This document shows, piece after piece, positions 1-64,000 of a DNA stretch of 64,000 bases; within the stretch, counting starts at the first letter, position 1, and each line of letters starts with the position of its first letter. The translations under genes were made by a program, and so were the position numbers. Origin of the DNA: a candidate division SR1 bacterium (GTDB lineage Bacteria > Patescibacteriota > Gracilibacteria > Absconditabacterales > Absconditicoccaceae); NCBI GenBank assembly GCA_026397475.1, contig JAPLUT010000006.1, positions 1-64,000 of the forward strand. The letters run 5' to 3'. The notes under the pieces are model-generated. The model searched no databases. It saw only the letters and a list, made by a program, of their open reading frames with translations, and was not told where the DNA came from.

Positions 1-40
1 ATTTGAGGATATCATGCATCATTTCTTTATAATTTTTCAT
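1..40 (-). CDS. 5' end of an unidentified gene (partial)
   Basis: Only the first 13 codons lie in the window, reading leftwards from an ATG at 40-38 and giving a Met- and Lys-rich peptide. A purine-rich stretch (AGAAGAAAAAAA) sits directly upstream of the ATG and could serve as ribosome binding site. Too little is present to name a family. It diverges from the gene starting at 208. Confidence 0.45.
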   Translation of the reverse strand, partial: MKNYKEMMHDILK

Positions 41-91
41 TTTTTTTCTTCTATAACCAGATAAAATTATCTAATTATAGTTGTAAACCTC

Positions 92-160
92 AAAAAAAGC
101 AAATTTTCACCTACTTTTTTACCGAAGTTGGAAATAGACCCATTGAAATTTGCTTTTTTT
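92..160. repeat. 15-bp perfect inverted repeat in divergent intergenic region
   Basis: The arm at 92-106 (seven A, then GCAAATTT) is an exact reverse complement of 146-160 (AAATTTGC, then seven T), with a 39-base loop. It lies between two divergent genes. The T-rich 3' arm could end transcription entering from the left edge, or the structure could be a regulatory hairpin. The arms are seen; the function is inference. Confidence 0.5.
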
Positions 161-207
161 GTCATTCTTGGATATACTTAGAGGAGTTTATTTTTTTATG
201 ACTAGTA

Positions 208-885
208 ATGATTGATATCATAAGTGATGATCTTCCTAAGAAATCTGATACTACCCCCATTACTTCTTTGTGATCAGCTCTATCTAAAGATATTTTAGAT
301 GAAATTTATTCTGCTAAAGAAATTTTTCATCAAGAAAATCTTAATGATGATATCATTGCTCAGTTTTTGGATTTTCATCTTGGGTTGGACAAACAAATAG
401 AAAAACTTGTTAAATATATCATGATAGAATTTGGTCAGAATATAACTAAACATGGGCTTCAAGATATTGGTGATCTTCAACAGCCCGTGTCTAAAATGTC
501 CTTGAAATCTACCCTCCATCAATTGTATCTTGAAACAGAAAACTATGTTACAAAAAAAGAACTTACTTCAAATCCCTCTTTCAATCAAGATGAAAATATA
601 ATAAATAATTTTGTTGATCAGATAAAAAAGATTTGAAATATGTCTTATGATGATCTAAGTGTTGAACATAAAAAAGTTATAGATACACAAGATGACCATA
701 AATATGGTATGACTTGAGAGGAACAAAGAAAAAAATGAGCCGGACTGTGATTTATCGATGTAGCCAAAAAAATAAAAAAAAGAGGCGATGTTATTTGACA
801 GATATTTACTCCTATTATAGAGAAAATAAATGATCATATATTTAGATTTAAGCTTATTACTAAAATTCCTAAGGGAGTAGATTAA
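208..885 (+). CDS. hypothetical protein, 225 aa
   Basis: The frame is open from the ATG at 208 to a TAA at 883-885 when TGA is read as Gly, with in-frame TGA codons throughout. The nearby ATG at 198 is in another frame and closes after 13 codons, so 208 is preferred. The protein is rich in Asp, Ile, Lys and Glu, appears helical and soluble, and shows no signal peptide or membrane segment. I recognise no family. A hairpin followed by T residues lies just downstream, so it is probably a single-gene transcript. Confidence 0.75.
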
Positions 886-920
886 AAATTATTATCTCTT
901 TCTATCAAAAATTTTCTTTG

Positions 921-955
921 TTGCGTCAATGCTTGCATTTGGCGCACTTTTTTAT
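921..955 (+). terminator. rho-independent terminator after the 208-885 gene
   Basis: TGCGTCAA (922-929) pairs with TTGGCGCA (939-946) through one G-T wobble and is followed by a T-rich run. It lies 36 bases after the TAA of the upstream gene. Confidence 0.55.
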
Positions 956-962
956 ATTTGTA

Positions 963-990
963 TTGACAATAATTGTCTTATGTATATAAA
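963..990 (+). promoter_or_regulatory. sigma70-type promoter for the AAA+ ATPase gene
   Basis: TTGACA at 963-968 is separated by 16 bases from TATAAA at 985-990, and the ATG of the ATPase gene follows 31 bases later. The boxes match the housekeeping consensus, but in AT-rich DNA such matches also arise by chance. Confidence 0.5.
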
Positions 991-1020
991 AAATATCAAA
1001 TATTTATATTGTGATATATT

Positions 1021-2802
1021 ATGTATATGCGTAATTCTGTTAAAGATGGAGAAATTAAGCCTACTAGTGAGGCGCTTTCATCAAATACTGTCCCATCTAA
1101 TGCCACTAACAGTTCCTTAAATACTCCTTTGGCAGAATCAAACACGGTTTCCAAAAAAGATATTGGGTATATTTTTAAGCTTGATGTTACGAAACAGAAA
1201 CTTGAAAGTATAAATAAAAAAATAGAAAAATTGGCAAGTATTGCCCTTAGTTTGACTGAAAAAATCCAAGAAAATGATCGTATCTATTTGATTTTAGAGA
1301 GCCATTACTATGAAGTAAGTCTTAAACATCAGGAAATGTTTAGTTCTTTTATGGAGAGTCTTGATCTTTATGGATATACTTTTGTTCAGGTTACTAATCT
1401 TTCAAAACGTGATAAGTTTTTAGAAAAAATAGCTTCTGAGGGAGAAAGGGCGGCAGCATTTCAAGAATTGCATTGATTAGACGTCTCTTTTCGTAATGCT
1501 TCGGTTCAAGAAGATCTTTTGTATAGCATCCAAAAAGATATGACCGCTCTTGATAAACAAACTGCTAAACTTTCTAAACAATTTGATGAAAATAAAAAAC
1601 GTTTACAGCAAGAAACTCAAAAATTTTATGATACCAATAATGCATGACTCTTGGCATCTTATGAGGTTTCTAACAACAAAGTATCTATTGATGATTTTGT
1701 TGCTCATCCTCAGATCGAAACTCAACTAAAAAAATTGATTACTATGTATACGCATAAACATGAAATGATTAAATTTTGATTATCTTTACCTAAAGGCATT
1801 CTGTTTGTAGGAGATACGGAAACCGGTAAAACGCTTGCTGCAAAAGTGTTTGCTTCTGAAATTGAGCGTAAGTTGTATCATATTAAAGCACATGATCTTT
1901 TCTCCGAAAATGTAGATGATCCTAACGAGATGCTTTATGTTATCTTTTATAGTATCATTGATAATATACAAAAAACAAAAGAACCTTGTGTAGTTTTCTT
2001 GGATGAAATAGAAAAAATTATCTCGAGTGTCTGAGAATATTCTCCTGCTACCGAGAAAATGATCTCCAATACCCTTATCAAAAATATTGTTAATATTCAA
2101 AAATCAGGTCTAGATATTACTATTATTGCTGCACTGACTCAAAAGAATAAAATAGACGAAAGGTTCTTGAAGCACGATTTGTTTGATAGTCAATTTTTCT
2201 TTAATTTACCAGAAGCGGCGGAGAGAAAAAGACTGTTTGAGATCTACATTCAAAAGGCAGAAAAACATGCAAAATTAAAATTATTTGCTTCTGATTTTTT
2301 GGATGAATTGGTAAAACAAACTGATGGTTTCTCAGCAAAATACATCAAACAAACTGTGGATGCTTGTGTAAGAGAATATTCGTATAATTATATTCAAAAT
2401 AAATCATCTCTTTCTCTTGATTCTGCCTTTATATCAGCAGCTGCCAAAAAGATACAGAAGATAAGAAAAAAATCTTCCTCTGAAGATACTATTTTTCCAA
2501 ATGGCTTAAAACGTAATAAAATTATTTCGTTTCTTGCTAGACATACTATGAAGCAAGAGCTTATCTTTGGTGAACTCAAAGATTCAAAAAAAATTGATTT
2601 AATCCAGTATATTATGGAAATTACTTCGACCTATACGGAGGATAAATTTAATATTCTCCTCAAAATGTGTGTTGACGAGTATTCTCAAAAAAAAGCTGGG
2701 TATCATAAAACTTCCCTTATCTCTAAAGAATTTGTATTGGAAAAAATAAATGAATTGAAATCAGAAGATAGAATAAAGTGAAAAAGAGTGGGGTTTTTCT
2801 AA
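1021..2802 (+). CDS. AAA+ ATPase, 593 aa, without arginine fingers
   Basis: A soluble ATPase with a long N-terminal helical half (about residues 1-235, coiled-coil-like from 50) followed by one AAA module. Walker A is GDTETGKT at residues 264-271. Walker B ends VVFLDE with D328 and E329. The region after sensor 1 reads KIDERFLKHDLFDSQ, where FtsH- or proteasome-type AAA proteins have LRPGRFD; both arginine fingers are missing. A lid-like helical segment and an extra C-terminal region follow. The gene is read through several TGA glycines and ends at TAA 2800-2802, seven bases from the convergent yigZ end. The substrate is unknown. The missing fingers suggest ATP binding without normal ring hydrolysis, or a partner supplying the arginine. 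Confidence 0.85.
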
Positions 2803-2809
2803 AGGAGGA

Positions 2810-3448
2810 CTATATTTTAATTTTTCCTTGAGAGTTCTCAAAAATTTCTTTTTTAAATTCCTCAAGATATCAGCTATTAATACTAATTTCTGTATCGACA
2901 TTTTTGTCGTAATTTTCTTTTGCTGTTTTTGCTTGATATTTATTCAATGTTTTTTTTACGATAGAAACTAGGTCAAATGGATAGCTAAATTTTATTGTCT
3001 TCGTGATTTCTGTTTCTGTAATTTTGGCGTGCTGGAGTGTTTGCTTAGCGGACTCGCTGTAGGCTTGAATTAAGCCTCCAACGCCAAGCAGAGTACCTCA
3101 AAAATATCTGGTAACGACAACTAAGATATTGTGGAGTTCTTGTTTTTCTATCGCATTCATGATCGGTTTCCCAGCAGTATTTGTTGGTTCTCATGCATCT
3201 GAGACTTTATTGTGCTTGCTCGTGTATATTGCGGTACCAAAGATATCATAATTCATTTGTACTTCGTATCTCCATGCATAACAGTGATGACTCGCGTCAG
3301 GATATTTTTTTTCTATTGTTTTGATATATCTTTCCCCTTCTTCTTTGCTTTCAATATAAAAAATGTTTCCTATAAATATCGATCATTTAATCTTAGGAAT
3401 TTTATATTCGCTGTGTTCAGTGACTGTTTTGTAGAAACTTTTTTTCAT
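2810..3448 (-). CDS. yigZ: YigZ/IMPACT family protein (UPF0029), 212 aa
   Basis: The N-terminal IMPACT domain is clear: DAGEPTNTAGKPI near residues 83-95 and the RYFGG signature near 117, followed by LLGVGGLIQAY. The second Gly of RYFGG is GGT and the first is a TGA, one of the clean proofs of UGA=Gly in this window. A short ferredoxin-like C-terminal domain follows. The family is conserved in bacteria; eukaryotic IMPACT modulates translation control through Gcn2, while the bacterial role is not settled. The ATG (3448-3446) overlaps the TAA of tsaC (TAATG), so the two genes are translationally coupled. Confidence 0.9.
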
Positions 3449-3993
3449 TATCTTTCAATTATTTTACCTGAAACTAAATCTATCAGAACTGATGGTTTCC
3501 CTCATAATATTCATCCATCTACGATGTAATCCACTTGATTTGCTATCTCTTTTGGTATTTTTTTTACATCCACTACAATAGGTTCTCAGCTTATATTGCA
3601 TGAGGTTGTAATAAAGGGAACTCAGAGCTTTTTTACAAATTCCTGTATAGGATGTTTGATTATTCTTACTCCTGGTTTTGAGTAATCAAAAATGTAAGTT
3701 ACTCCATGATATTTCTTTAAATGCTCTTTCAACTTTTTGATGTCTGCTTGCGGATAATTTTTTTGTATCCATTCAAAACTTGGTGCGATGATGGAAAACA
3801 TTTTTTTACTATCTCTTTTTTTTATCTCAAATATTTTTTTTATATTTTCTAGCGTATATATCGCTCAAATTCCATAGATGGTATCTGTTGGATAAACAAA
3901 AATCTTCCTCTTCTGATTGATGGATAAGTCTCTTATTTCATTGATGTATACATCTTTCTGTTCGAGAAACCTATTAAGTGTAATTGTTTTCAT
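3448..3993 (-). CDS. tsaC: TsaC/YrdC-type threonylcarbamoyl-AMP synthase, 181 aa
   Basis: This enzyme makes threonylcarbamoyl-AMP from Thr, bicarbonate and ATP, the first step of the t6A37 modification of ANN-decoding tRNAs. Family marks are YPTDTIYGIGAIY near the N-terminus, the KRDSKKMFSII stretch (canonical KxRxxxKP), and TTSCNISGEP, where the conserved Gly before Glu is a TGA codon. The length suits the short TsaC form without the extra Sua5 domain. It is the first gene of a two-gene leftward unit with yigZ. The partners TsaB, TsaD and TsaE are not in this window. Confidence 0.88.
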
Positions 3994-4012
3994 AACATTA
4001 ATATTTTATATC

Positions 4013-4594
4013 TTATAAATCTGTTTGTACACGAACCTTAAATTCTGAAGTAATTATTATCGTGATTATACCATGAAGAAGCATTCGTACTGGCGTTAGT
4101 TCCATAAATTTAAACATATAGGGATTGTTTTTTACTGCTGTTGCTATGTTTGATAGTGTTGTCGTATTAATTCCATTTACTCATAAAAGAACAATTTGTA
4201 GTGTTAGCACAATACTAATTATCGTTAGTGGTACAAAAATTACTTGTAACATTTTTTTTATCGCTTCATCTTCAGGAAGTTTTATTCTTATTTTAGATGT
4301 TTTATATACTACAACCAATAAAACAATGTATAGTATCAAAATAATTGTCATACTTCCATTGCTTAAGAAATTTGCTATCTTTTCGTATCAAAATCCCATA
4401 AATTTAAGTTCTGGGGTTTTCTTCATTGCTTCAACCGCAATCGTAATTGATTGTGATGCCGCTAAACAGATGCTACTCAAAATATAATTTCATAAAATTA
4501 TTCTGATCATTTTTTCTATCCCCATCAGAAATGAAGCTATGACTAATATTCCTATCAGGATGACTATGGCGTAGGTGATAAGATTTTCAGTCAT
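4013..4594 (-). CDS. hypothetical polytopic membrane protein, 193 aa
   Basis: Several long hydrophobic stretches are visible: an N-terminal helix (about residues 7-25), one near 33-50, one around 85-100, one near 118-140 and a C-terminal one about 170-185. Short polar connectors separate them. No catalytic motif or known family is recognised. It is read leftwards through a few TGA glycines to a TAA at 4013-4015, just downstream of the tsaC start. The upstream region is a 190-base divergent spacer shared with the pseudopilin-like gene. Confidence 0.75.
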
Positions 4595-4787
4595 GATTTA
4601 ATTAACTAACAACTAAAAACTAACAGGTAACAGTTTTGTATTTTTTTTGAGTAGTTTATCTTTCGTGAATAAGAAGTATTTATCTTTGTCTATTTTTTCG
4701 TGAATAAATCCCTGATTATTTATTGAAAAAAGTATTGTTATCTTTACATTATCAGTACATAACTTTATATATGTATCCAATTTGATT

Positions 4788-5501
4788 ATGTTTTCAACCA
4801 AAAGGTGACGCTCCCTCCGTTTTTCGGGGTTTACCATACGAGAGGTGCTTGTTGTTGTCGTTGTTATCTCGGTTGGTTTATTGTCTGTGGTGGTTGTTCT
4901 TACCAATGGAATGAAATATGTTCAAAAGACGAGACAGAAAGTGATTGCTATTAATTTGGCAAGAGAATGAATGGAAGCAGTATATCAAATTAGAGATACG
5001 AATCGAACCAGGTGGGCTTGAGTCAAAGATCAGTGTCGGCTTAAAATTAATCCTTTGGTAAATGATCAATCTTCTGATAGTTGTAATGATGATCTACGAT
5101 TTACTTCTTGATCTTATGTGCTTCAACGTTTGATGACAGGAGATCAAACGTATTTTGCATTGACCGGAGTTTTGTTGTCGTGAATTGATTTTAGTGACGG
5201 TATTGATAGTTCTGATTATACCTTTTCTTTATGTCAACAAAGTGGGTATTGGGATTCTTGTATCTGAAATCAAACTACAACAAGTGAATGAAAATATTTT
5301 AGAGAAATACAGTGATTGTGATTGTATCTTAAAGATGTTTCGGTTACTTGATGAACGGCTATTGTATGTACCTGAGGATTAGATCGTATTTGTTGATGAG
5401 ATAGGGCTAAAGAATTCCGTTTTTGTAGCAAGGTTGCATATATAGGTGATGGTACAGGTGAAGTAAAGATTTGTGGCGTGATAACGAACTTTAAAAAGTA
5501 A
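4788..5501 (+). CDS. type IV pilin-like / pseudopilin protein, 237 aa
   Basis: The N-terminus is a basic leader (MFSTKRGRSLRFSG) followed by FTIREVLVVVVVISVGLLSV, the classic prepilin pattern: Gly before Phe, Glu at +5, and a hydrophobic helix. A prepilin peptidase would cut after the Gly at residue 14. The periplasm-facing part has many Cys (for example in CQQSGYWDSC and CTGGLDRICGG) and is Gly-rich, with most Gly written TGA. It probably contributes to a pilus or pseudopilus used for attachment or DNA uptake, but no assembly ATPase or peptidase is nearby. It ends at TAA 5499-5501. Confidence 0.8.
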
Positions 5502-5603
5502 TTTGGAATTTAGAATTTGAAATTTTAAATTTAAAAACATGGCTGCTTTAAGATGTTTTAAAATTGTAAACTGTAAATTTAAAATTTAAAATTTGTATTT
5601 GAG
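5502..5603. repeat. low-complexity AT spacer
   Basis: The 102 bases before the rel gene consist mostly of repeated words such as AAATTTTAAA, AATTTAGAATTTG and TTTAAAATTT. Similar spacers stand at 7824-7935, 8404-8516, 27241-27272 and 50572-50680. No gene is seen. It may have arisen by slippage and may host the promoter. Confidence 0.5.
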
Positions 5604-7823
5604 ATGGATGTTAAAAAATTAGAAAAATTCTTTGGATATAAGCCGTTTATTGATCAAGATCCGCAAATTATCTTGGACAAGATTATTCAAAAAGCTAAAA
5701 AATATCTTCCAGAAGATCAGATCCCTTTGATTCAAAAAGCGTATGCTTATGCTGCAGAAAAACATAAATGACAGGTAAGACTTTCTTGAGAGCTTTATAT
5801 AGTCCATCCTTTGAGAGCAACAATTTTCTTGATGGAAATTAAGCCTGATTTGGAGACGATTCAAACTTGTATCCTCCATGACGTGATGGAAGATTGTGAT
5901 GTCCCTGAAAGAGAAATAGAAAAAGAGTTTGGTGCCGAGGTTGCTGAACTTTGCGAATGAATGGTTAAAGTTTCAAAAATTAAATATAAGGGAGAAGATA
6001 GGCATCTCGAAACGCTTAAAAAAACATTTTTAGCAATGGCACGTGATCTTAGGGTAATCTTTGTTAAGCTTGCCGATCGTATTCATAATATTCAGACCTT
6101 ATATTATCATCCTAATCCTTCCAAAAGACAAAAAATTGCACAGGAAACTATGAAAATATATGTTCCTATTGCTAGAAGATTATGATTGTACCATTACCAA
6201 CTTTATCTAGAAAACGGTTCTTTCAAGGTTCTAGAAGAGGATGCTTTCAACGGTATATTTGCTTATTTGAAAAAATATTTTGGTGAGTGAGAAAAATATA
6301 CAGAAAGAGGAATAAAAATGTTAACCGGCATGCTTCAAAAAGAATGAATAGAAAATTTTGAAGTTAAATGAAGGATTAAAAGTCCATATAGGGTTTTTGA
6401 GAAACTTCAAAACAGATATAAAACTACTGATATCAGTACCGTTATGGATTTACTCGCGTACAGGGTTATTATAAATACCGTGAGTGACTGTTATATGGTG
6501 TTGTGAGTTATACATAAGTATTATACTCCTCTGATAAAAAAAATAAAAGACTATATCGCTGTTCCAAAATTTAACGGGTATCAAAGTATCCATACTACCG
6601 TACTTGGAATGTTTCGTTTTCCTACGGAGATACAAATTAGAACTTATGGAATGGAGGATGTTGCAGAATACTGAGTAGCGGCGCATTTTGCTTATACTGA
6701 GCACAATACTCCTGTTAGGGTTTCTCAGCAACAAAGTGATTGGATCAAAAAATTACAAGATATCGTTGCCAATTATAAAACGCTTGATGATAAAGAGCAG
6801 TTTAAAAAAGATCTCAATATTGAGATCCTTGAAAAACATATGTTTTTATATACGCCTCAATGAGATGTTATAGAGCTGCCTATATGAAGCACTGTATTAG
6901 ATTTTGCTTTTGCTGTACATAGCAATATTGGATTGTCTTTCAAAAATGCTATCGTGAATGGAAATATTAAGCCTATTAGTTATATCCCTGAAACGTGAGA
7001 TGTAATCAAAATAAATACTTTTAAAAATAAATTTTCGGCTAATAAACATTGGTTAGAATTTCTCCATACAGCTGGAGCAAAAAACAATATGACAAAATTT
7101 CTCAAGGGACAACAGAAAGAACAACTTGTAACTCAAGCGCTTCATGAACTCAATAAATATCTTAAGATGTTTGGATTGCCTTTGTTGTATTCGTCTGGTG
7201 ATAAAATCAGCAAACAATATTCTAAAGAGGAAATAGAAAAAAAACTTATTGCGATTCTAGATAAAAAAGAAACATATCTCCAGCTTATAAAGTTTGTTTA
7301 TCCAAAAGAAATTGCTGCAAAAAAAGAAAATGAATATACGTGACCTAAAATTGTGGGTAAAGATTTAAAGGATCTCAAAGAAACCTTATGAGTTCTTGTA
7401 GATGGTGATAGCTTAATCAATTATTATTTTTGTCATGATTGTAAGCCAAAACTATGAGAAAAAATTATTGCTAGAACATGAAGAGATGGTATTAGGATAC
7501 ATAATGTAAGTTGTAGAGGAATAAAGGCCATAACATTTGATAAGTTGTTGGAAGCTCATTGGCTGGGGGAAGAGGGTAATGTTTATAACGTTTGGATTGA
7601 ATTAAAAATTTCTAGTAAACCATGAAATCTTATTGGTATGATGAAGATACTTACAGAATTGCATATCCCTGTTCTTCAAGTTACTATGAGAAATATTGAT
7701 GATGGAATGAGTTTGGTAGCTTTTGAAACTGAGTTTTCTAATCCTGGCAAAATAGCATTTTTGTTGAATAGCTTGAAAAAATACGATGATTCTCTAAAAG
7801 TAGTCAAGAAAAAGATATCTTAA
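5604..7823 (+). CDS. rel: bifunctional RelA/SpoT-type (p)ppGpp synthetase/hydrolase, 739 aa
   Basis: It makes and degrades (p)ppGpp in the stringent response. The HD hydrolase domain is intact (HPL near residue 71, H92-D93 and E96-D97 in ILHDVMEDC, then KLADRIHN). The synthetase domain follows, with KGRIKSPYRVFEKL, the DLLAYRVI segment and EIQIRT at about 342, ending EYGVAAHFAY. The Gly of GVAAH is a TGA at 6672-6674. A TGS domain starts at FLYTPQGDVIELP, then come a Cys/His-rich zinc-finger-like region (about 600-650) and a C-terminal ACT domain. The full length matches long Rel proteins, so both activities are expected. The gene stands alone between AT spacers. Confidence 0.93.
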
Positions 7824-7935
7824 CCTAATGAAAAATGAATAATGCATAATGAAAAATGTCGGAATAATAATTATCAATTAATAAAAAAATACCAACATTA
7901 TTCATTGTTAATTTTTAATTATTAATTAAGTCGTC
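7824..7935. repeat. AT-rich spacer with inverted AATGAATAATG words
   Basis: The spacer holds AATGAATAATG near its left side and CATTATTCATT near 7895-7905, which can pair. Repeats of TTAATTTTTAATTATTAATT lead into the next gene. No coding potential is seen. Confidence 0.45.
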
Positions 7936-8403
7936 ATGGGTACATGAGTTGGTGTGGTACTTGATAATTCTTCTTGGACTCTTGCTTCTTTATTTGGGGC
8001 AACATGAATTTCTTTTTGGATCAATATCGTAGCCGTTCTACTAATATTTTTTCGAGCTATAAGTATTATTTGGACCAGTAAAGACATTATCAATAGAACT
8101 AATAGTTTTAGTTTACAAATTATTAGTATCTTGTTGGTTACCTTCTTGACGCCGCTTGTATGATTGCCCTTATATTTTCTTATTAGACCACTTTCTTATA
8201 AAAGAGATAGAATACCTCGAAGAGAAGCATGCGCTTCTAATTTAGTCCCTTGTTATAATTGTTCTACTCTAAATCCTAAAGAATATGTTTGTTGTATTGC
8301 TTGTGGCGAGAGACTTAAAATAAAATGTAAAGAATGCTGAAATAGTTATGCCCATTCATTCGCATACTGTAATATTTGTGGTGCACCGAACATTGACGTA
8401 TAA
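7936..8403 (+). CDS. membrane protein with C-terminal double zinc ribbon, 155 aa
   Basis: Two hydrophobic helices (about residues 25-45 and 60-82) anchor the protein. The soluble C-terminal third has four paired cysteines: CYNC, CCIAC, CKEC and CNIC. Their spacing fits a double zinc ribbon (zinc-ribbon_12-like), which often binds nucleic acid or acts as a structural module in small membrane proteins. No enzymatic motif is present. The Gly residues of the N-terminus and of ECGNSY are TGA codons. The role is unknown. Similar TM-plus-ribbon proteins are common in Patescibacteria from my recollection, but I cannot verify that here. Confidence 0.72.
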
Positions 8404-8516
8404 AAAACTAATTTAAAATTAAAAATGAAAAATTAATAATGAAGGAATATATTAATAAAAAAAAACCAACACTTGTCCCGAGGGATTATTCATCATTCAT
8501 CATTCATCTGTAAAGT
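8404..8516. repeat. AT-rich spacer with tandem CATCATTCAT words
   Basis: The stretch holds AATTAAAAATGAAAAATTAATAATG-type words and then CATCATTCATCATTCATC (tandem CATCATT). It is similar in style to the spacer at 7824-7935. No gene or clear terminator is seen. Confidence 0.4.
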
Positions 8517-9635
8517 ATGTTTCTAGTTTTCACACTTGTATTACTTGTTGTCGCTGTAGGAATATTGGTTAGTGTGTATTCTGTGTTTTTTCCATTTTTG
8601 CAAAATTTGTGAACAGTTACTCAATATCATATGGCTTATTATGGTGCAGTTTCCTCTGTAGAAAGAGCGGAACTTGGACTGAGATATAGGGCCCCTGGGT
8701 TTGTTGGAACAGGAGGATTTTTGGGATCTACAGGATATGGTCCGATAAGTGATTATACCCCAGAAATTCTTTCTGGTGATTATCAGTGATTTCGGTGGAA
8801 AATTAACTCGAGAACTACATCTATTCCTGCTTTGGGTATGGGAAATACCGATCCGATGATTTCTAATCTGGATAGTAAAGATTATAATCAGATTTGATAT
8901 ACCAATCTAGAAACATTACTCCTTTCTTATGATGTTACCACTAATCCTGAAGAATACTATTCTTGAATAACAAATCTTTCTTTCTTTTCTGGTGATGACA
9001 TTACTTGAGTTTTTAGATTGCCTCCTAAGGTACATACTTTGTTTGGAGATACTGCCGGTTTATTGTGTGATAGTTATGTTGGGAATGACTGTGATCCTGA
9101 TGCTGATGGCATCTTTAATGATATTGCATTGTCTTGGTCTTTGGAATGAAAATATCAGTGAAATGGATTTAAAATATATCCAAGTTTATCTGTGTTTTAT
9201 TATAGTTGAATGCAGGTAGATGAAAGAAAGGATAATGCTATTAGAGAATCCCTTATCAATACTACTTGAATAATTGCTTTTGATGTTTCTTCACCACATA
9301 GTTTTTCTCCTGTTGATAATGGTTTTGATCTGACTCAACATACGGTTGTTTGACCAGACGCTAATTATATAGAGTGACAGACCTTCCATCAAATACTTAC
9401 TTCTACAGATTTTTCTGGACTCCGTTTATCATTTGGTGCGGCTAATCTCTTCCGTACTTTTACTGGGACTATCTATCCTTATCTTGAATATCAATTTACC
9501 TTTTCTCAGCCTATTGCTGATAGGTTTTATACCATTGAATGACATGGTCGTGTAGGAGAATATGATGTTCAAATCGTATTAAAAAAACCAACCGTTCAGT
9601 GAACAGTTGGCGGAGATTTTACTGTTATTTTCTAG
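8517..9635 (+). CDS. membrane-anchored surface protein, 372 aa
   Basis: The protein starts with an uncleaved-type hydrophobic helix (FLVFTLVLLVVAVGILVSVY) immediately after Met, then a large polar exported domain rich in Gly, Tyr, Ser and Thr. The layout resembles PilX- or pilin-like accessory proteins but lacks the prepilin Gly-Phe leader and Glu+5. Near residues 191-203 is DCDPDADGIFND, a calcium-binding thrombospondin type 3 or dockerin-like loop. Many glycines are TGA. The end at TAG 9633-9635 overlaps the convergent gene 9625-10035 by 11 bases. The function may be adhesion; that is inference. Confidence 0.75.
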
Positions 9636-10035
9636 GTAGTATATTTTCTCGGTCTAAGGCGTTAGCTAACGTTTTTTTTGTTTGTTTAAGTGTATTTTTG
9701 ATAGAAAAAGATTTGTTACATTTTATTAAATGATCTATTGTGTAGCTCTTTAATTTAACTTTTCCATTAATTATTTCTAATGCGTTTTTGTGTACATATT
9801 CATATCATGGCATGAGTTTATTATATTTATTCTTTTCATTATTGAGAATATTTTCAAATGTATTGTTGTCCATTTCCCAATTGTTTCAATTTGTCTTGAA
9901 AATTTCGATAAATAAATTTAGTTTTCCATCATATTCAATTGCACCATAATATTTTTGGTTTCGTCCTGTGTTTATATTGCTTGGACTGTATTTTTCCTCG
10001 TTTATTGTTTTGAGTGAATTGGTGCTGATGCCCAT
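9625..10035 (-). CDS. hypothetical protein, 136 aa
   Basis: A basic, Asn- and Lys-rich soluble protein read from the ATG at 10035 to a TAA at 9625-9627, with two in-frame TGA glycines. No membrane segment or motif is recognised. The sequence GRNQKYYGAIEYDGKL suggests a small beta-rich domain. It overlaps the tail of the convergent surface-protein gene by 11 bases. A long AT palindrome lies directly upstream. Confidence 0.6.
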
Positions 10036-10050
10036 AATAAGAAATCATAG

Positions 10051-10090
10051 TATAAAATATATATAATATATTTACTATATATATTTTATA
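10051..10090. repeat. 13-bp perfect AT inverted repeat between two leftward genes
   Basis: TATAAAATATATA at 10051-10063 is the exact reverse complement of 10078-10090. It sits 16 bases before the start of the 9625-10035 gene. It may be an operator or hairpin, or a chance product of the AT-only composition. Confidence 0.4.
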
Positions 10091-10129
10091 TCTAAAGTCA
10101 AATATTCTTTTTTTGTTAGAAATATCACC

Positions 10130-10363
10130 CTATCCAATATTTTCATTCTTTCATTCTTCAATAAGCTTTATCGAATATCCATCAACGCTATGGATAGCTA
10201 TTGCTCCGTCTGCATGGAGTCAGTCCTTTATTTTAGTTTTTTTAAGGGCTAATTTTTTTGCTTCTTCTTTGCTTGTGGCTACGACAAATATTAGGTCATG
10301 ATCTTCAAGAAGTCAGTTATGGTGCTTTCATCATAAGTATACCGCGAAGAGCGTTTTTTCCAT
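10130..10363 (-). CDS. DUF1543-domain protein, 77 aa
   Basis: A short protein with the DUF1543 pattern: FAVYLGG near the start, LLEDHDLIFVVA, and a VDGYSI segment near the end. The GG of YLGG is written TGATGA. DUF1543 proteins are small alpha/beta proteins of unknown function. It precedes the 9625-10035 gene on the same strand with a 94-base gap. The family call is from memory of the pattern. Confidence 0.68.
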
Positions 10364-10398
10364 AGTATAAAGTCTTAACATATTAAATAGAGCTTCAA

Positions 10399-10722
10399 CT
10401 ATATTCCTATCTCAATTTTCCAGTGCATAGGAATCAATGTGAGATTAATCAGATGTGGAAAAGAAGTTTCCTTTTTTCGTTCAATTAATTTTGCTTTAAT
10501 CTCGCCAATCAACTTATCTTCGTCACTTATCTTATGATCGCTCATTTGAACAAAAATTTCGATAGGCGCTATTTTTACTTTGATATGCGCAGTGTTTGCA
10601 TAAACAAAAACATCTTCAATTTTTGTCGTTTCTGAAACGATCTTTTGGATAACGTTGGACAATGTTAAAATTTCATTGTCTTGAAGTTTTTCATTATCAT
10701 ATTCAATGTTTATGATTGGCAT
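10399..10722 (-). CDS. small protein, possibly tautomerase-like, 107 aa
   Basis: The frame runs from ATG 10722 to TAG 10399-10401 with no TGA. It begins MPI, and Pro2 is the catalytic base in the tautomerase (4-oxalocrotonate/MIF) superfamily; secondary structure would fit beta-alpha-beta. Nothing else in the sequence proves that family, so the assignment is tentative. It is the last of three small leftward genes downstream of nrdB. Confidence 0.5.
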   Translation of the reverse strand: MPIINIEYDNEKLQDNEILTLSNVIQKIVSETTKIEDVFVYANTAHIKVKIAPIEIFVQMSDHKISDEDKLIGEIKAKLIERKKETSFPHLINLTLIPMHWKIEIGI

Positions 10723-10822
10723 AGATATAAATTAATAAATAAAGTATCTTTTTGTCATTTCGAACGATAGAGAGAAATCTCTTTTTTAATCTGGGATCTC
10801 TCATTGGTATTCGACATGACAA
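10723..10822. other. intergenic, no gene
   Basis: About 100 bases with a hairpin-prone phrase: GAACGATAGAGAGAAATCTC and, later, GGGATCTCTC. Similar GTCATTTCGAACGA-type phrases occur as dispersed repeats in many bacterial genomes. Nothing else is recognised. Confidence 0.4.
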
Positions 10823-11860
10823 TTAGAACTCTCGACTTCATTTCATTCCATTAGACTGACTATAATTGATGACAGTTGATTCAAAGAAGTTTGTTTTTTC
10901 TCCGTTGGTATCTTGTAATCTTTCTAGATGTTGATAGGGACTTTCTGTTACTTCAGGGTAAAGAGGATCGAGCCCTAAGAGTCAGAGTCTATTGTTAGCT
11001 AATCGTTTAGTGTATTTTTCTGTTGTATTTTTGTTGATGCCGATAACGTTGTCTCCTAGAATATGTTCTGTTCGTTTTATCTCTTGTTCAACTGCAATCG
11101 TGAACATATCGTAAATTAATTTTTCGTTCCACATCGCAGGAAACTCTTTTTTTATTTCACGTAGTATGTTTGTGAACATCGTTACATGAGTGAGTTCATC
11201 TCTACGAATATAACTAATCATCCTATCAGTTGCTTTCATTTTTTGATGATCGGCAAGGGTGTCGAAGAATGCGAATCCATTATAGAAATATAATCCTTCC
11301 AATAAAAAGTTTCCGATTAATCCTCTGAAGAAGTTTTCATCATTTGGGTTTTCTATAAAGTCTTCATAAATTTTTCCTATGTAGGTGTTCCTTTCCAATA
11401 AAATTGAATTCTCTCTTCGGAAATAATAAATTTCGTCTCTCTTATTTGCATCTACAATACTTTCCAAAATGGTAGCGTAACTTTGTGAATGTATCGCTTC
11501 TTGATATGCTTGAATAGACATAAGTAATTGTACTTCTGGTGCCGTGATGTAATCAGCAAAATTAGGAAGATTTACTGTCTGGATACTATCAAGAAAAATA
11601 AGAAATGATAAAATACCATCATAGGCTCTTTTTTCTCCGTCCGTGAGTTCTTGTTTGTATTGGATGCTATCTTCGTTTAGTCCGGATACTTTTTCTGGTA
11701 CTCGAAAATTTCAAATCATTACTGTGTACATAGATTTTGCTCGAGTGTATTTAGTATTATTGAGATTGAAGAGTCCTGTTGTGTTGCCTTTGATTATCGT
11801 TCTTGATTGGACGCTGTCGTCTCCTGTGGGATTGAAAATTTTATTTGGGATGAAGGACAT
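10823..11860 (-). CDS. nrdB: class Ia ribonucleotide reductase beta subunit, 345 aa
   Basis: This subunit carries the di-iron (or manganese-iron) centre and tyrosyl radical that start nucleotide reduction in NrdA. The first Fe-ligand helix reads QEAIHSQSY, matching E-x-x-H and the radical Tyr (E. coli Y122). Further ligands are the Glu in NFLLEGLYF and the E/H pair of DELTHVTMF. The length is normal. It ends at TAA 10823-10825 after a C-terminal tail that in this family docks on NrdA. It is the last gene of the nrdA, nitroreductase, ahpC, nrdB series, 218 bases after ahpC. Confidence 0.92.
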
Positions 11861-12078
11861 GAGGGTGTGCTGATGATATAAAAAATTATTTTTTTTTATT
11901 TTCTACGGACTTCCGTCCCTAGTTAAAATATATCGTACCTTCGGCACTTAATAAATATTTTTATTTTTTTTAAAATGGCTTCTTTTAATAAATATTTTTT
12001 CTTTGAAAAGTCCCAACGGGACGTAGTATTATTAGCTTTGGATGGAAGTCCAAAGCGATTAGTTAAGATAAGTTTATT
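11861..12078. other. 218-base gap between ahpC and nrdB with three small hairpins
   Basis: Three short palindromes are visible: GGAC-TTCC-GTCC near 11910, GTCCC-AAC-GGGAC (12010-12022), and GCTTTGGA-TGGAAG-TCCAAAGC (12035-12056, perfect 8-bp stem). The last could act as an attenuator or mRNA-processing hairpin between ahpC and nrdB. No ORF is convincing. Confidence 0.55.
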
Positions 12079-12684
12079 TTATTTTTGTTGCAATTGTTCC
12101 CCTACGTGACCTGCTATTTTTATAGAAGGAGTGAGTGTTTCTCCTCCTACATTCCAATTTGCTGGACAAGCTTGGCCTGGATTTGATCTTACAAATTCAA
12201 GTGCTCTTACTTTTCTAAGTAACTCATTGCTACTTCTTCCTATGGGTTCGGTTACTATTTCTATAGATTTCACTATTCATTCTGGAGAAATGATGAATGT
12301 TCCTCTTGCGCTATTTCCTGTTGTTTCATTCAAAACTCCAAATCTTCTGCTGAGTTCTCCTGTCCTATCACTTACCATAGGGATTTTGAAGTTTTCTAAT
12401 AATCTTTCTGTTTCAATTCGTCTTTTATGTGAGAAGACTGTGTCCGTACTTGCTACCAAAACTTCAGCATTGCTTGCTTTGATGTCTTCATATGCTTTGT
12501 TTAGATCTTTGAGTTCTGTCGGACATACAAAGGTAAAGTCTGCTGGATAGAAAAGTAGTACTAACCATTTCCCTTTAAAATCTTGTAGGTTTTTATTTAC
12601 AATTGTATCTGATGTTGGTTCATAGATTGTAAATGACATATTTTCTATATTGCTTTCGAGTTTGATGAGTGATGTGTTTTCCAT
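12079..12684 (-). CDS. ahpC: AhpC-type 2-Cys peroxiredoxin, 201 aa
   Basis: It reduces hydrogen and organic peroxides. The peroxidatic cysteine is C54 in FYPADFTFVCPTEL and the resolving cysteine is C173 in NPGQACPANW. Length and C-terminal tail fit typical 2-Cys Prx1/AhpC enzymes. One glycine in FIISPEG is TGA. No AhpF is present; the neighbouring nitroreductase-like flavoprotein (22 bases upstream in the same unit) might supply electrons, but that is only inference. The position between nrdA and nrdB is unusual and suggests protection of the radical enzyme from peroxides. Confidence 0.92.
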
Positions 12685-12706
12685 TAGTGTTTTTAAAATA
12701 ATAAAA

Positions 12707-13342
12707 TTATTTTTTTATAACTAGCTTTTCTACTGAGAATCTTACTTTTGCCATTGATGCATCTTTGTCTTCGCTAGATCTGTATCCTACGGGGATAACT
12801 AATGTTGCTGTTAATTCTAATTTATCAAGTCATAATATTTCATCGTATTTGCTTGCATCAAATCCTTCCATAGGACATGCGTCTATTCCCATACTTGCAC
12901 ATACGGTAAGTAATACTCCCATAGCAATATATGCTTGTTTCTGATTCCATCATTTGATTTGTTCTGGCGTTCTTGCTCCGATGGTGTCGAGCATCATTTT
13001 TTTGTATCCTGCAAGTCCTTCTGCATTACCTATTGCTCTTGTAGTAATGATATCTTGGATATATTCTTCAACATCATTTTCTTGAAGATTAGTTTTTGCG
13101 GCGATAATTATGAGATCTGATGCTTCTGTAATTTGTGCTTGTCCTCGTGAATTTGCTTGCAATTCAGTTCTTACTTCTGGTGTAGTTACTTGTATAAATT
13201 TCCAAGGTTGTAAACCAAAAGATGAGGGAGTTAGCCTCAATGCTTCAAGAAGAATATCCATATCTGCCGGACTTAATTTTTTATTCGTATCAAATTTTTT
13301 AGTAGCATAACGTGTTTCTAATGCCTTGATAATTGAGTTCAT
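12707..13342 (-). CDS. nitroreductase-family FMN oxidoreductase, 211 aa
   Basis: The start MNSIIKALETRYATKKFD is the classical NfsB/Frm FMN-binding N-terminus; TPSSFGLQPWKFIQV follows as the second FMN contact. The C-terminal half holds GIDACPMEGFD and LVIPVGYRS, also typical. Such enzymes use NAD(P)H to reduce nitro compounds, quinones or flavins. It lies within the nrd unit, 81 bases after nrdA and 22 bases before ahpC, so a reductase role for AhpC or for the NrdB cofactor is possible. The Gly before WNQKQAY is TGA. Confidence 0.88.
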
Positions 13343-13423
13343 GGACGTTTAAATTTAAAAATAAAATGGTATTAGTTAATCGTACTTAGTTTCTAGCTAT
13401 TAGCTATTGGATGATTGTTTGTT

Positions 13424-16033
13424 CTATCAACTACAACTTACACATTCTTTTACTTCTAAGCTCATACTTCTGACATAATAAGTAGTTTTTATACCTTGTT
13501 GTCGTGCTTGGATAAAGTAATTATACAGTTCTGCCGGTGATGTTTCTGCAGGATTTATCATCCATTCAAAACTTATTGACTGATCAATCCATTTTTGGAT
13601 GACAGTAATCATATTTATAACTTCTGTCATTTTCATGTGGATGTATTCTTTGTAGTATCGTATATTTTGCGCATTCAAATTTGGCGCAACGTTTACAGAA
13701 GGAGCTATGCTGTTGGTTTCTACAAAGTATTTTTTGTAAATCGGAAGCAATCATGCTGTAGTTCCTACCACGAGTGATGTCGAAGTGTTGGGCGCGGGAG
13801 AAAGATGGTATGAAAATCTAAGTCAGAAATTTTGTATTTTATCGATTAGTGTTCATCGTTGATCTTTTAAGCTTCCATGCTGTGTTAATCGTTCTTTGTC
13901 TCTTCCAAAAAGAATTCATTCTGATCGTTTGCTTCCTGGAAAGTATTCATATGCTCATCTTTCTTGTGCTAATTCTACTGATGCTTCTAGGGTTGTATAT
14001 GCATATTGCTCGAAGAGCTTATCTACATGTTCTCTAGCAAATGCTGATTCGTACATCATGTTGTGCGTTGCCAAATATTCAGCTAATCCTAGGAATCACA
14101 ATCCTACGCTTCTATATTTTTTTGCAGTAAGTTCAGCTTCTTTGATAGGGAAATAATTTAGCGTTATTACGTTATCAAGTATTCTCATGGCGATAGGAAT
14201 TATTTTTTGTATGTCTTCTGTGGTATGTACTTTGGCAACATTTATAGACGCGAGATTACACACTACCGTGTCTCATGCTTTGTATTTTATACTTACGGTG
14301 CCGTCTTCCTCTACTTCTTCAATAAATTGTGAAGCTGAAGTATTTTGTGCTATTTCTGTACAGAGTTGAGTAGAATAAATTCTTCATTTATGGCTATTTG
14401 GATTTGATCTGTTTACCGTATCACGGAAAAATACGTATGGCATACCGGTTTCTACTACTGATTTGAGAAATTTTTTGAATAAATCTTTTGCAGATATCGT
14501 TTGTTTCAAACGAATATCGTCTCTTTGTTCGAGTTTTTCGTATTCTATTGTAAACTCTTCTCAAAACATATCTTGTAATTTCTTCCCTATTTTTCTTTCT
14601 ATCTCTTTAGGATCGAACAGTGTCCAATGCCTATTCTCTACCACTCTTTGCATAAAAATGTCTGGGATGCTTATTGCTGGAAAAATATCAAATGATTTTT
14701 TTCTAATATCTCCGGTTTCTGTCTGGAGATCAAAAAAATCTAAAATATCTTTGTGCCAAGCATCTAGTGTTATAGAGATTGCTCATGCTCTTGCTCATAA
14801 TTGATTTACTGCAGTAGCGGTGTCATTAATAACCTTTATCCATGGAATTACTCCGCCTGATGCTCCTTGCACACCTCTAATATCTGCTCACTTTGATCTT
14901 ATATTTCCTAAATATACTCCAATTCCTCCTCAAAATTTTGATATCTGAGCCATATTTTCGATATTATGATAGATGGATCTTAGATCGTCATCTACATTTA
15001 ACTTGAAACAGCTTGAAAGCTGATGGAAGTTTGTCCTTGCGTTCATCAATGTCGGTGTGGGAAGCGATATTTTTTGAGTAGAGCAGTATTCATAGATTTT
15101 TAATACTACGTCTATTCTTTTTTCTTTTGGTTCGGGGATTGCGAGAAATAATGCTATCGACATGTACATCTCCTGAGGAAGTTCTTTGTATACTTTGTTG
15201 GGATTCAGTAAATATCTTTTTTTGAGCATCAATGTTGTTGTATAGTTGTAGCTCATGTCTGTTTCTCTATTGAGGTGTTTTCCTACGTACAAAATATCTT
15301 CTTTACTATAATGTTTGAAGAAGTCTTTGTAGTATAATCCCTGTGCAACATAATCTTCTACCAATGCAAGATAGCTTTCTGGGGTATATATTTGTTCTTG
15401 GGTAAGGTTTCTTGTCTTTCCTACTTGTTTGTAGAGTTCGATACTTGCTAGTCTTCCTGCGATGTATTCTCGTTTTGTATTTTCTATACTGATTAAGTTG
15501 ATTACTGTTTTTATCAAAAGTTTTGTAATGTCTTTTGTTGCTATATTGTTGATCAAATATTTTTCTAGATTGGTTTTTATCTCTGTGAAAGGACATACTT
15601 CTGCAAGTTCTTTTGCTATATGATTATATGTTGTTTCTATTTTTTTCCGATCAAAAGCACTTTCTTCTCAGTTGTTTTTTGTTACTTTGAATGATTGTTT
15701 TTGTAATTGTTCATGTTTTTTTAAAAGTTCTTCTTCTCTTTGTTGTTTGCGTTCTTGTCTGTAGATAATATATGCTTTTGCGGTTTCGAATTTTTCATAT
15801 TTCATCAATGTTTTTTCTACGGTGTCTTGAATATGCTCTACATCGATATAACTTCCTTCTTGGAGTGATTCTTGCTTTTTCATTAATTGTTGATAAATAT
15901 CATCAATTACGATAGGAATATCTGTTGTTTCCACATGTGTTGCCTGGTATGCTTTTGTGATCGCTATCTGGATGCGATTGAGATCAAATGACATAGTTTC
16001 TCCATTTCTTTTTTTAATATGCTCTATATTCAT
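13424..16033 (-). CDS. nrdA: class Ia ribonucleoside-diphosphate reductase alpha subunit, 869 aa
   Basis: It reduces NDPs to dNDPs. An ATP-cone (from about residue 1, [16 protein letters not shown]) gives allosteric control. The catalytic barrel has the Cys of QLSSCFKLN (about residue 342), followed by KFGGGIG whose first Gly is TGA, the radical Cys of STQLCTEI, and VVCNLASIN with the partner Cys. The tail ends ECVSCSG, the redox shuttle cysteines. The start at 16033 is chosen because upstream in-frame ATGs would lie over two NrdR-type boxes. The gene heads the nrd-nitroreductase-ahpC-nrdB cluster. Confidence 0.93.
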
Positions 16034-16077
16034 GCGTGCGTATGCGAAAAAATAAAAAAATCCTTGCCTTCTTGAAA

Positions 16078-16126
16078 ATACTATATATGGTGTTTTAAAT
16101 TTGAGACTGAATACTATATGTTGTGT
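16078..16126 (-). promoter_or_regulatory. two tandem NrdR-type boxes upstream of nrdA
   Basis: Read on the gene strand, 16126-16111 is ACACAACATATAGTAT and 16093-16078 is ACACCATATATAGTAT. Both match the NrdR consensus ACACWATATATWGTGT closely. They are 33 bases apart start to start, about three helical turns, the usual layout for NrdR repression, and end 45 bases before the nrdA ATG. NrdR binding, with ATP/dATP control, is inference; no nrdR gene is in the window. Confidence 0.75.
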
Positions 16127-16260
16127 TTCAGGGTATAGAAAAAAAATAGACCATTGCAAGAGAAAAAAAAAGAAAAATTGTTTTTTCTATTTTTTGTTCT
16201 TGGTGTAGCTGTTTTTTATTATCTTACTCATAGAATTTCTATTTTTCCTTCGGAGAGATA

Positions 16261-16422
16261 CTTTTTGGCATTGACCCAAAAAGTACCCTTTGACTTCGCA
16301 AAGGACAAATCCCAAAAAGTCTAGGAAAAATGATCCGTCATTTGACTGAAAGGAATCCAATTTTGGATATTTTTCCGGACTAGTTATCAGGGTATGTATT
16401 TCAGCTTTTGAAACTCAATACG
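16261..16422. repeat. dispersed repeat, copy A
   Basis: Shared with 60653-60783 are CTTTTTGGCATTG, then CCCAAAAA, GTCTAGGAAAAAT, ATCCG-CATTTGA, TTTTCCGGACTAG and CAGCTTTTGAAACTCAATAC, in the same order. Copy A carries an extra 30-40 bases in two places. Reading frames through it are broken, so it looks like a decayed unit, not a gene. It fills most of the gap between nrdA and the 16535-17677 gene. Confidence 0.7.
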
Positions 16423-16481
16423 TTTTTTACTCGCCATGAGGAAATATTATGATGATGTGTTAGTTTATCCGTTTTCAAAAA

Positions 16482-16515
16482 ATAAAAAAAACCGACAGTT
16501 TGCTTAACTATCGGT
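16482..16515 (-). terminator. terminator after the 16535-17677 gene
   Basis: ACCGACAGTT (16491-16500) pairs with AACTATCGGT (16506-16515) with one mismatch; on the minus strand it is followed by a T-run. It lies 20 bases beyond the TAA of the 380-residue gene. Confidence 0.65.
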
Positions 16516-16534
16516 CGTGATTCCATCATTGTAA

Positions 16535-17677
16535 TTAGCCATTTAATGTTACTATATAAGATTCCATCAACTCCAGATTTTTTTTGTTCATATTAATATA
16601 AAGTTTTTTGTAGTCTAATTGGTTAGAATATTCATTGTCTGATTTTATGGGTGCTCATCGAAAAGGTGCGTTGCGACAACGTTCTTCTCGTGAAGGTCGA
16701 TAAAAATTCTTAACTCTGATTTCTCATTCTACTATGTCTTTTTGGAGTCTGATTTTTTCGTTATTTACCATCGTCATAAAATGCTCCTTGTGCTCGTTAT
16801 TGTGATTTAACAAAGTTTTGAGATCATTTATTTCTAGTTTCTTTATTAAGTCTAATGCGGTACGATGGTATTGTATTGCGTATTTTGATAATCAATATTT
16901 TACTAATTTATCAATAAAATGATGCATTACTTTATCTAATTTTTCTTTATCATAACCATCGCTATTCATAAGATATTTCAAGCTTTCTTCTACTTCAGCT
17001 ATATTTTTAATATGATGATCTTCTCGAGGACCTCTTTTGCGATCTAAGAAATAAGTATAGTTTTCAATCGTCCCATAATGTACCCTATCTTTTTCTCTGG
17101 CAATTTCTGTTTGCTTATTATTCTCAACTAATGCTGAGAATTTTATCGTAGAATCATTTGTCGTATGGAGTACAAGATGTTTTTTTAGCGCAGCAATCAA
17201 TTCTGCTGTGTCTCGATGTATCTTTCTTTCCTCGTCAAAACTATACAATCATCTCAAGGCATGTATGATATTTCGACGTCTTTGTCTTTCTTTTCTTTTT
17301 CTAGTTATATTTATGTATTTTTTTAAGGAGACGTTTTTGTCGGTATTTGTTAATCAAATAGAAATATTATTTTCTATTGCTCAAGTGCTATTTTTTACGA
17401 ATTCTTCTGTTGAAAGAACATCAAATAAGTTGGGCTCTCTTGGTGTGTCGGATAGTGTTGTATACAGAGTTGGTTTGAATTCATCAACATCTCCGGTATA
17501 TGAAAAATCTTTAAATTCTTTTATTGTACTAGTAAATTCTTTTATCAGACGATCCTTGGTTTCTCCTTGTATTCAAAGTTTCGATAAAGTCCCCATAAAT
17601 ATCTCTTTTGTTAAGGGATGCTTTATTAGGTTGTTATAGGAAGCCTTTGGAACAATCGTTTCTGGAATAGTAATCAT
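16535..17677 (-). CDS. hypothetical protein, 380 aa
   Basis: A highly charged, mostly helical soluble protein. A strongly basic patch (KRKERQRRR, near residues 133-141) may bind nucleic acid or act as a linker. No signal peptide, membrane helix or catalytic motif is recognised. The C-terminal third holds short helical repeats and basic stretches (YRPSREERCRNAPFRG). The frame is open from ATG 17677 to TAA 16535-16537 with several TGA glycines. A terminator follows it. Function unknown. Confidence 0.72.
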
Positions 17678-17837
17678 ATTTTGAAAATTATACTAATAAA
17701 GTAGGTTTACTTAATTTTTATTTATTTTATATGTAGAGTCAATGGTTATTCTGTCTATTTTTATGAATTATATGTTTTTGCAAATATGTATCATTTATGT
17801 GATTATACCTTTATATCTGTGCGTTCAAGGCGTTGAA

Positions 17838-18230
17838 TTAAAACAAGTTTATGATTTTCTCTAAGCTTTTCTGAAGATATTCAGTTAGTCAAATTGAGAG
17901 TAATTTATCTTTTGTCGTTCGCATATAATCATTATGTTCGTCACTGATTGTTGATATTGAAGATTTTGTTTTTCCTGTAAAAATAACTAATACGAAGTAT
18001 TCATTTCTTTCTTGTGAAAAACTACTTTCTACATGAATTACTTTTAGATTTTTTATATCTTCAATTCAACTTTCTTCTTTTATCTCACGAATTATCGCAT
18101 CTTCAATTTTTTCTGGGAGTTCTGTTTTTCATCAAATCAAATCCCATTTTCCTGTATCAGATCTTTTTTGGACAAGAATGTTTCATTCTGGATTGAAGAT
18201 TATTGCTTTTGTGTGAATATGAAATTTCAT
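17838..18230 (-). CDS. Nudix hydrolase, 130 aa
   Basis: The Nudix box is complete: G-KTELP-E-KIEDAII-REIKEESGI, matching Gx5Ex7REUxEExGU. The invariant first Gly is a TGA codon (18129-18131), and the Gly before it is also TGA. The short length suggests a housecleaning enzyme such as a MutT/NUDT-type NTP pyrophosphohydrolase, but the substrate cannot be read from the sequence. It lies 57 bases before the end of the recombinase gene in the same leftward direction. Confidence 0.88.
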
Positions 18231-18286
18231 GTAATAAGGTTTATCGAGTAAATCTATTCTTCTTGTGGTTCTCTTTCGCTTATACA

Positions 18287-19267
18287 TTACTCATCCAGCA
18301 AATTATGCACCTTCTGCAGATGTTTATCATCCACATGCGTATAGATTTGCGTCGTAGTAATCGAAGCGTGACCGAGCAAGGTTTGGACTGCTCTAATGTC
18401 TGCGCCTTTTTTTATTAATGCAGTGGCGAAACTGTGTCTGAGCGTGTGAGGCGTTACTTTTTTGTTGATTCAACTTAATGAGGCGTATTTTCTTACGATG
18501 TCTTCGATGCTGTTTCTGCTCAAGTGTTGTCCTATTTTGTTTCTTGAAAGGGTCATGAAAAGATAAGGGCTCGTGTCTGTTCTGAGCTTTAAATAGGTTT
18601 TCAATGCGTTGATGGCGTGTTTAGTCGCGAATACCGAGCGAAGCTTAGATCATTTTCCGACAACCGAAAATTGGTTAGAATCCAGTTTAATATCTTTTTT
18701 TTGAAGGGTAATGAGTTCTGTAACTCTCAGTCCTGTTCCGTATAAAAATTGCAATATAGCAAAATCTCTCGCTTGCTGGAGTTCGTTTTTGGTAAACTCG
18801 CTGGGAGCAGAAAGAATTTTTTCTATGTCTTTTTCGTCGAGATAATTTACTTCTCTCGGGGGCGTTTTTGCCAGTTCTAATTTATCGGGACTCATGCAAT
18901 CGATATCGTTTTTCAATACGAATTTCAAAAATGCTCTGATGGCGACGATATGATAGTTAATGGTTTTTACATTTAATTTATTCTTATGTAGAGCCATTCT
19001 GTAATCTAATAATTGCATACGATTTACTTTGTTGATTTCAATATCACCACAAAATTCCAAAAATCTGTTGAGCCACAAACTGTAGTTCTCAATTGTTTTT
19101 GGACTGACATTCTTTTCGTACTGAAGGTAGTACATATACTTTTCTAAAAGCGAACTTATGAGGGTACTAGAAATTTTATTTTTGAAAAAAGTTTTTTTCT
19201 GGGGTGATTCAGATTTTTTATTGTGCTGGCGTAGTGCCGGTATCGGATGTTGTTCCTGATGTGTCAT
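18287..19267 (-). CDS. xer: XerC/XerD-like tyrosine recombinase, 326 aa
   Basis: The catalytic set is complete: R181 (GTGLRVTEL), K about 208 (in GKGSKLRS, where the second Gly is TGA), H274 and R277 (HTLRHSF), H300 (LLGHAS) and nucleophile Y309 (TTQIYTHV). The SAM-like N-terminal domain is present ([22 protein letters not shown]). The first 30 residues are a basic, Pro- and Gln-rich extension absent from usual XerC/D and overlap the preceding gene by 50 bases, so a start further in is possible. It probably resolves chromosome dimers; no dif site was identified here. Confidence 0.88.
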
Positions 19268-20630
19268 TTGCAGATGAAATGGTTGAAGCTGATAGGTCAG
19301 GAGCTGTCTGTCCTAACAATGTAGTCAACTCTGCTATATATTGATCGAATTGTGCAAAGTATCAATTGAGATTATTTATTTGTTCTCCATTTGCAATCTT
19401 TTCAAGAAATGTTGTTGCTTTCTTTGTGATATAAAGACTGTATTTGATAACGGTATTGTTTCCTATTGTTTTTCCTTGTGCAAGAAAGTCATTTCCTTGA
19501 CTAATGTAATCTGTCAATCTGCTGATATCAGTCGGTGCTGGTGTCTCTGTTGTCGCTGGAGGAGTTGTAGTTAATCCATTAAGTTCTCCAAATATTGCAT
19601 CTCATGTGCTTATTGCGCTTTCATGACTTCCTGTTCCGGTATCTATTATTCCGCTTGTTAGATCTGGAGCTATTGTCGTTCCTGTAAGATCGATTCCTGT
19701 TATAGCATCAGTTCAGGTGTTACTACTATCAATTCCGCTTAGTATTTGATTATTGAGTGTGTCTGTTCCTGTTGTGATTTCGCTTGCATGCATTTGTACT
19801 TGTCCTCCGTTAAAAAGGTTTCAAACTTCTATAGGATACATTGTTTTTAGAATAAAAAATGTGGTAAATCCTAATGCTACGAACATAACGACGAAAAATA
19901 ATGCTTTTACTCCTGTATGTTGGGTGTGAGACATTGTTACGTTACTGATTCCTTGTACGGGTACCTGTGATGTTGTTGTGGGTATTGTAAATGCTGGTGG
20001 AGGAATAGGTGTTGGCATTGCTGGTGGCATTGCTTGTATTATAGGTTGTGTTATCTCTACAGGTTTAGCAGTAGGAGGAGTGGGACTTCCAAGCATTGCA
20101 TCGAGATCAAATGTTTTTGGTACTTCTTTTTTCGGTGCTTGAGGGAGCAGTATCGCTTCTGGAGCTAGTCCTCCTGCACTTGTGTGTCCTTCTATAACAT
20201 TAATCATTTTCATGTCATTTTTTAAAGAAGATGATTCTGGTATATTTTCAACGATATTTTCTTTTTTTTCGATAGATGTCACTTCAGGGAAGGTATTCAC
20301 TTCTTTTATTGTTTTTGCTGGTTCAGCTTCTTTTTCAACGGCTATTGTGTTGTTTATCTCTGCCATTATGGGGTTGATCGTTGGAGTTTCAACGGTTTGA
20401 ACTTTTGTTTCTATCTTTTCTATGATAGCTTCATTATTTTTCTTGTCTTCGGTTTTTAGTCGATCGTCATTTTTTGAAACTTCAGGTAAATTGATGCTCA
20501 AATCCAAAGAGCTTTCAGGTTGGATGTCCAAAGGAGCAGCTTGTGTATATACTTTTTCTTCTTTTGGCGCATCTTCAAGATTGATCTGCAAATCCATTGG
20601 AGGAATTATGGGTGTAGCTGTGTCTGCCAT
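19218..20630 (-). CDS. membrane-anchored Pro/Thr-rich protein, 470 aa
   Basis: The N-terminal 240 residues are acidic, low-complexity and rich in Pro, Ile and Glu (probably disordered and cytoplasmic). One transmembrane helix (about residues 244-264, FFVVMFVALGFTTFFIL) follows. The exported C-terminal half is Thr/Gly/Ser-rich with a helical stretch near residues 370-430. It ends at TAA 19218-19220, inside the start of the recombinase gene. Such an architecture fits a cell-envelope scaffold or surface protein, but no family is recognised. Confidence 0.72.
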
Positions 20631-21084
20631 TATTGTCGTATAAAAAACTAAAGTACTTAGTATGTTTGATGGTATTCCAATTTACAATAATTGGGTTTAC
20701 GTTTCAATTATATTTGCAATTTTTTATTTTGCCAAGAAAAGCTTTATCTAGCAAAATATTCACTTGACATTTTTGTCTATAATTATCGGCATTATTGTCG
20801 ATATTATTTTTGATGATATAATTTTTTTGATGTTTTTTTGTTCTGTTTGTGTTTTTTATTTTTTGTGTGTCGATTGTCGGGTGTACATCGGATGGAGATG
20901 GGTATGAGAAAAAATATTCAGAAAATATCTTTTTTTTTGATCAGAAAATATTTTTTGTGTGTTTATTTTTTAGCATATTTATGCTTTTTTTCTTATTTGT
21001 GAATATGATGTTGTTCTTGTAAATTTAAGAAACAAGGGTACGATTTTTCTGATAAATATTTTTTAACATATAACCTATTGAAGT
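20631..21084. other. 454-base divergent intergenic region
   Basis: It separates the leftward 470-aa gene from the rightward DUF3494 locus. A possible rightward promoter is TTGTCG (20795-20800), 16 bases, TATAAT (20817-20822). The stretch 20910-20960 repeats GAAAATAT words. A 66-codon frame from ATG 20898 is open only under table 25 and is hydrophobic and low-complexity; I do not call it. No RNA gene is recognised. Confidence 0.45.
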
Positions 21085-22402
21085 ATGAAAAAAATTAATA
21101 AACTTTTACTTCTTGCCTTTTCTGTATTAGGTTTCTTGTGATCAACTCTGGCTGCAAGCACACCTTCTCTTGGAATAGCGGCTAGATTCGGAGTACTTTC
21201 TAGTACTTTTAGTATCACAACAGCTACTACTGTACATGGAGATGTTGGATATACTACCTTATCTAATCCTTTACTTACTGTCGTTGGAGGTTGAATTTTC
21301 GTCCCTTCTCCTTCTCAAGCAGGAATAGATCAGGGTACTGCTTTGGCTGATCTTAATAGTCAACCTTGTACATTTTCTTTTGCTGCAGGAGCAATCGATC
21401 TTGCTACTGATATTACTCATGGCCCTCTTGGTGTTTATACGGGAGGAGTGTATTGTACTACAACCGCTGCCGGTGCTATGTCTATAGGAGCAGCAGGTAT
21501 TACTCTTAGTGGTGCAGGGACTTTTATTTTTAGAACGTCTGCACCTAGCAATGCGCTTACTACTCTTGCCAATTCAATTGTTGTTTTAACGGGAGGAGCA
21601 TCAGCTTGTGATGTATTTTGGACTCACTGCAGCGACAACGCTTGGAGCTGACTCTCTGTTTAAAGGAACAGTAATTGATGATGCGGGTATTACCGTTGGT
21701 AATAATGTAACACGAGAGGGAAGAGCCTTGGATTATGCAACTACGGTTACCACAAATAATTCTACTATTACTAATACTTGTTGAGGTGCCGCAGGGACAG
21801 GTATGCTTCATGTAATTAAGACAGTGGTTGGTGGTTCTGCACTTCCTTCAGATTTTCGTTTGTATGTAAATTATGGTGGAGCGATTGTAGGAAGTTGACT
21901 TGGAACTGGAGGAATCGGTACCTTATATATTATAACCGGAGGTACGTATACGGTAAGCGAAGATGCAAATTCTTCTTATACCCAAAGTTTGGGTGTGAAT
22001 TGTTCAAATGTAACGATTTTTTCTGGTGACGATAAGACATGTATCATTACTAATACCTATATTACTCCTCCATCGGGTGGTGGTTGATGATGGTCTCCTT
22101 CTAAAGATAGTTGTCCAAAGTGAGATTATTCTTCAGGATACTATGATGGAACGTGTGGAATAGTCCCTATTACTACTGGAAATGTTGCGCCTATTGTTCT
22201 TTTTTCTTCTGTCGTTACTGGGACTATTGTAGTTTCAAATAGTATGACTTCGACACCTTTAGGTACTCCAGGATTTCCAAAAACAGGAATTATATCTCAA
22301 GAAACAATTATTCCTTGGAATCTTATTCTATTAGCTAGTATTCTTACTGCACTTTCTATTTCAAGCATTGTTCTTCTAAAAAAACAGATTGCCATAAAGT
22401 AG
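21085..22402 (+). pseudogene. DUF3494 (ice-binding-like) surface protein split by a frameshift
   Basis: A signal peptide (KLLLLAFSVLGFLGSTLAAS) is followed by a DUF3494 domain: LGIAARFGVLS, TVHGDVGY, PLGVYTGGVY and SACDVFW. Right after DVFW (about 21616-21622) the frame breaks: frame 1 reaches TAA at 21661-21663, while frame 2 continues the domain (LTAATTLGADSLFKGTV) and stays open to TAG 22400-22402. A one-base insertion or two-base deletion in the TTTTGG run explains it. After the domain come Cys-rich and Thr/Ser-rich stretches and a C-terminal GFPKTG motif, hydrophobic helix and Lys tail, i.e. a sortase signal; a sortase gene follows. It could be a sequencing error, a real mutation, or phase variation. 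Confidence 0.78.
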
Positions 22403-22429
22403 TTTCTTTTTATTCTTAACATTGATCAT

Positions 22430-22570
22430 ATGCTTTTCACGATTTGAATTATACTTTTTGTTTTTCGACTTCTTGGGTTTACTGTTTTTCGTATTACAAA
22501 AGGACTCATTCACATTGTCCTTGTCGTAGCTCTTGTTATGATTTTGATCTCAGTTATTGGAGGAAGGTAG
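22430..22570 (+). CDS. lmo0937/DUF5670-type small membrane protein, 46 aa
   Basis: A 46-residue protein with two hydrophobic helices separated by HIV, ending IGGR: MLFTIGIILFVFRLLGF then GLIHIVLVVALVMILIS. This pattern matches the lmo0937 (DUF5670) family of tiny membrane proteins. It is read from ATG 22430 with one TGA glycine to TAG 22568-22570. It lies 27 bases both after the DUF3494 gene and before the sortase gene, so the three likely share a transcript. The function is unknown. Confidence 0.7.
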
Positions 22571-22597
22571 AAATTTTATGTTAACTATTTTGAAAAA

Positions 22598-23245
22598 ATG
22601 GAATCAAGATCATCGTTTAAATGATTGTTTTTTATGATGGGTATTGTGGTCGTTATTTATTCCTCAGTATCTGTCTTTTTATTGATTTTTGTCTCATCTG
22701 TTCTTGGTTCTTCTTCACAAATTCTATTATCTTCTTACAAAAAAATTAAAAATAAATCACCACTTTCTAAAATACAAAAGACTCAGATTCCTCTTTTACT
22801 CGGGCTTCCCCTTCGTCTTACCATTCCCTCCATTCATGTTGATTCTTCCATAAATTATGTAGGGCTTACTCCTGAGGGGAAAATGGATATTTTTAAGTGA
22901 CCTATTGGTGTATCTTGGTATGATCTTGGTCCACGTCCTGGAGAAATAGGTAGTGCTGTTATTGCTGGGCATTATGGAATATGGAAAAATTGAGATGTAT
23001 CCGTATTTCAACGTTTACGCAATTTACATACAGGAGATATTGTCTCTGTCGAAAATGATAAATGAGAAACCATTTCTTTTGTAGTGCGTCAAAGTAAGAT
23101 ATACGCTATGAATGCAAATACTTTAGAGGTGTTTTCTTCAGGTGATGGGATGTCTCATCTTAACTTGATTACTTGTGTGTTTGATCCTATTTCTAGAACC
23201 TATCCTAATCGTTTAGTCGTGTTTACAGATAAAATAATTGAATAA
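22598..23245 (+). CDS. srt: sortase (class D/E/F-like), 215 aa
   Basis: A membrane-anchored transpeptidase that cuts C-terminal sorting signals and links proteins to a cell-surface acceptor. A single N-terminal helix (about residues 15-38) is followed by the sortase fold. The catalytic residues are H125 (VIAGHYG), C193 (LNLITCVFD) and an Arg near 204 (RTYPNRLVVF). The length is that of housekeeping single-domain sortases. Its substrate candidates are the DUF3494 protein directly upstream (GFPKTG) and the proteins at 27273-28199 (IPATGP) and 57210-58850 (QTGP). Start at ATG 22598, the first in-frame ATG after the previous stop. Confidence 0.88.
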
Positions 23246-23246
23246 C

Positions 23247-24074
23247 TTAATTCATATGTCTTCACAAAACCATTCCTCGGATTTTTATTTTGGGATATGT
23301 TTGTTTTACCAGCTTTCCTAATTCATTAATCGTTGAACCGGTTGTTGTAATGTCGTCTATGATGAATAGTGTTTCGTCTCCCTTGAAGGGGAGATTTTTT
23401 TTTAATGTAAAAGCATTTTTGAGATTATGGAGTCTTCAATTCCTGTCTAAACTTGCTTGTGTTTTTGTGTGTTTGTATTTATTTGCTAGTGAAATCATCG
23501 GAACTCCTAGTTTTTTACTTAATTCTCTTGCTAACAGTTCTGACTGATTGTAGCCTTTTATAAAGTAGTTTCTGTATCGATGACTGGGAACGAAACTGAT
23601 AAATAATTTTGAATTTCCTTTATTTTGTCTCCCTTTGTAAAGGGAGAAACCCGCAGGGGAGAGGGATTTTATTTTGTAACTTAAATCCTCCGGTGCTTCG
23701 CACCACCCCTCCTTTGAAAAAGGAGGACAAAAATAAAGCTCTTTTTGCAATGATTCATTAGCTTGGAGGCCTATTGCGAGTCTATCGATGAGGAAGCTTG
23801 TGATGTCTTTTTTGTGAAAGTATTTGAGTTTGATAATGAGTGTTTTGAGGAGCTTCGTGTAAGCAAAGGGGATAATAATGCCTTCCAGAGAATTATTCTT
23901 ATTTGTTCTACATTCAATACAGCTTAGGTAATCTTTAGATGTTCTATGGCAATACGGGCAGATTTCTGGATGAGGCTGAAGCTCTCTTTTGCAGTTTATA
24001 CATAAATATGCTCCTGGTATTCAGCAGTTGATGCATTGTCTTGGAAATAAGTAGTCTATCAAGTTGAAAGTCAT
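23247..24074 (-). CDS. comF: ComF-family phosphoribosyltransferase-like protein, 275 aa
   Basis: ComF proteins take part in natural DNA uptake. The N-terminus has zinc-ribbon cysteines (FPRQCINCG and later CPYCH, CIEC) and the C-terminus a PRTase PRPP loop (FIIDDITTTGSTINE). RYRNYFIKGYNQSELLA is the typical core ahead of it. Between residues about 112 and 150 a stretch (CPPFSKEGWCEAPEDLSY and onwards) has no family counterpart: it is encoded by the palindromic element at 23629-23726, inserted in frame just before the core. The start is ATG 24074-24072; a longer upstream frame exists but lacks family support. It converges with the sortase gene, one base apart. Confidence 0.85.
23629..23726. 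repeat. about 100-bp palindromic repeat element inside comF
   Basis: Three hairpins: CTCCCTTT-GT-AAAGGGAG (23629-23646), GGTGC-TTC-GCACC (23692-23704) and CCTCCTTT-GAA-AAAGGAGG (23708-23726). A related element with the same order of hairpins, on the opposite strand, lies at 51746-51855. Here it is read through as part of comF without a stop. Confidence 0.75.
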
Positions 24075-24251
24075 CAAGTCGAAAGTCGATGTAAAATAGT
24101 TGTATGGCTCGATTCTATTAATGCAAAAATAGAAAAAAACTGACAAAGTCAGGAAAAACTTACTTTGATGTAGGATCGAAATTTGCTTTGTAGTTTTCCA
24201 CCCTATATGATGGTGTTGTCGCAAGTGCCAGATAATTGAACAAAATAAAAA

Positions 24252-24275
24252 AAAAGACCAATTTCTTGGTCTTTT
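24252..24275. terminator. bidirectional terminator hairpin
   Basis: AAAAGACCAA (24252-24261), loop TTTC, TTGGTCTTTT (24266-24275), a perfect 10-bp stem flanked by A- and T-runs. It lies 22 bases beyond the TAA of the leftward gene 24297-24974 and serves that gene. Confidence 0.75.
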
Positions 24276-24296
24276 CACTATGTCAATTTACATTGA

Positions 24297-24974
24297 TTAC
24301 TTTTTTATAATCGCTTCAATGGCAGCAAAACTCATTTCTTCTTTGTCGTTGATCAAGATGTAAAGTTCATCACCTGATTTTCCTTTAAAGAATGTTACAG
24401 CTGCTTGATTGAGGAAGTAGTTTTTTCCATCGTCTGTAATCGCTACAAACTTATTATCATCAGTCTTTGAAAGTACTGCTCTAATATGTTTTCTTTCTAC
24501 CGGTTGAATCAATTTGTAGATGAATTTTCCATCTTCTAGTATTTTGAGCTTGAGGAAATCTCAAGGTACAAGTTTAGTTTTACTTGAATAGTTCATAGGC
24601 ACGGGATATTTTTTCTGATCATTCCCCACCATAAAATATCCATCAAATTTTCCTTCTACTACTTCTGCATCTTCTTCTGAATAACTTTTGAGTTCTTCAG
24701 CGCCCATTGTCTGTTCAGAGTCTTTGTGTTCTACGCTTTCAGGATTTTCTGGATCAAATTTTGCTAATTGATTGAGAGTAAGTCTGATTCTTTTCATGTC
24801 GTTTTCCATGCTTCCCAAAAGATTTTGTACAAATTGTACCATCTGTTGGTGTTTTTGCATTATTTCATCTTTGTTCACCTTTTTTGGTGCTGCGCTTTTT
24901 GCAGGGGCAGCTTTTGCTGCTACGGGTTTAGCGGCTTTTGCATCTGCTTTAGCTGCTGTTTTTGTTTCTGCCAT
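24297..24974 (-). CDS. conserved hypothetical protein with Ala/Lys-rich N-terminus, 225 aa
   Basis: Residues 1-35 are a low-complexity Ala/Lys/Pro linker; then a helical stretch (about 38-75) and a beta-rich C-terminal domain with FDGYFMVGNDQKKYPVPMNY, KTKLVPGDFLKLKI and IQPVERKHIRAVL. I recall this C-terminal domain as widespread in candidate phyla (Patescibacteria) without a known function; that is memory, not a database check. Gly before DFLK is TGA. It ends at a strong terminator, so it is probably a monocistronic, well-expressed gene. Confidence 0.75.
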
Positions 24975-25376
24975 TGTTTTTGTTTGAAAAGGTTAAAAGT
25001 TTTTTTTGTTTTGTATGTATTAAGTATATAGGTTTTTAAATTTTTTGCAAATTTATTTCATGGACTAAAATTTTGAGATTAAATTTATAAACAAATATTT
25101 ATTATTAATATAATTTTCTTTGAAAAATTTATAAACAAAAAAAGAAACGCTCCGCTGGGGTCACTTTTTCCCTTGATGGAAAAACTGACGAAAAAGATCA
25201 ATCCAGATGCAAAAACAACAGGCGGTCGTTTCACAACGAAAGACTTAATATCTCACCTCCAACCCCGCAGTACTGCGGGGCCCATTTCGGTTCGTTGGGA
25301 TTAATTGCTTCGAAGATAGAGAGCGTCGTGTCATGCATCTGGCGTGGCAATAAAGGTATATAATCAAAGGTATTCC
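24975..25376. other. 402-base intergenic region with dispersed repeat and palindrome
   Basis: It carries repeat copy B (see 25148-25196) and an 18-base perfect palindrome, CCCCGCAGTACTGCGGGG, at 25263-25280. Composition between 25145 and 25345 is clearly richer in G and C than the surroundings. No ORF is convincing. Confidence 0.5.
25148..25196. repeat. dispersed repeat, copy B (partial)
   Basis: CGCTCCGCTGGGGTCACTTT and, after a divergent middle, AAAAACTGACGAAAAAG match copy C at 60653-60703 in the same order. The right half of the longer unit is absent here. Confidence 0.6.
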
Positions 25377-25871
25377 CTAATTATTCCCGAACTTAGAAAT
25401 AAAACCATATTTATCATTTAGTATTTTTAAAATGTCTTTTTGTATTAACTTCACTTGTTTTTTAAATTCAGGGCTGACTAATAATCCTTCGTGCATTCGT
25501 TTCGTTGACGTAGCAGGGAGATATAAACTTTTCCATGAATTTCCGTACCACGTGGTATAATACATTTGTGGTTTGATGCCTCCAATAGGATAGGGATCGA
25601 TAATCACGTATCCTTTTCTACTTTTCTCATCACGCTTTTCTTCTAATCGTGAGTGTTCTCGTCATTTGTCGATAAAGTGGCCATCTACTGCTTTAAATTC
25701 TGGGAATACTCCTGCTAGTGCGTGAGCAAGATGATGGCAGGTGATGCCTTTTATTCATGGATTTCCGCTAAATGTTCTTTCTGGAAGTTTATCAAAAATA
25801 TGTTCTATCTTTGATAATAGTTCTTTGTTTTCTTGTTTTAAAAAGTTTTCTTTGAGGGCGAACGATTTCAT
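25377..25871 (-). CDS. hypothetical protein, 164 aa
   Basis: A soluble protein with CHHLAHALAGVFPEF near residues 44-58, a His-rich helical segment that could bind metal, and a basic, Tyr- and Trp-rich middle (YYTTWYGNSW). No domain is recognised with confidence. It ends at TAG 25377-25379 and starts at ATG 25871, 21 bases after the stop of the gene at 25893-27074, so the two are likely co-transcribed. It has two TGA glycines. Confidence 0.7.
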
Positions 25872-25892
25872 GCGTACATATTTATAAGTAAA

Positions 25893-27074
25893 TTATTTCT
25901 TAGGCTTTGCTAAAAGTTTTTTCACTTCTTCGACGCTCTTTCCAAGAACTCTGAAATAATTATCCGTAAGGTAGGTATTGTCTTTTGTATGTACCTCATA
26001 GTATCCTGCTTTCTTTTCGTAGTCTTTTATGTAGTAGAATTTTTCTCAGTCTATTTGTTGGGCAAACGGCGGTCTCACATATTTCCCATTTTTTATTAAA
26101 AATAATTTATACTTATATTTAAAAAATAATCCTCATGCATATCGTCAGATGTTGTAATTACAGAAAGCATTATTTAATATAAAATTATTATTTTCTGGGT
26201 CGTCTATCACAGGGAAACTCGGATTCAAAAAATTATAGTCTTGATCCAAGAATGTCACGATAGATCATGTCTTTTCTCTACTTGTATCCCAATGCGTGTT
26301 TGTGCGAAGGAGATAAATTGGTTTATCTTTTTTATTAGTTCTTACATCTTCAAAGGAATGAAAGTATTCAAAAGGCGTATGAGAGAGTTTATTTTCTTTG
26401 TCTATTACAATTCTGTTAAGATCGTAATTTCTAAACTTTGGATCGATACCAAAATTTCCTGGAATGTGTTTCACATCAGATTCGAATATTTTTTCAACTC
26501 ACAATCTTCAGCTTTGTTTGTTGCGATCAGCAAATCCTACAGATTCTTCTCGTTTTTTATCTATGTAATGTCTGACTTCTTTTCGATCAGGCACTCTTGT
26601 TGTTGTAAGCATTTCTGTCACCATGTCTGCTTGCAAAGCAACGTCGTCTTCTACATTAAACTTTAGTTCTATCATGAGATCCATTATCGTCAGACATAAT
26701 AATCTATCTCGAGCTGATATATTCGGATTGCTTCTCATGATTTTTGGGAGTTCTGCATAGAACTTATCAAGACCATTGTTTGCTGTGAATACTTGTAATG
26801 AAGTATTTATTGCTGTAGTTTCATGAGTTCAATTGTCTATAATTTCTATGGCATTGCTTATTTTTTCTTGCTTTGGCGATGCTGTTTTTTCTTTCTTCAT
26901 CTCATGTGTTTCTCGTAAAACCTGCATCAATGCTTTTACGTGTTTTGCAATTTTAACATCGTCTGCTCATTTATAATGATCTCTTAATCACAAATCATCT
27001 ACTGCTTTTCCTACAAGTTGAGAAAAAGGTATTTTGGTGTCTCATGCTTCGTGTTTTTTGAGATGAGTAGTCAT
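25893..27074 (-). CDS. hypothetical protein, 393 aa
   Basis: A charged soluble protein. The N-terminal half is helical (EIIDN, MKKEKTASPKQEK); the C-terminal half is richer in Tyr, Asp and Lys with FYYIKDYEKKAGYYEVHT. No signal peptide, membrane segment or known catalytic motif is visible. Glycines are often TGA, including the GRLG run before VEKIFES. It is the first gene of a leftward pair with 25377-25871. Function unknown. Confidence 0.72.
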
Positions 27075-27272
27075 TCGTCGAAAGAAATAAATCCGTGTTT
27101 TTTATTCAGTATATATATTTATTTTATAGTATAAGTCAAGTTATTCTCTTTTGTATTCACCGAAAGTGCCTTTGATTTCCTTATTATTTTTTGTTTTTGG
27201 AAAGGAAATCCTCATATATATCACGACTACTTAATTTCTGCTTCAAAATTTTAAATTCTAAATTTCAATTTA

Positions 27273-28199
27273 ATGAAATTCTTCTTAAGGATATCTGTTG
27301 CTATTGTTTTATTGTCTGGAATGATGGGAATTACCGCTGCCGCTACCTGAGATTTGCGAGATTGGATGGATAATCTTAATAATGAAATTCCTTTTTGATA
27401 TACCGTTAGTCAAAAGATTACTGTTGATCAAATTAATATTAACAAAATTATTATTAAATCTCCAGTTATTCAAGATGAATTTTGAAATAAAATTAAAAAA
27501 TATACCGTAATGTTTTCTCAGTATCCTTTGTCTCAAATTCTTGAAAATAGTGCGCTGCTTGATCAGTCTAAAGAAAAAACGTTTGATTTCGTTACCGTCG
27601 ATTCTACGGTAACTATGGAACTGACTGCTACTTGAGACGCTATCAGCCCAAGTGTTGTCTATTATCTTTCTGTGATCCCTAAAGATCAAAATGGAATTCT
27701 TTGAGAAATATCAAACGAACTCTGGTTTAAACTTTCAAATCAAACATCGTGAGAAGGTACTCCTGCAACTGGATCTCTTCATACTGCTCCTGGTGCCAAT
27801 ATGAGTTTAGCACATATAACACATACGATAACAACGAATAGGGCAACATTAAGTTGGACTTCTGTAGACGGTTCGAGCCAAGTTGATATCTTTCTTTGGA
27901 ATCCCACGAGTCAGGCTTTTGAAAGGCTTTCAACAGTAAATATGGGTGACGAAAGTTATATCTTTACGCTCACAAGAAATGGTGAATATATTATTAAATT
28001 CGTTCCCAATAATTGAGGAACTGAATATCGTTATACTTTTATAGCTAGCGGAATCACTTCTTCTAGTGTTACTCCTATTGCTGGGAATCCTACTATAGGA
28101 AAAATTCCTGCAACAGGACCAAAAGAAAACGTTTTGGTGGTCTTATGAATAGCGCTTGTTGCTTATTTCGTTTACAGAAAAGTAAGAGCTAAGAGATAA
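27273..28199 (+). CDS. sortase-type surface protein with fibronectin-like region, 308 aa
   Basis: A signal peptide (FLRISVAIVLLSGMMGITAAA) leads into an exported region; residues about 170-260 look like a fibronectin type III or beta-sandwich module (TTNRATLSWTSVDGSSQVDI). The C-terminus reads KIPATGPKEN followed by a hydrophobic helix and RKVRAKR, i.e. an LPxTG-like sorting signal with Ile for Leu. The same TGPxEN pattern ends the 57210-58850 protein. The sortase is at 22598. A terminator follows at 28262. Confidence 0.8.
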
Positions 28200-28285
28200 A
28201 ATAGAACGATAGAATAATAGAACGATAGAATAATAGATTATATAAAAATAGCTTAAAATAGCCTGCAATGATGCAGGTTTTTTTT
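28200..28285 (+). terminator. direct repeats and rho-independent terminator
   Basis: After the stop, ATAGAACGATAGAATA is repeated in tandem (28201-28236). Then CCTGCA (28262-28267), loop ATGA, TGCAGG (28272-28277) and eight T form a clear terminator for the 27273-28199 gene. Confidence 0.75.
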
Positions 28286-28301
28286 GAATAGAAAAGGGGA
28301 A

Positions 28302-28781
28302 TTACCAAAACAACTTATAACTACCTACAGTTATTGTAGTAATGAATCGTCCGGTTATTTCAGTGCATACAGTAAGTCTTTTCTTTTTCTGAATTAGTTT
28401 GTTTATCTTGGTTCGTTGATCTGCTCCTACTATTTCTTGTCATAAAGCCTGTTCTATGAAAATTATTTTTTCTTTAATTTCTCTTTGATTTGCTAGATAG
28501 TTTTTGTGTTCTGTCTCTGTTATTATACGGATTCGTTTGCTGTCTTGGATTCTTGAATTTGAGTATTGTGCCTTGGCGAGCTGATATCGTATCGTGTCAT
28601 ATACTAAAACGATATTCTCATGAATTTTTTTATTTTTTCTCAGAACCTTACGATGAATCCATGTTAACAGGAATATTGCTACAATATATCCTAAAATAGC
28701 TACTATTATCGCCTCTGATTGCCCTTCTCATAGTCCGCTTTTTGCTGCTATGCTGTGTATAAGAGTGTTTCGTATTTGCAT
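28302..28781 (-). CDS. hypothetical single-pass membrane protein, 159 aa
   Basis: One transmembrane helix (about residues 26-44, IIVAILGYIVAIFLLTWI) with a long basic, helical cytoplasmic-looking remainder (many Lys, Arg, Ile, Glu), possibly coiled coil. No known domain. Two TGA glycines. It ends at TAA 28302-28304 and starts 13 bases after the end of the upstream tilS gene, suggesting co-transcription with it. Confidence 0.68.
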
Positions 28782-28793
28782 ACAGATCTATGA

Positions 28794-30077
28794 TTAATTA
28801 AAAATTTTTATAATCTGATTTTCCTTTACGATGATGGGGATAAAATTTCTTTGAAAGATGGGGATTTTTTGGTTGATACACCATTCATTTCGTGTTTTAT
28901 TCTTATATCTATCTCCTTTTTTAGGGAACCTAATGCTTCCTCCTATATATTCTTTTTTGTCTATCTCATAATTTTGTTTCTCTCGATTTATTGTTCAAGG
29001 CTTAGTTATTTTTTGAGAGCTAGCAATTGTTTTTTCCCAGAATAAGCGGGGACCAGAAATGAAATATATTTTCCCATGTGATTTGAAGAGATATGTTTTA
29101 TTAAAATATTTGTATCCACTTTCATTTTTCTGTAGAAATGCGCTTCGTTCTTTGAGAAGCGGTGTCGTGATGTTGCTTGAGATATTGAGCTGTTTCATCA
29201 CTTGCATCACGCATTCTTTGTTGATATCTTGGGGATCAACTATCCGTTGATAGGCAAATTTCGTTTTTCGATGATGTGATTCTTTGACGGGGCTCAGAAT
29301 TATATTTTGTTCTTGAAAAGATTTTTCTACTTGAGCATATACTTGTTGTATGCTTTGAATAAATGAATTTGTCGTTGGTGTCTGTTTGTGCGCGAGTTTG
29401 TACAGTTCTGGCAATACGCTATTTCTGAGCTTATTTCTCAGGCTTGTTGTGTCATTGTTGTTTGTGGGATCGTTTACAAATTGAATTTTGTTATGCTTGC
29501 AAATATCTAGAATTTCTGCTTTTGTAAGTTGTACTATGGGCCTTAAGATTTGTGTGTCGGGAAGCAAATGATGCTGTTCTTGCATTTGCATAGCTATAAA
29601 TCCGTTGATGTTCGATCAGCGTAAAAGATTGAGAAAAGTGCTTTCTATACGGTCTGTCAGATTATGTCCCAAAATTAATTTATGTATTTTATGTTTTTTT
29701 ATTTGTAATTTAAATTCTTGATATCTCCATGTTCTAAGCTGTCCTTCATTTGATTTTTTGTTTGTGTCCCTTTTGACGATGATGGTTTGTATTCACTCAA
29801 GAAATTTTTTTATGAATTTTTCATCGCTTGCATTTCCTCTTCTTGTCTGATGATTGCAGTGGATAAAGAAGAGATGATTTAAATCATATTTTTGTTTTAC
29901 AAAAAAATTATATAGTATGCATGCCGTCAATGTACTGTCTGCACCTCCACTTATCGCTACTAAAATATTTTCATCGGGAGATATGGTTTTTTGAAGTACA
30001 TCAAAACATGTTTGCTCTTGAGCAAATTTTAGTTTGATGTTTTTTATTGAGTCTGTTTTGTGTAGTTTTTTTCACAT
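28794..30077 (-). CDS. tilS: tRNA(Ile)-lysidine synthetase, 427 aa
   Basis: It changes C34 of the tRNA-Ile CAU anticodon to lysidine so that AUA is read as Ile, needed here because AUA is very common. The PP-loop ATP pyrophosphatase motif SGGADST lies near residues 43-49; HCNHQTR and ILGHNLTDRIES follow as in TilS. A C-terminal extension matches the TilS C-domain. The second codon is TGA (Gly). An AAGAGAG ribosome binding site precedes the ATG. It diverges from the DUF177 gene. Confidence 0.9.
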
Positions 30078-30175
30078 TTTCTCTCTTATAGAGGAGCATC
30101 AAAACAATTTGAATTGTTTTGGTAAAAGACTATACTTAAGTCAGTATCTTTTATATATATACTTTTTGACTTCAA

Positions 30176-30781
30176 ATGAAAGATTTATCCTTATGAAAAA
30201 AGGAAAAAAAAGTTAAGGACGCAGTTCCTTCAACTAAACCCAATAAGATCTATAAAACGCCAAATAAGTCTTGAGAGATCAAGGATAAGGTGTTTAAAAT
30301 TAAAATTGCTGATTTATTAAATGAAACAGGAAGAGAAGACCAAATAGTGTTTGAACATAAGTTTTCTGATCAATTGCCAAATTTAGATGCTACTGGTGTT
30401 GCATGAAGTTTCACTATCCAATCTTTGGATAACACTTCTTTGTTGGGTACGCTTACTGACGTTTCTGCTTGTTTCCACGAAACTTGTGATAGCTGTGGCG
30501 CTTCATTTATGAGGGCTGTAGAAGTTCCCTTATATGCTTGAAGATTTGTATTTGAGGATGATGTCAAAAAGAAAGAAACGGCTGAATCTGAAGAGGTCTT
30601 GTTCTATATTGATTCAAAAGCTGAGACTATCAATATCGAAGATATTGTTGTTCAATCTATCTTGCTCAATGATCCTTTTGTAAAGCGTTGTGATGCTTGT
30701 ACTAAGCGTTTGGCTAATGTGTCTGATGATGAAGAGGACTTCGGTGAATTTGAGGCCAAGTGAAATATAACTTTCAGTTAA
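30176..30781 (+). CDS. DUF177/YceD-like protein, 201 aa
   Basis: YceD proteins usually precede rpmF and act on 23S rRNA folding or ribosome assembly. The pattern here is a Lys-rich N-terminal tail, a beta-strand-rich core, and two CxxC pairs (CDSCGASF and CDACTK) which usually bind zinc in this family. The first in-frame ATG is 30176; the more obvious ATG at 30193 is in another frame and stops after seven codons. L32 (rpmF) is not seen next to it, which is unusual for the family. Confidence 0.75.
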
Positions 30782-30848
30782 AAAATATACTCTACAAGAA
30801 TATCCTTGATCTTCATTTCAGGGATATTTTTATTCTTTGCATATCCCT

Positions 30849-31634
30849 ATGCGCTTATTTCGTTTGTTGATTCTATTTTTTGCTGTCTCTTTGTCTTTCT
30901 GAGCATCATTTGCTTTATTTTCTGCAGATAGTTTTATTTCGGAATTTCAATCTAAAGCAGCTACACTTTCTCCTATAGATAAGAAAATATATTACAAACA
31001 GGTGCTTAACTCTCTTACTTTGCTTGCGATTAGAAATCGCAATGATGTCGATCAAGCAAAGCTTTATGAATCTCTAAAATCTTATGTTTCTGATCAAATA
31101 CAATCTATTGGATTGATTGTTTCTTCGGGTATGAGTATCCCAAATGTTGATCTTGTAAAAGTGAGAGATGCTTGGTTGGCTCTTCATAATACAGAAAGGA
31201 TAACAAAATGACTGACTCCTTTTGTATACAGTTCTGCGCTTGAATGAACCGCTATGACTTGGGCGCAACACCTTGCTGATATCGGCACCACAACACATCT
31301 TAGGCAGGCTGGTGATGGATATTATTCTTATACGAGCATTAAGGACTGGTTTATACAGCAATGAATTACTTTCGCTACTCAAGAAACAAATGGGCAGCCC
31401 TTGTTTACTGAAAATCTTTGATGGAATATCTATTCTTGTAAAAAAACTGATTGTACGGATGATTTTATCAAAGCAATGAAAAAAACTCGAACATTCTTTA
31501 TGAATGAAAAATTTAAAAGCTATAAACCTCACTACAAAGCTATTGTTTGAAATTTTTCAAATCTGGGAGTAGGCGTTGTATTAGTAGGTAATAAATACTA
31601 TTTAGTAAGCCATTATGCACAAGCCTTGAAATAA
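30849..31634 (+). CDS. exported CAP (SCP/PR1)-domain protein, 261 aa
   Basis: A signal peptide (LFRLLILFFAVSLSFGASFA) is followed by a helical linker and a CAP domain: LALHNTERITKGL, the MTWAQHLADIG helix, ENLGWNIYSC and HYKAIVGNFSNLGVGVV. CAP proteins are secreted and may bind lipids, polysaccharides or peptides; the bacterial role varies. Many Gly are TGA. The gene follows the DUF177 gene by 67 bases and may share its transcript. Confidence 0.82.
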
Positions 31635-31696
31635 GTCTCGATTTCCTTATAGTTTTGCTTCACGTGATGCTTCTTTTATTTTACGTTATTTCGTAA

Positions 31697-32137
31697 ATGA
31701 AAAAATTATTTGCACTACCTGTTATTGGTTTGATCCTTGGTGCTGTAGCTATTGCTACAGAAATAAAAACAACTGATGTCCTTCCTGCTAAGCAACAACT
31801 CTCTGGTGCTGTTGTAGGTTGTATCAAAATCGCTTTGGAAAAAAGAGAGACAAATATTCTTGCTGCCTATACTACCTATCAAAATAACAATTTAGCTGCT
31901 TTGATGACTAGAAAAAATGCACTTCTTGCCGCGTGGGATAAAACCACAAAGTTAGAACTAAAGTCTGCTATCTCTGAGGTATGGAAAACATATAAAAGTG
32001 CTATGACTACGTTCAAGTCTAATTTAAATACATCTAGAAAAGATATATGGACTAGTTATAAGGCTGAGGCAAATACTTGTAAGTGAACTTCACTTCTTCA
32101 GGGCATTGATGCTAGTACAGTCACTAGTGAACAATAA
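31697..32137 (+). CDS. exported helical hypothetical protein, 146 aa
   Basis: A signal peptide (KLFALPVIGLILGAVAIATE) is followed by a mature part that is almost all helix, with Lys, Ala and Thr repeats (KSAISEVWKTYKSAMTTFKS) resembling a coiled coil, and two Cys at about 42 and 128 that may form a disulfide. I recognise no family. Gly after the second Cys is TGA. A strong terminator follows at 32161-32190. Confidence 0.75.
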
Positions 32138-32160
32138 TTCTACTATATAATTTCTAATTA

Positions 32161-32190
32161 AAAAATCGCTCAATGTTGAGCGATTTTTTT
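32161..32190 (+). terminator. rho-independent terminator
   Basis: AATCGCTCAA (32164-32173), loop TG, TTGAGCGATT (32176-32185), then a T-run. It ends the 31697-32137 transcript and could also serve the leftward gene at 32221. Confidence 0.8.
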
Positions 32191-32220
32191 AATGCTTTTT
32201 CCTATAGTATAGCGAGTATC

Positions 32221-32400
32221 TTATTTTTTTATGAATGTCAGAACAGCATAAACAATCATCCCTGCTCATAATCCCACGAACATGGCTGCCATTATATTAT
32301 TAAAAATAAATCCACATCCAATTCCCAAGACTAATCCTGCAGGAATAAATAATGCTGCTTTGTTGTTTTCAACTTTTTTTTCCTTTTGTTTTGTTGCCAT
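32221..32400 (-). CDS. small membrane protein, 59 aa
   Basis: Read from ATG 32400 to TAA 32221-32223 with one TGA glycine. A basic N-terminus (TKQKEKK) precedes two hydrophobic helices separated by NNIMA, with several GxxxG-like glycines. No known family. It lies 46 bases after the end of the rluA-type gene in the same direction. Confidence 0.6.
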
Positions 32401-32446
32401 GGTATAAAAAATAAATAGGTAAAACATTTGCTCTATATTTATTCAT

Positions 32447-33493
32447 TTACTTGCGGCTTGCAACTTTTTTTATTTTTTTGTCTCCGTTTGTAAGAAGAGT
32501 AGTCTCCGCCTTTCCTGATAAGACTTTTTTAAAGTCTGCAGGTACGGGAGCTTCAAATGTTACTTGATCGTTTTGAAACGGATCTAAGAAACTATATTTT
32601 CGACAATGAAGTAGTTGTCTATTGATCCCTAATGACTTGTAAAGGATTCTATTTGCCCCTGGATTACCGTACACGACATCTCCTAGTACGGGAAACCCTT
32701 CGCTACTTACATGCACTCTGATTTGATGCATTCTTCCGGTATGTATTTTTACTTTCAATAATGAAATAGGTCCAAGGAGAGGATGTTGAATGAATCTTTC
32801 CAACCAACATTCCGTTGTTGCTTCGAGTCCTTCGTCGTAGTCTACTCTGACTTGGGATCTGTCAGATTCTTTGTTGTATGTTTTAGTTAGTGGTTTTTTG
32901 ATGATGAGATGCTTCTGAAATTTTCCTACAACAAGAGCAAGATAATATTTATCAATGTCTCTTTCTCTGATAATGCTGTTGATATATTGTAGTGCTTCGT
33001 AACTTTTTGCAGCAATCAATACTCCTGAGGTATCTCTGTCTAATCTGTATCCAAACGATGGTTTGAATGTGCTTGTTTTATACTCTTCAGCGTATTTATC
33101 TAAATAATCATTCATACAAAGATCATTTCGGTGTTTGTTCCCGGGGTGCATAGGAATCCCTGGAAGCTTATCAAATACAATTCGATGTCCATCTTCGTAA
33201 AGAACCTGTTGTTTTACCTTTTTTATGTCTACTTTTTCTAGTTTGCGGTCTTTTTGACTTGTTATTGCTGATAAGTCTTCAGCTCCCAACTTAACTGTTT
33301 CGTGAATTTGAACGCTATCACCGACTTTTAATCTGTATTGTTCTTTAACTTTTTTATTATTGACTTTTACTAATCATCTTCTGATTACACTATAAATATC
33401 CGCTAGACGAACTTGCGGGTATTTCTTAAACCATTTCCTCAAAAATCTGTCAAATCTTTGGTCAGAAGCTGTTTTATCTATTTTTATCTCCAT
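32447..33493 (-). CDS. rluD: RluA-family pseudouridine synthase with S4 domain, 348 aa
   Basis: It turns specific uridines of rRNA to pseudouridine. An S4 RNA-binding domain (about residues 5-65: DRFLRKWFKKYPQ ... GLVKVNNKKVKEQY) is followed by the RluA catalytic domain. The catalytic Asp is in YRLDRDTSGVLI; IHTGRMHQIRVH and DVVYGNP are also typical. The RluC/RluD type cannot be told apart from sequence alone. One Gly, in RRGLVKV, is TGA. Confidence 0.88.
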
Positions 33494-33740
33494 CGGGTTT
33501 GTCACAAAAAACAAAAAATACTTTGTTGTGGAGTATTGTACCTATAGTCTGTCTATTTGCAAGAAGAGCTAAATCTTAAAACTCTAGTATAGAGGGCCAT
33601 CGATACATCTATCCAAGATATGCCAGTTAGCTTCTATGTTTTTTTAGCTATGTCTTGCTAAGACATCAATTATATGGGCTTTGCTCAATAATGGTTATTG
33701 CGATCTTTACTAAAAATGCTTATTTGTAAATGCTCGGATA
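33494..33740. other. intergenic between rluA-type gene and tRNA-His
   Basis: About 250 bases (312 counted to the tRNA) with no convincing ORF in either direction. Short palindromes are present (ATGTCTTGCTAAGACAT near 33655). It may hold the promoter of the leftward synthase gene. Confidence 0.4.
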
Positions 33741-33770
33741 AAAAAAAACTAGGATTTTTGTTCCTAATTT
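33741..33770 (-). terminator. terminator of tRNA-His
   Basis: TAGGA (33750-33754) pairs with TCCTA (33762-33766) around an AT loop, and on the minus strand a run of T residues follows. It lies just beyond the 3' end of the tRNA. Confidence 0.6.
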
Positions 33771-33805
33771 TTCTGTTATTGTTGGATTATTTTAGTGATT
33801 TTTAA

Positions 33806-33883
33806 TGGGGCGGCTGACGAGATTCGAACTCGCGACCCCCTGAGTCACAGTCAAGTGCTCTAACCAACTGAGCTACAGCCGCC
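33806..33883 (-). tRNA. tRNA-His (GTG anticodon)
   Basis: Reads leftwards: G-1 then GCGGCTG acceptor arm, TAGCTCAGTTGGTTAGAGC D-arm, anticodon stem CTTGA/TCAGG around loop CTGTGAC (anticodon GTG), T-arm GCGAGTTCGAATCTCGT, and CAGCCGC acceptor 3' side. The extra G-1 opposite C73 is the tRNA-His identity element. A CCA end is encoded (33808-33806). Confidence 0.95.
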
Positions 33884-34058
33884 ATATCATATGCGTTGAT
33901 GTGCGAATATATGTACTCTTTTCCTTATTGAAATCAAGAAAAAAAAATGATGTTGGTGGGGCAACCAATTTATGTTAACGTTCTATATTATATCTTGACT
34001 TTAGTTATCAAATATGTATCAATATTTTATTGTTTTATGTGGATAAATATAAGGTATT

Positions 34059-36359
34059 ATGGTAAATACTCCTCAAAATGATAATATTCACGATTCAGAT
34101 AATAAAAATAATTCATCTGTCCAAGAAATTCAGCGTCTTTTGGAAAGGGATCAGGCTGATATTCAACGAAAAACCATAGCCTTAGCCGAACTTCATGGTC
34201 ATTTAGGTAAGTATTCGTCTTTTTTCAAAGAAAATGAAAGAGAGATGGAGACTCTCATTAATGATGAAATCCAAATGAGAGAGTTAGATAATTTTGTTTC
34301 TGGTTCGTTTGAAAGTTTAGAAAGTTTTGTGTCTTTTTCTCAGCTTGTTCTCTCTAATCTAAGAAAAATAAATAAAATTTACTCTTTTTTAAGAGAAAAT
34401 AAACGAGGTCGTGAGATGTTATCTTTGATTATGAAAATGGCTGACGCCGAAACTAGTAATGCTTCAGATACGTTATTTATTCTGGAAAGAGATATTAATA
34501 ATTTAAGAGATATGATTTGATGACTATTTGAAAATATTATAACAATGGTTAATAGTTCTTGAAAATTAGAACAAATAGCATCTTCCATAGAAGAAGATAT
34601 CAAAAAAAGTTATGTTGGTGAGTATGCTAATCCATTTTTTGGAAAAGTTGCTACAGGAAATGTAAATCAAAAACACAAATGAAATTTTTTGCTTACTCAT
34701 CTTTACAATGATATTTTTGATAAAATCCCGGTCAAAGAAAAAAAAGAAGATACTCCCTGAGTTCAAAATAAAATAGAGCTTCTTGCTTCAGATATCGCAC
34801 AAATCAAAAATAGTGGAATCTATTCAGACATTGTTTCATGAAAAATGTTTGGAACTCTTCCTTATCAAGTATTTAAGCGTTTGTTTAAGTTATATGAGCA
34901 ATTGCTCCATGTTCATAGAGAGGTAGAGTTGTGAATGGAACAAGTACTTTCAAAAAGAGATCCTCGTCTTCTAGAACAAAGATTTAGATCGTGACCAAGT
35001 CAAATTGAAGAAAAATATGATTCACTTACAGAATGGTTTTGACAAAAAAACAGATTGCTTCATACTCAAATAGATTCTATTTATAACGGATTTTCTTTGG
35101 ATCTTACATGAACAAAGACTCAAGTAGGTCAAATGAAGCTTGTTAATCTCAAGGTGGCAATCTTTAAAATCCTTGATACCTATTTTGATGATAAAGACGG
35201 TAAGCTTAATGTCTCCTCTTTGATTCAAACAAAGACTGATTTTGAAAAGAACAAGAAAGCATTATGAAAAACTGTAGAAGAATGATGAAAAAGTACTAAT
35301 CATTATGTATATGCTACTGGCGATCATTGATTGATAAGTTGATATGAGTCACATACGCTCAAAAAGCCTGCAAAAGTAATAGGAAAGACGGCAGAGACTA
35401 TTACAAAAAAAATCGATATGATTATAGAAAGAAAAAATACTTATAACAATATATATTCCTCATTTCCTGGTATTGATAACTCGTTAGAAGGGAATATCTT
35501 GCTGATGGGTCCTTATGGATATGGGAAAACTGCCTTGATTAGAGAACTTTGATCAAATACAAATATAGTTACGCTTCAAGCAAATTATGCCGATATCGCG
35601 ACTGCTTATTACGGGCATGAAGAAAAAAATGCTACAGCAATATTTAATTATGCACAACAACTTTGAGAAGAAAAGAATAAAGAAGTTTTTGTACTGATAG
35701 ACGAGATGGATAAATTTTTTGCTGCACATCAAACATCAAGACAGGCAACAAATTTGTGAGTACAAACTGCATTTCAAGTAGGAATGGATGGAATAGATGC
35801 GTACGACAAAGTACATATCGTCGGATTGACCAACAAACCTCAGTTTATTCCTATGGATATTATGAGAAGGATGACACTTTTGATGATGGATCCTTTGAGT
35901 CTCGCTGAAAAGGCAGAACTTATTCATTCTAGACTGAATAGATTCCCTAAGTCGGATGATTTAGAGCAGTTTTTAGGAGAAATAAAGTCTTCGTCGTACA
36001 AAGATAATGAACTCGCTAACAAAATAGAAATTGCTACTCCCAAAATCATTGCTTGAATAACTGAAAAAGCGTTTTTACTTTTCCATGATAAAATACTTAA
36101 ACAGGATAAGACGACAATAATAGGGATAGATAAAAAGATTTGAAAAATCATGAAAAAGAAATCTCCTGACGATAAAAAAATCAAAGAAATATATGCTGCT
36201 ACACAGCTAGAAATCACTCTCCAAAATTTTTCTCAAGCAATAGAAGAGGTATTTACAAGCAAATCTACGGCAAGAGAAATAGAAGTCAGTAAAGATTTTT
36301 ATAATCAAGCAGAGGCCTTAATCAAAAATATTCAAAGCACTTCTTATACGACTGAATAA
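34059..36359 (+). CDS. AAA+ ATPase, 766 aa
   Basis: A large soluble ATPase. The N-terminal about 480 residues are helical and coiled-coil-like with many TGA glycines. The AAA module has Walker A GPYGYGKT (residues 484-491), Walker B VLIDEMDKF with D548/E549, a sensor-1 stretch HIVGLTNKPQ, and arginines MRRM that could serve as fingers, unlike the ATPase at 1021-2802. A helical C-terminal tail follows. It begins a rightward block of very large proteins; remodelling or loading of those partners is an inference. The family subgroup is not recognised. Confidence 0.85.
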
Positions 36360-36396
36360 ATTTAGTTCTTTATTTTTACTGTATTATATAGTTATC

Positions 36397-36543
36397 ATGA
36401 CCTATAATCTTCTTACTCCAGAACCCCTTATTCAGCCAGCAACTCCTGAAAAGATAAAAGAAAAACCGACTCTTGTGCCGAATCCCTTTGTTATTCCTAC
36501 GCCGAATATCAATCCTGGAACAGAACCAACACCCAAGGCCTAG
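36397..36543 (+). CDS. short Pro-rich protein, 48 aa
   Basis: Read from ATG 36397 to TAG 36541-36543 with no TGA. About a quarter of the residues are Pro, in phrases such as TPEPLIQPATPEK and VPNPFVIPTPNINPG. It is probably disordered. It sits 38 bases after the ATPase and 25 bases before the giant WG-like gene, so it may be a linker-like partner. Being short and low-complexity, the call is uncertain. Confidence 0.5.
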   Translation: MTYNLLTPEPLIQPATPEKIKEKPTLVPNPFVIPTPNINPGTEPTPKA

Positions 36544-36567
36544 TGTAATTTATTTTCTCTTTTTCTT

Positions 36568-39500
36568 ATGGACAAAAAAATTAATCCGAATTCTTTTATT
36601 ATTCAATCCTTACAGTCTGAGGTTTCTTCGGCGACACCTTTTTCTCGTATTCCTTGATTTATAAAAAAATTTGCGATAACTCAAGAAAATAAAGAAAAAA
36701 TAATTTCTATTCTTTCCTCTCTCGGGGATAAAGAAATCGAGCATTTGGATATGAGAATCCTGAAGATAAAGAATCCCAAAAATGTTTTTGATCCAGAAAT
36801 GTATAACAAAATTCTCCAAATAGAATGATCTCAAGATGAAAAATGAAGGCCTATTTATTCTAAACTTATAGGGCTTGCAAAAGAAATTATCGCGAGTGAA
36901 ATGGGCGTTCCTGTGTATGAAATACTTAAACATATTAAGGCTGATTTGGGAACATGAACTATAGATTCTTCTGAGTTTGATAATCCTCATGATGATCTTT
37001 CCGAGAGTTTTTCTGAAGAAGAAAAAAAGTTAGTAGAACAAGAACAGCAGGCGAGAATTGTTATGAACGCGCTTATTATGGGTGCGGGACATAGGATATT
37101 TGATAAGGTAGAATCAGATGATAAATATCCCAAAGCTATCAATAAAATCAGTCCTGATCTCTATCAGTCCTATTATGATATGGTGTATACCAATCTTAAG
37201 TATATGCGAGAGACAAAGCCTGCTAATCACTCGTCAGGAAATACAGGATCAATGAAATTAGTTACAGAAGAAAAAGAGACGAAGATAAAAATTCAAGCAG
37301 ATATTTTTCCTGTTCTTTTGCATGAAATGGCAAAAGGAGTCGTCGAATATATGGCGTATACGAGGTATAATTCATTAGATCCGAAAATCACTAAGTCTAT
37401 TCTTTCTGTCGATTCTCGTCAGTCTGAACACTGGATGATGTTGATAGGACCGCAGATTTATAAGCAATTATTTTTTCTTATCAAAGAAGCGGTTGCGCAG
37501 TATAGCGACCAAAAGTGACTTCTGGACTCTAAAAACGCAGCTGATTATATTGTTCCTGTGCTTGCTCATATTTTGCAGATGCCAGCAGAAAAGTTTTTGC
37601 AATTTATAGAAAATATTTTGAGAGAAGATCAGTGAGGAGAAAGTCCGATCGCATTGATTACAAAAGTAATAGATGGTATGCACACTCAGTATGAGGCATA
37701 TCTCGCGTCTACTCCTTCGCCAAAAATGGAATTGACCATAGAAAAGATTATGGAACAGCTGACTCGTGAATTAGCTTTGTGAAAAAAAGCTCAGATGTAT
37801 ATCAAATCTGCATTGCCTGATGTACAATATAAGCTTAAAGATAAATGATATGTCTTGTCTGATAAAAAACTTGGAAGAAAAATTGCTGAACATTATATGG
37901 CAAACACAAAAAAGTTTGAATTGTCTGATTTTGTAGATCAGACTTGGGTTATTGAACTTTGAGATGCAATTAGTTTATTCAAAACTACGAGAATAGAGCA
38001 AGCTGCTTTTAGTATCGTACATGAACAGCAAAAGAAATTTCCTAAACGAACGAGAACGCATGATGTAGAAAATATCTATATTCATCCGAGATTTCCTTTG
38101 TCTGCCCTTGAAGAAGCTAAAAAAAATATTCATCCCCAAGTGCTTGAAGATATTGATAATCAGGTTGCTGAACTTGTTCAGAACTGAAGTATTTCGCAAT
38201 GGCTTCAAGATCATGACACGATGAATACAACATTGAGTACGCTTACAAAAAAATATATTACTCTGGATGATGTCATTCCGGATTGCCTTGTAGAACGAGA
38301 GGATAATCGATGACTGTATGAACTTACTAATCTTGAACAACTCAAAAGAGAGGCGGGAGTGATGGGTTGAAACTGTGTAGCAGGATCTATAGATCGTGTT
38401 GAAAATGGTACTTTGAGAGTTTTCTCGCTTCGTCACTGAACGCAGTCTCACTGGACCATTTGATATGTTCCTCAGAGTCAGACTATCAACCAAGTAAAAT
38501 GATATATCCATCAGAAAAAAAATGCTATACTAACAAGAGATGATCCTGATTACGTTCAGGTTGTACAGGCAGTAAATTATCTTATTGCTCATTTTCCTGT
38601 CAAAGCTGTAAATGATATGAGCAACGTTGGTTTTAACTTAACAAACAAGTGATTTTTGTCTTCTGCTGATTTTATAAAGGCTGTTAATGAATGAAAGCTT
38701 TATTCTGTTACTTTGCTTACTCAATGAGCTAGAATATATTTATCTTATGAAGATATTCATATTCTTGAAAAATTAAGTTTAAGAAATATAGGCTTCATAG
38801 ACGTTCAAGTTTGATCTTTCCTGATCAAATATGGTGTTGTAAATAATAAAGTAGAAACTACTTTTGTTGATGAAAATATTAATCTCAATGATTTAGATCA
38901 TTTATCTTTGTCTTTAGAGTCCTGAAATGATGTATTTACAAAAATATGACCCGTTACTTGATGTCTTTTAACTATGAAGAAGCATCCGTTTTTTGATGCA
39001 TATGATGACTATCCTGTTTTTTGATTGCCTGGACTCTGAGATGACAGGGGATTGGTCCAAAAAGGTAAAAAATATGGAGTAGTAGAAAGAGATGGAGAAT
39101 CCTTCAAAGAAATACTTCCTTGTGAGTATGATGAAGCTCCGCAATTTTGATTAGCTGGTTTGGAAGCTGATGAGGCAGTAGTTATACAAGATAAAAAATA
39201 TGGTGTTATTAAGCTAACCGAATCTTCTTTTACGGTAATATTGTCTTGTGAGTATGATGAAATTCCTCAGCTTCAGTGACTAAGAGCAGGTGAAGTTTGA
39301 GTAAAAAAATATTGAACTTATGGAATCATAAAAAAGATTGATGGAGAGTGGAAGGAGATTTTGCCTTGTGAATATAATTCTTTTCCTGTTTTTTGAACAT
39401 CTGGATTGGCTTCAAATGAAGCTCGAGTTAAACATATAGATAAGCTTCCTTTTTATAGTCATAATGGCTACAAATTTATCCTTATCCAAAGAAATGGAGA

Positions 39501-42009
39501 TGAATTTACAGAAAAATTTTCTTGTGAATACAATAAGGCTCCTGCTTTTTGAACTCCATGATTAGCTGCAAATCAAGCTTGGGTTGAGTTATGAGAAGAT
39601 AACAACTTAAGATACGGAATCATCCAAAAAGACTGAGATGTTTTAAAAACAGTATTAGATTGTAGGTATGATACTCCTGAGCTGCTCTGAATGAATTGAA
39701 TGAAGGCTGTAGACGAAAATTCATTTCATGAAGCTCGAGTAAAGAGGGATTGAAAATATTGAGTTATAAAAAATATTGAGGGAGTCTGAGTTGAGATCTT
39801 GCCTTGTAAATATACAAGTTTGCCAACTTTTTGAACAAACGGAAGGCTTAATACCACATGAGGATTAGCAGAAAATGAGGCACGGGTACACGATGGTTCT
39901 CTGCGTCCATTTGGAGATCATTATGGAATCCTTAAGAGAGAGGGATGTGTTTTTACAGAAATCTTGCCTTGTGAATATGATGTCGCATCTATTTTTTGAG
40001 CTCCTTGATTGGCTGACAACGAGGCACGAGTGCAGAAGAATAAGCTGTATTGAATCATTAGAAAAGAAAATGGAATATGTACGGAAATATTGCCTTGTGA
40101 GTACCAGAGTACGACTCTTTTTGAAGAAGACTTGTTGGCAGAAGATACTTATGTCTTACAGAAAGAATGACATCATTGTATTGTAAAAAAACTCCCTAAA
40201 TTTGGTACCGGCATAGGAAAACAAATTAAGATGAAACGTGATGGAGAGACCTGTGTCTGGAAACAGAATCATGATGGAACTTGGGATGAGGTATCCTTTA
40301 AAAAATATTACCGCATGTATTATGGCAATGTACCAAGTCCCGAATCTAAGTGATTGCGTAGTGATGAAATTTTGGTACAAGAAAACAATTATTGAATTGT
40401 TAGAGATACTGGAAATTGAACTTTTATGGAAATCTTGCCCTGTGTATATTTAAATCTTCCTCGCTTTTGAGTTCACTGATTGTGACCTAGAGAAGCTATT
40501 GCAGATAAGGTTGTTGATGGAGAATCAAAATATTGAATTATTAAAATACATGAAGACAATACGGTTGAGGAAATTCTGCCTTTTGAATATTTTCGTATCA
40601 TTCATGTTTGACCTAATTCTTCTTATGTTATTGTCGAAGAGTTTGATAGACTTGAAGAGGTTGAAATGTTTAATCAGTATAAAAAAGTTGAAATATCAAT
40701 TACGCGTGATTCTGTTGTGAAAAAAAATGCTCAGGGAAAACGAGAAAAATTTTTCCACAAAACTTATGATGAGATCTTACAGTTTGCTGTAATAGGCTTA
40801 TGAACTAATGAATCCATTGTCCGTGAGAAATGAGAATTGAAACTTATCCGTAGAGATGAAAATGAGGACGTCGTCGTTCCTTCTGATTATATTATGAGAG
40901 ATTTTGGAAAATTTGGTTTGAAAGAGGGTGAGGCATGGGCGAAAAAGAAATGAGGAGGAATGGGAATTATAAAGAGAGATGCATCAGGAAATATTAAGGA
41001 GCTTCTTCCTAGTTATCAAGCCATTGGAGCTTTTTGAGAATCGGGATTGAAAGACGATGAGGCTATCGTAAGACGTAGCTGAAATAGAAATAAATGATAT
41101 TTTTGAATCATTAAAAGAACAAAAAACTGATTTAAAGAAATTCTTCCTTCTAAGTATTATGTTATTCATCCTTTTGGAGAAGATTGAATTGCTCCTGATG
41201 AGGCACGAGTACAAGAAAAAGAGGGTGGTTATTATATCCTTATACGTAGGACAGAAAAATGATTTAAGGAAACTGGATTTTCTTCTTATGAAAAAATAAA
41301 GTTTGATTTTGGGAGATATGGATTGCTTTTAAATGAATCTTTTTTGCGTGCTGATTATCGAAATAATCAAGATCATCTTGCAGCAGTTGGACTTGTTAGA
41401 AAAAATGTCGATGGCTCTTATGAAACCTTGTTTTCTCAAGACTATTACTTTGAAATAAAACATGAAAGACTCGGATTGTTGAATAATCAATATAGAATGG
41501 AATGTGAAGATGTTAAGGGTATTGAAGAAGATTGAGATGGATATCTTCACAAAATAGTTACCAGAAATCCAGACGGTTCTCGAAGCGAGCAGCGAGAAGT
41601 TCTTAGAGATAAAAGAAGGCTTTTTGATGGAGAATATAGAATAAAAAAATACGATACGGAGAGAGCTGATTGATGTACGCATAGAATACGTTCTAGGGAT
41701 TTTGGCAATTCCTCTCATAATTTGCGACATACTACTGACGTCAAACTTTCTAAGAATGGATATGGGTCTTGGAACGATTATCATCTCTTAGAATATGCTG
41801 ATCCTTATCAAAAAGGAGTGATCTGTAAAATAATTGTCGAGGTTGATCCTCGTCATAATTCTTCACGAGAACCCGTAGAGGTTGATGAAGTAGAATTTGA
41901 AAAGTATTGCGCTCGAGAAGAAAAGAATTTTATTGATGAAGAACTCTATCGTAAGGAAGAGTGATCTTTGGATGAACAGGAATATTTTCCACAAGAAATA
42001 GTTTATTAA
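36568..42009 (+). CDS. giant WG-like repeat protein, 1813 aa
   Basis: A 5.4-kb frame with very many TGA glycines and no TAA/TAG until 42007. Residues 1-590 are helical and charged. Around 600-660 GGNCVAGSIDR, SLRHGTQSHWTI and IHQKKNAIL resemble the PcfJ-like domain of mobile elements (tentative). From about 800 to 1610, a unit of 38-55 residues recurs about twelve times: YGIIKK, EILPCEYD, FG--GLA--EARV. It resembles WG/KWG beta-repeats, with TGA often coding the Gly of FG and YG. No signal peptide is seen. Repeats of this kind commonly mediate binding; the ligand is unknown. It lies between the AAA+ ATPase and two small anchored proteins. Confidence 0.8.
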
Positions 42010-42022
42010 ATACATAAAATAG

Positions 42023-42059
42023 CTCTCCATAAAAAATCTATTTTGGGGAGTTTTTTTTT
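42023..42059 (+). terminator. terminator after the giant repeat protein
   Basis: CTCTCCA (42023-42029) pairs with TGGGGAG (42044-42050) with one G-T wobble, then nine T. It lies 14 bases after the TAA. Confidence 0.65.
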
Positions 42060-42132
42060 ATAATAAATTGATTTTAATAATAAAAAGACTAAAGTTTCTC
42101 TACTACTTATTTATTTTTTTATAGAATATCTC

Positions 42133-42453
42133 ATGAAAAAGATTTTTTGGACTACTGTTTTTTGGCTTGTAGTGTTTTTCTGATTTGGATTGTATATCAA
42201 AATGTTTGATGCAAATATGGCCGTTGGTATAAGTACTTGGCTTGGAGCAACTACCGTTACTACAAGTGGACAAGCAATATCTTCTACAACAACGGGAACG
42301 GATACTATGGGTGAATTCGCTGCTATTCAGACAAGACTTATTGATATGCAGACTAAACTTGACGCTTTGATCGCTTGATCGACTATAACTCCTGTCGTGA
42401 CTCCTGATACAACTGTTGTTGCTCCTTCAAAAGTTACAGGAACAGGGAATTAG
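42133..42453 (+). CDS. membrane-anchored Thr-rich protein, 106 aa
   Basis: The N-terminus MKKIFWTTVFWLVVFFGFGL is a basic start plus one transmembrane helix, followed by a Thr/Ser/Ala-rich exported part with a short helical segment (FAAIQTRLIDMQTKLDAL). The head is related to that of the next gene (MKKIFWTSIFWFVVIF, then LFD). It therefore looks like a paralogue whose C-terminal domain was lost or never gained. No known family. Confidence 0.68.
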
Positions 42454-42509
42454 ATATTAAAACTTAGATATTAGAGCTTAGTTGCTCATTTATAATGTTA
42501 TTATCTTCT

Positions 42510-43187
42510 ATGAAAAAAATCTTTTGGACGAGTATCTTTTGGTTTGTCGTAATTTTTTTGTTTCGATCGTACATGAGGTTGTTTGATAGGCCGCTTGGAA
42601 GAGAGATAGGTTGATGGTTTGGCGTATCTCAACAGGTGTGTTTGACGGGAGGCGTAGCTACGGGACTTACAGATCAGTTTGATGCAATCAAAATGCAGCT
42701 TGATATCATAAATCAAAAACTTCAATCTGAACCTGAGACGACACCCCCACCTTCTTCGCAGGTATCCTTATTTCAGACTGCTATTCCAACTAAAGTCGCT
42801 TTGTATTATTTTAATCAGACAGAAGACCAAAAATTAGCTCCCGCACAACAAATAAATATTTCTTCTCTTTTGCCTGTGTATCGTATGTTTCCTGCAAGTA
42901 AAGATATTCTTGTAGATGCCATCAATGAATTACTCAAGGGTAATCTTACAGCAAATGAAAGAAAAAACTGATTTATGACAGAATTTCCTAATAAGGACTT
43001 TACATTACTTTCTTCTGACTTGTCTTCTGACGGGATATTAACTCTTCAATTTTCAGAAGTTCCTGGATTTACAGACGGAGGATCAGCTCGTATACTATTA
43101 CTTTCAAATCTTATTAAAAAGACAGCATTGCAATTTCCTGGCGTAAAGGAGGTTGTTTTTACTCCTGAAACGCTTTTCCAGCCTTAA
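42510..43187 (+). CDS. membrane-anchored GerMN-domain protein, 225 aa
   Basis: An N-terminal helix (FWTSIFWFVVIFLF) is followed by a linker and a C-terminal GerMN-like domain: KVALYYFNQTEDQKLAP, SLLPVYRMFP, VDAINELLKGNLTANE, FPNKDFTLLSSDLSSDG and FPGVKEVVFTPE. In Bacillus the domain is found in GerM and in other exported envelope proteins. It was probably exported to work at the cell surface. The gene reads on from the 42133-42453 paralogue, 56 bases apart, and a terminator follows. Confidence 0.78.
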
Positions 43188-43244
43188 AATGAGTACAAAG
43201 TAGAAAGTACAAAGTAGAAAGTAGAAAAATGGCTGTATCTAGCT

Positions 43245-43289
43245 AAAAAAGACGTGAAAATCTCTCAAAGATTTATTGCGTCTTTTTTT
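43245..43289 (+). terminator. terminator with nested hairpin
   Basis: AAAAAGACG (43246-43254) pairs with CGTCTTTTT (43279-43287); inside, AAATCT/AGATTT form a second stem. It lies 58 bases after the GerMN gene. Before it (43190-43230) short words AAAGTAGAAAGTA repeat in tandem. Confidence 0.7.
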
Positions 43290-43367
43290 GCTTTTTTTTG
43301 AAAAATGGTTATAATAGAAAGGTGAAAGTTATTGCTTATTAACTTTTAGTTATTAGTTAGTTTATGT

Positions 43368-46300
43368 ATGGCAGATAAAAAAAGAAAATATCCTAAACCT
43401 ACTGATCGTGATCAGCAAAAAAATCGTGAATCTCATTCTCCCAAAAATAATATTTCGGATATTTTTTTGAGTCAGATAAAAGATGCTTTTGAGGGATTTA
43501 ATAAAATTCCTGAACAGGAAAGAGCGGAACTTTATGGTAATCAAAAATACTTAGAACAATTTTGGGAATATTTTAAGCAAGAGCATTCTAATTTGCTTGA
43601 TAGAATAGATCAAAAAGATTTGCCAAGATATATCAAGGCTATTGAAGATCAATGATTCTCGCTTGCTACTGTCCAAAAGAATGCCGGAAAACTTTCTGCT
43701 GAATTTAAGTCTGAAGACACTGAACAACACGTTATGGAGCATAGTTTAAAACAACTTCAAGACTTTTGTGAAAATGAAAATAATCAGATTCCTCAGGGAA
43801 CATTTAAAAAGTTTGCTGATGCCGCGTGATTTTCTTATGCCAGCTTACTTATTTCCTCTGATGGAAAGTTTAAAAATATAGATGATATCTCTCCTTTTTG
43901 GAAAGCATTTATTGAAAAAGAGGCTATTACTATTTCTGATTCTTCAGCTGAGACTATTGAAAATATTTTGAATCCGAACTATAATCCAACGGAAAGAATA
44001 ATGGTGAGTGTCCTTCTTAGTAAGATAAAAAAAATATTTACGTGATCCTTGAGATCTGCATTTGATGCAAAATTTTCTTTGCCGATTAGTATCTTTGTCC
44101 CTTATCAAGATCTGCTTGGTTTTAGAGATGAGTGGAGAATCTTCATTGCTGATCATGCTTCTGAAATTGATGAAGCTTTGGCAAAGCAACTTGATGCTCT
44201 CGTTGTGACCAATTGAGATATTCAACAATGACTTTTTTCTTCTCTGAGAAAAACTGATACAAGCAAATGATTTTCTGAACAAGAAAGGTATTTTAGAAGT
44301 ATTTTTAACTCGTTTGTAACTCGTCAGTTGTTTGAAGAGGTCCAAACAACTCAAGAAACTATTGATCATTATTTGGAATCTATAGGAAATACTTTTAAAG
44401 AGTTCCCTCCTTACGTTAATGATATTTTTACTCTCTATCCTTTTGATGCTGCTCGTATTGATTCGGTAGATTCTTCTTTTGTTTCTGATTTAAATACTAT
44501 TGATTTGCAGCTTGCTGATTTTCAAAATCAGTATAATTCAGCTCCTGAGTCAGAAAAAAAAGAGATTAGAAAAAAGATAAAAAACTTAAAACAGGAAAGA
44601 GAAAATCGTAAATGGCATGCATATATAGCTTTTCTTGAAACAAAGAATCCCTCATTGGCTACTGTGTTTACGCATTTATTAGAAAATAAATTTAATTTTG
44701 CATCATTGTCTGCTGATCAACAGCAGTTTATTGTTAGCTTTTTTGTAAAAAATAAACTTGAAGATACTATAAAAAACAAGGTTCCAGAACTGCTTGCTGT
44801 GGACGAAGTGGCGATTACAAAATTTATGACAGATCTTTTTGATCTTAAAAAAATGGATCTCACTCTTCCCACCAAAGATGGTCCTGTGCCTCTTTCTTTT
44901 GTCAAAAAAGAATTTTTTGCTAGCGCACATAAACAGTTGATAGGGATTAATGATTTAGAAGACATAAAAAATTTACCACTTAATTTTGTGGCACAACTTA
45001 CAGACAATAATGCGGCATTTTTTGAAGAAAGTGCTATATTTGATTCGATATATACTGATTTCGTTCCAAGAAATAACAAAGTAGTGCGTATCAATGATTC
45101 TTACAAGGTACTTCTTAAAAAGGATTGAAAGACTGCTGAAGGATATCTTTCTGCCTATTCTCCGATTGATGAACAAAATCAAGAAAATCCTCATCAAAGA
45201 GAGGGCGATGGAAAAGAATTGTATTTATATTCAGAACCTATTACTTCTCCTAATCAACAAAGACAAATAGTTTCTCGAAATGATTCTGATCCTAGAGCAA
45301 CAAAAATTCCTGTCGTGATTAGACCTAATCAGCAACAAGAATGTGATATAGAAATATTGGATAAAAAGCTCAATATTAATGGTGACGCTTTTGGTGCATT
45401 ATTACTGGGATATGTCCTTGGGCAACAAGATCTTGCAGATAAAATCTCTCCTGAAAAAGAGGAAGCTTTAGCAGAAAAGCTAGGTAAACTTAATGTATAT
45501 AAAGACAAAGAGGATATCGAGGAAAGTGAGGAAGGAAGAGAGGAAACGAAAGAGGATGATGGATCAAAAATAGAAAAGTCAGAAAAAGAAAAGTTTATGA
45601 ATGAGCGAAAACAACTTAAATGACATGGTTTTCCTGAACCACAATATAAAGATAATTTTGGTTTCGTGAAGTGAACAAGGTTATTTACTCCTTTTGCAGA
45701 TAGTGAGGTTCCTCCTATGCAGGGAAAGGCGTGGTTGCAAATGGAGATCGTTGATATCAATTCAGATAAAGAAACATTTACTGTAAAAATTCATTGAGGT
45801 GAATTGCGTTTAGGAAAAAATGAATGAGCGAAAAGAGAGTTTTCTATGAATGGACAGACGCTCTCTACCATAAAGTCTATTTTTTGAGAGGCGATATATA
45901 AGATTCCAGATACTTCTAAAACCACCTTTGATCAGCAAATGAATATTTTAAATGGTTGATGATCCGGTATTGATGGATCTGAAAAATATTTTTGATCAGT
46001 AAAATTTGATTGATCTAAGTTTGTATATTCTCTCTGAAATTATGCAGGAAAAGAAATTACTCATTTTGGTTTGTATCAGCCTAAAGCCGTAGATGAAGAT
46101 ATTGCCAATCAGACAGGACAGTTGATTCTTTATAAAATAAAACACAATCCAAATGGTACCGTAACTGTCTCTGGAGATTCTATGGACGGAAATTCTGCCA
46201 AAAATTATCCAGCTCGTGACATGGATTATACTACGTTTATGATTTTTATAAAAGAGAAATGATTGCAACCAAAATGTAAGGAACAGCTTGACGCGATTAA

Positions 46301-48596
46301 TCCTAAAGATCTTAAGGATAAAGAAGTTCCTACAACCGTTCGTGGTTTTAGTATCAACAATGTCGTGAACTTTTTCAAAAGTTCATTTAATAAAATAAAT
46401 GACGGTATCAAAAAATATGATGAAGAAAGATCTGAAGAGCTTACTGATATCTTGACCAATCAAGGGCAGCTTTGGGGTAAGATTTGATGATTGTTCGGTC
46501 CTTTTGATAGAGTAGCCTCATCTTTTGAGTCTATGGGAATGGACTATTATCTCGCGAGAGATAGCAGAATATGGAAAAAGGTTGATACCTGGGTTAAATT
46601 TTATGAAGATTACGATTATACTAAACTCTATAACGAGGTTATTTGACCTATGCTTGATGGAAAAATAAAAATACATCCTCATTACAAGATAGCCGCAATT
46701 TTATTGGTTCATCTAAAGAAAGGAAAGTGACCCTATGCAAAAAATCTTTCTACTACTGACGGCAAACGAGTCTGAATGATTCTTTGAAAGTCTCATCAAC
46801 AAAGATATCTCGCTATTAGAGAAAAGAAAATCAGAGAACTTGAGGAAAACGCCCATATCTATGGGGGTCCTTGGGCTGATCAAATTAAAAATGAACTAGT
46901 CGAATTGGAAATGAGATATATGGTACATGTCATGGATGCAAGACATATGTGATCATGAGATCCAGATAAATATTATTTTCAATCTAAATATTCTCAGAAG
47001 TTTGTCGGTGAGTTAGAAGGTGCATATACTTCGTTTTTTAAACAAGATGGAGTAAATGAATGATTTAGTAAAAATCAAGATGCGAATTTTGAATTTGCTA
47101 CGGTAGAGTATTTTAGACAACTCTCAGATAGGCCACAACAAGCACTTCCTTTTCTTAAAGTTATGGCTACCAAAGCTATTAATGATACACAATGGCAGGT
47201 TTTCGAATCTGCAGTTTTGGCAGGTATTCTTTCTGGAGTATTTCTTAATATGACTTATTCTTCAACGCAGTCCTACATTCAAAAAATATGCAGAACGAGA
47301 TGATTTGTTCCGGGATTGTTTGCAAAAGACATCAAGCAACAATCTAAGATGCAAAGACTTTTGGATTTGTTTAGCGGTGGGGAGTTTAGTAAAAAAACAA
47401 GCTATAATCCGGCTGATTACTCTTTTAGAAATAACAAATGACCTAAAAAATTTATTGAAACATTTAAAAATCGAACTGGCGCTAATATTAAAATGAAGGC
47501 TGATGGACATACTCGTGAGTGAGTAGTCAGAAATGAAATGAGTGCTTTCTTGGATTTGACAGGAAAAAATGTCGATGGGAAAACTTTACTGGATTTACAT
47601 TCTGATCCCAAAACTTCTGCTTCAGATAAAATATTACTTGAAGAATATATCAAAAAATCTAACGAACAAAATGAAACTCTCGATCATGAGGTGAGCGATA
47701 ATACATCTTCTTTGACCTGATCTATTCTTACAAAGAGTCAGAGTGTGGTCGATAAAATGATTAAAATCAATGAAGAATGATTTGCCGCAAAAGACTGAGA
47801 TGAAAAACAAAATATGCAGGCCTTCTCACAAGAAATGGAAAATGTTATCCCACAAAAAAAACTTGGTTCTTCTGAACAAATTAAATTTTTCTTAGGAAAA
47901 TTCTTTAACTGGTTTGGAGAAAGATTTTCTTGAAGTAAAAAAATAGAACTCTTAAAGAGATTGAAATGGTGTAATGATCCTGCCAATGTCTGAACACAGG
48001 ATGCTAATGATATTTTATATTACAGTATAGTATGAGAAATCATTCAATCATTATCCTCTCGTGATACAAATCCTCCTCATGAACTCTTGTGAGCATTGGA
48101 TGCTTGGAAGAACTTTTTCAAAAACAATCTTGATACAATAATTCATAATGATGACGTCCTTACTTCAGCGTTTGGTATTCAAGCTAAGACTGATCTAGAT
48201 AAATATACTCCACAGTTGGAGTCCTGGGAAACTGCTACTCCGCTTTTGGATAGAGAGGAAAGTATGCTGTATTTGACTACTCTTGGTAAGGAGCAAAAGG
48301 CTATGGCAATGCAAAAGAAGCGTACTATGAGTAATACTAATAGTAATTATCTTAATAAACCCCTTTATGACTTGGCTGAACGTCTTGCAATGAAGTGTTC
48401 ATGATTTTCTAATCGTTTTAAGAAAGACGTCCGTGCATATAAAAAAGATAAATATATCCCTAAGGCGACTTGAGCTAAAATTAACAATCCTGAAACCATA
48501 GAACAAATTAAAAGAATTCTTGAGGGTAAACCGCCTCTGGAAGATGATAATGTGCCTGAATATCCTAGTGAATTTGATGATCGTTATTGATTCTAA
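43368..48596 (+). CDS. giant hypothetical protein, 1742 aa
   Basis: A single 5.2-kb frame with many TGA glycines and no in-frame TAA or TAG. The N-terminus is basic (MADKKRKYPKPTDRDQQ), with no signal peptide or membrane helix. Most of it is helical and charged; about residues 700-740 contain an acidic/Lys low-complexity stretch. A beta-rich region lies around 770-960, and the C-terminal third is helical with large charged runs. I recognise no domain. It is the last member of the block after the AAA+ ATPase and the giant WG-like protein; related giants are known in candidate-phyla genomes, where cell-contact roles are suspected. Confidence 0.8.
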
Positions 48597-48612
48597 TCTG
48601 ATATATTATTTG

Positions 48613-48637
48613 CGCTTCTTTCGGGAGGCGTTTTTTT
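48613..48637 (+). terminator. terminator after the 1742-aa gene
   Basis: CGCTTC (48613-48618), loop TTTCGG, GAGGCG (48625-48630) with one wobble, then seven T. It lies 16 bases after the TAA. Confidence 0.65.
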
Positions 48638-48708
48638 GTATCTTAATTTGAAAAACGGAAGTAATTCTCTATACACTCTATGGACAACTTTTATCGTTCA
48701 GGTGATTT

Positions 48709-49458
48709 ATGTTGGGATCACGTATGAAAATAGTGCTTTTATCTGCTTTTTTTACCTTTGCGTTTGCTATGTTATTTTTGGCATTGCTTCAAAATAATGT
48801 CCATGCATCAGGTACTGTAGCGTATCAGCTTGTTTCCACTTTCTGATCAGAATATACTACTCCAGGATTTGACTTTGATGACGATGCGTCTTTACAAAAA
48901 TATTTGAATGCTGATCATCCCTTCCTTGATTCTTCTTATGTGCCCAGTGATTTGGTTCCTATTGATTCAAATTTTACTGCTAATGTTTCAAAAACATTTA
49001 AGCTTAGACAAGAGGCAGCATTAGCCTTTGCTGATATGGCATGGCATTTTCGAGATGCGTTTAGTGGCGATAGGCTTTATATCTCAAGTGCATATAGAAG
49101 TGCATGATTTCAGGATTTTCTTATCAAACAATGATGCAAGCTTATAAAGTGTGCTCAGATGGGGACTAGTGAACATCAAGCAGGGTTGGCCGTAGATCTC
49201 AAAATAATTACTAGATGATGAACTTCACATTCACTTGATATTACTAGCAATCCAAATAAATATTATGACTGGCTTAAATCTCATGCGGCTACATTTGGTT
49301 TTCATAATACCTATCAAAAGGGGATTGATGTTGACGGTAAAATTGTAGAGTGATGGCATTGGAGATATGTGTGAATTTCATTAGCGACACTATTGGCTGA
49401 TAAAGAGCAAACATTCGCAGAATATTATAATACAATACATAATGAGGTTTCCAAATAA
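48709..49458 (+). CDS. vanY: VanY-type D-alanyl-D-alanine carboxypeptidase, 249 aa
   Basis: An exported peptidoglycan carboxypeptidase that removes the terminal D-Ala. The N-terminus is a signal/anchor helix. The zinc and catalytic pattern is SSAYRSAGF, GTSEHQAGLAVDL (first His and Asp) and EGWHWRYVG (catalytic Glu and second zinc His). One of two possible starts (48709 or 48724) is used; 48709 follows AGGTGAT. Many Gly are TGA. It overlaps the region upstream of grpE. Confidence 0.88.
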
Positions 49459-49492
49459 CCCAATAAGCAATTTATTTTTTAATTATATTCGA

Positions 49493-50074
49493 ATGAAAAA
49501 AGAGGTATCTGGAGGAATGGAAGAGGAACTTGATGAAAAACTTCAAGCAGCTCAACAAGGTCAAGACGATAAAAAATATCAAGAACTTGAAAATAGAATA
49601 GCCCAACTTGAAAAAGAAAAAAAGGAGCTTGAAGAAATAACTAAAAGATCTCAGTATGAGTATGTAAATCTTAAAACTGATTTTGATAGATATCAAAGGC
49701 AAGTAAAAGAATCCAGTGATTCTATGCAGGTAGATTCTCTTTTGTCTGTTGTAAAAAAGTTTTTGCCATTTATCGAAGATCTTAGAAAGTCCCTTGAAAA
49801 TCTAACTGACGAACATATGGAGGATCCGCTCACCAAATGAGTTCAGATGGTATATAATAAATTTTTAAAGACACTTGAACATTTGCACATCAAGTCCATT
49901 GAATCTTTGTGATTGACTCCTGATTCCTTTTTGCACGAGCCCGTAAGTGTTGAGCCTGTTACCGATGAAAAATTCAAATGAAAAATAATTAAAGAATTTG
50001 AAAGGGGATTTGTTTATATCAAAGGTGATGATAAGAGAGTCATTATAGCATCTAAAGTCATTGTCTGACAATAA
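49493..50074 (+). CDS. grpE: GrpE-like nucleotide exchange factor, 193 aa
   Basis: It releases ADP from DnaK. The N-terminus is a long charged coiled coil (about residues 20-60) and the C-terminus is a short beta-domain with VSVEPVTDE, FERGFVYI and VIIASKVIVG, as in GrpE. The start at 49493 is chosen for family length; an in-frame ATG at 49442 would overlap the end of vanY. One TGA Gly is in the body and one before the final Gln. DnaK and DnaJ are not in the window. Confidence 0.85.
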
Positions 50075-50121
50075 GCTTGAATCTGGGCTGAGAATTGCTA
50101 CTCTTGGTCCACGCAGGCTAT

Positions 50122-50202
50122 GCTCAGGTGATGGAATGGTATACATGTACGATTGAGGTTCGTATGCCGTAAGGCTTGGGGGTTCGAGTCCCCTCCTGAG
50201 TA
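50122..50202 (+). tRNA. tRNA-Leu (GAG anticodon)
   Basis: Acceptor stem GCTCAGG/CCTGAGT (50122-50128 and 50195-50201), anticodon stem TACGA/TCGTA around TTGAGGT (anticodon GAG), a long variable arm TGCCGTAAGGCTTG typical of class II tRNAs, and T-arm GGGGTTCGAGTCCCC. The discriminator is A (50202). No CCA is encoded. Confidence 0.92.
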
Positions 50203-50228
50203 AGTTACTTTTAAATTCAACATTTATA

Positions 50229-50450
50229 ATGTTTGTTGTATATGCCATAAAAAGCAAAGTAAAAAACTTTATCTATGTATGAATGACAAGTAATTTATCT
50301 AGAAGAATTAATGATCATCAGAATTAAAAAAATTTATCAACCAAATGATTTGCTCCTTTTGAATTGATTTATACAGAGGAGTGTGCGACATCATTCGAAG
50401 CAAGAGAAAAAGAAAAATATTGGAAATCTTGAGTTGGTAAAGAAAAGTAA
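50229..50450 (+). pseudogene. GIY-YIG endonuclease, broken by a nonsense codon
   Basis: The frame from ATG 50229 reads FVVYAIKSKVKNFIYVGMTSNLSRR then INDHQN, stop, KNLSTKGFAPFELIYTEECATSFEAREKEKYWKSG. This is a small URI/UPF0213-type GIY-YIG nuclease: the expected pattern at the stop is HN-G-K-STK. The TAA at 50325-50327 replaces what would be a Gly; a TGA Gly needs one base change to become TAA. All other parts are in frame to TAA 50448-50450. It lies between tRNA-Leu and a duplicated 3' half of that tRNA. Confidence 0.82.
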
Positions 50451-50463
50451 AAACTAAAATAGC

Positions 50464-50562
50464 TCGTATGCCGTAAGGCCAACCTTCGGTTGGTAAACTT
50501 GGGGGCGAGCCTACCTGACGGTAGGTAGACTTGTCTACCGGAGGTAGATCCCCTCCTGAGTA
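50464..50562 (+). repeat. duplicated 3' half of tRNA-Leu with two inserted palindromes
   Basis: TCGTATGCCGTAAGGC, CTTGGGGG and CCCCTCCTGAGTAA repeat the tRNA-Leu sequence from its anticodon stem to its 3' end. Two extra pieces interrupt it: CCAAC-CTTCG-GTTGG in the variable arm and, where the T-loop was, a stretch with stems CTACC/GGTAG and TCTACC/GGTAGA (about 50507-50546). It lacks the 5' half and cannot make a tRNA. It matches an attachment-site duplication later invaded by palindromic repeats. Confidence 0.8.
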
Positions 50563-50571
50563 AATACTTCA

Positions 50572-50680
50572 AAATATAATTTAAAATTTTAAATTATAAA
50601 TTTGAAATTTTAAAGTTTGTATTTACAGTTTTAAAATTAAAAATTAAAAATTGTAAATTTTAAATTGTAAATTGTTTGTT
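50572..50680. repeat. low-complexity AT spacer
   Basis: Words such as AATTTTAAATT, TAAAATTAAAAATTAAAAAT and TTGTAAATTTTAAATTG recur. It lies directly before the yqeY-like gene. No coding potential. Confidence 0.45.
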
Positions 50681-51127
50681 ATGTCTTTACTAGAACAGCT
50701 AACGAGTGATTATAAAGAAGCTATGAAAAATAAGAATGAGACCAAAAAAAGCGTATTGAATCTTATACTTGCCAAGATAAAAAATAAAAAAATAGAACTC
50801 CAAAAAGATCTTGAAGATATTGATATCCTCGCTATCATCAAAAAAGAAGTAAAAGAAATCCTTGAAACTATGGGATTCTTAGAAAGGGCTAACAAAACTG
50901 AGGAAGTAGAGATAGAGAAACAAAAAAAACTTTTGCTAGATTTCTATCTGCCTGCTACCATGAGCAAAGAACAAACAACAGAACTTATAAAAAAACTTAT
51001 ATCTGATCACAATATTACGGACCTTAGAACTCAGAGGGGATTACTTATGAAAGAATTGATGGCTAATTATAAATGACAGGTTGATGGGGGATTGGTAAAC
51101 GAAGTCATTAATCAACTTGTTGCTTAG
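50681..51127 (+). CDS. yqeY: GatB/YqeY-domain protein, 148 aa
   Basis: The pattern of YqeY proteins is complete: an N-terminal helical region with LTSDYKEAMKNKNETKKSVL, then EILETMGFLERANKTEEVE, LLLDFYLPATMS and the C-terminal helical GatB-tail-like domain (TQRGLLMKELMANYKGQVDGG). Gly in YKGQ is TGA. The family is widespread; binding of tRNA or of proteins related to GatB is suspected. It ends at TAG 51125-51127 and precedes the pilin-like gene by 21 bases. Confidence 0.85.
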
Positions 51128-51148
51128 TTTTATACTTTATTTTTTTCC

Positions 51149-51727
51149 ATGAGAAAATATTTCTTGCTCATAGCATTGTTGAGTTTTATCTTTTTGTGAC
51201 TGGGGAATTATTCAAGGGGACAGGGATCATTTTTTACTCCATCATCAAGTTCAGATCCAACTGCTCCAACAGTCCAAACCACTACGATGTCTCCTGATCA
51301 GACAACCTGACAACCTATAACAACTCCTGATCCCTATCTTTGATCTTCTTGTCCTGCATGACAAAAAAAAATAGATTGAGTGTGTCATCTTTGTAGTGAG
51401 AAATGAGTTTGCTGTTGAGTGTCTTTAAATACTTCGGTTCCTTTTATTGGGAATTGTATCGAAGATAGTACTGCTAGTGTATGAGCCTGAGAAACAAATG
51501 TCACTTGAGAAAGTGCTTTCCCCGTATTGATGTGAAGTTTGACTAAGATATTGGTAACCGTTATATTGATTTTGTCTTTTGTTTTGATTGTAGTGTGAGG
51601 TATTATGATTGCTACCGGCAATCCAAGCGGAGGGAAGAGCATGATTATCAAAGTAGTTGTAGGTATTGCATTGCTTTGAGCTTCCTGAGTTATCTTACGT
51701 TTGATCAATCCTAACTTCTTTGGATAG
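51149..51727 (+). CDS. pilin-like (Mbov_0395/TrbC-type) membrane protein, 192 aa
   Basis: A signal peptide (YFLLIALLSFIFLGLG) is followed by an exported Thr/Ser/Pro-rich segment with a Cys-rich block (SCPAGQKKIDGVCHLCSEKGVCCG) and by two C-terminal hydrophobic helices (about 132-160 and 168-188) separated by GNPSGGKS. That last arrangement resembles TrbC/VirB2 pilins and the Mbov_0395 pilin-like proteins common in candidate phyla; no secretion genes are adjacent. Nearly all Gly of the second half are TGA or GGN in mixed use. Confidence 0.7.
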
Positions 51728-51745
51728 CAGAAACTAAATAGAGTT

Positions 51746-51855
51746 CCTCCTTTGCTGAAAGGAGGTGTCCCGGTGTATCGGGACGGAGAAATTTATTAGC
51801 TAATCAGTAAAATCTCCCATCCTAAAGGATACCTCCCTCTTTAAAATAAAGAGGG
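51746..51855. repeat. palindromic repeat element related to the one inside comF
   Basis: Hairpins CCTCCTTT-GCTG-AAAGGAGG (51746-51765), GTCCCG-GTGTAT-CGGGAC (51767-51784) and CCCTCTTT/AAAGAGGG (51835-51842 and 51848-51855). Reversed, the order matches 23629-23726: terminal stem, GGGAGATTTTA-like middle, small stem, AAAGGAGG stem. Confidence 0.75.
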
Positions 51856-51899
51856 TACAAATAAATAAAATAAATTCTTTATTATGTAACATAGCAAAA

Positions 51900-52295
51900 A
51901 TGGTAAACATTAAATTTAAAAATGGGTTTTTGATTGAAGGAAAATTTCTTTTTGGTTTTGAAACTCCTGATGCTAAATATATTAACTTGGCTTTGGAACC
52001 AGGTATTGATATGCGTTATGAAAAGCTCGAATATCCTCTTGTAGACTATCCTGGTGAATATGATATCCAAGGAATTGGTATTGAATGTTTCCTGGGTGCA
52101 AACAATAAGTTAAATTATATTCTTTCTGTGGAAGATAAAAAAATTGGGATTATTCAATCCGTTGATGTCTTGGATTTAGATGTCTTGGGATCAGTAAAAA
52201 TTCGATTGTATCAAGATGATAAAATTTTGAATAAAATAGATCAATTAGAGTTGGAGTGACAAAAGCAAAAATTAGAAATACCCGCCGCAGCATAG
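51900..52295 (+). CDS. hypothetical protein, 131 aa, possibly MBL-fold relic
   Basis: Beta-rich short protein. DYPGEYDIQGIGIECF near residues 49-64 matches a phrase from small UlaG-like metallo-beta-lactamase proteins, but no HxHxDH is present, so it cannot be an active hydrolase of that type. It ends at TAG 52293-52295 after one TGA Gly. The family link is tentative. Confidence 0.55.
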
Positions 52296-52448
52296 GCATA
52301 CACACTATTCACAAATATAATTAGCCAATTAGCAATTATTTTCTATTTTTGTCAATTCAAAATTTATTTTTGTATATCTAAAAACTTGTTTTGTTCTGTC
52401 AAATACGTATCTTATGACAGATTTTTTAAATCTTAATAGTATTCAAAA

Positions 52449-52811
52449 ATGGTATTCGCAAAAAAAGTTACTAAAACACCTGCTGTGATGGTGGAAACAA
52501 AAAAAATGACAGCAAAAGATAATTGTGGTATGGGAATGTGCCCTAAAATGAAACATTTTTTTGTTATTATTCTTCTTATCGTAAACACTATTCTTCTTAT
52601 TTCAGTATTTTCTAATCAAACAAGATTAGAATCTGATAGAGTAGGAGGAAAAGATAATTACAAAATGGTTCAACAAATCTACAAATCAGATGCATTCAAA
52701 GCTCAACAAAAACAACAAATTGAACAAGCTTTGTCACAATATCAACAAGGAGCTGCTAAGCAAGCAGTACAAGCACAACCAGCTGCACAAGTTCCTGCAG
52801 TAACACAATAA
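52449..52811 (+). CDS. anchored Gln/Ala-rich protein, 120 aa (first of three related)
   Basis: A basic N-terminus with a Cys pair (NCGMGMCP), one helix (FFVIILLIVNTILLISVF) and an exported tail with VGGKDNYKMVQQIYKSDAFK and Gln/Ala repeats. The helix-to-tail pattern (N-L-L, then a GG, then a MxxQxY helix and QQQK) matches the next two proteins. It ends at TAA. No family known. Confidence 0.7.
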   Translation: MVFAKKVTKTPAVMVETKKMTAKDNCGMGMCPKMKHFFVIILLIVNTILLISVFSNQTRLESDRVGGKDNYKMVQQIYKSDAFKAQQKQQIEQALSQYQQGAAKQAVQAQPAAQVPAVTQ

Positions 52812-52835
52812 TTTTATTTTAATGATTATCTGATA

Positions 52836-53147
52836 ATGACTACAGAAACAAACAATAATCAAATGAAAATGCTTATTGTAATTCTTTTGGTGATTAATGC
52901 ATTACTTGGAATATATATTGGATTTTTCAAAAAAGATGCTCTTTGGCTAGAAACATTAAAAGCTGGAGGTGCTCAAAATATGAGCATGGCAAGACAACTT
53001 TATGCATCACCTGCATATCAACAACAACAAAAAGCTACATTGGATCAGATTTTAGGAAGCATGAACCAGGCGTGACAACAAGCTCCTGCAGTGACTGCTC
53101 AACCAGAAGCTACTTTACCGACAGCTCAACCTACAGTAACACAATAA
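52836..53147 (+). CDS. anchored Gln-rich protein, 103 aa (second of three)
   Basis: MTTETNNNQMKMLIVILLVI is a short start plus helix; then FKKDALWLETLKAGG, MARQLYASPAYQQQQKATLD and QILGSMNQAG. The whole is clearly paralogous to the N-terminus of the DsbA-fusion protein that follows (MTTEKKYNQIKMFLIGLLVL, QILGSMGK). A Pro/Ala/Gln tail ends at TAA. One TGA Gly. Probably a duplicate lacking the thioredoxin domain. Confidence 0.72.
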
Positions 53148-53174
53148 TTTTATTTTGCTAATTTGTTTGTTCTT

Positions 53175-54041
53175 ATGACTACAGAAAAAAAATATAATCA
53201 GATAAAAATGTTTCTTATAGGGCTTTTGGTACTTAATGTTTTACTTGGAATTTATATCGCATTTTTCAAAAAGGATGCGTATCGATTGGAAACATTAAAA
53301 GTTTGATGAGATGAAAATATGAATTTAGCAGTACAATTGTACAATGCTGATGCATATAAACAACAACAAAAATCTACTCTTGAACAAATATTAGGTTCTA
53401 TGGGTAAGACGGATACTACTACTACACAACCTACTGCACAAGCTCCTACAACAGCTGATACAACTGTTACTCCTATACAAGGAGATGCTACGAAGTTTGC
53501 TGCTATTGAGAAAGATTGATACATCAAAGGAAATAAAAATGCTAGAATTACACTTATAGAGTATTCTGACTTAGTTTGTCCTTTTTGTAAGAGACATTAT
53601 GAGGCACAAACTCTTGAGAAGCTTGTAGCAAAATATCCAAATGATGTAAATATGGAATTTAGAAATATGCCACTACCTCAGCTTCATCCTAGTGCTCCCA
53701 TTTGAGCTCAAGGCGCTGTTTGTGCTGGTAAACTTGGAGGAGAAAGTAAATACTATGCTTATATTGATAAGGCATTCAAAATTGAAGAATTTACTGAGGC
53801 TAATGTAACTGATATAGCAGTAGGTCTAGGTCTTAATAAATCTAAATTTGCTACTTGTCTTACAAGCGCAGAAACGCTTGCGACAGTTGCCGCTCAAGTA
53901 CAAGAAGGACAAGGCTTTGGTGTTAATGGAACTCCTGGTAATCTCGTTGTAGATAACCAAAAAGGTACGTTTACATTAATCGCTGGTGCTTATCCTATAG
54001 AAACATTTGAAGCAGAAATTGCAAAAATATTAGGTAAATAA
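53175..54041 (+). CDS. anchored DsbA-like thiol oxidoreductase, 288 aa
   Basis: An N-terminal anchor helix (about residues 11-30), a linker head shared with the two previous genes, a Thr-rich hinge (about 80-105) and a DsbA thioredoxin domain. The active site is DLVCPFCKRHYE and the cis-Pro loop is VNGTPGNLVV. The domain lies outside the membrane, where it would form or isomerise disulfides in exported Cys-rich proteins such as the pilin-like proteins seen in this window. No DsbB or VKOR is nearby. Several Gly are TGA. A terminator follows at once. Confidence 0.87.
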
Positions 54042-54060
54042 TTAATACTATACTTTTCTA

Positions 54061-54089
54061 AAAAATCTCGCTTAGGCGGGATTTTTTTT
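54061..54089 (+). terminator. terminator after dsbA-like gene
   Basis: ATCTCGC (54065-54071), loop TTAG, GCGGGAT (54076-54082) with one wobble, then T-run. It starts 20 bases after TAA. Confidence 0.75.
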
Positions 54090-54100
54090 AAACAAAAAAA

Positions 54101-54311
54101 CTCCACGATGATGTGGAGATTTCTGTCTTACTTGCTTGCCGTATAGGAATTTCCAATTTATTCCTATAGATATAATTAACAACCAAATAATTTGAAGAAT
54201 TATTGAGTTGTTATGTACATATCATTCAATCAAAAATAAAAAATATTTTTGAAGAATGATATGAAAACGATGGGAAGATCTTTTTATCCTTTGACTACAA
54301 GTATAAAGGAT
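54101..54311. other. structured intergenic region (four hairpins)
   Basis: CTCCAC-GATGAT-GTGGAG (54101-54118; minus-strand T-run follows, so probable terminator for the ValRS-like gene), TATAGGAAT/ATTCCTATA (54142-54150 and 54160-54168), CATATCATTC/GAATGATATG (54218-54227 and 54254-54263, with inner AAAAATA/TATTTTT) and ATCCTTT/AAAGGAT (54286-54292 and 54305-54311). No ORF. The density of perfect stems suggests an RNA or termination region. Confidence 0.55.
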
Positions 54312-54321
54312 TTCCCTCATC

Positions 54322-57165
54322 TTATTTTACTTTTTGTTTTTGAAATTCATACTGAAGATTCTCTATGTCTTTTTTGAGTTTAAGCATTTCTTTCTTTTTG
54401 TCTCTAATAACTTCAGCATCTACACCGCTTGCTGAAAGACTCGGCATCATATTTCTTATTGATTGAAGTTCTTGTTCTTTTGCGCGTAAACTTTCACGGA
54501 GATCTTCTTTTTTGTTCGTACTGACTGCAATTTTACGTTCTGTTTTAATTCCTATTGTAATATTTATTATGCTTTCTGTGTGATATTTGCTGAGTTCTTT
54601 TTCATTTTCGAGATATTCTATTGATGACGCATTAATTAGTTTATAAATGATACTTTCTTGTTTTCTGAGATATTGTAGAAAATCTAGTGGAGCAAAGAAA
54701 CAGATTTCTATTTCTTCGTGTTTTGCATATGAGTACTTTAGCTTCATCTCCAAAAACTTGTCTATGATATCCATAAAAAGTTGTGTTTTGTAGTTTTTCG
54801 TGATGCTAGTGAAATGTATTCCTATTTCTTGTTTCAGTATCGGTCATTCAAACCCTAATAACTCTCGTATTTGTTGGCTTATGAATGGTATGAATGGATG
54901 TAAAAGCTTCAATATGCTGCCCAAACATCGTAATGTAACCTTACTTCCATTTTCGGTCTCTTGATGTTTCTGTATTTCTAAATATTTATCACAAAAATCT
55001 TTTTTTAGTATGCTTATCATTTTTTCTTGAGCATTATGCAGCATGTTTTTAGTTATTTCTTCTTCATAGTCTTTTTGAAGTTCGCTTGTTTTATATATAA
55101 TCCAAAGCTCAAAGTCACTTAATGCGTTCTTTCTTTTTTCTAGGAATTCGGTCAATTGCTCAAAATCAGATATTTTTCTTGTACCTTTTTTGTCATATAA
55201 ATGCTGTCCTATAAATCTTGATGCGTTTCGGAGTTTGCTTATAAACTGTTCATATTCAAGGATATCTTCATTAGGGGATATCGCATAAAGTCTTGTGCAA
55301 TCTGTTCCGTATTTTTTGATAAGCTCTTTAAATGTTTCTTTGTTTTTGTCCTTTTGTTCATTTTGAACATAACAAGTATCGAATAATGCTTTTTCTTGGA
55401 CCTTGTATCCTATGATTATAGTTTTAAGAAATTCAAAAATTTTATTTTCATGTGCGCAAAATATCTTTTTTGTTTCTTTTTTGCTTTCGCCGAATGCTTC
55501 CATGGTTTTGATTAAAATCATTGCATGTCCCAATGTTTCTTCTATTTTTTCTTTTTGTTGAACGAGTCAACTATCGTTATTTACTAAGGTATCCATATCA
55601 AATGAATAAAATCATTTTTTCTTATTTGTAATGGCTATGGATTTTTCTAAGAAATCTGTAAGTGCTATCGAAAGTTTTTCGAAATGATTCACTCCTTTCC
55701 CTTTTCCATAATCAAGATCTTTTTCTGTATATTCTACTATTTTTTTTAACTCATTGAGCTCTTTTGTATATCCTCTTGGAAGGATCTCACTAAAGAGTTC
55801 TATATATGTTTCAAGAGTGTTTTTTTCTCCTGTACGACTCTTTCCTAAAAATACATCTATACATTCTTCTATGTCAAAATTTTCCTTGAGACGTCTGTCT
55901 ACAATAAGATTAAATATAATCAAGGAAAGTACGGTGAACTTGTTTTTTGTTTTTTTCGTAGGTAAATTAAGTATTTCGTTGTCAGATAGAAAATAGTTTT
56001 TTCCTGTTTTGCTTTTCCAAAGAGGCAAACAATATCATTTTGAGTCTTCTTTGGTTACCGGTCGATATTCTATAGTATCAATCATGTTTATGATTTTTCA
56101 TTCATATTCTTCAGGGACTATGCTTATTTTTTTTTCTTGAATAGCGGCTTTAATGCTTATTGATTCTTTATCTGTTTTTATAAATAATTGATTACAAAGT
56201 ATTGGTCGTGCTCTTTCTCAGCTTTTTCTGTGAACAAAAATATCGCTCTCTATTAGTTTTGTTGATTCTAAATTATGAATATCATCCAAGTTTTTTATTA
56301 TGTTTTTTACAAATTCTTCTACTTTTTTACCACAGAAATCTCCTGCTGATTTGCTAAAAACTCCATCTTTCTCGATAGCAAAATTGTCTATTTTGAGTCA
56401 TTTTTTTTGTGCAATTACTAATGACTGTTTGTCGTGAGTTGGTGTTATTCTAATGATCCCGGTTCCTTTGGTGGGATTCACTGATTCATCCCCAATGATG
56501 GGTATTGCTTTATTAATAATTGGTATAATTACTTTATTGTTTATTAATTTCTTGTATCTCTTATCGTCTGGATGTACTGCTAGTGCAACATCAGCAAAAA
56601 TTGTTTCTGGCCATAATGTAGGTACGATGAGAGAAATGTTTTTTGTGTCTACAAAATATCTGATGTTATATTGTTTTACTTTCATCTTTTTTGATTCAAG
56701 CTCATCTGTACCAAGAGTTTTTTGTTCTTTTAAGCTTCGATAGTTGATAGAGCAGTCTTCATAAATACGTCCCTCTTGTACGAGTTCTACAAATAAATTT
56801 CTTACGAAATTTGTATTCCTTTCTGAGTAAGCAACGTTGTCGGTATCAATTCCAAAAAATATTCCTGATTTGGTAAGGAGGTTTTCATAATTTTCTGTTT
56901 TGATATTTTTATTCTCGGTATCAAAAATAGGCAATAATGTTGTTTTTATTCATTTCATTATATGGTACTTTGCGATTACGTCTTCTCTGATGATTCCGCT
57001 CATAGAATTTAATGATGTCTCCTTAGATATCATAATTGGCAATTGTGTTATTATCGTTCATCATTTATTTCCGTCCTTTTTTGTGTTGAATAGTTTTTGA
57101 AAATAGTTCTTTTTGAGTAGTTCTGATTCTATGGAAAAGTGATTGTATTTTTTTTTGATATCCAT
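54322..57165 (-). CDS. degenerate valyl-tRNA synthetase-like protein, 947 aa
   Basis: The layout is that of ValRS: an N-terminal catalytic part, an editing (CP1) domain, a helical anticodon-binding domain and a C-terminal coiled coil. The editing domain is closest to family: PTLWPETIFADVALAVHPDD, IPIIGDESVNPTKGTGI, RITPTHDKQS. But the HIGH motif region reads SKETSLNSMSGIIREDVIAK, and KMSKS is replaced by a Lys-rich stretch before KYGTDCTRLYAISPNED. WGHRIP is also lost. It is thus probably not able to charge tRNA; it may act as an editor, regulator or decoy, or be decaying. A canonical valS must exist elsewhere. Confidence 0.8.
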
Positions 57166-57209
57166 CTTTTTGTATATTTTTTAAAATTTTTTAAATTTAT
57201 TTTAATCGA

Positions 57210-58850
57210 TTATGCTTTTGAATATCCATAAAGCTTATAGATGGTATACGCAAACAAACTTATGAGTATCACAAGTAAGATGTTCTCTGCTGGTCCTGTT
57301 TGTATCTTTTTTACATTATCTATTTTTATGCTTGTTCCATCTTTGCATACTCACTCTATAAGATAATATGCATATTTATTGTTTTTTGAAAGTTTATTGA
57401 ATGGATATTCAAACATAGTTCCTGTTGTTTCTCAAACCTTTTGCATTTGGCTTGCTTCTGTGCTTACAAAATCTGATCTATATATGATATATTTATCAAT
57501 ATTACTTACTTGTCCTCGTACAAGATAATATTTATCACCTATTTGTTGCCCTGTAACTGTTATCCCCACAACAACACAGCTTACATCGCTTCCTACTTTT
57601 GCTTCAGTTATTTCTGATGGTGTCCCATCAGGATTTGATGAGCTATCAAGTGGGGTTATTTGGAAGTAGTACGTGTCACCAATATTCAGATTTTGTATTA
57701 TAATTTCATTTGTCAGTACCATAGTACTTAGATCGAGATTGTTTCTGCTGGTTCCATATTCTATTTGATATTGTGTTGCTGACCCTATAGTCTCTCGAGT
57801 TACGTTTAATTTTGTTTTATCGATACTGTCAGAATAAATTCTTATTTTTCCTATCGCGTTTCCTGTTTCTACAATCAATGTCGCGACTCCCGTATAGCTT
57901 TTTGTTTGGCCTAAAACAATAAGATCTACCCCTACCTGAAGGTTTCAGGCATTGTCTATAAGCACTTCTTTGGTAAATGTTCATGCTGTTTGTTTATCCA
58001 TAGGAATTGATTTTCCATCGCTTAATTTTAGTTGTGCAGAACTTACGCTATCACTACTGGTTATTGTAAATGTTGCTTTCGTTCATTGTTTTATATTTCC
58101 TGTAGGAAGAATTTTTATGCTTTTGAATACCCCATCTTTTATGGGTTGAAATCCAAAAGTAATGACTTCAGATTCTCCGATTATTTCATTGTTGGCATTG
58201 AGGATTTTTACTTGAAGAATATTGTCTCATTCTGTTATCCCGCTTACATAAGCACTGATATCTCCGTTTGCATTTGTCATTCCTTGGGAAACTAAATTAT
58301 TGTTGATATATATGTTATAAGGAGCATTTGGTAATCATGGTGCCGTTGCCAGTATATTGGCAATGCTATTCTTTTCTATCCCTCCAGGAGCTGGAGAAAT
58401 CAATGATATTCAGCTTTTATCTGTGGTATCTACTGTTGCTCCTACAATAATTGTTTTCTGTCCTAGTATTGTATCATTGATTATATCAGAAACCTTGATA
58501 GTAAATGTTCATGCTTTTTTGATCGTTAATCCCTTAGAAAATAATTTTACTCATTGGTCTTGGGGAAGAAAGGTATAAAGTCCATCGCTGGGAACTGTAT
58601 AGTCTGCGGTATCTACAATACCAGCAATTTCAATGAATACGTCTCATTGGTAGTCTTTCACGATATCTCCATTTGCTGTTACTGCTTTTATTGTAATATC
58701 TACCGTTTGATTTACATCAAAGGAACTGGGGACTACTTCAACTATAAATGCGTCAGGACTTGCTGCATGTACTGTATTTGATATTTGTCCTATACCGAGC
58801 ATGCAAAGAGATGCTATGCTTACTATAAGTGCTTTACGTGAAAATTTCAT
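57210..58850 (-). CDS. large sortase-type surface protein, 546 aa
   Basis: A signal peptide (MKFSRKALIVSIASLCMLGI to HAASPD) is followed by beta-sandwich repeats (Ig/cadherin-like; VDITIKAVTANGDIVKDYQG and similar), then a fibronectin type III-like part with YQIEYGTSRNNLDL and TYYFQITPLD. The C-terminus reads KKIQTGPAEN, a hydrophobic helix and YGYSKA, the same TGPxEN pattern as 27273-28199. It looks like an adhesin displayed on the cell. Many Gly are TGA. The downstream end is 45 bases from the ValRS-like gene. Confidence 0.8.
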
Positions 58851-58874
58851 ATTATGAAAATAGGGATAAAGTTA

Positions 58875-59387
58875 TTATTTACCGTGTGAAGTCATTTCAT
58901 TAAGTGATCAGATAGAAAGATTTTGCTCTGTTCAATCACTGAGTTTTACAACCGCATCACTCAATAAAATGTCTCTAATCTCTCCTGTAAAGGGCAATAA
59001 AATTATACTCTGACTCTTGTCGACGTTTTTTCCTGGTATTGATTCAATGATAAAATCATTGGCAACAGGATTGCTATATGTTCGTGTTCCTTGTCCGCTA
59101 AGATGTTCTGGATCTATTGTCACAGAATCTTTGTTGAAGCTTACTGTGAATTGTATGCTTATCGGTGTTTTTAATTCGTTTGCCATAAAGATATCAACAT
59201 ATCAGCTACTTGTCTTATATGCTATATCTCGTCATTTATTTGTGATAAAGGCTTTTTCTTGTAAAGAAAGTACGCTTGCCATAAAAAAATCTGGATTTTT
59301 TGTCACATAAAATAATCCGAGTGCTACAAAAGCTCCAGCAACAATAATTGTTATGTTTTGTTTTCGGCTTCAGAAGAGCTTACTCAT
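58875..59387 (-). CDS. anchored cohesin-like protein, 170 aa
   Basis: A helix near the N-terminus (NITIIVAGAFVALGLFYV) anchors the protein; the remainder is beta-rich with VSFNKDSVTIDPEHLSGQG and IILLPFTGEIRDILL, resembling a small cohesin-like or pilus-type beta domain. No catalytic residues. It precedes the 57210-58850 gene by 24 bases on the same strand, so the two are likely one unit, perhaps an adhesin and its partner. Gly in SDG is TGA. Confidence 0.68.
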
Positions 59388-59440
59388 AGATATTTTTCTT
59401 CAAACGGATAAAGAGCAATGTTTTCTTTAGAATCATTACT

Positions 59441-59487
59441 ATAAACTATTTTTTTGGTGATAAAAATCAACAAGAAATTGTTTGGAA
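59441..59487. repeat. 47-bp direct repeat, left copy
   Basis: The 47 bases starting ATAAACTATTTTTTTGGTGA and ending GAAATTGTTTGGAA are repeated exactly at 60569-60615 in the same orientation. The pair flanks the VOC and SRPBCC genes. Confidence 0.85.
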
Positions 59488-59515
59488 CCCAATATATCGG
59501 AGCTTAAGAATAACT

Positions 59516-59908
59516 TTATTTTTTGATCTCTTGGTGTATGCCAAATGTATTTCCTTCTGTGTCAATAAAGTATCATTGCCAAGCCATATCTGCAATTTTA
59601 AACTTTGGCATAGCCTCCATTCACCCCGTAGCAATGATTTTAGTTGCTGTTGCATCAAAATCATTAACAACAACTGTACAAACAAATGCATTTGTTCCAC
59701 ATCATTGTGGGAGATTTGTTGTTGGACGTTTAAGTAGTCATCAATTAATACCTGGCTCTTTACTATCTTTGTCGGCTGTCATTATCATCCAATATTCCAT
59801 TTCTGGACTATCTCGCTTTTCGATCTTCCAACCAAATATTTCTCTGTAAAATTTTGCAGCTCTTTCTAAATCTCAAGCTTGAATCTCAAAGTGTACGACT
59901 CTATTCAT
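59516..59908 (-). CDS. VOC-superfamily (glyoxalase-like) protein, 130 aa
   Basis: The VOC fold is shown by NRVVHFEIQAGDLERAAKFY at the start (metal-ligand His6, FEIQ and FYREIFGW), and a second half with GYFIDTEGNTFGIHQE. This subgroup includes small glyoxalase or dioxygenase-like metal proteins of unknown substrate. Six TGA glycines are used, so it is at home in table 25. It ends at TAA 59516-59518 and lies between the direct repeats together with the next gene. Confidence 0.85.
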
Positions 59909-59977
59909 TACTATGTTTTTTAATAATTAAAAGATTTTACTTTGAATGCCTTTTTCCAACAGCTATTTTTATAATTT

Positions 59978-60469
59978 TTATTTTTTATTTAATACCTTAT
60001 AAAGTTGATTTAATCACATTTTATAACCTTCTTCGAAACCCATTTCTAGTATTTTTGTCATATCTTCTATTTTTTCAAAGGATATGGTATTTACTACTGT
60101 TGTTATGCCGTCTTTAAAGTTGAAACTGTTTACCCATTTCGCTCTTGGAAGCTCTTTATTGATAATTTTATTTTCATCACAAAAAGCGTCAAGCACTTCA
60201 TACGATTTTAAATAGTCTATTTCAAGAAAATCTGTGATGCAGTAATGTTTTTGTCATTCTGGAGAAAGCATATAATAAAATAAACATTTGCCTTTTTCAA
60301 AATTATTAGTTACGATTATCGCTTTGTATGGCTCTGGCGCCCACCATTTCTCTAATACTTCTGTTTTTGTAAAAGCATTCCAAATTACTTCTACTGGATT
60401 TTGATACCTGTGTGTTATTATTATCTCTTTATTTTCAGGTATTTTTTGTATTTCAATTATCAACTCCAT
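59978..60469 (-). CDS. SRPBCC (AHSA1-like) protein, 163 aa
   Basis: The AHSA1/START-type fold is clear: ITHRYQNPVEVIWNAFTKTE at the start and EVLEKWWAPEPY, the usual WW signature. The end GFEEGYKMGLNQLYKVLNKK is the C-terminal helix of this family. Role unknown (lipid or hydrophobic ligand binding is typical). It lies 69 bases upstream of the VOC gene; the pair is commonly found together in bacteria. Two TGA glycines. Confidence 0.8.
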
Positions 60470-60568
60470 TTTTTCTTAAAAAAAGCTAAAACTTATTTTT
60501 TTATTTTGGGTTTTTTTGTATTCATAATTGTATAATTGTATAATTGTATGATTGTCTCTTATAGCTCT

Positions 60569-60615
60569 ATAAACTATTTTTTTGGTGATAAAAATCAACA
60601 AGAAATTGTTTGGAA
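60569..60615. repeat. 47-bp direct repeat, right copy
   Basis: An exact copy of 59441-59487, same orientation. Confidence 0.85.
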
Positions 60616-60652
60616 ACTAATGTGTTAATGCTTTAAAATAACTTTTTTTTAC

Positions 60653-60783
60653 CGCTCCGCTGGGGTCACTTTTTGGCATTGCCCCAAAAACTGACGAAAA
60701 AGGTCTAGGAAAAATCATCCGCCATTTGATTTTTCCGGACTAGACCATCAGAGTCTGTATTCCAGCTTTTGAAACTCAATACG
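60653..60783. repeat. dispersed repeat, copy C
   Basis: It holds CGCTCCGCTGGGGTCACTTT (as in copy B, 25148) and, further on, GGTCTAGGAAAAAT, TTTTTCCGGACTAG and GAAACTCAATACG (as in copy A, 16261). It is the most complete of the three. Reversed it can be read for about 40 codons, including two TGAs, before a TAA, but it looks like a fragment. Confidence 0.7.
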
Positions 60784-60844
60784 GGGGGTTTGCTATGGGT
60801 AACATTTTATGTTTTATAATTTATAATTATTGAATTTGCTACAA

Positions 60845-60873
60845 TAAAAAAAACCCGAGTGAAAACGCCGGGT
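60845..60873 (-). terminator. terminator of the lipoprotein gene
   Basis: ACCCG (60853-60857) pairs with CGGGT (60869-60873); a T-run follows on the minus strand. Confidence 0.6.
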
Positions 60874-60901
60874 GTAATTTGTGAATTAGAATTAAGTTGG
60901 A

Positions 60902-61468
60902 TTAGTCTTCCGGCTTAACAATATGTCTTTTGGGGTATACTACTTCCGGTAAATTATCCATAATGTTGTTTGTTAATCCATAGTTGAGGTATTGATACTC
61001 AACTAGTTGCTGATTTGCTTTGTCCTCAGCCAGTGTTTTTCCTGTAATAGGAAGGGCTCGTGGTTTGAACTTAATGTCGCACTTTCTCACTTCGTTTCCA
61101 TTGTCCTCTTCATCACCTTCATAGTAGATGTTAGTGGCAATGATTACGAATAAGAAGTTTTTGGTTTGTCCATGCTGGATCCTTGCGGATAAGGTGATTC
61201 CTATTGTTCCCTCACCTTGAAATATCGTTATCGTAGAATCTTTCCATGATGAGAATTTCAACGCTTTTTTGTTGAAAATTTCAGCGTACAGTTTCTCATC
61301 CATACTGGAGTCATAAACTGTTGTAGGCATGATCGAGTCCACCTTTACCGTTGGAGTTTGCGTTGGGACGTTTGTGATTTCTTTTTGCATATCATCCTTA
61401 CGGTGATGATTGTTGTTGCAAGCAGTGAATATCATAACTGCTACTAATAATAAGATTGTGTTTTTCAT
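60902..61468 (-). CDS. lipoprotein, 188 aa, probably acquired
   Basis: A lipobox (IFTAC at residues 13-17) follows a signal peptide, so the mature protein starts with a lipid-modified Cys followed by NNNHHRKDD. The rest is a polar, beta-rich domain of unknown family. It has no TGA codon: its Gly codons are all GGN, unlike all neighbours, and composition seems richer in G and C. It ends at TAA. It resembles Bacteroidota small lipoproteins in style; that is inference. It is likely expressible because it ends in TAA, not TGA. Confidence 0.75.
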   Translation of the reverse strand: MKNTILLLVAVMIFTACNNNHHRKDDMQKEITNVPTQTPTVKVDSIMPTTVYDSSMDEKLYAEIFNKKALKFSSWKDSTITIFQGEGTIGITLSARIQHGQTKNFLFVIIATNIYYEGDEEDNGNEVRKCDIKFKPRALPITGKTLAEDKANQQLVEYQYLNYGLTNNIMDNLPEVVYPKRHIVKPED

Positions 61469-61545
61469 ATTGTTTTTTTATTTTGTTTGTTTTATTACTA
61501 TAACTATTTGTATGTAAATGTCAAATATATCTTTTTTGTAAAGTA

Positions 61546-61573
61546 TAAAAAAAGAAGCGTGGAAACACGCCTC
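61546..61573 (-). terminator. terminator of the 61590-61820 gene
   Basis: GCGTG (61557-61561), loop GAAA, CACGC (61566-61570), flanked by T-run on the minus strand. Confidence 0.65.
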
Positions 61574-61589
61574 AGTATGTTATTATAAT

Positions 61590-61820
61590 TTACATCAATT
61601 GCTTTGCTTTATTCCACATTGATATAATACAACCTGCACACGCTCCTATAATTAACATTCCTAATAACTTTATTATCAAAGCCTTTAAAAAGTAATGCTC
61701 TGGTGCTGTTAGGAATGGAGGACTGTCGCCTACACATAATAATGGTAGAGCGCCAATGCATATTAGAACTAGTGCTACCGTTAATATAGCTTTTCCTGTG
61801 TTTTTTGTTTTTGTTTTCAT
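61590..61820 (-). CDS. small membrane protein, 76 aa, probably acquired
   Basis: Two hydrophobic helices (about residues 9-30 and 47-66) with a short polar segment (GDSPPFLTAPEHYF) between. Read ATG 61820 to TAA 61590-61592 with no TGA. Like the lipoprotein downstream, its Gly codons are all GGN. Family unknown. Its own terminator suggests single-gene transfer or a two-gene island. Confidence 0.65.
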   Translation of the reverse strand: MKTKTKNTGKAILTVALVLICIGALPLLCVGDSPPFLTAPEHYFLKALIIKLLGMLIIGACAGCIISMWNKAKQLM

Positions 61821-61860
61821 TTTTTTTAAAATTTATATATTTATATATAATAATGTGTTT

Positions 61861-63240
61861 TTATAATTCTATCTCTTCTTTTATCGTTGGAATTTCGCAG
61901 GTGAAGCCAATCGCTTCGAGATTTGTTTTCATCGCGACTTGTGCGTTTCCTTCTCCATGGATGATAAATGTTTTTTTAGGGGCTTTTGTAAATCCCTTTG
62001 CTCGTCTCATAAGTTGCTCTGCGTCTGCATGTCCAGAGAAGCCATTTATCTTTACGATTTCAGCGTTTACGGCAACTTCCATTCCCATCATTTGTACTCT
62101 TTTTTCTCATTCTAGAATATGTCTTCCTAGCGTTCCTTCAGCTTGGTATCAGACAAACAATAATGTATTTTTTTTATTCCAAAGACCGTGTTTGAGATGT
62201 TGCGTAATTCTTCCCGCAGTACACATTCCGTTTCCTGCTATAATAATACAGGGATCGTTATAGGTGTTTAACTTTATTGAATCTTCTATGCTTTCTGTGC
62301 ATTCCAATTCTGGAAAATCAAAAGGATGGGGATATTTATGCAATGCTTCGTCATCAAAATCTTCTGTATGTTTTTTGAAAATCTCTGTTGCTTTGATAGA
62401 GAGTGGACTATCTAGGAATATTTTTTCATTTGGAAAGTTTCCTTCTTTGATGATAATGTTGAAGAAATAGAGGAGTTCTTGAGTCCTTTCTACAGAAAAA
62501 GAAGGAATCAATAATTTTCCTCATTTTTTATAGGTTTCGTTCACATATTTTATCAATAGTTCTTTTTTTCCTGCAGTATCTTCATGGCTTTTGTCTCCAT
62601 AAGTCGATTCCATAAATAGATAATCTGCTTCTGCAATTAATGTCGGATCTTGTACTATTGGGGTATCTCGTTGTCCAATATCTCATGAAAATACGAGTTT
62701 TTTCTTTGTTCCATCTTCTGTGATGAATACCTCAATGCTCGCAGAACCCATGATATGTCCTGCATCTTGGAATCTTGCTTCGATGCCTTCAGTTATAGGA
62801 TATATTTTTCTATATTCTACTGGATTAAATAATTTCATTGCTGCTCTTACGTCATCAATAGTATACAAAGGGATTCTTGGTTCCTGATTCATTCTCATTC
62901 TTCTTTTGTTTTCTTGTTTTACATTTTTATCTTGAATTTCTGCGCTATCTTCTAGTATGATTCCGCAAATATCTTGTGTCGCTGAGGTAGTATATATTTT
63001 TCATTTAAATCATCCTTTATATAATTTTGGAATCAATCCACAGTGATCAATATGTGCATGGGTGAGGAGAACAAAATCAATTTCTTTCGGATCAAAAAGA
63101 AAGGGATTATAGTTCAACATCATAATATCTTTTGGTCACTGAAACATTCCACAATCTACGAGGAATTTGGTCTTGCCTGTTTCAATATAATAACATGATC
63201 AGGTAACGATTTTAGCGGCTCAACAGAAGGTTAATTTCAT
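61861..63240 (-). CDS. beta-CASP metallo-beta-lactamase RNase, 459 aa
   Basis: An MBL-fold nuclease of the CPSF73/Ysh1 group. The zinc-binding motif is [13 protein letters not shown], preceded by [10 protein letters not shown]. The beta-CASP region has [42 protein letters not shown] and [14 protein letters not shown]. Such enzymes cut or trim RNA in the cytoplasm; the bacterial members may process mRNA. Length is as in the family. The first Cys and several Gly, including GDIG and GYQAEG, carry TGA. A leftward gene ahead of it is the 63281-63793 gene. Confidence 0.9.
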
Positions 63241-63280
63241 GGTAGAATAAGGAATAATATAAAGTTTTTTTCAATATTTT

Positions 63281-63793
63281 TTAGTGTTTTGCCATTTCAT
63301 CAGTTAGCATATTTTCTCGTTTTTCACTCATTCCTCCTGGTTCTGGTATTTCTTTTTCCAATTCTAACAATTCTTTTTCATATATAGCTATATCACATCA
63401 AAGCTGTTTTGCTTCCTTTATTTCTTCTTCAATGATACGGTATGAAATGCTCATAGGTTCTTCTTTAAAAATTTTTATTCGTTTGCGTATTTCTCCTAGT
63501 GTTGCTCTTTTTTCTAGTCGTGGGAGTTTTTTTTCTCGTTCATTTACATTATTTCATAATTTTTTTGCTATTTTAATGTCATCTACAACAAGTCTATAAT
63601 TATCCTTATCTGGTTTCTTTTGTAGTTCGCATATATCTTTAATTAGCGTTTTTAACGCTACCGATTTCTCTTTGTGCAATATAACTGTTGCTATATCTTT
63701 TCTAGTTTTTTTTTGATGTTGTTTTGTTTTTGATTTAGGAAAATTAAACCTTTCAGGTCAATTTTTTTTGTTGAGATTTGTGCTTTTAGCCAT
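63281..63793 (-). CDS. hypothetical charged helical protein, 170 aa
   Basis: A Lys/Glu-rich, helical protein with repeated basic and acidic runs (EREKKLPRLEKRATLGEIRKR), likely coiled coil; the C-terminus is acidic. No membrane segment or motif. Three TGA glycines. It ends at TAA 63281-63283, 41 bases before the nuclease start, so the two may be co-transcribed. Confidence 0.65.
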
Positions 63794-63920
63794 CGTTTAT
63801 ACTTACTTATATAAAGTCTATTTGTTTATATATAAGTATACTTAGAAAGAGGCTTTTTGTCAAATTCTTCTTGCTATATTTTGAAATGATTTGGATAGTA
63901 GATATATGTCAAATTTGGGG

Positions 63921-64000
63921 TTATTTCAACTTCTCTAGAATCATTGCATGCACTAGTTTATTCGAAGCTATAATAGATGTACTTTCTAACCCCACTTGAT
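63921..64000 (-). CDS. 3' end of a leftward gene (partial)
   Basis: A frame entering from the right edge reads QVGLESTSIIASNKLVHAM and then ILEKLK before a TAA at 63921-63923. It is too short for a family and may be chance, but no other frame on that strand stays open here. Confidence 0.35.
   Translation of the reverse strand, partial: QVGLESTSIIASNKLVHAMILEKLK

What the first reader, a model, noticed from the sequence alone, without database searches (positions are those of the whole stretch)
50122..50562. tRNA-Leu with a GIY-YIG nuclease pseudogene and a duplicated, palindrome-riddled tRNA 3' half
tRNA-Leu(GAG) is followed by a GIY-YIG nuclease relic and then by a second copy of the tRNA from its anticodon stem to its 3' end. 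The arrangement (intact tRNA, mobile-type gene, duplicated tRNA end) is that of an integrated element with att-like repeats. The second copy has two hairpin-forming insertions in the variable arm and T-loop.
Basis: partly seen in the sequence, partly recalled or inferred. Interest (0 to 1): 0.75.

Follow-up and report, generated by a model that had tools for sequence, protein, structure and literature searches.

The report
Nuclease genes that colonise tRNA genes
A broken tRNA copy beside a small nuclease gene turns out to belong to a widespread family of tiny mobile elements that settle in tRNA genes of many bacteria and leave behind tRNA pieces whose anticodon arm has been swapped for a meaningless hairpin, while one intact tRNA survives next to them.

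Summary
In a TGA=Gly (SR1-type) genome, intact tRNA-Leu(GAG) is followed by a broken 80-aa GIY-YIG gene and a 3' tRNA copy with two hairpin inserts. A congener has the empty site; another has the same unit with the gene open.

It is one member of a family. In the window's bacterial family, 30 of 33 GIY genes of this type lie within 200 bp of a same-strand tRNA gene, against 0 of 24 of the two other small types. Across phyla, 69 loci touch 15 amino-acid classes of tRNA. Fragments of the neighbouring tRNA flank the gene in 48 of 69 (null 1.3%). In 49 fragments spanning the anticodon arm, the arm is replaced by a hairpin of nearly equal length (stem of 6 bp or more in 39 of 49, against 4 of 49 in intact tRNAs). 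Protein phylogeny follows the tRNA. Relatives sit inside RNase P RNA and 16S rRNA hairpins.

Best reading: homing-type mobile nuclease genes that split the native tRNA and keep an intact, sometimes foreign, replacement tRNA. It works like fungal mitochondrial mobile ORFs, but in bacterial tRNA genes. Cleavage is untested, and immunity of the intact tRNA is unexplained. I found no report of it in the papers searched.

The parts
50121..50203 (+). intact tRNA-Leu(GAG)
   Evidence: ARAGORN; Rfam RF00005 48.6 bits; identical in G001, which has no insertion
50229..50462 (+). GIY-YIG nuclease gene, decayed: ATG 50229, internal TAA 50325-50327 and TAA 50448-50450, frame ends TAG 50460-50462 (code 25)
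   Evidence: 85% identical homologue without these stops in G005
50464..50563 (+). 3' fragment of the tRNA (from 3' strand of anticodon stem to 3' end), interrupted twice
   Evidence: exact blocks 50464-50479 and 50549-50563; scan scores 32 and 30
50479..50493 (+). hairpin insert 1, after the variable arm
   Evidence: fold; conserved in place in G005
50510..50547 (+). hairpin insert 2, in place of the T loop
   Evidence: fold; conserved in place in G005

Best explanation
The window holds a decayed copy of a small mobile element family whose only gene is an ~80-aa, SLX1/UPF0213-like GIY-YIG nuclease specialised on structured-RNA genes, chiefly tRNA genes. Inferred mechanism: the nuclease breaks an uninterrupted tRNA gene in or near the anticodon arm. 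The break is repaired from a donor copy in which the nuclease gene and an intact tRNA lie between tRNA pieces that act as homology arms. The recipient's own tRNA is left as one or two fragments that lack the anticodon arm, and the intact tRNA carried by or rebuilt with the element keeps the cell alive. Shown: presence/absence at one site, association with tRNAs on the same strand, tRNA-specific nuclease lineages, loss of the native anticodon arm in fragments, purifying selection on the nuclease, and nuclease-free relics. Inferred: DNA cleavage, the cut position, and that the intact tRNA arrives with the element. Not explained: how the intact tRNA itself escapes cleavage, and why the lost arm is replaced by a palindrome of nearly the same length.
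For: Empty site in G001 and several states of one locus in 9 genomes of the genus. 30 of 33 type-C GIY genes within 200 bp of a same-strand tRNA against 0 of 12 and 0 of 12 of the two other small types. In the pooled set, nearest tRNA within 200 bp is on the same strand in 71, opposite in 2, of 158 (two of the 71 are second records of a locus, so 69). tRNA fragments in 48 of 69 at score 45 or more, against 1.3% of 852 mismatched pairings. 49 fragments in 36 loci span the anticodon arm: stem of 6 or more in 39 against 4 of 49 intact arms, Wilcoxon 4e-8. Tree of 69 proteins: tRNA label needs 34 changes against 48.8 shuffled, 0 of 200 as low; a Leu clade (97/84) mixes families. dN/dS 0.05-0.48 in the 18 of 27 pairs above 60% identity where dS was not saturated. 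At Leu(GAG) in G006 and G004 the downstream fragment keeps the acceptor end of the congeners while the intact tRNA has another acceptor stem. Insertions at two different hairpins of rnpB in G000 and G005, both places with short hairpins only in the other 7 of 9 genomes, and one in 16S rRNA.
Against: No cleavage data. The anticodon arm of intact tRNA-Leu(GAG) is the same in all 9 genomes of the genus with and without nuclease, so the intact tRNA is not visibly recoded at the presumed target. In most loci the fragments and the intact tRNA share the acceptor stem, so foreign origin is suggested only in a minority. Three of 8 inspected tRNA-adjacent loci without a strong fragment score showed no fragment by eye (L159, L160, L204). 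The protein has no added DNA-binding domain in Pfam.
Confidence: 0.7

Rival explanations
1. Anticodon-nuclease toxin with decoy RNA: the GIY protein cleaves the anticodon arm of one tRNA species, and the tRNA pieces with an uncleavable hairpin in place of the anticodon arm are RNA antitoxins (type III-like).
For: Replacement hairpins keep nearly the length of the anticodon arm (median segment 21 nt against 20), as a substrate mimic would; tandem repeats of such pieces (three at L076, two at L249); nuclease lineage follows tRNA type.
Against: Relatives inserted in rnpB and 16S rRNA have no anticodon to cut; each piece lacks one strand of the acceptor stem; always at the tRNA's own locus; some loci show no piece; no GIY-YIG RNase is known to me (recalled).
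Confidence: 0.12
2. Hairpin-swapping element: the nuclease, like SLX1, is structure-specific and acts on palindromes; CCG...CGG hairpins are its recognition or terminal sequence, and hairpins of RNA genes are exchanged for such palindromes with or without the gene.
For: CCG...CGG core in 39 of 49 fragment arms against 1 of 49 intact arms and 9% of shuffles; GIY genes in rnpB and in a 16S gene of another family lie between inverted arms beginning CCCCGCACC; profile matches SLX1 structures at 1e-6; G+C hairpins 3.1 per kb near against 1.1 per kb far.
Against: In tRNA loci the gene is not itself between such arms; similar palindromes are dispersed in the genome away from GIY genes (4 of 8 sites); peripheral rnpB hairpins may vary by ordinary evolution.
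Confidence: 0.12
3. Neutral accident: tandem tRNA duplications decayed and caught dispersed palindromic repeats, with a housekeeping GIY gene nearby.
For: tRNA genes and REP-like palindromes are both recombination-prone (general knowledge); fragments occur without the gene.
Against: Housekeeping GIY types show 0 of 24 tRNA neighbours, the other type 30 of 33; replacement falls on the anticodon arm in 36 loci; tRNA-specific protein clades.
Confidence: 0.04
4. Integrase-type tRNA-targeted genomic island with att repeats.
For: Intact tRNA at one end and a 3' piece at the other.
Against: The insert is about 260 bp with one GIY frame and no integrase; in other loci pieces also lie 5' of the gene, or on both sides.
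Confidence: 0.02

Closest known systems
Mitochondrial mobile ORFs with duplicated gene ends (Allomyces atp6; Glomus atp6, atp9, cox2, nad3; PMC3630166, passages read)
   Same: Endonuclease ORF inserted in a gene together with a replacement gene end, native end left downstream; foreign replacement and native remnant told apart by comparison with close relatives; one is GIY-YIG.
   Different: Protein genes of fungal mitochondria, not bacterial tRNA genes; here a whole tRNA stays intact, pieces can lie on both sides, and the anticodon arm of the pieces is replaced by a palindrome.
Phage T4/T6 SegB free-standing GIY-YIG homing endonuclease next to tRNA genes (PMC13096335, passages read)
   Same: Free-standing GIY-YIG gene beside tRNA genes, suggested to cut tRNA-containing DNA; amplification by recombination.
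   Different: Phage; no split tRNA pieces or palindromes in the passages read; a larger protein (recalled).
GIY-YIG insertions in rRNA genes of CPR bacteria (PMC11270868, passages read)
   Same: Non-intron insertions with GIY-YIG proteins in CPR rRNA genes, most insertions lying at stem-loops; L247 here is of that kind.
   Different: [quoted passage not shown] the word tRNA does not occur in the text.
UPF0213/YhbQ-like and SLX1 GIY-YIG nucleases
   Same: Closest solved structures by sequence: 1zg2 (UPF0213) 6e-16, SLX1 1e-6.
   Different: The other small GIY types in the same genomes are not near tRNAs (0 of 24).

Membership tests
GIY-YIG superfamily (PF01541) | profile match above curated cut-off | tested here: met
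   43.7-65.1 bits for three tRNA-type relatives, 53.0 for the rnpB type, against cut-off 22.6; window copy 57.9 bits but broken
GIY-YIG superfamily (PF01541) | conserved Tyr, Gly, Arg, Glu of the active site | tested here: met
   V-Y, Y-x-G, R and E columns invariant in 12-row and 15-row alignments; their catalytic role is recalled
Free-standing homing endonuclease gene | occupied and empty alleles of one site in close relatives | tested here: met
   G001 empty, G000/G002/G004/G005 occupied at Leu(GAG); rnpB sites without the gene in 7 of 9
Free-standing homing endonuclease gene | cleaves the empty allele | not testable with these tools
   needs biochemistry
Free-standing homing endonuclease gene | occupied allele no longer carries the target | tested here: inconclusive
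   fragments have lost the anticodon arm but the intact tRNA keeps it unchanged
Mobile ORF with replacement gene end (Allomyces type) | native remnant matches relatives, replacement is foreign | tested here: inconclusive
   fits G004, G006 at Leu(GAG) and L161; most loci have equal acceptor stems
Integrase-type tRNA island | integrase gene between att repeats | tested here: not met
   insert holds one GIY frame only
Group I intron with homing endonuclease | intron RNA match and interrupted host gene | tested here: not met
   no intron family up to E 5 in 49900-50800 and the tRNA is uninterrupted
Type III toxin-antitoxin | tandem RNA repeats that neutralise an endoribonuclease | tested here: inconclusive
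   tandem pieces seen in L076 and L249; no activity data

The most novel reading that the evidence does not exclude
A natural bacterial cleave-and-rescue drive: a class of minimal selfish elements, one nuclease gene plus a functional replacement tRNA, that destroys the anticodon arm of an essential native tRNA gene, supplies the substitute, and cannot be deleted by recombination between its flanking pieces because that would leave only an anticodon-less tRNA; CCG...CGG hairpins are the working part that the nuclease recognises, and the same machinery colonises RNase P RNA and 16S rRNA hairpins.
Probability: 0.3. Interest if true: 0.93.

Novelty: new variant of a known kind. Interest (0 to 1): 0.85.

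Why it matters
If right, essential tRNA genes of reduced bacteria are recurrently invaded and replaced by selfish nucleases. That would give a concrete cause for tRNA gene turnover and odd tRNA pseudogenes in Patescibacteria, a home for the orphan GIY-YIG insertions reported in CPR rRNA genes, and a natural counterpart of engineered cleave-and-rescue drives. It also gives a set of very small nucleases whose tRNA specificity can be read from their phylogeny.

Tried and rejected
Integrase island, group I intron, chance neighbourhood and a UvrC/YhbQ housekeeping origin were considered and rejected (see rivals and membership). Recoding of the intact tRNA's anticodon arm as the source of immunity was tested at Leu(GAG) and not found. 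Viral contigs: 16 relatives, all weak (best E 8e-10, 34% identity); I did not scan their flanks. The stem-versus-loop comparison of paired palindromes (0 of 124 stem, 13 of 20 loop differences) is biased, because only perfect stems were collected, and several listed pairs are the same two variants; I do not rest on it. Structure prediction was not run. An alignment of mixed types was too variable for a second viral scan. The three-way type split used motifs I chose after reading the sequences and after knowing which loci lay at tRNAs, so it is descriptive, not blind.

Full report
What is in the window. The window is contig C3, bases 1-64000, of a 1.17-Mb genome. Reading frames run through TGA as glycine (code 25). 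A genus-mate's contig is labelled 'candidate division SR1' in a public record (L155, contig of the same length, 65367 bases, as G006:C10), so the genus is of the SR1/Absconditabacteria kind. tRNA-Leu(GAG) is intact at 50121-50203. A GIY-YIG frame starts at 50229 and is broken by TAA at 50325 and 50448. At 50464-50563 lies the 3' part of the tRNA from the 3' strand of the anticodon stem, with two hairpin inserts.

The same site in relatives. The tRNA sits after a grpE-like frame and before the same downstream gene in several congeners (gene names are my reading of the sequence). G001 has nothing inserted. G000 and G005 have tRNA - GIY - 3' piece, with the same two inserts. G002 has 5' piece - GIY - tRNA - 3' piece. 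G004 has 5' piece - GIY - tRNA - 3' piece with different sequences. G003, G006, G007 and G008 have pieces without GIY; the G008 piece carries the palindrome of G002. In G006 and G004 the 3' piece ends like the congeners' tRNA (CCTGAG), while the intact tRNA has a different acceptor stem. In G007 the 5' piece and the intact tRNA also differ there. This is what a foreign replacement tRNA beside native remnants would look like; drift of the intact tRNA is not excluded.

A family, not an oddity. G000 has seven PF01541 matches: UvrC (L003), a UPF0213-like gene (L002), four beside tRNAs (Leu GAG, Leu TAG, Lys TTT, Lys CTT) and one inside RNase P RNA. The 41-genome search matched 24 of the 25 genomes of the window's family (G000-G023; not G024); I analysed 81 GIY places from those 24, not all that exist, since the list was cut ('more matches are not listed') and I left some listed long-frame ones. 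Of the 81, 23 are UvrC or other long proteins. The other 58 are one UvrC fragment and three sequence types of small genes: two types have 0 of 12 and 0 of 12 within 200 bp of a same-strand tRNA, the third has 30 of 33. The three exceptions are two rnpB cases and one gene cut off at a contig end. A random point of this genome would lie that close to a same-strand tRNA with a probability of about 1% (38 tRNAs above cut-off in 1.17 Mb; my arithmetic).

Beyond the family. A scan of species contigs with 12 relatives gave 140 confirmed stretches, of which the best 80 were fetched. A class search found matches in 168 of 192 genomes, and 20 of its 30 loci were analysed, those not already in hand. Among the 80, full-length relatives lie beside tRNAs in 23 of 28; those with shorter matches, mostly Bacteroidota, in 2 of 52. 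Hosts by record title include several candidate phyla of the Patescibacteria, Elusimicrobia (L147), Saganbacteria (L150, L196), Kiritimatiellales (L160, L169) and a Chloroflexi MAG (L214); MAG titles are as deposited. Pooled: 158 small-type loci, nearest tRNA within 200 bp on the same strand in 71 and the opposite strand in 2. Two of the 71 are second records of one locus (L151, L155), leaving 69, which touch 26 isoacceptors of 15 amino acids. In tRNA clusters the label is the best-scoring neighbour and may be wrong in a few.

The pieces. Aligning each intact tRNA with the masked flanks gives a piece of score 45 or more in 48 of 69, against 1.3% of 852 pairings of a tRNA with another locus's flanks. 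At score 40, 39 have an upstream piece, 24 a downstream piece and 14 both. Upstream pieces mostly run from tRNA position 1 to about 50-62; downstream pieces from about 8-20 to the end. The region missing from both is the anticodon arm. In 49 pieces that span it (36 loci) it is replaced by other sequence, mostly a palindrome; the segment has a median of 21 nt where the tRNA has 20. Stems of 6 or more occur in 39 of 49 against 4 of 49 intact arms (means 6.5, 4.5; shuffled 3.3). A core CCG...CGG is in 39 of 49 pieces, 1 of 49 intact arms and 9% of shuffles. By eye, weak-scoring L052, L066, L069, L157 and L161 also hold such pieces; L159, L160 and L204 do not. In L161 the acceptor strands of the two pieces fit each other and not the intact tRNA (read by eye).

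The protein. About 80 aa, PF01541 only apart from weak T5orf172 matches; below cut-off for the NCBI group I intron endonuclease model. Closest solved structures are UPF0213 proteins and SLX1. A tree of 69 proteins needs 34 changes of tRNA label against 48.8 when shuffled (0 of 200 as low). A clade of ten Leu-associated proteins (97/84) and a Lys-rich clade each mix the window's family with others. Columns are few and many forks are open. Of 27 pairs above 60% identity, 18 gave a usable dN/dS, from 0.05 (window copy against G005) to 0.48. The window gene was therefore under constraint until recently.

RNase P and 16S RNA. In G000 the GIY gene lies in a hairpin at the P12 position of rnpB between arms CCCCGCACCAAATTTAG / CTAAATTTGGTGCGGGG. 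In G005 a relative lies in a hairpin near the 5' end of rnpB between nearly the same arms, and the P12-position hairpin of G005 keeps similar arms without the gene. The seven other genomes of the genus have short hairpins at both places (P names are my reading). In L247 a relative lies inside a 16S rRNA gene between 15-nt arms that begin CCCCGCACC as well. [quoted passage not shown]

Mechanism. The data fit a homing-type cycle in which the nuclease acts on the uninterrupted gene and the unit is copied in, with the tRNA pieces as homology arms. The closest precedent in operation is the fungal mitochondrial mobile ORF that brings a replacement gene end and leaves the native end behind (PMC3630166, passages). 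Phage SegB is a GIY-YIG gene beside tRNAs implicated in cutting tRNA-containing DNA (PMC13096335, passages). The survey of the superfamily (PMC1564403, passages) asks whether further members may be molecular parasites and has no tRNA-neighbour observation in the passages returned. Steps shown are gain/loss, specificity, arm replacement and constraint; steps inferred are cleavage, its site and the source of the intact tRNA. The main gap is immunity: intact tRNA-Leu(GAG) has the same anticodon arm with and without the element.

Novelty. Eight searches of the open-access library returned no listing that describes GIY-YIG genes colonising bacterial tRNA genes with palindrome-bearing tRNA pieces; I read listings and abstract starts for these, and passages of four papers. 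Most subscription journals and all bioRxiv preprints are missing from that library. I file it as a new variant of a known kind (nuclease-driven gene-replacing mobile ORF), with the palindromic anticodon arms as the part without precedent known to me.

Noticed in passing
G000:C7 near 38490-38563 (L132 2791-2864): A tRNA with anticodon TCA, called SeC by ARAGORN; with TGA read as glycine it is more likely the tRNA-Gly that reads TGA.
   Followed up: no
L266 1501-2161 and L264 1200-1890: RNase P RNA genes carrying a GIY-YIG gene in different hairpins in two related species, with a further hairpin sharing the same CCCCGCACC/GGTGCGGGG arms in both.
   Followed up: partly
L247 1305-3101: A 16S rRNA gene with a GIY-YIG gene inserted in a hairpin whose arms begin CCCCGCACC, as in rnpB of a distant relative.
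   Followed up: partly
L248 near 1-620: A GIY-YIG gene flanked on both sides by hairpins with CCCCGTGAGATA arms and no Rfam match around it.
   Followed up: no
L243 (G132:C23:5383-5921) and L229 (G131:C6:84018-84529): Tandem duplicates of the unit GIY gene plus tRNA 3' piece (two copies about 300-330 bp apart).
   Followed up: no
L131 near 601-820, L133 after 799, L146 after 2441 (genome G000): tRNA pieces beside tRNA-Pro(TGG), tRNA-Val(GAC) and tRNA-Glu(TTC) without a GIY gene, probably relics.
   Followed up: partly
G000:C2:6558, C2:156417, C3:137570, C8:90255: Dispersed CCCGCT(AA/TT)AGCGGG palindromes away from tRNA genes; 8 sites of the pattern in all, none for the reversed control.
   Followed up: partly
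window 50570-50674: A+T-rich inverted and direct repeats right after the tRNA piece (45-nt arms, 80% complementary).
   Followed up: no

Follow-up and report, generated by a model that had tools for sequence, protein, structure and literature searches.

Analysis of a 64,000-nucleotide stretch of DNA from a candidate division SR1 bacterium (the window; its genome is designated G000) indicated that a long gene on the minus strand very probably encodes a conserved pseudo-valyl-tRNA synthetase (pseudo-ValRS) maintained by selection. Both active sites of the encoded protein are lost and purifying selection is present, and the retention of the gene under selection in an operon with an FN3-type cell-surface protein points to a second, putatively non-enzymatic job. 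The gene, its parts and its neighbours are listed in Table 1.

Table 1. Features of the pseudo-ValRS gene and of its surroundings in the window.
Feature	Position	Strand	Remark
Catalytically dead ValRS-like gene	54322..57165	(-)	947 codons, code 25 + CGA/CGG=Trp
HIGH-equivalent segment, LPIMISKETSLNSMS, residues 42-56, motif lost	56998..57042	(-)	alignment
CP1 (editing) domain, residues ~161-330, scaffold conserved	56176..56685	(-)	
TLWPET, residues 183-188, counterpart of TTRPET; E. coli R223 replaced by W	56602..56619	(-)	
RITPTHDKQS, residues 239-248, counterpart of KITPAHDFND; E. coli K277 replaced by R, D286 by S	56422..56451	(-)	
Degenerate counterpart of WCISRQLWWGHRIPVW, reads WPVTKEDSKGYCLPLW	56017..56064	(-)	alignment with E. 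coli ValRS
Family-specific helical insertion, residues ~397-530	55576..55977	(-)	common to active ValRS of sister genera
KMSKS position, residues ~602-613, motif deleted	55327..55362	(-)	alignment
Stem-contact fold and anticodon-binding domain, conserved; R625, W646, N647 and P760 in 14/14 dead representatives	54796..55308	(-)	
C-terminal linker and coiled-coil-like arm, two long predicted helices	54325..54795	(-)	including AF2 model
Terminator-like stem-loop and T run, downstream of the dead ValRS	54101..54118	(-)	
Upstream operon gene, 546-aa Ig/FN3 multi-domain protein; N-terminal hydrophobic signal-like helix, C-terminal TM helix	57210..58850	(-)	
First gene of conserved trio, 170-aa, N-terminal hydrophobic segment, no Pfam match	58875..59387	(-)	

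Read with NCBI table 25, the frame opens with an ATG at 57165 and ends with the stop codon at 54322. It contains 10 in-frame TGA codons and is open solely with TGA read as glycine; a table 11 reading breaks it up. The probability of 947 open codons at this composition is about 1e-29, which excludes chance. In the ValRS genes of the family genomes G000-G024 the conserved Trp columns, taken as in other bacteria, are occupied by TGG, CGA or CGG, and among the codons seen in the groups tallied neither CGA nor CGG stood at a conserved Arg column. Since the reassignment of CGA/CGG to Trp in the Absconditabacteria has been published (PMC8629427), the window protein (P0001) was read with code 25 plus CGA/CGG=Trp. 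NCBI table 25 by itself mistranslates the ValRS genes of the family, in which UGA=Gly and CGA/CGG=Trp are both in use.

Pfam matches to tRNA-synt_1 and Anticodon_1 were obtained with P0001, and the ValRS domains follow one another in order. The AF2 model is of moderate confidence (mean pLDDT 69), and its best PDB match is the ValRS of T. thermophilus (1gax, E 3.5e-28); the Pfam, NCBIfam and 1gax matches together identify the ValRS domain order and fold (Rossmann, CP1 and anticodon-binding). An earlier note made from the sequence alone had described a ValRS-like frame open over 947 codons with all ValRS domains in order, and both descriptions are borne out. The scores of the window protein are far below the curated cut-offs of the models of functional valine--tRNA ligases, namely 263 bits for TIGR00422 (cut-off 612) and 282 bits for NF004349 (PRK05729; cut-off 704). 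Contamination or mis-assembly was ruled out, as the window contig measures 292 kb and orthologues occur across many assemblies, including the single-contig assemblies G017 and G060.

Alignment with E. coli ValRS revealed that PPPNVTGSLHMGHA of the HIGH region is replaced by LPIMISKETSLNSMS in the window protein and that the KMSKS position reads NEQKDKNKETF, the loop being deleted. The WCISRQLWWGHR segment is absent, as are HIGH and KMSKS, so that the loss of both class I signatures and of the WGHRIP segment, first noticed on the bare sequence, was confirmed. Reading under a wrong code does not account for these losses: with CGA/CGG=Trp the Trp columns are recovered, whereas HIGH, KMSKS and the editing Asp are still missing.

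A search for the canonical valS located a separate, intact gene of the PRK13208 type on contig C2 of the same genome (G000:C2:180711-183131). The genome search gave its product 635 bits with TIGR00422 (cut-off 612); under the correct code the scores were 733 bits with TIGR00422 and 1010 bits with PRK13208 (cut-off 738), and the product retains HIGH, KMSKS (as KISKS) and the editing Asp. The window gene is therefore not the charging enzyme, and the possibility that it is the essential enzyme misread under a wrong code was discarded. In the tree this charging ValRS (L001) falls outside the group made up of the other PRK13208-type ValRS of the family, those of the congeners included, and is possibly a separate acquisition.

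The sample comprised 49 genomes of the family from 22 genera, and an order-level search gave the same 49. Other SR1 genomes do keep the paralogue: a dead family-type copy was found in 33 of the 49 genomes, from 12 genera, while an intact family-type ValRS with HIGH and KMSKS occurs in 14 genomes from 10 other genera; G044 and G064 were too incomplete to classify. A second, intact ValRS is carried by 32 of the 33 dead-copy genomes (in a few as a contig-end fragment only), the exception being G009, which is 73% complete, and by none of the 14 genomes with an intact family-type enzyme. Orthologues of the window gene show 70-79% identity in six congeners and 42% in G004, a split copy is present in G006, and dead copies occur in 11 further genera; the full-length-aligned dead copies are about 28-79% identical to P0001. 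Full-length frames were found in 31 of the 33 dead copies. The dead ValRS of G006 (L114:4043-7007) and of G061 (L173:1940-4635) is read as two overlapping frames, which may reflect a true frameshift, a gene in two pieces or an error of assembly.

The phylogenetic tree of the whole protein placed the dead copies on one side of a single branch (SH-aLRT 100), and the dead clade was also recovered with the CP1 and stem-contact/anticodon columns alone (SH-aLRT 98), so that the dead form has one origin; the inner order of the clade is to be read with caution owing to the long branches of G017, G020, G009 and G024. KMSKS is missing in all 33 dead copies. HIGH is retained only in those of G010, G055 and G056, and partly in G022, which indicates that the loss of catalysis continued in parallel after the split.

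The PRK13208 type is the commonest charging enzyme in the dead-copy genomes and forms one clade, in which the genera branch in broadly the order seen among the dead copies, in keeping with co-inheritance. The charging enzyme is of the bacterial type in G005 and in genus g14, where the dead copy is still present, and full-length bacterial-type charging enzymes occur in G005, G021 and G042, again with the dead copy kept. The foreign charging enzymes measure about 800-840 aa, the valS match mostly stopping near position 790-800 of 863, and in most charging enzymes their own editing residues are intact. Beside the dead copy, G060 (L171:2411-5371, C1) and G062 (L172:1588-4554, C3) carry an active family-type ValRS of 989 aa. 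These two enzymes group with the intact family copies and were apparently re-acquired from a sister lineage, replacing the PRK13208-type enzyme seen in the congener G061. Outside the family, contigs C1 and C7 of G026 (L072, L087) encode two ValRS, one standard and the other PRK13208-like; each has HIGH and KMSKS, and the genome may represent an intermediate state with two enzymes. In G035 (700 kb, 94% complete) the TIGR00422 model detected no clear full-length ValRS.

Directly after the WGHRIP region both dead and intact family copies carry an insertion of about 110-130 aa that is absent from E. coli and from other families, and for which no relatives were found in Pfam or PDB. The active family-type ValRS (L022:1003-4068 and others) also bear this helical insertion. 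As it is common to the active enzymes of the sister genera, the dead gene is a decaying ValRS native to the family and not a foreign one. No other part of the AF2 model is predicted as well as the insertion, which is also constrained within the window genus; across genera it is less conserved than CP1, and it was wholly lost in two dead members, G054 and G059.

Of the columns that are near-invariant in active enzymes, the 14 dead representatives compared keep a fraction of 0.57 both in CP1 and in the stem-contact/anticodon part, but 0.19 in either Rossmann half. Residues G274, P280, L295, R615, W646, N647 and P755 (E. coli numbering) are invariant in 14/14, and other stem-contact/anticodon residues are partly retained. 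The editing domain had been described as close to family: this holds for the scaffold, and T183, P186, E187, T188, T241, H244 and D245 are still present in P0001, but not for the catalytic and anchor residues (R223>W, K277>R, D286>S in E. coli numbering). R223 is kept in 0/14 dead representatives and D286 is lost in 12/14 (14% keep it). N174 of the active enzymes is replaced by an aromatic residue in most dead copies, which is a dead-specific constraint. The pattern of retention suits a protein that would fold as a ValRS and contact tRNA or a similar ligand, without catalysis. In the fastest lineages (G017, G020, G009 and G024) few tRNA-contact residues are left beyond the core, so that the binding partner may have changed.

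Among the seven genomes of the window genus the mean identity of the dead protein is 75%, and the differences at codon positions 1, 2 and 3 of its gene amount to 0.18, 0.11 and 0.47. With a pS of 0.73 the synonymous sites approach saturation, which restricts the use of dN/dS to the closest pairs; in these it was 0.105, 0.107 and 0.088 for the dead protein versus 0.075, 0.061 and 0.065 for the charging ValRS of the same genome pairs. The comparison proposed beforehand thus gives about 0.1 for the paralogue and 0.06-0.08 for the charging enzyme, and the dead ValRS is under purifying selection with a dN/dS near that of the latter. Every domain of the dead protein is constrained within the window genus, and in a simulation of neutral replacement 0 copies remained open at even 5% of sites. 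Of the two explanations offered in the earlier note, selection for a non-charging role agrees with both codon evolution and distribution, while a very young relic is rejected by the full-length dead copies in 12 genera and by the dN/dS of about 0.1.

Analysis of the neighbouring genes, with positions compared by hand, revealed that in 32 of the 33 genomes the dead ValRS lies directly downstream of the FN3 gene, on the same strand and no more than about 165 nt away; G020 is the lone dead-copy genome in which the link is broken. In the window the junction measures 44 nt and has no terminator on that strand. The FN3-type gene codes for a predicted secreted membrane protein with beta-sandwich domains of the Ig/FN3 type, and often follows the gene of a small protein whose N-terminus holds a hydrophobic segment; it occurs in 48 of the 49 genomes and adjoins an intact ValRS in 0 of the 13 that could be judged: in G015 both genes are on one contig with other genes between them, and they are apart in G013 and G014. 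The downstream neighbours of the dead ValRS vary (a DsbA-like cluster in some genera, others in G060 and G017) while the FN3 link persists. Since the dead copies form one clade, this linkage counts as one shared, kept trait and not as many independent events, and it may reflect co-transcription alone. A search for an autoregulatory RNA element gave nothing above the Rfam threshold at 51-61 kb, and no tRNA gene was found in the region adjoining the dead ValRS. At 52449-54041 (+) three adjacent genes encode proteins with similar short N-terminal membrane segments, the last with a DsbA/thioredoxin domain, and this cluster faces the dead ValRS in several genera. Two giant frames at 36568-48596 (+), of 1813 and 1742 aa and almost without Pfam matches, are probably large surface proteins.

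We propose that a foreign ValRS, mostly of the PRK13208 type, took over tRNA charging from the family-type ValRS of an Absconditabacteria lineage, and that the displaced enzyme was then retained as a non-catalytic protein. The dead protein would fold as a ValRS. Its predicted ligand is a tRNA, in the simplest case tRNA-Val, or an RNA resembling tRNA, which the CP1 scaffold, the stem-contact/anticodon body and the C-terminal arm, all retained, would bind without acting on it. The role of the protein would be regulatory or scaffolding, with an output coupled to the surface-protein operon, which might for example consist in sensing uncharged tRNA-Val or in control of operon translation. A putative role in tRNA binding or regulation remains the best class of explanation, and we lean slightly towards reading the protein as a tRNA-binding regulator or scaffold. 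The full form of the proposal, in which a doubly dead pseudo-ValRS moved into or stayed in the surface-protein operon as a tRNA-dependent regulator or scaffold by which production of the Ig/FN3 protein would be tied to the state of tRNA-Val or of translation, is advanced as a tentative one that may well prove wrong. If it is true, the Ig/FN3 surface protein possibly serves the contact of these small cells with other bacteria.

An unlikely alternative is that the dead protein assists the charging ValRS as an accessory subunit or tRNA chaperone, supplying the tRNA binding by a coiled-coil arm that the PRK13208-type enzyme of about 800 aa lacks. The shortness of the foreign enzymes and the retention of the C-terminal arm and the tRNA-binding body in the dead protein agree with such a role, but the dead copy is also kept beside the full-length bacterial type (G005, G021, G042) and beside the 989-aa family-type enzyme (G060, G062), and its gene is linked to the surface operon and not to the charging valS. 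The charging enzyme changed type at least two times and the dead copy stayed, which argues against an obligate partner. It is quite improbable that the insertion, and not the tRNA body, explains the retention through a moonlighting function older than the loss of charging: the insertion is common to active and dead members, best predicted in the model and constrained within the genus, but G054 and G059 are dead members without it, it is less conserved across genera than CP1, and its equal presence in active enzymes may mean a structural role only.

Editing in trans, a role suggested in the earlier note, is disfavoured. CP1 alone would hydrolyse the mischarged Thr-tRNA-Val produced by the foreign ValRS, and CP1 is indeed among the best conserved parts, with the seven residues named above in place. 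Class Ia editing domains depend on an Asp that anchors the substrate; in IleRS its replacement by Ala carries a cost of about 10^4-fold, and ValRS and LeuRS have been reported to use this residue in the same way (PMC4861432). This anchor is Ser in the window protein and K277 is Arg, and the shared loss of the editing Asp (12/14) and Arg (14/14) among the dead representatives argues against a trans-editing factor, as does the intact editing site of most charging enzymes, so we consider it very unlikely. A pseudogene or slowly decaying relic without function is extremely improbable, for although motifs were lost by apparently independent routes, rates are high in some genera and the frames of G006 and G061 are split, the frames are full length in 31/33 copies at about 30-39% GC, where stops are frequent, codon positions 2 and 3 differ by 0.11 versus 0.47 with a dN/dS of about 0.1, and the gene persists across 12 genera in genomes of about 1 Mb.

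An essential synthetase that a foreign enzyme has displaced should disappear, the more so from reduced genomes of about 1 Mb. The displaced ValRS of SR1 has lost both sites, yet 12 genera keep the gene, with strong purifying selection on it, while the charging enzyme was exchanged more than once, and the case separates a non-charging function of ValRS from charging. Non-catalytic relatives of synthetases are already known, namely LeuRS-I, SLIMP and HisZ (PMC9437257); ValRS is unmentioned in that review of duplicated synthetases, and the literature searched, with subscription journals mostly outside its scope, contained no report for SR1 and nothing specific on ValRS paralogues. The LeuRS-I of the Sulfolobaceae resembles the SR1 case: it is a class Ia duplicate that exists beside a working synthetase, its editing domain is damaged, and it is unable to aminoacylate and is important for growth (PMC9437257). 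It differs in that it forms leucyl-adenylate and binds tRNA-Leu, while the SR1 protein is without the adenylation motifs HIGH and KMSKS; LeuRS-I is archaeal, leucyl and listed as a duplicate, while the SR1 form is bacterial, valyl and a displaced family-type enzyme. SLIMP is likewise a paralogue of a synthetase that no longer aminoacylates but still binds tRNA and has taken on a regulatory role, and HisZ is a bacterial synthetase paralogue without adenylation activity that serves as an allosteric regulator (PMC9437257). SLIMP is, however, mitochondrial and forms a heterodimer with SerRS, while binding of tRNA or of any partner by the SR1 protein is putative; HisZ belongs to histidine biosynthesis, while the SR1 protein has CP1 and the anticodon-binding domain and adjoins surface-protein genes. 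SLIMP is a class II protein, and HisZ is not known to have the anticodon-binding part. With the canonical ValRS (NF004349 PRK05729 / TIGR00422) the SR1 form shares the domain order, the CP1 scaffold, the WNASR-type stem-contact region, the anticodon-binding domain and the C-terminal arm, but it is without HIGH, KMSKS, WCISRQLWWGHR, R223 and D286 and scores far under the cut-offs. The dead copies provide a natural series from synthetase to non-enzyme, with HIGH present in G010, HLGN in G022 and nothing in the window genus.
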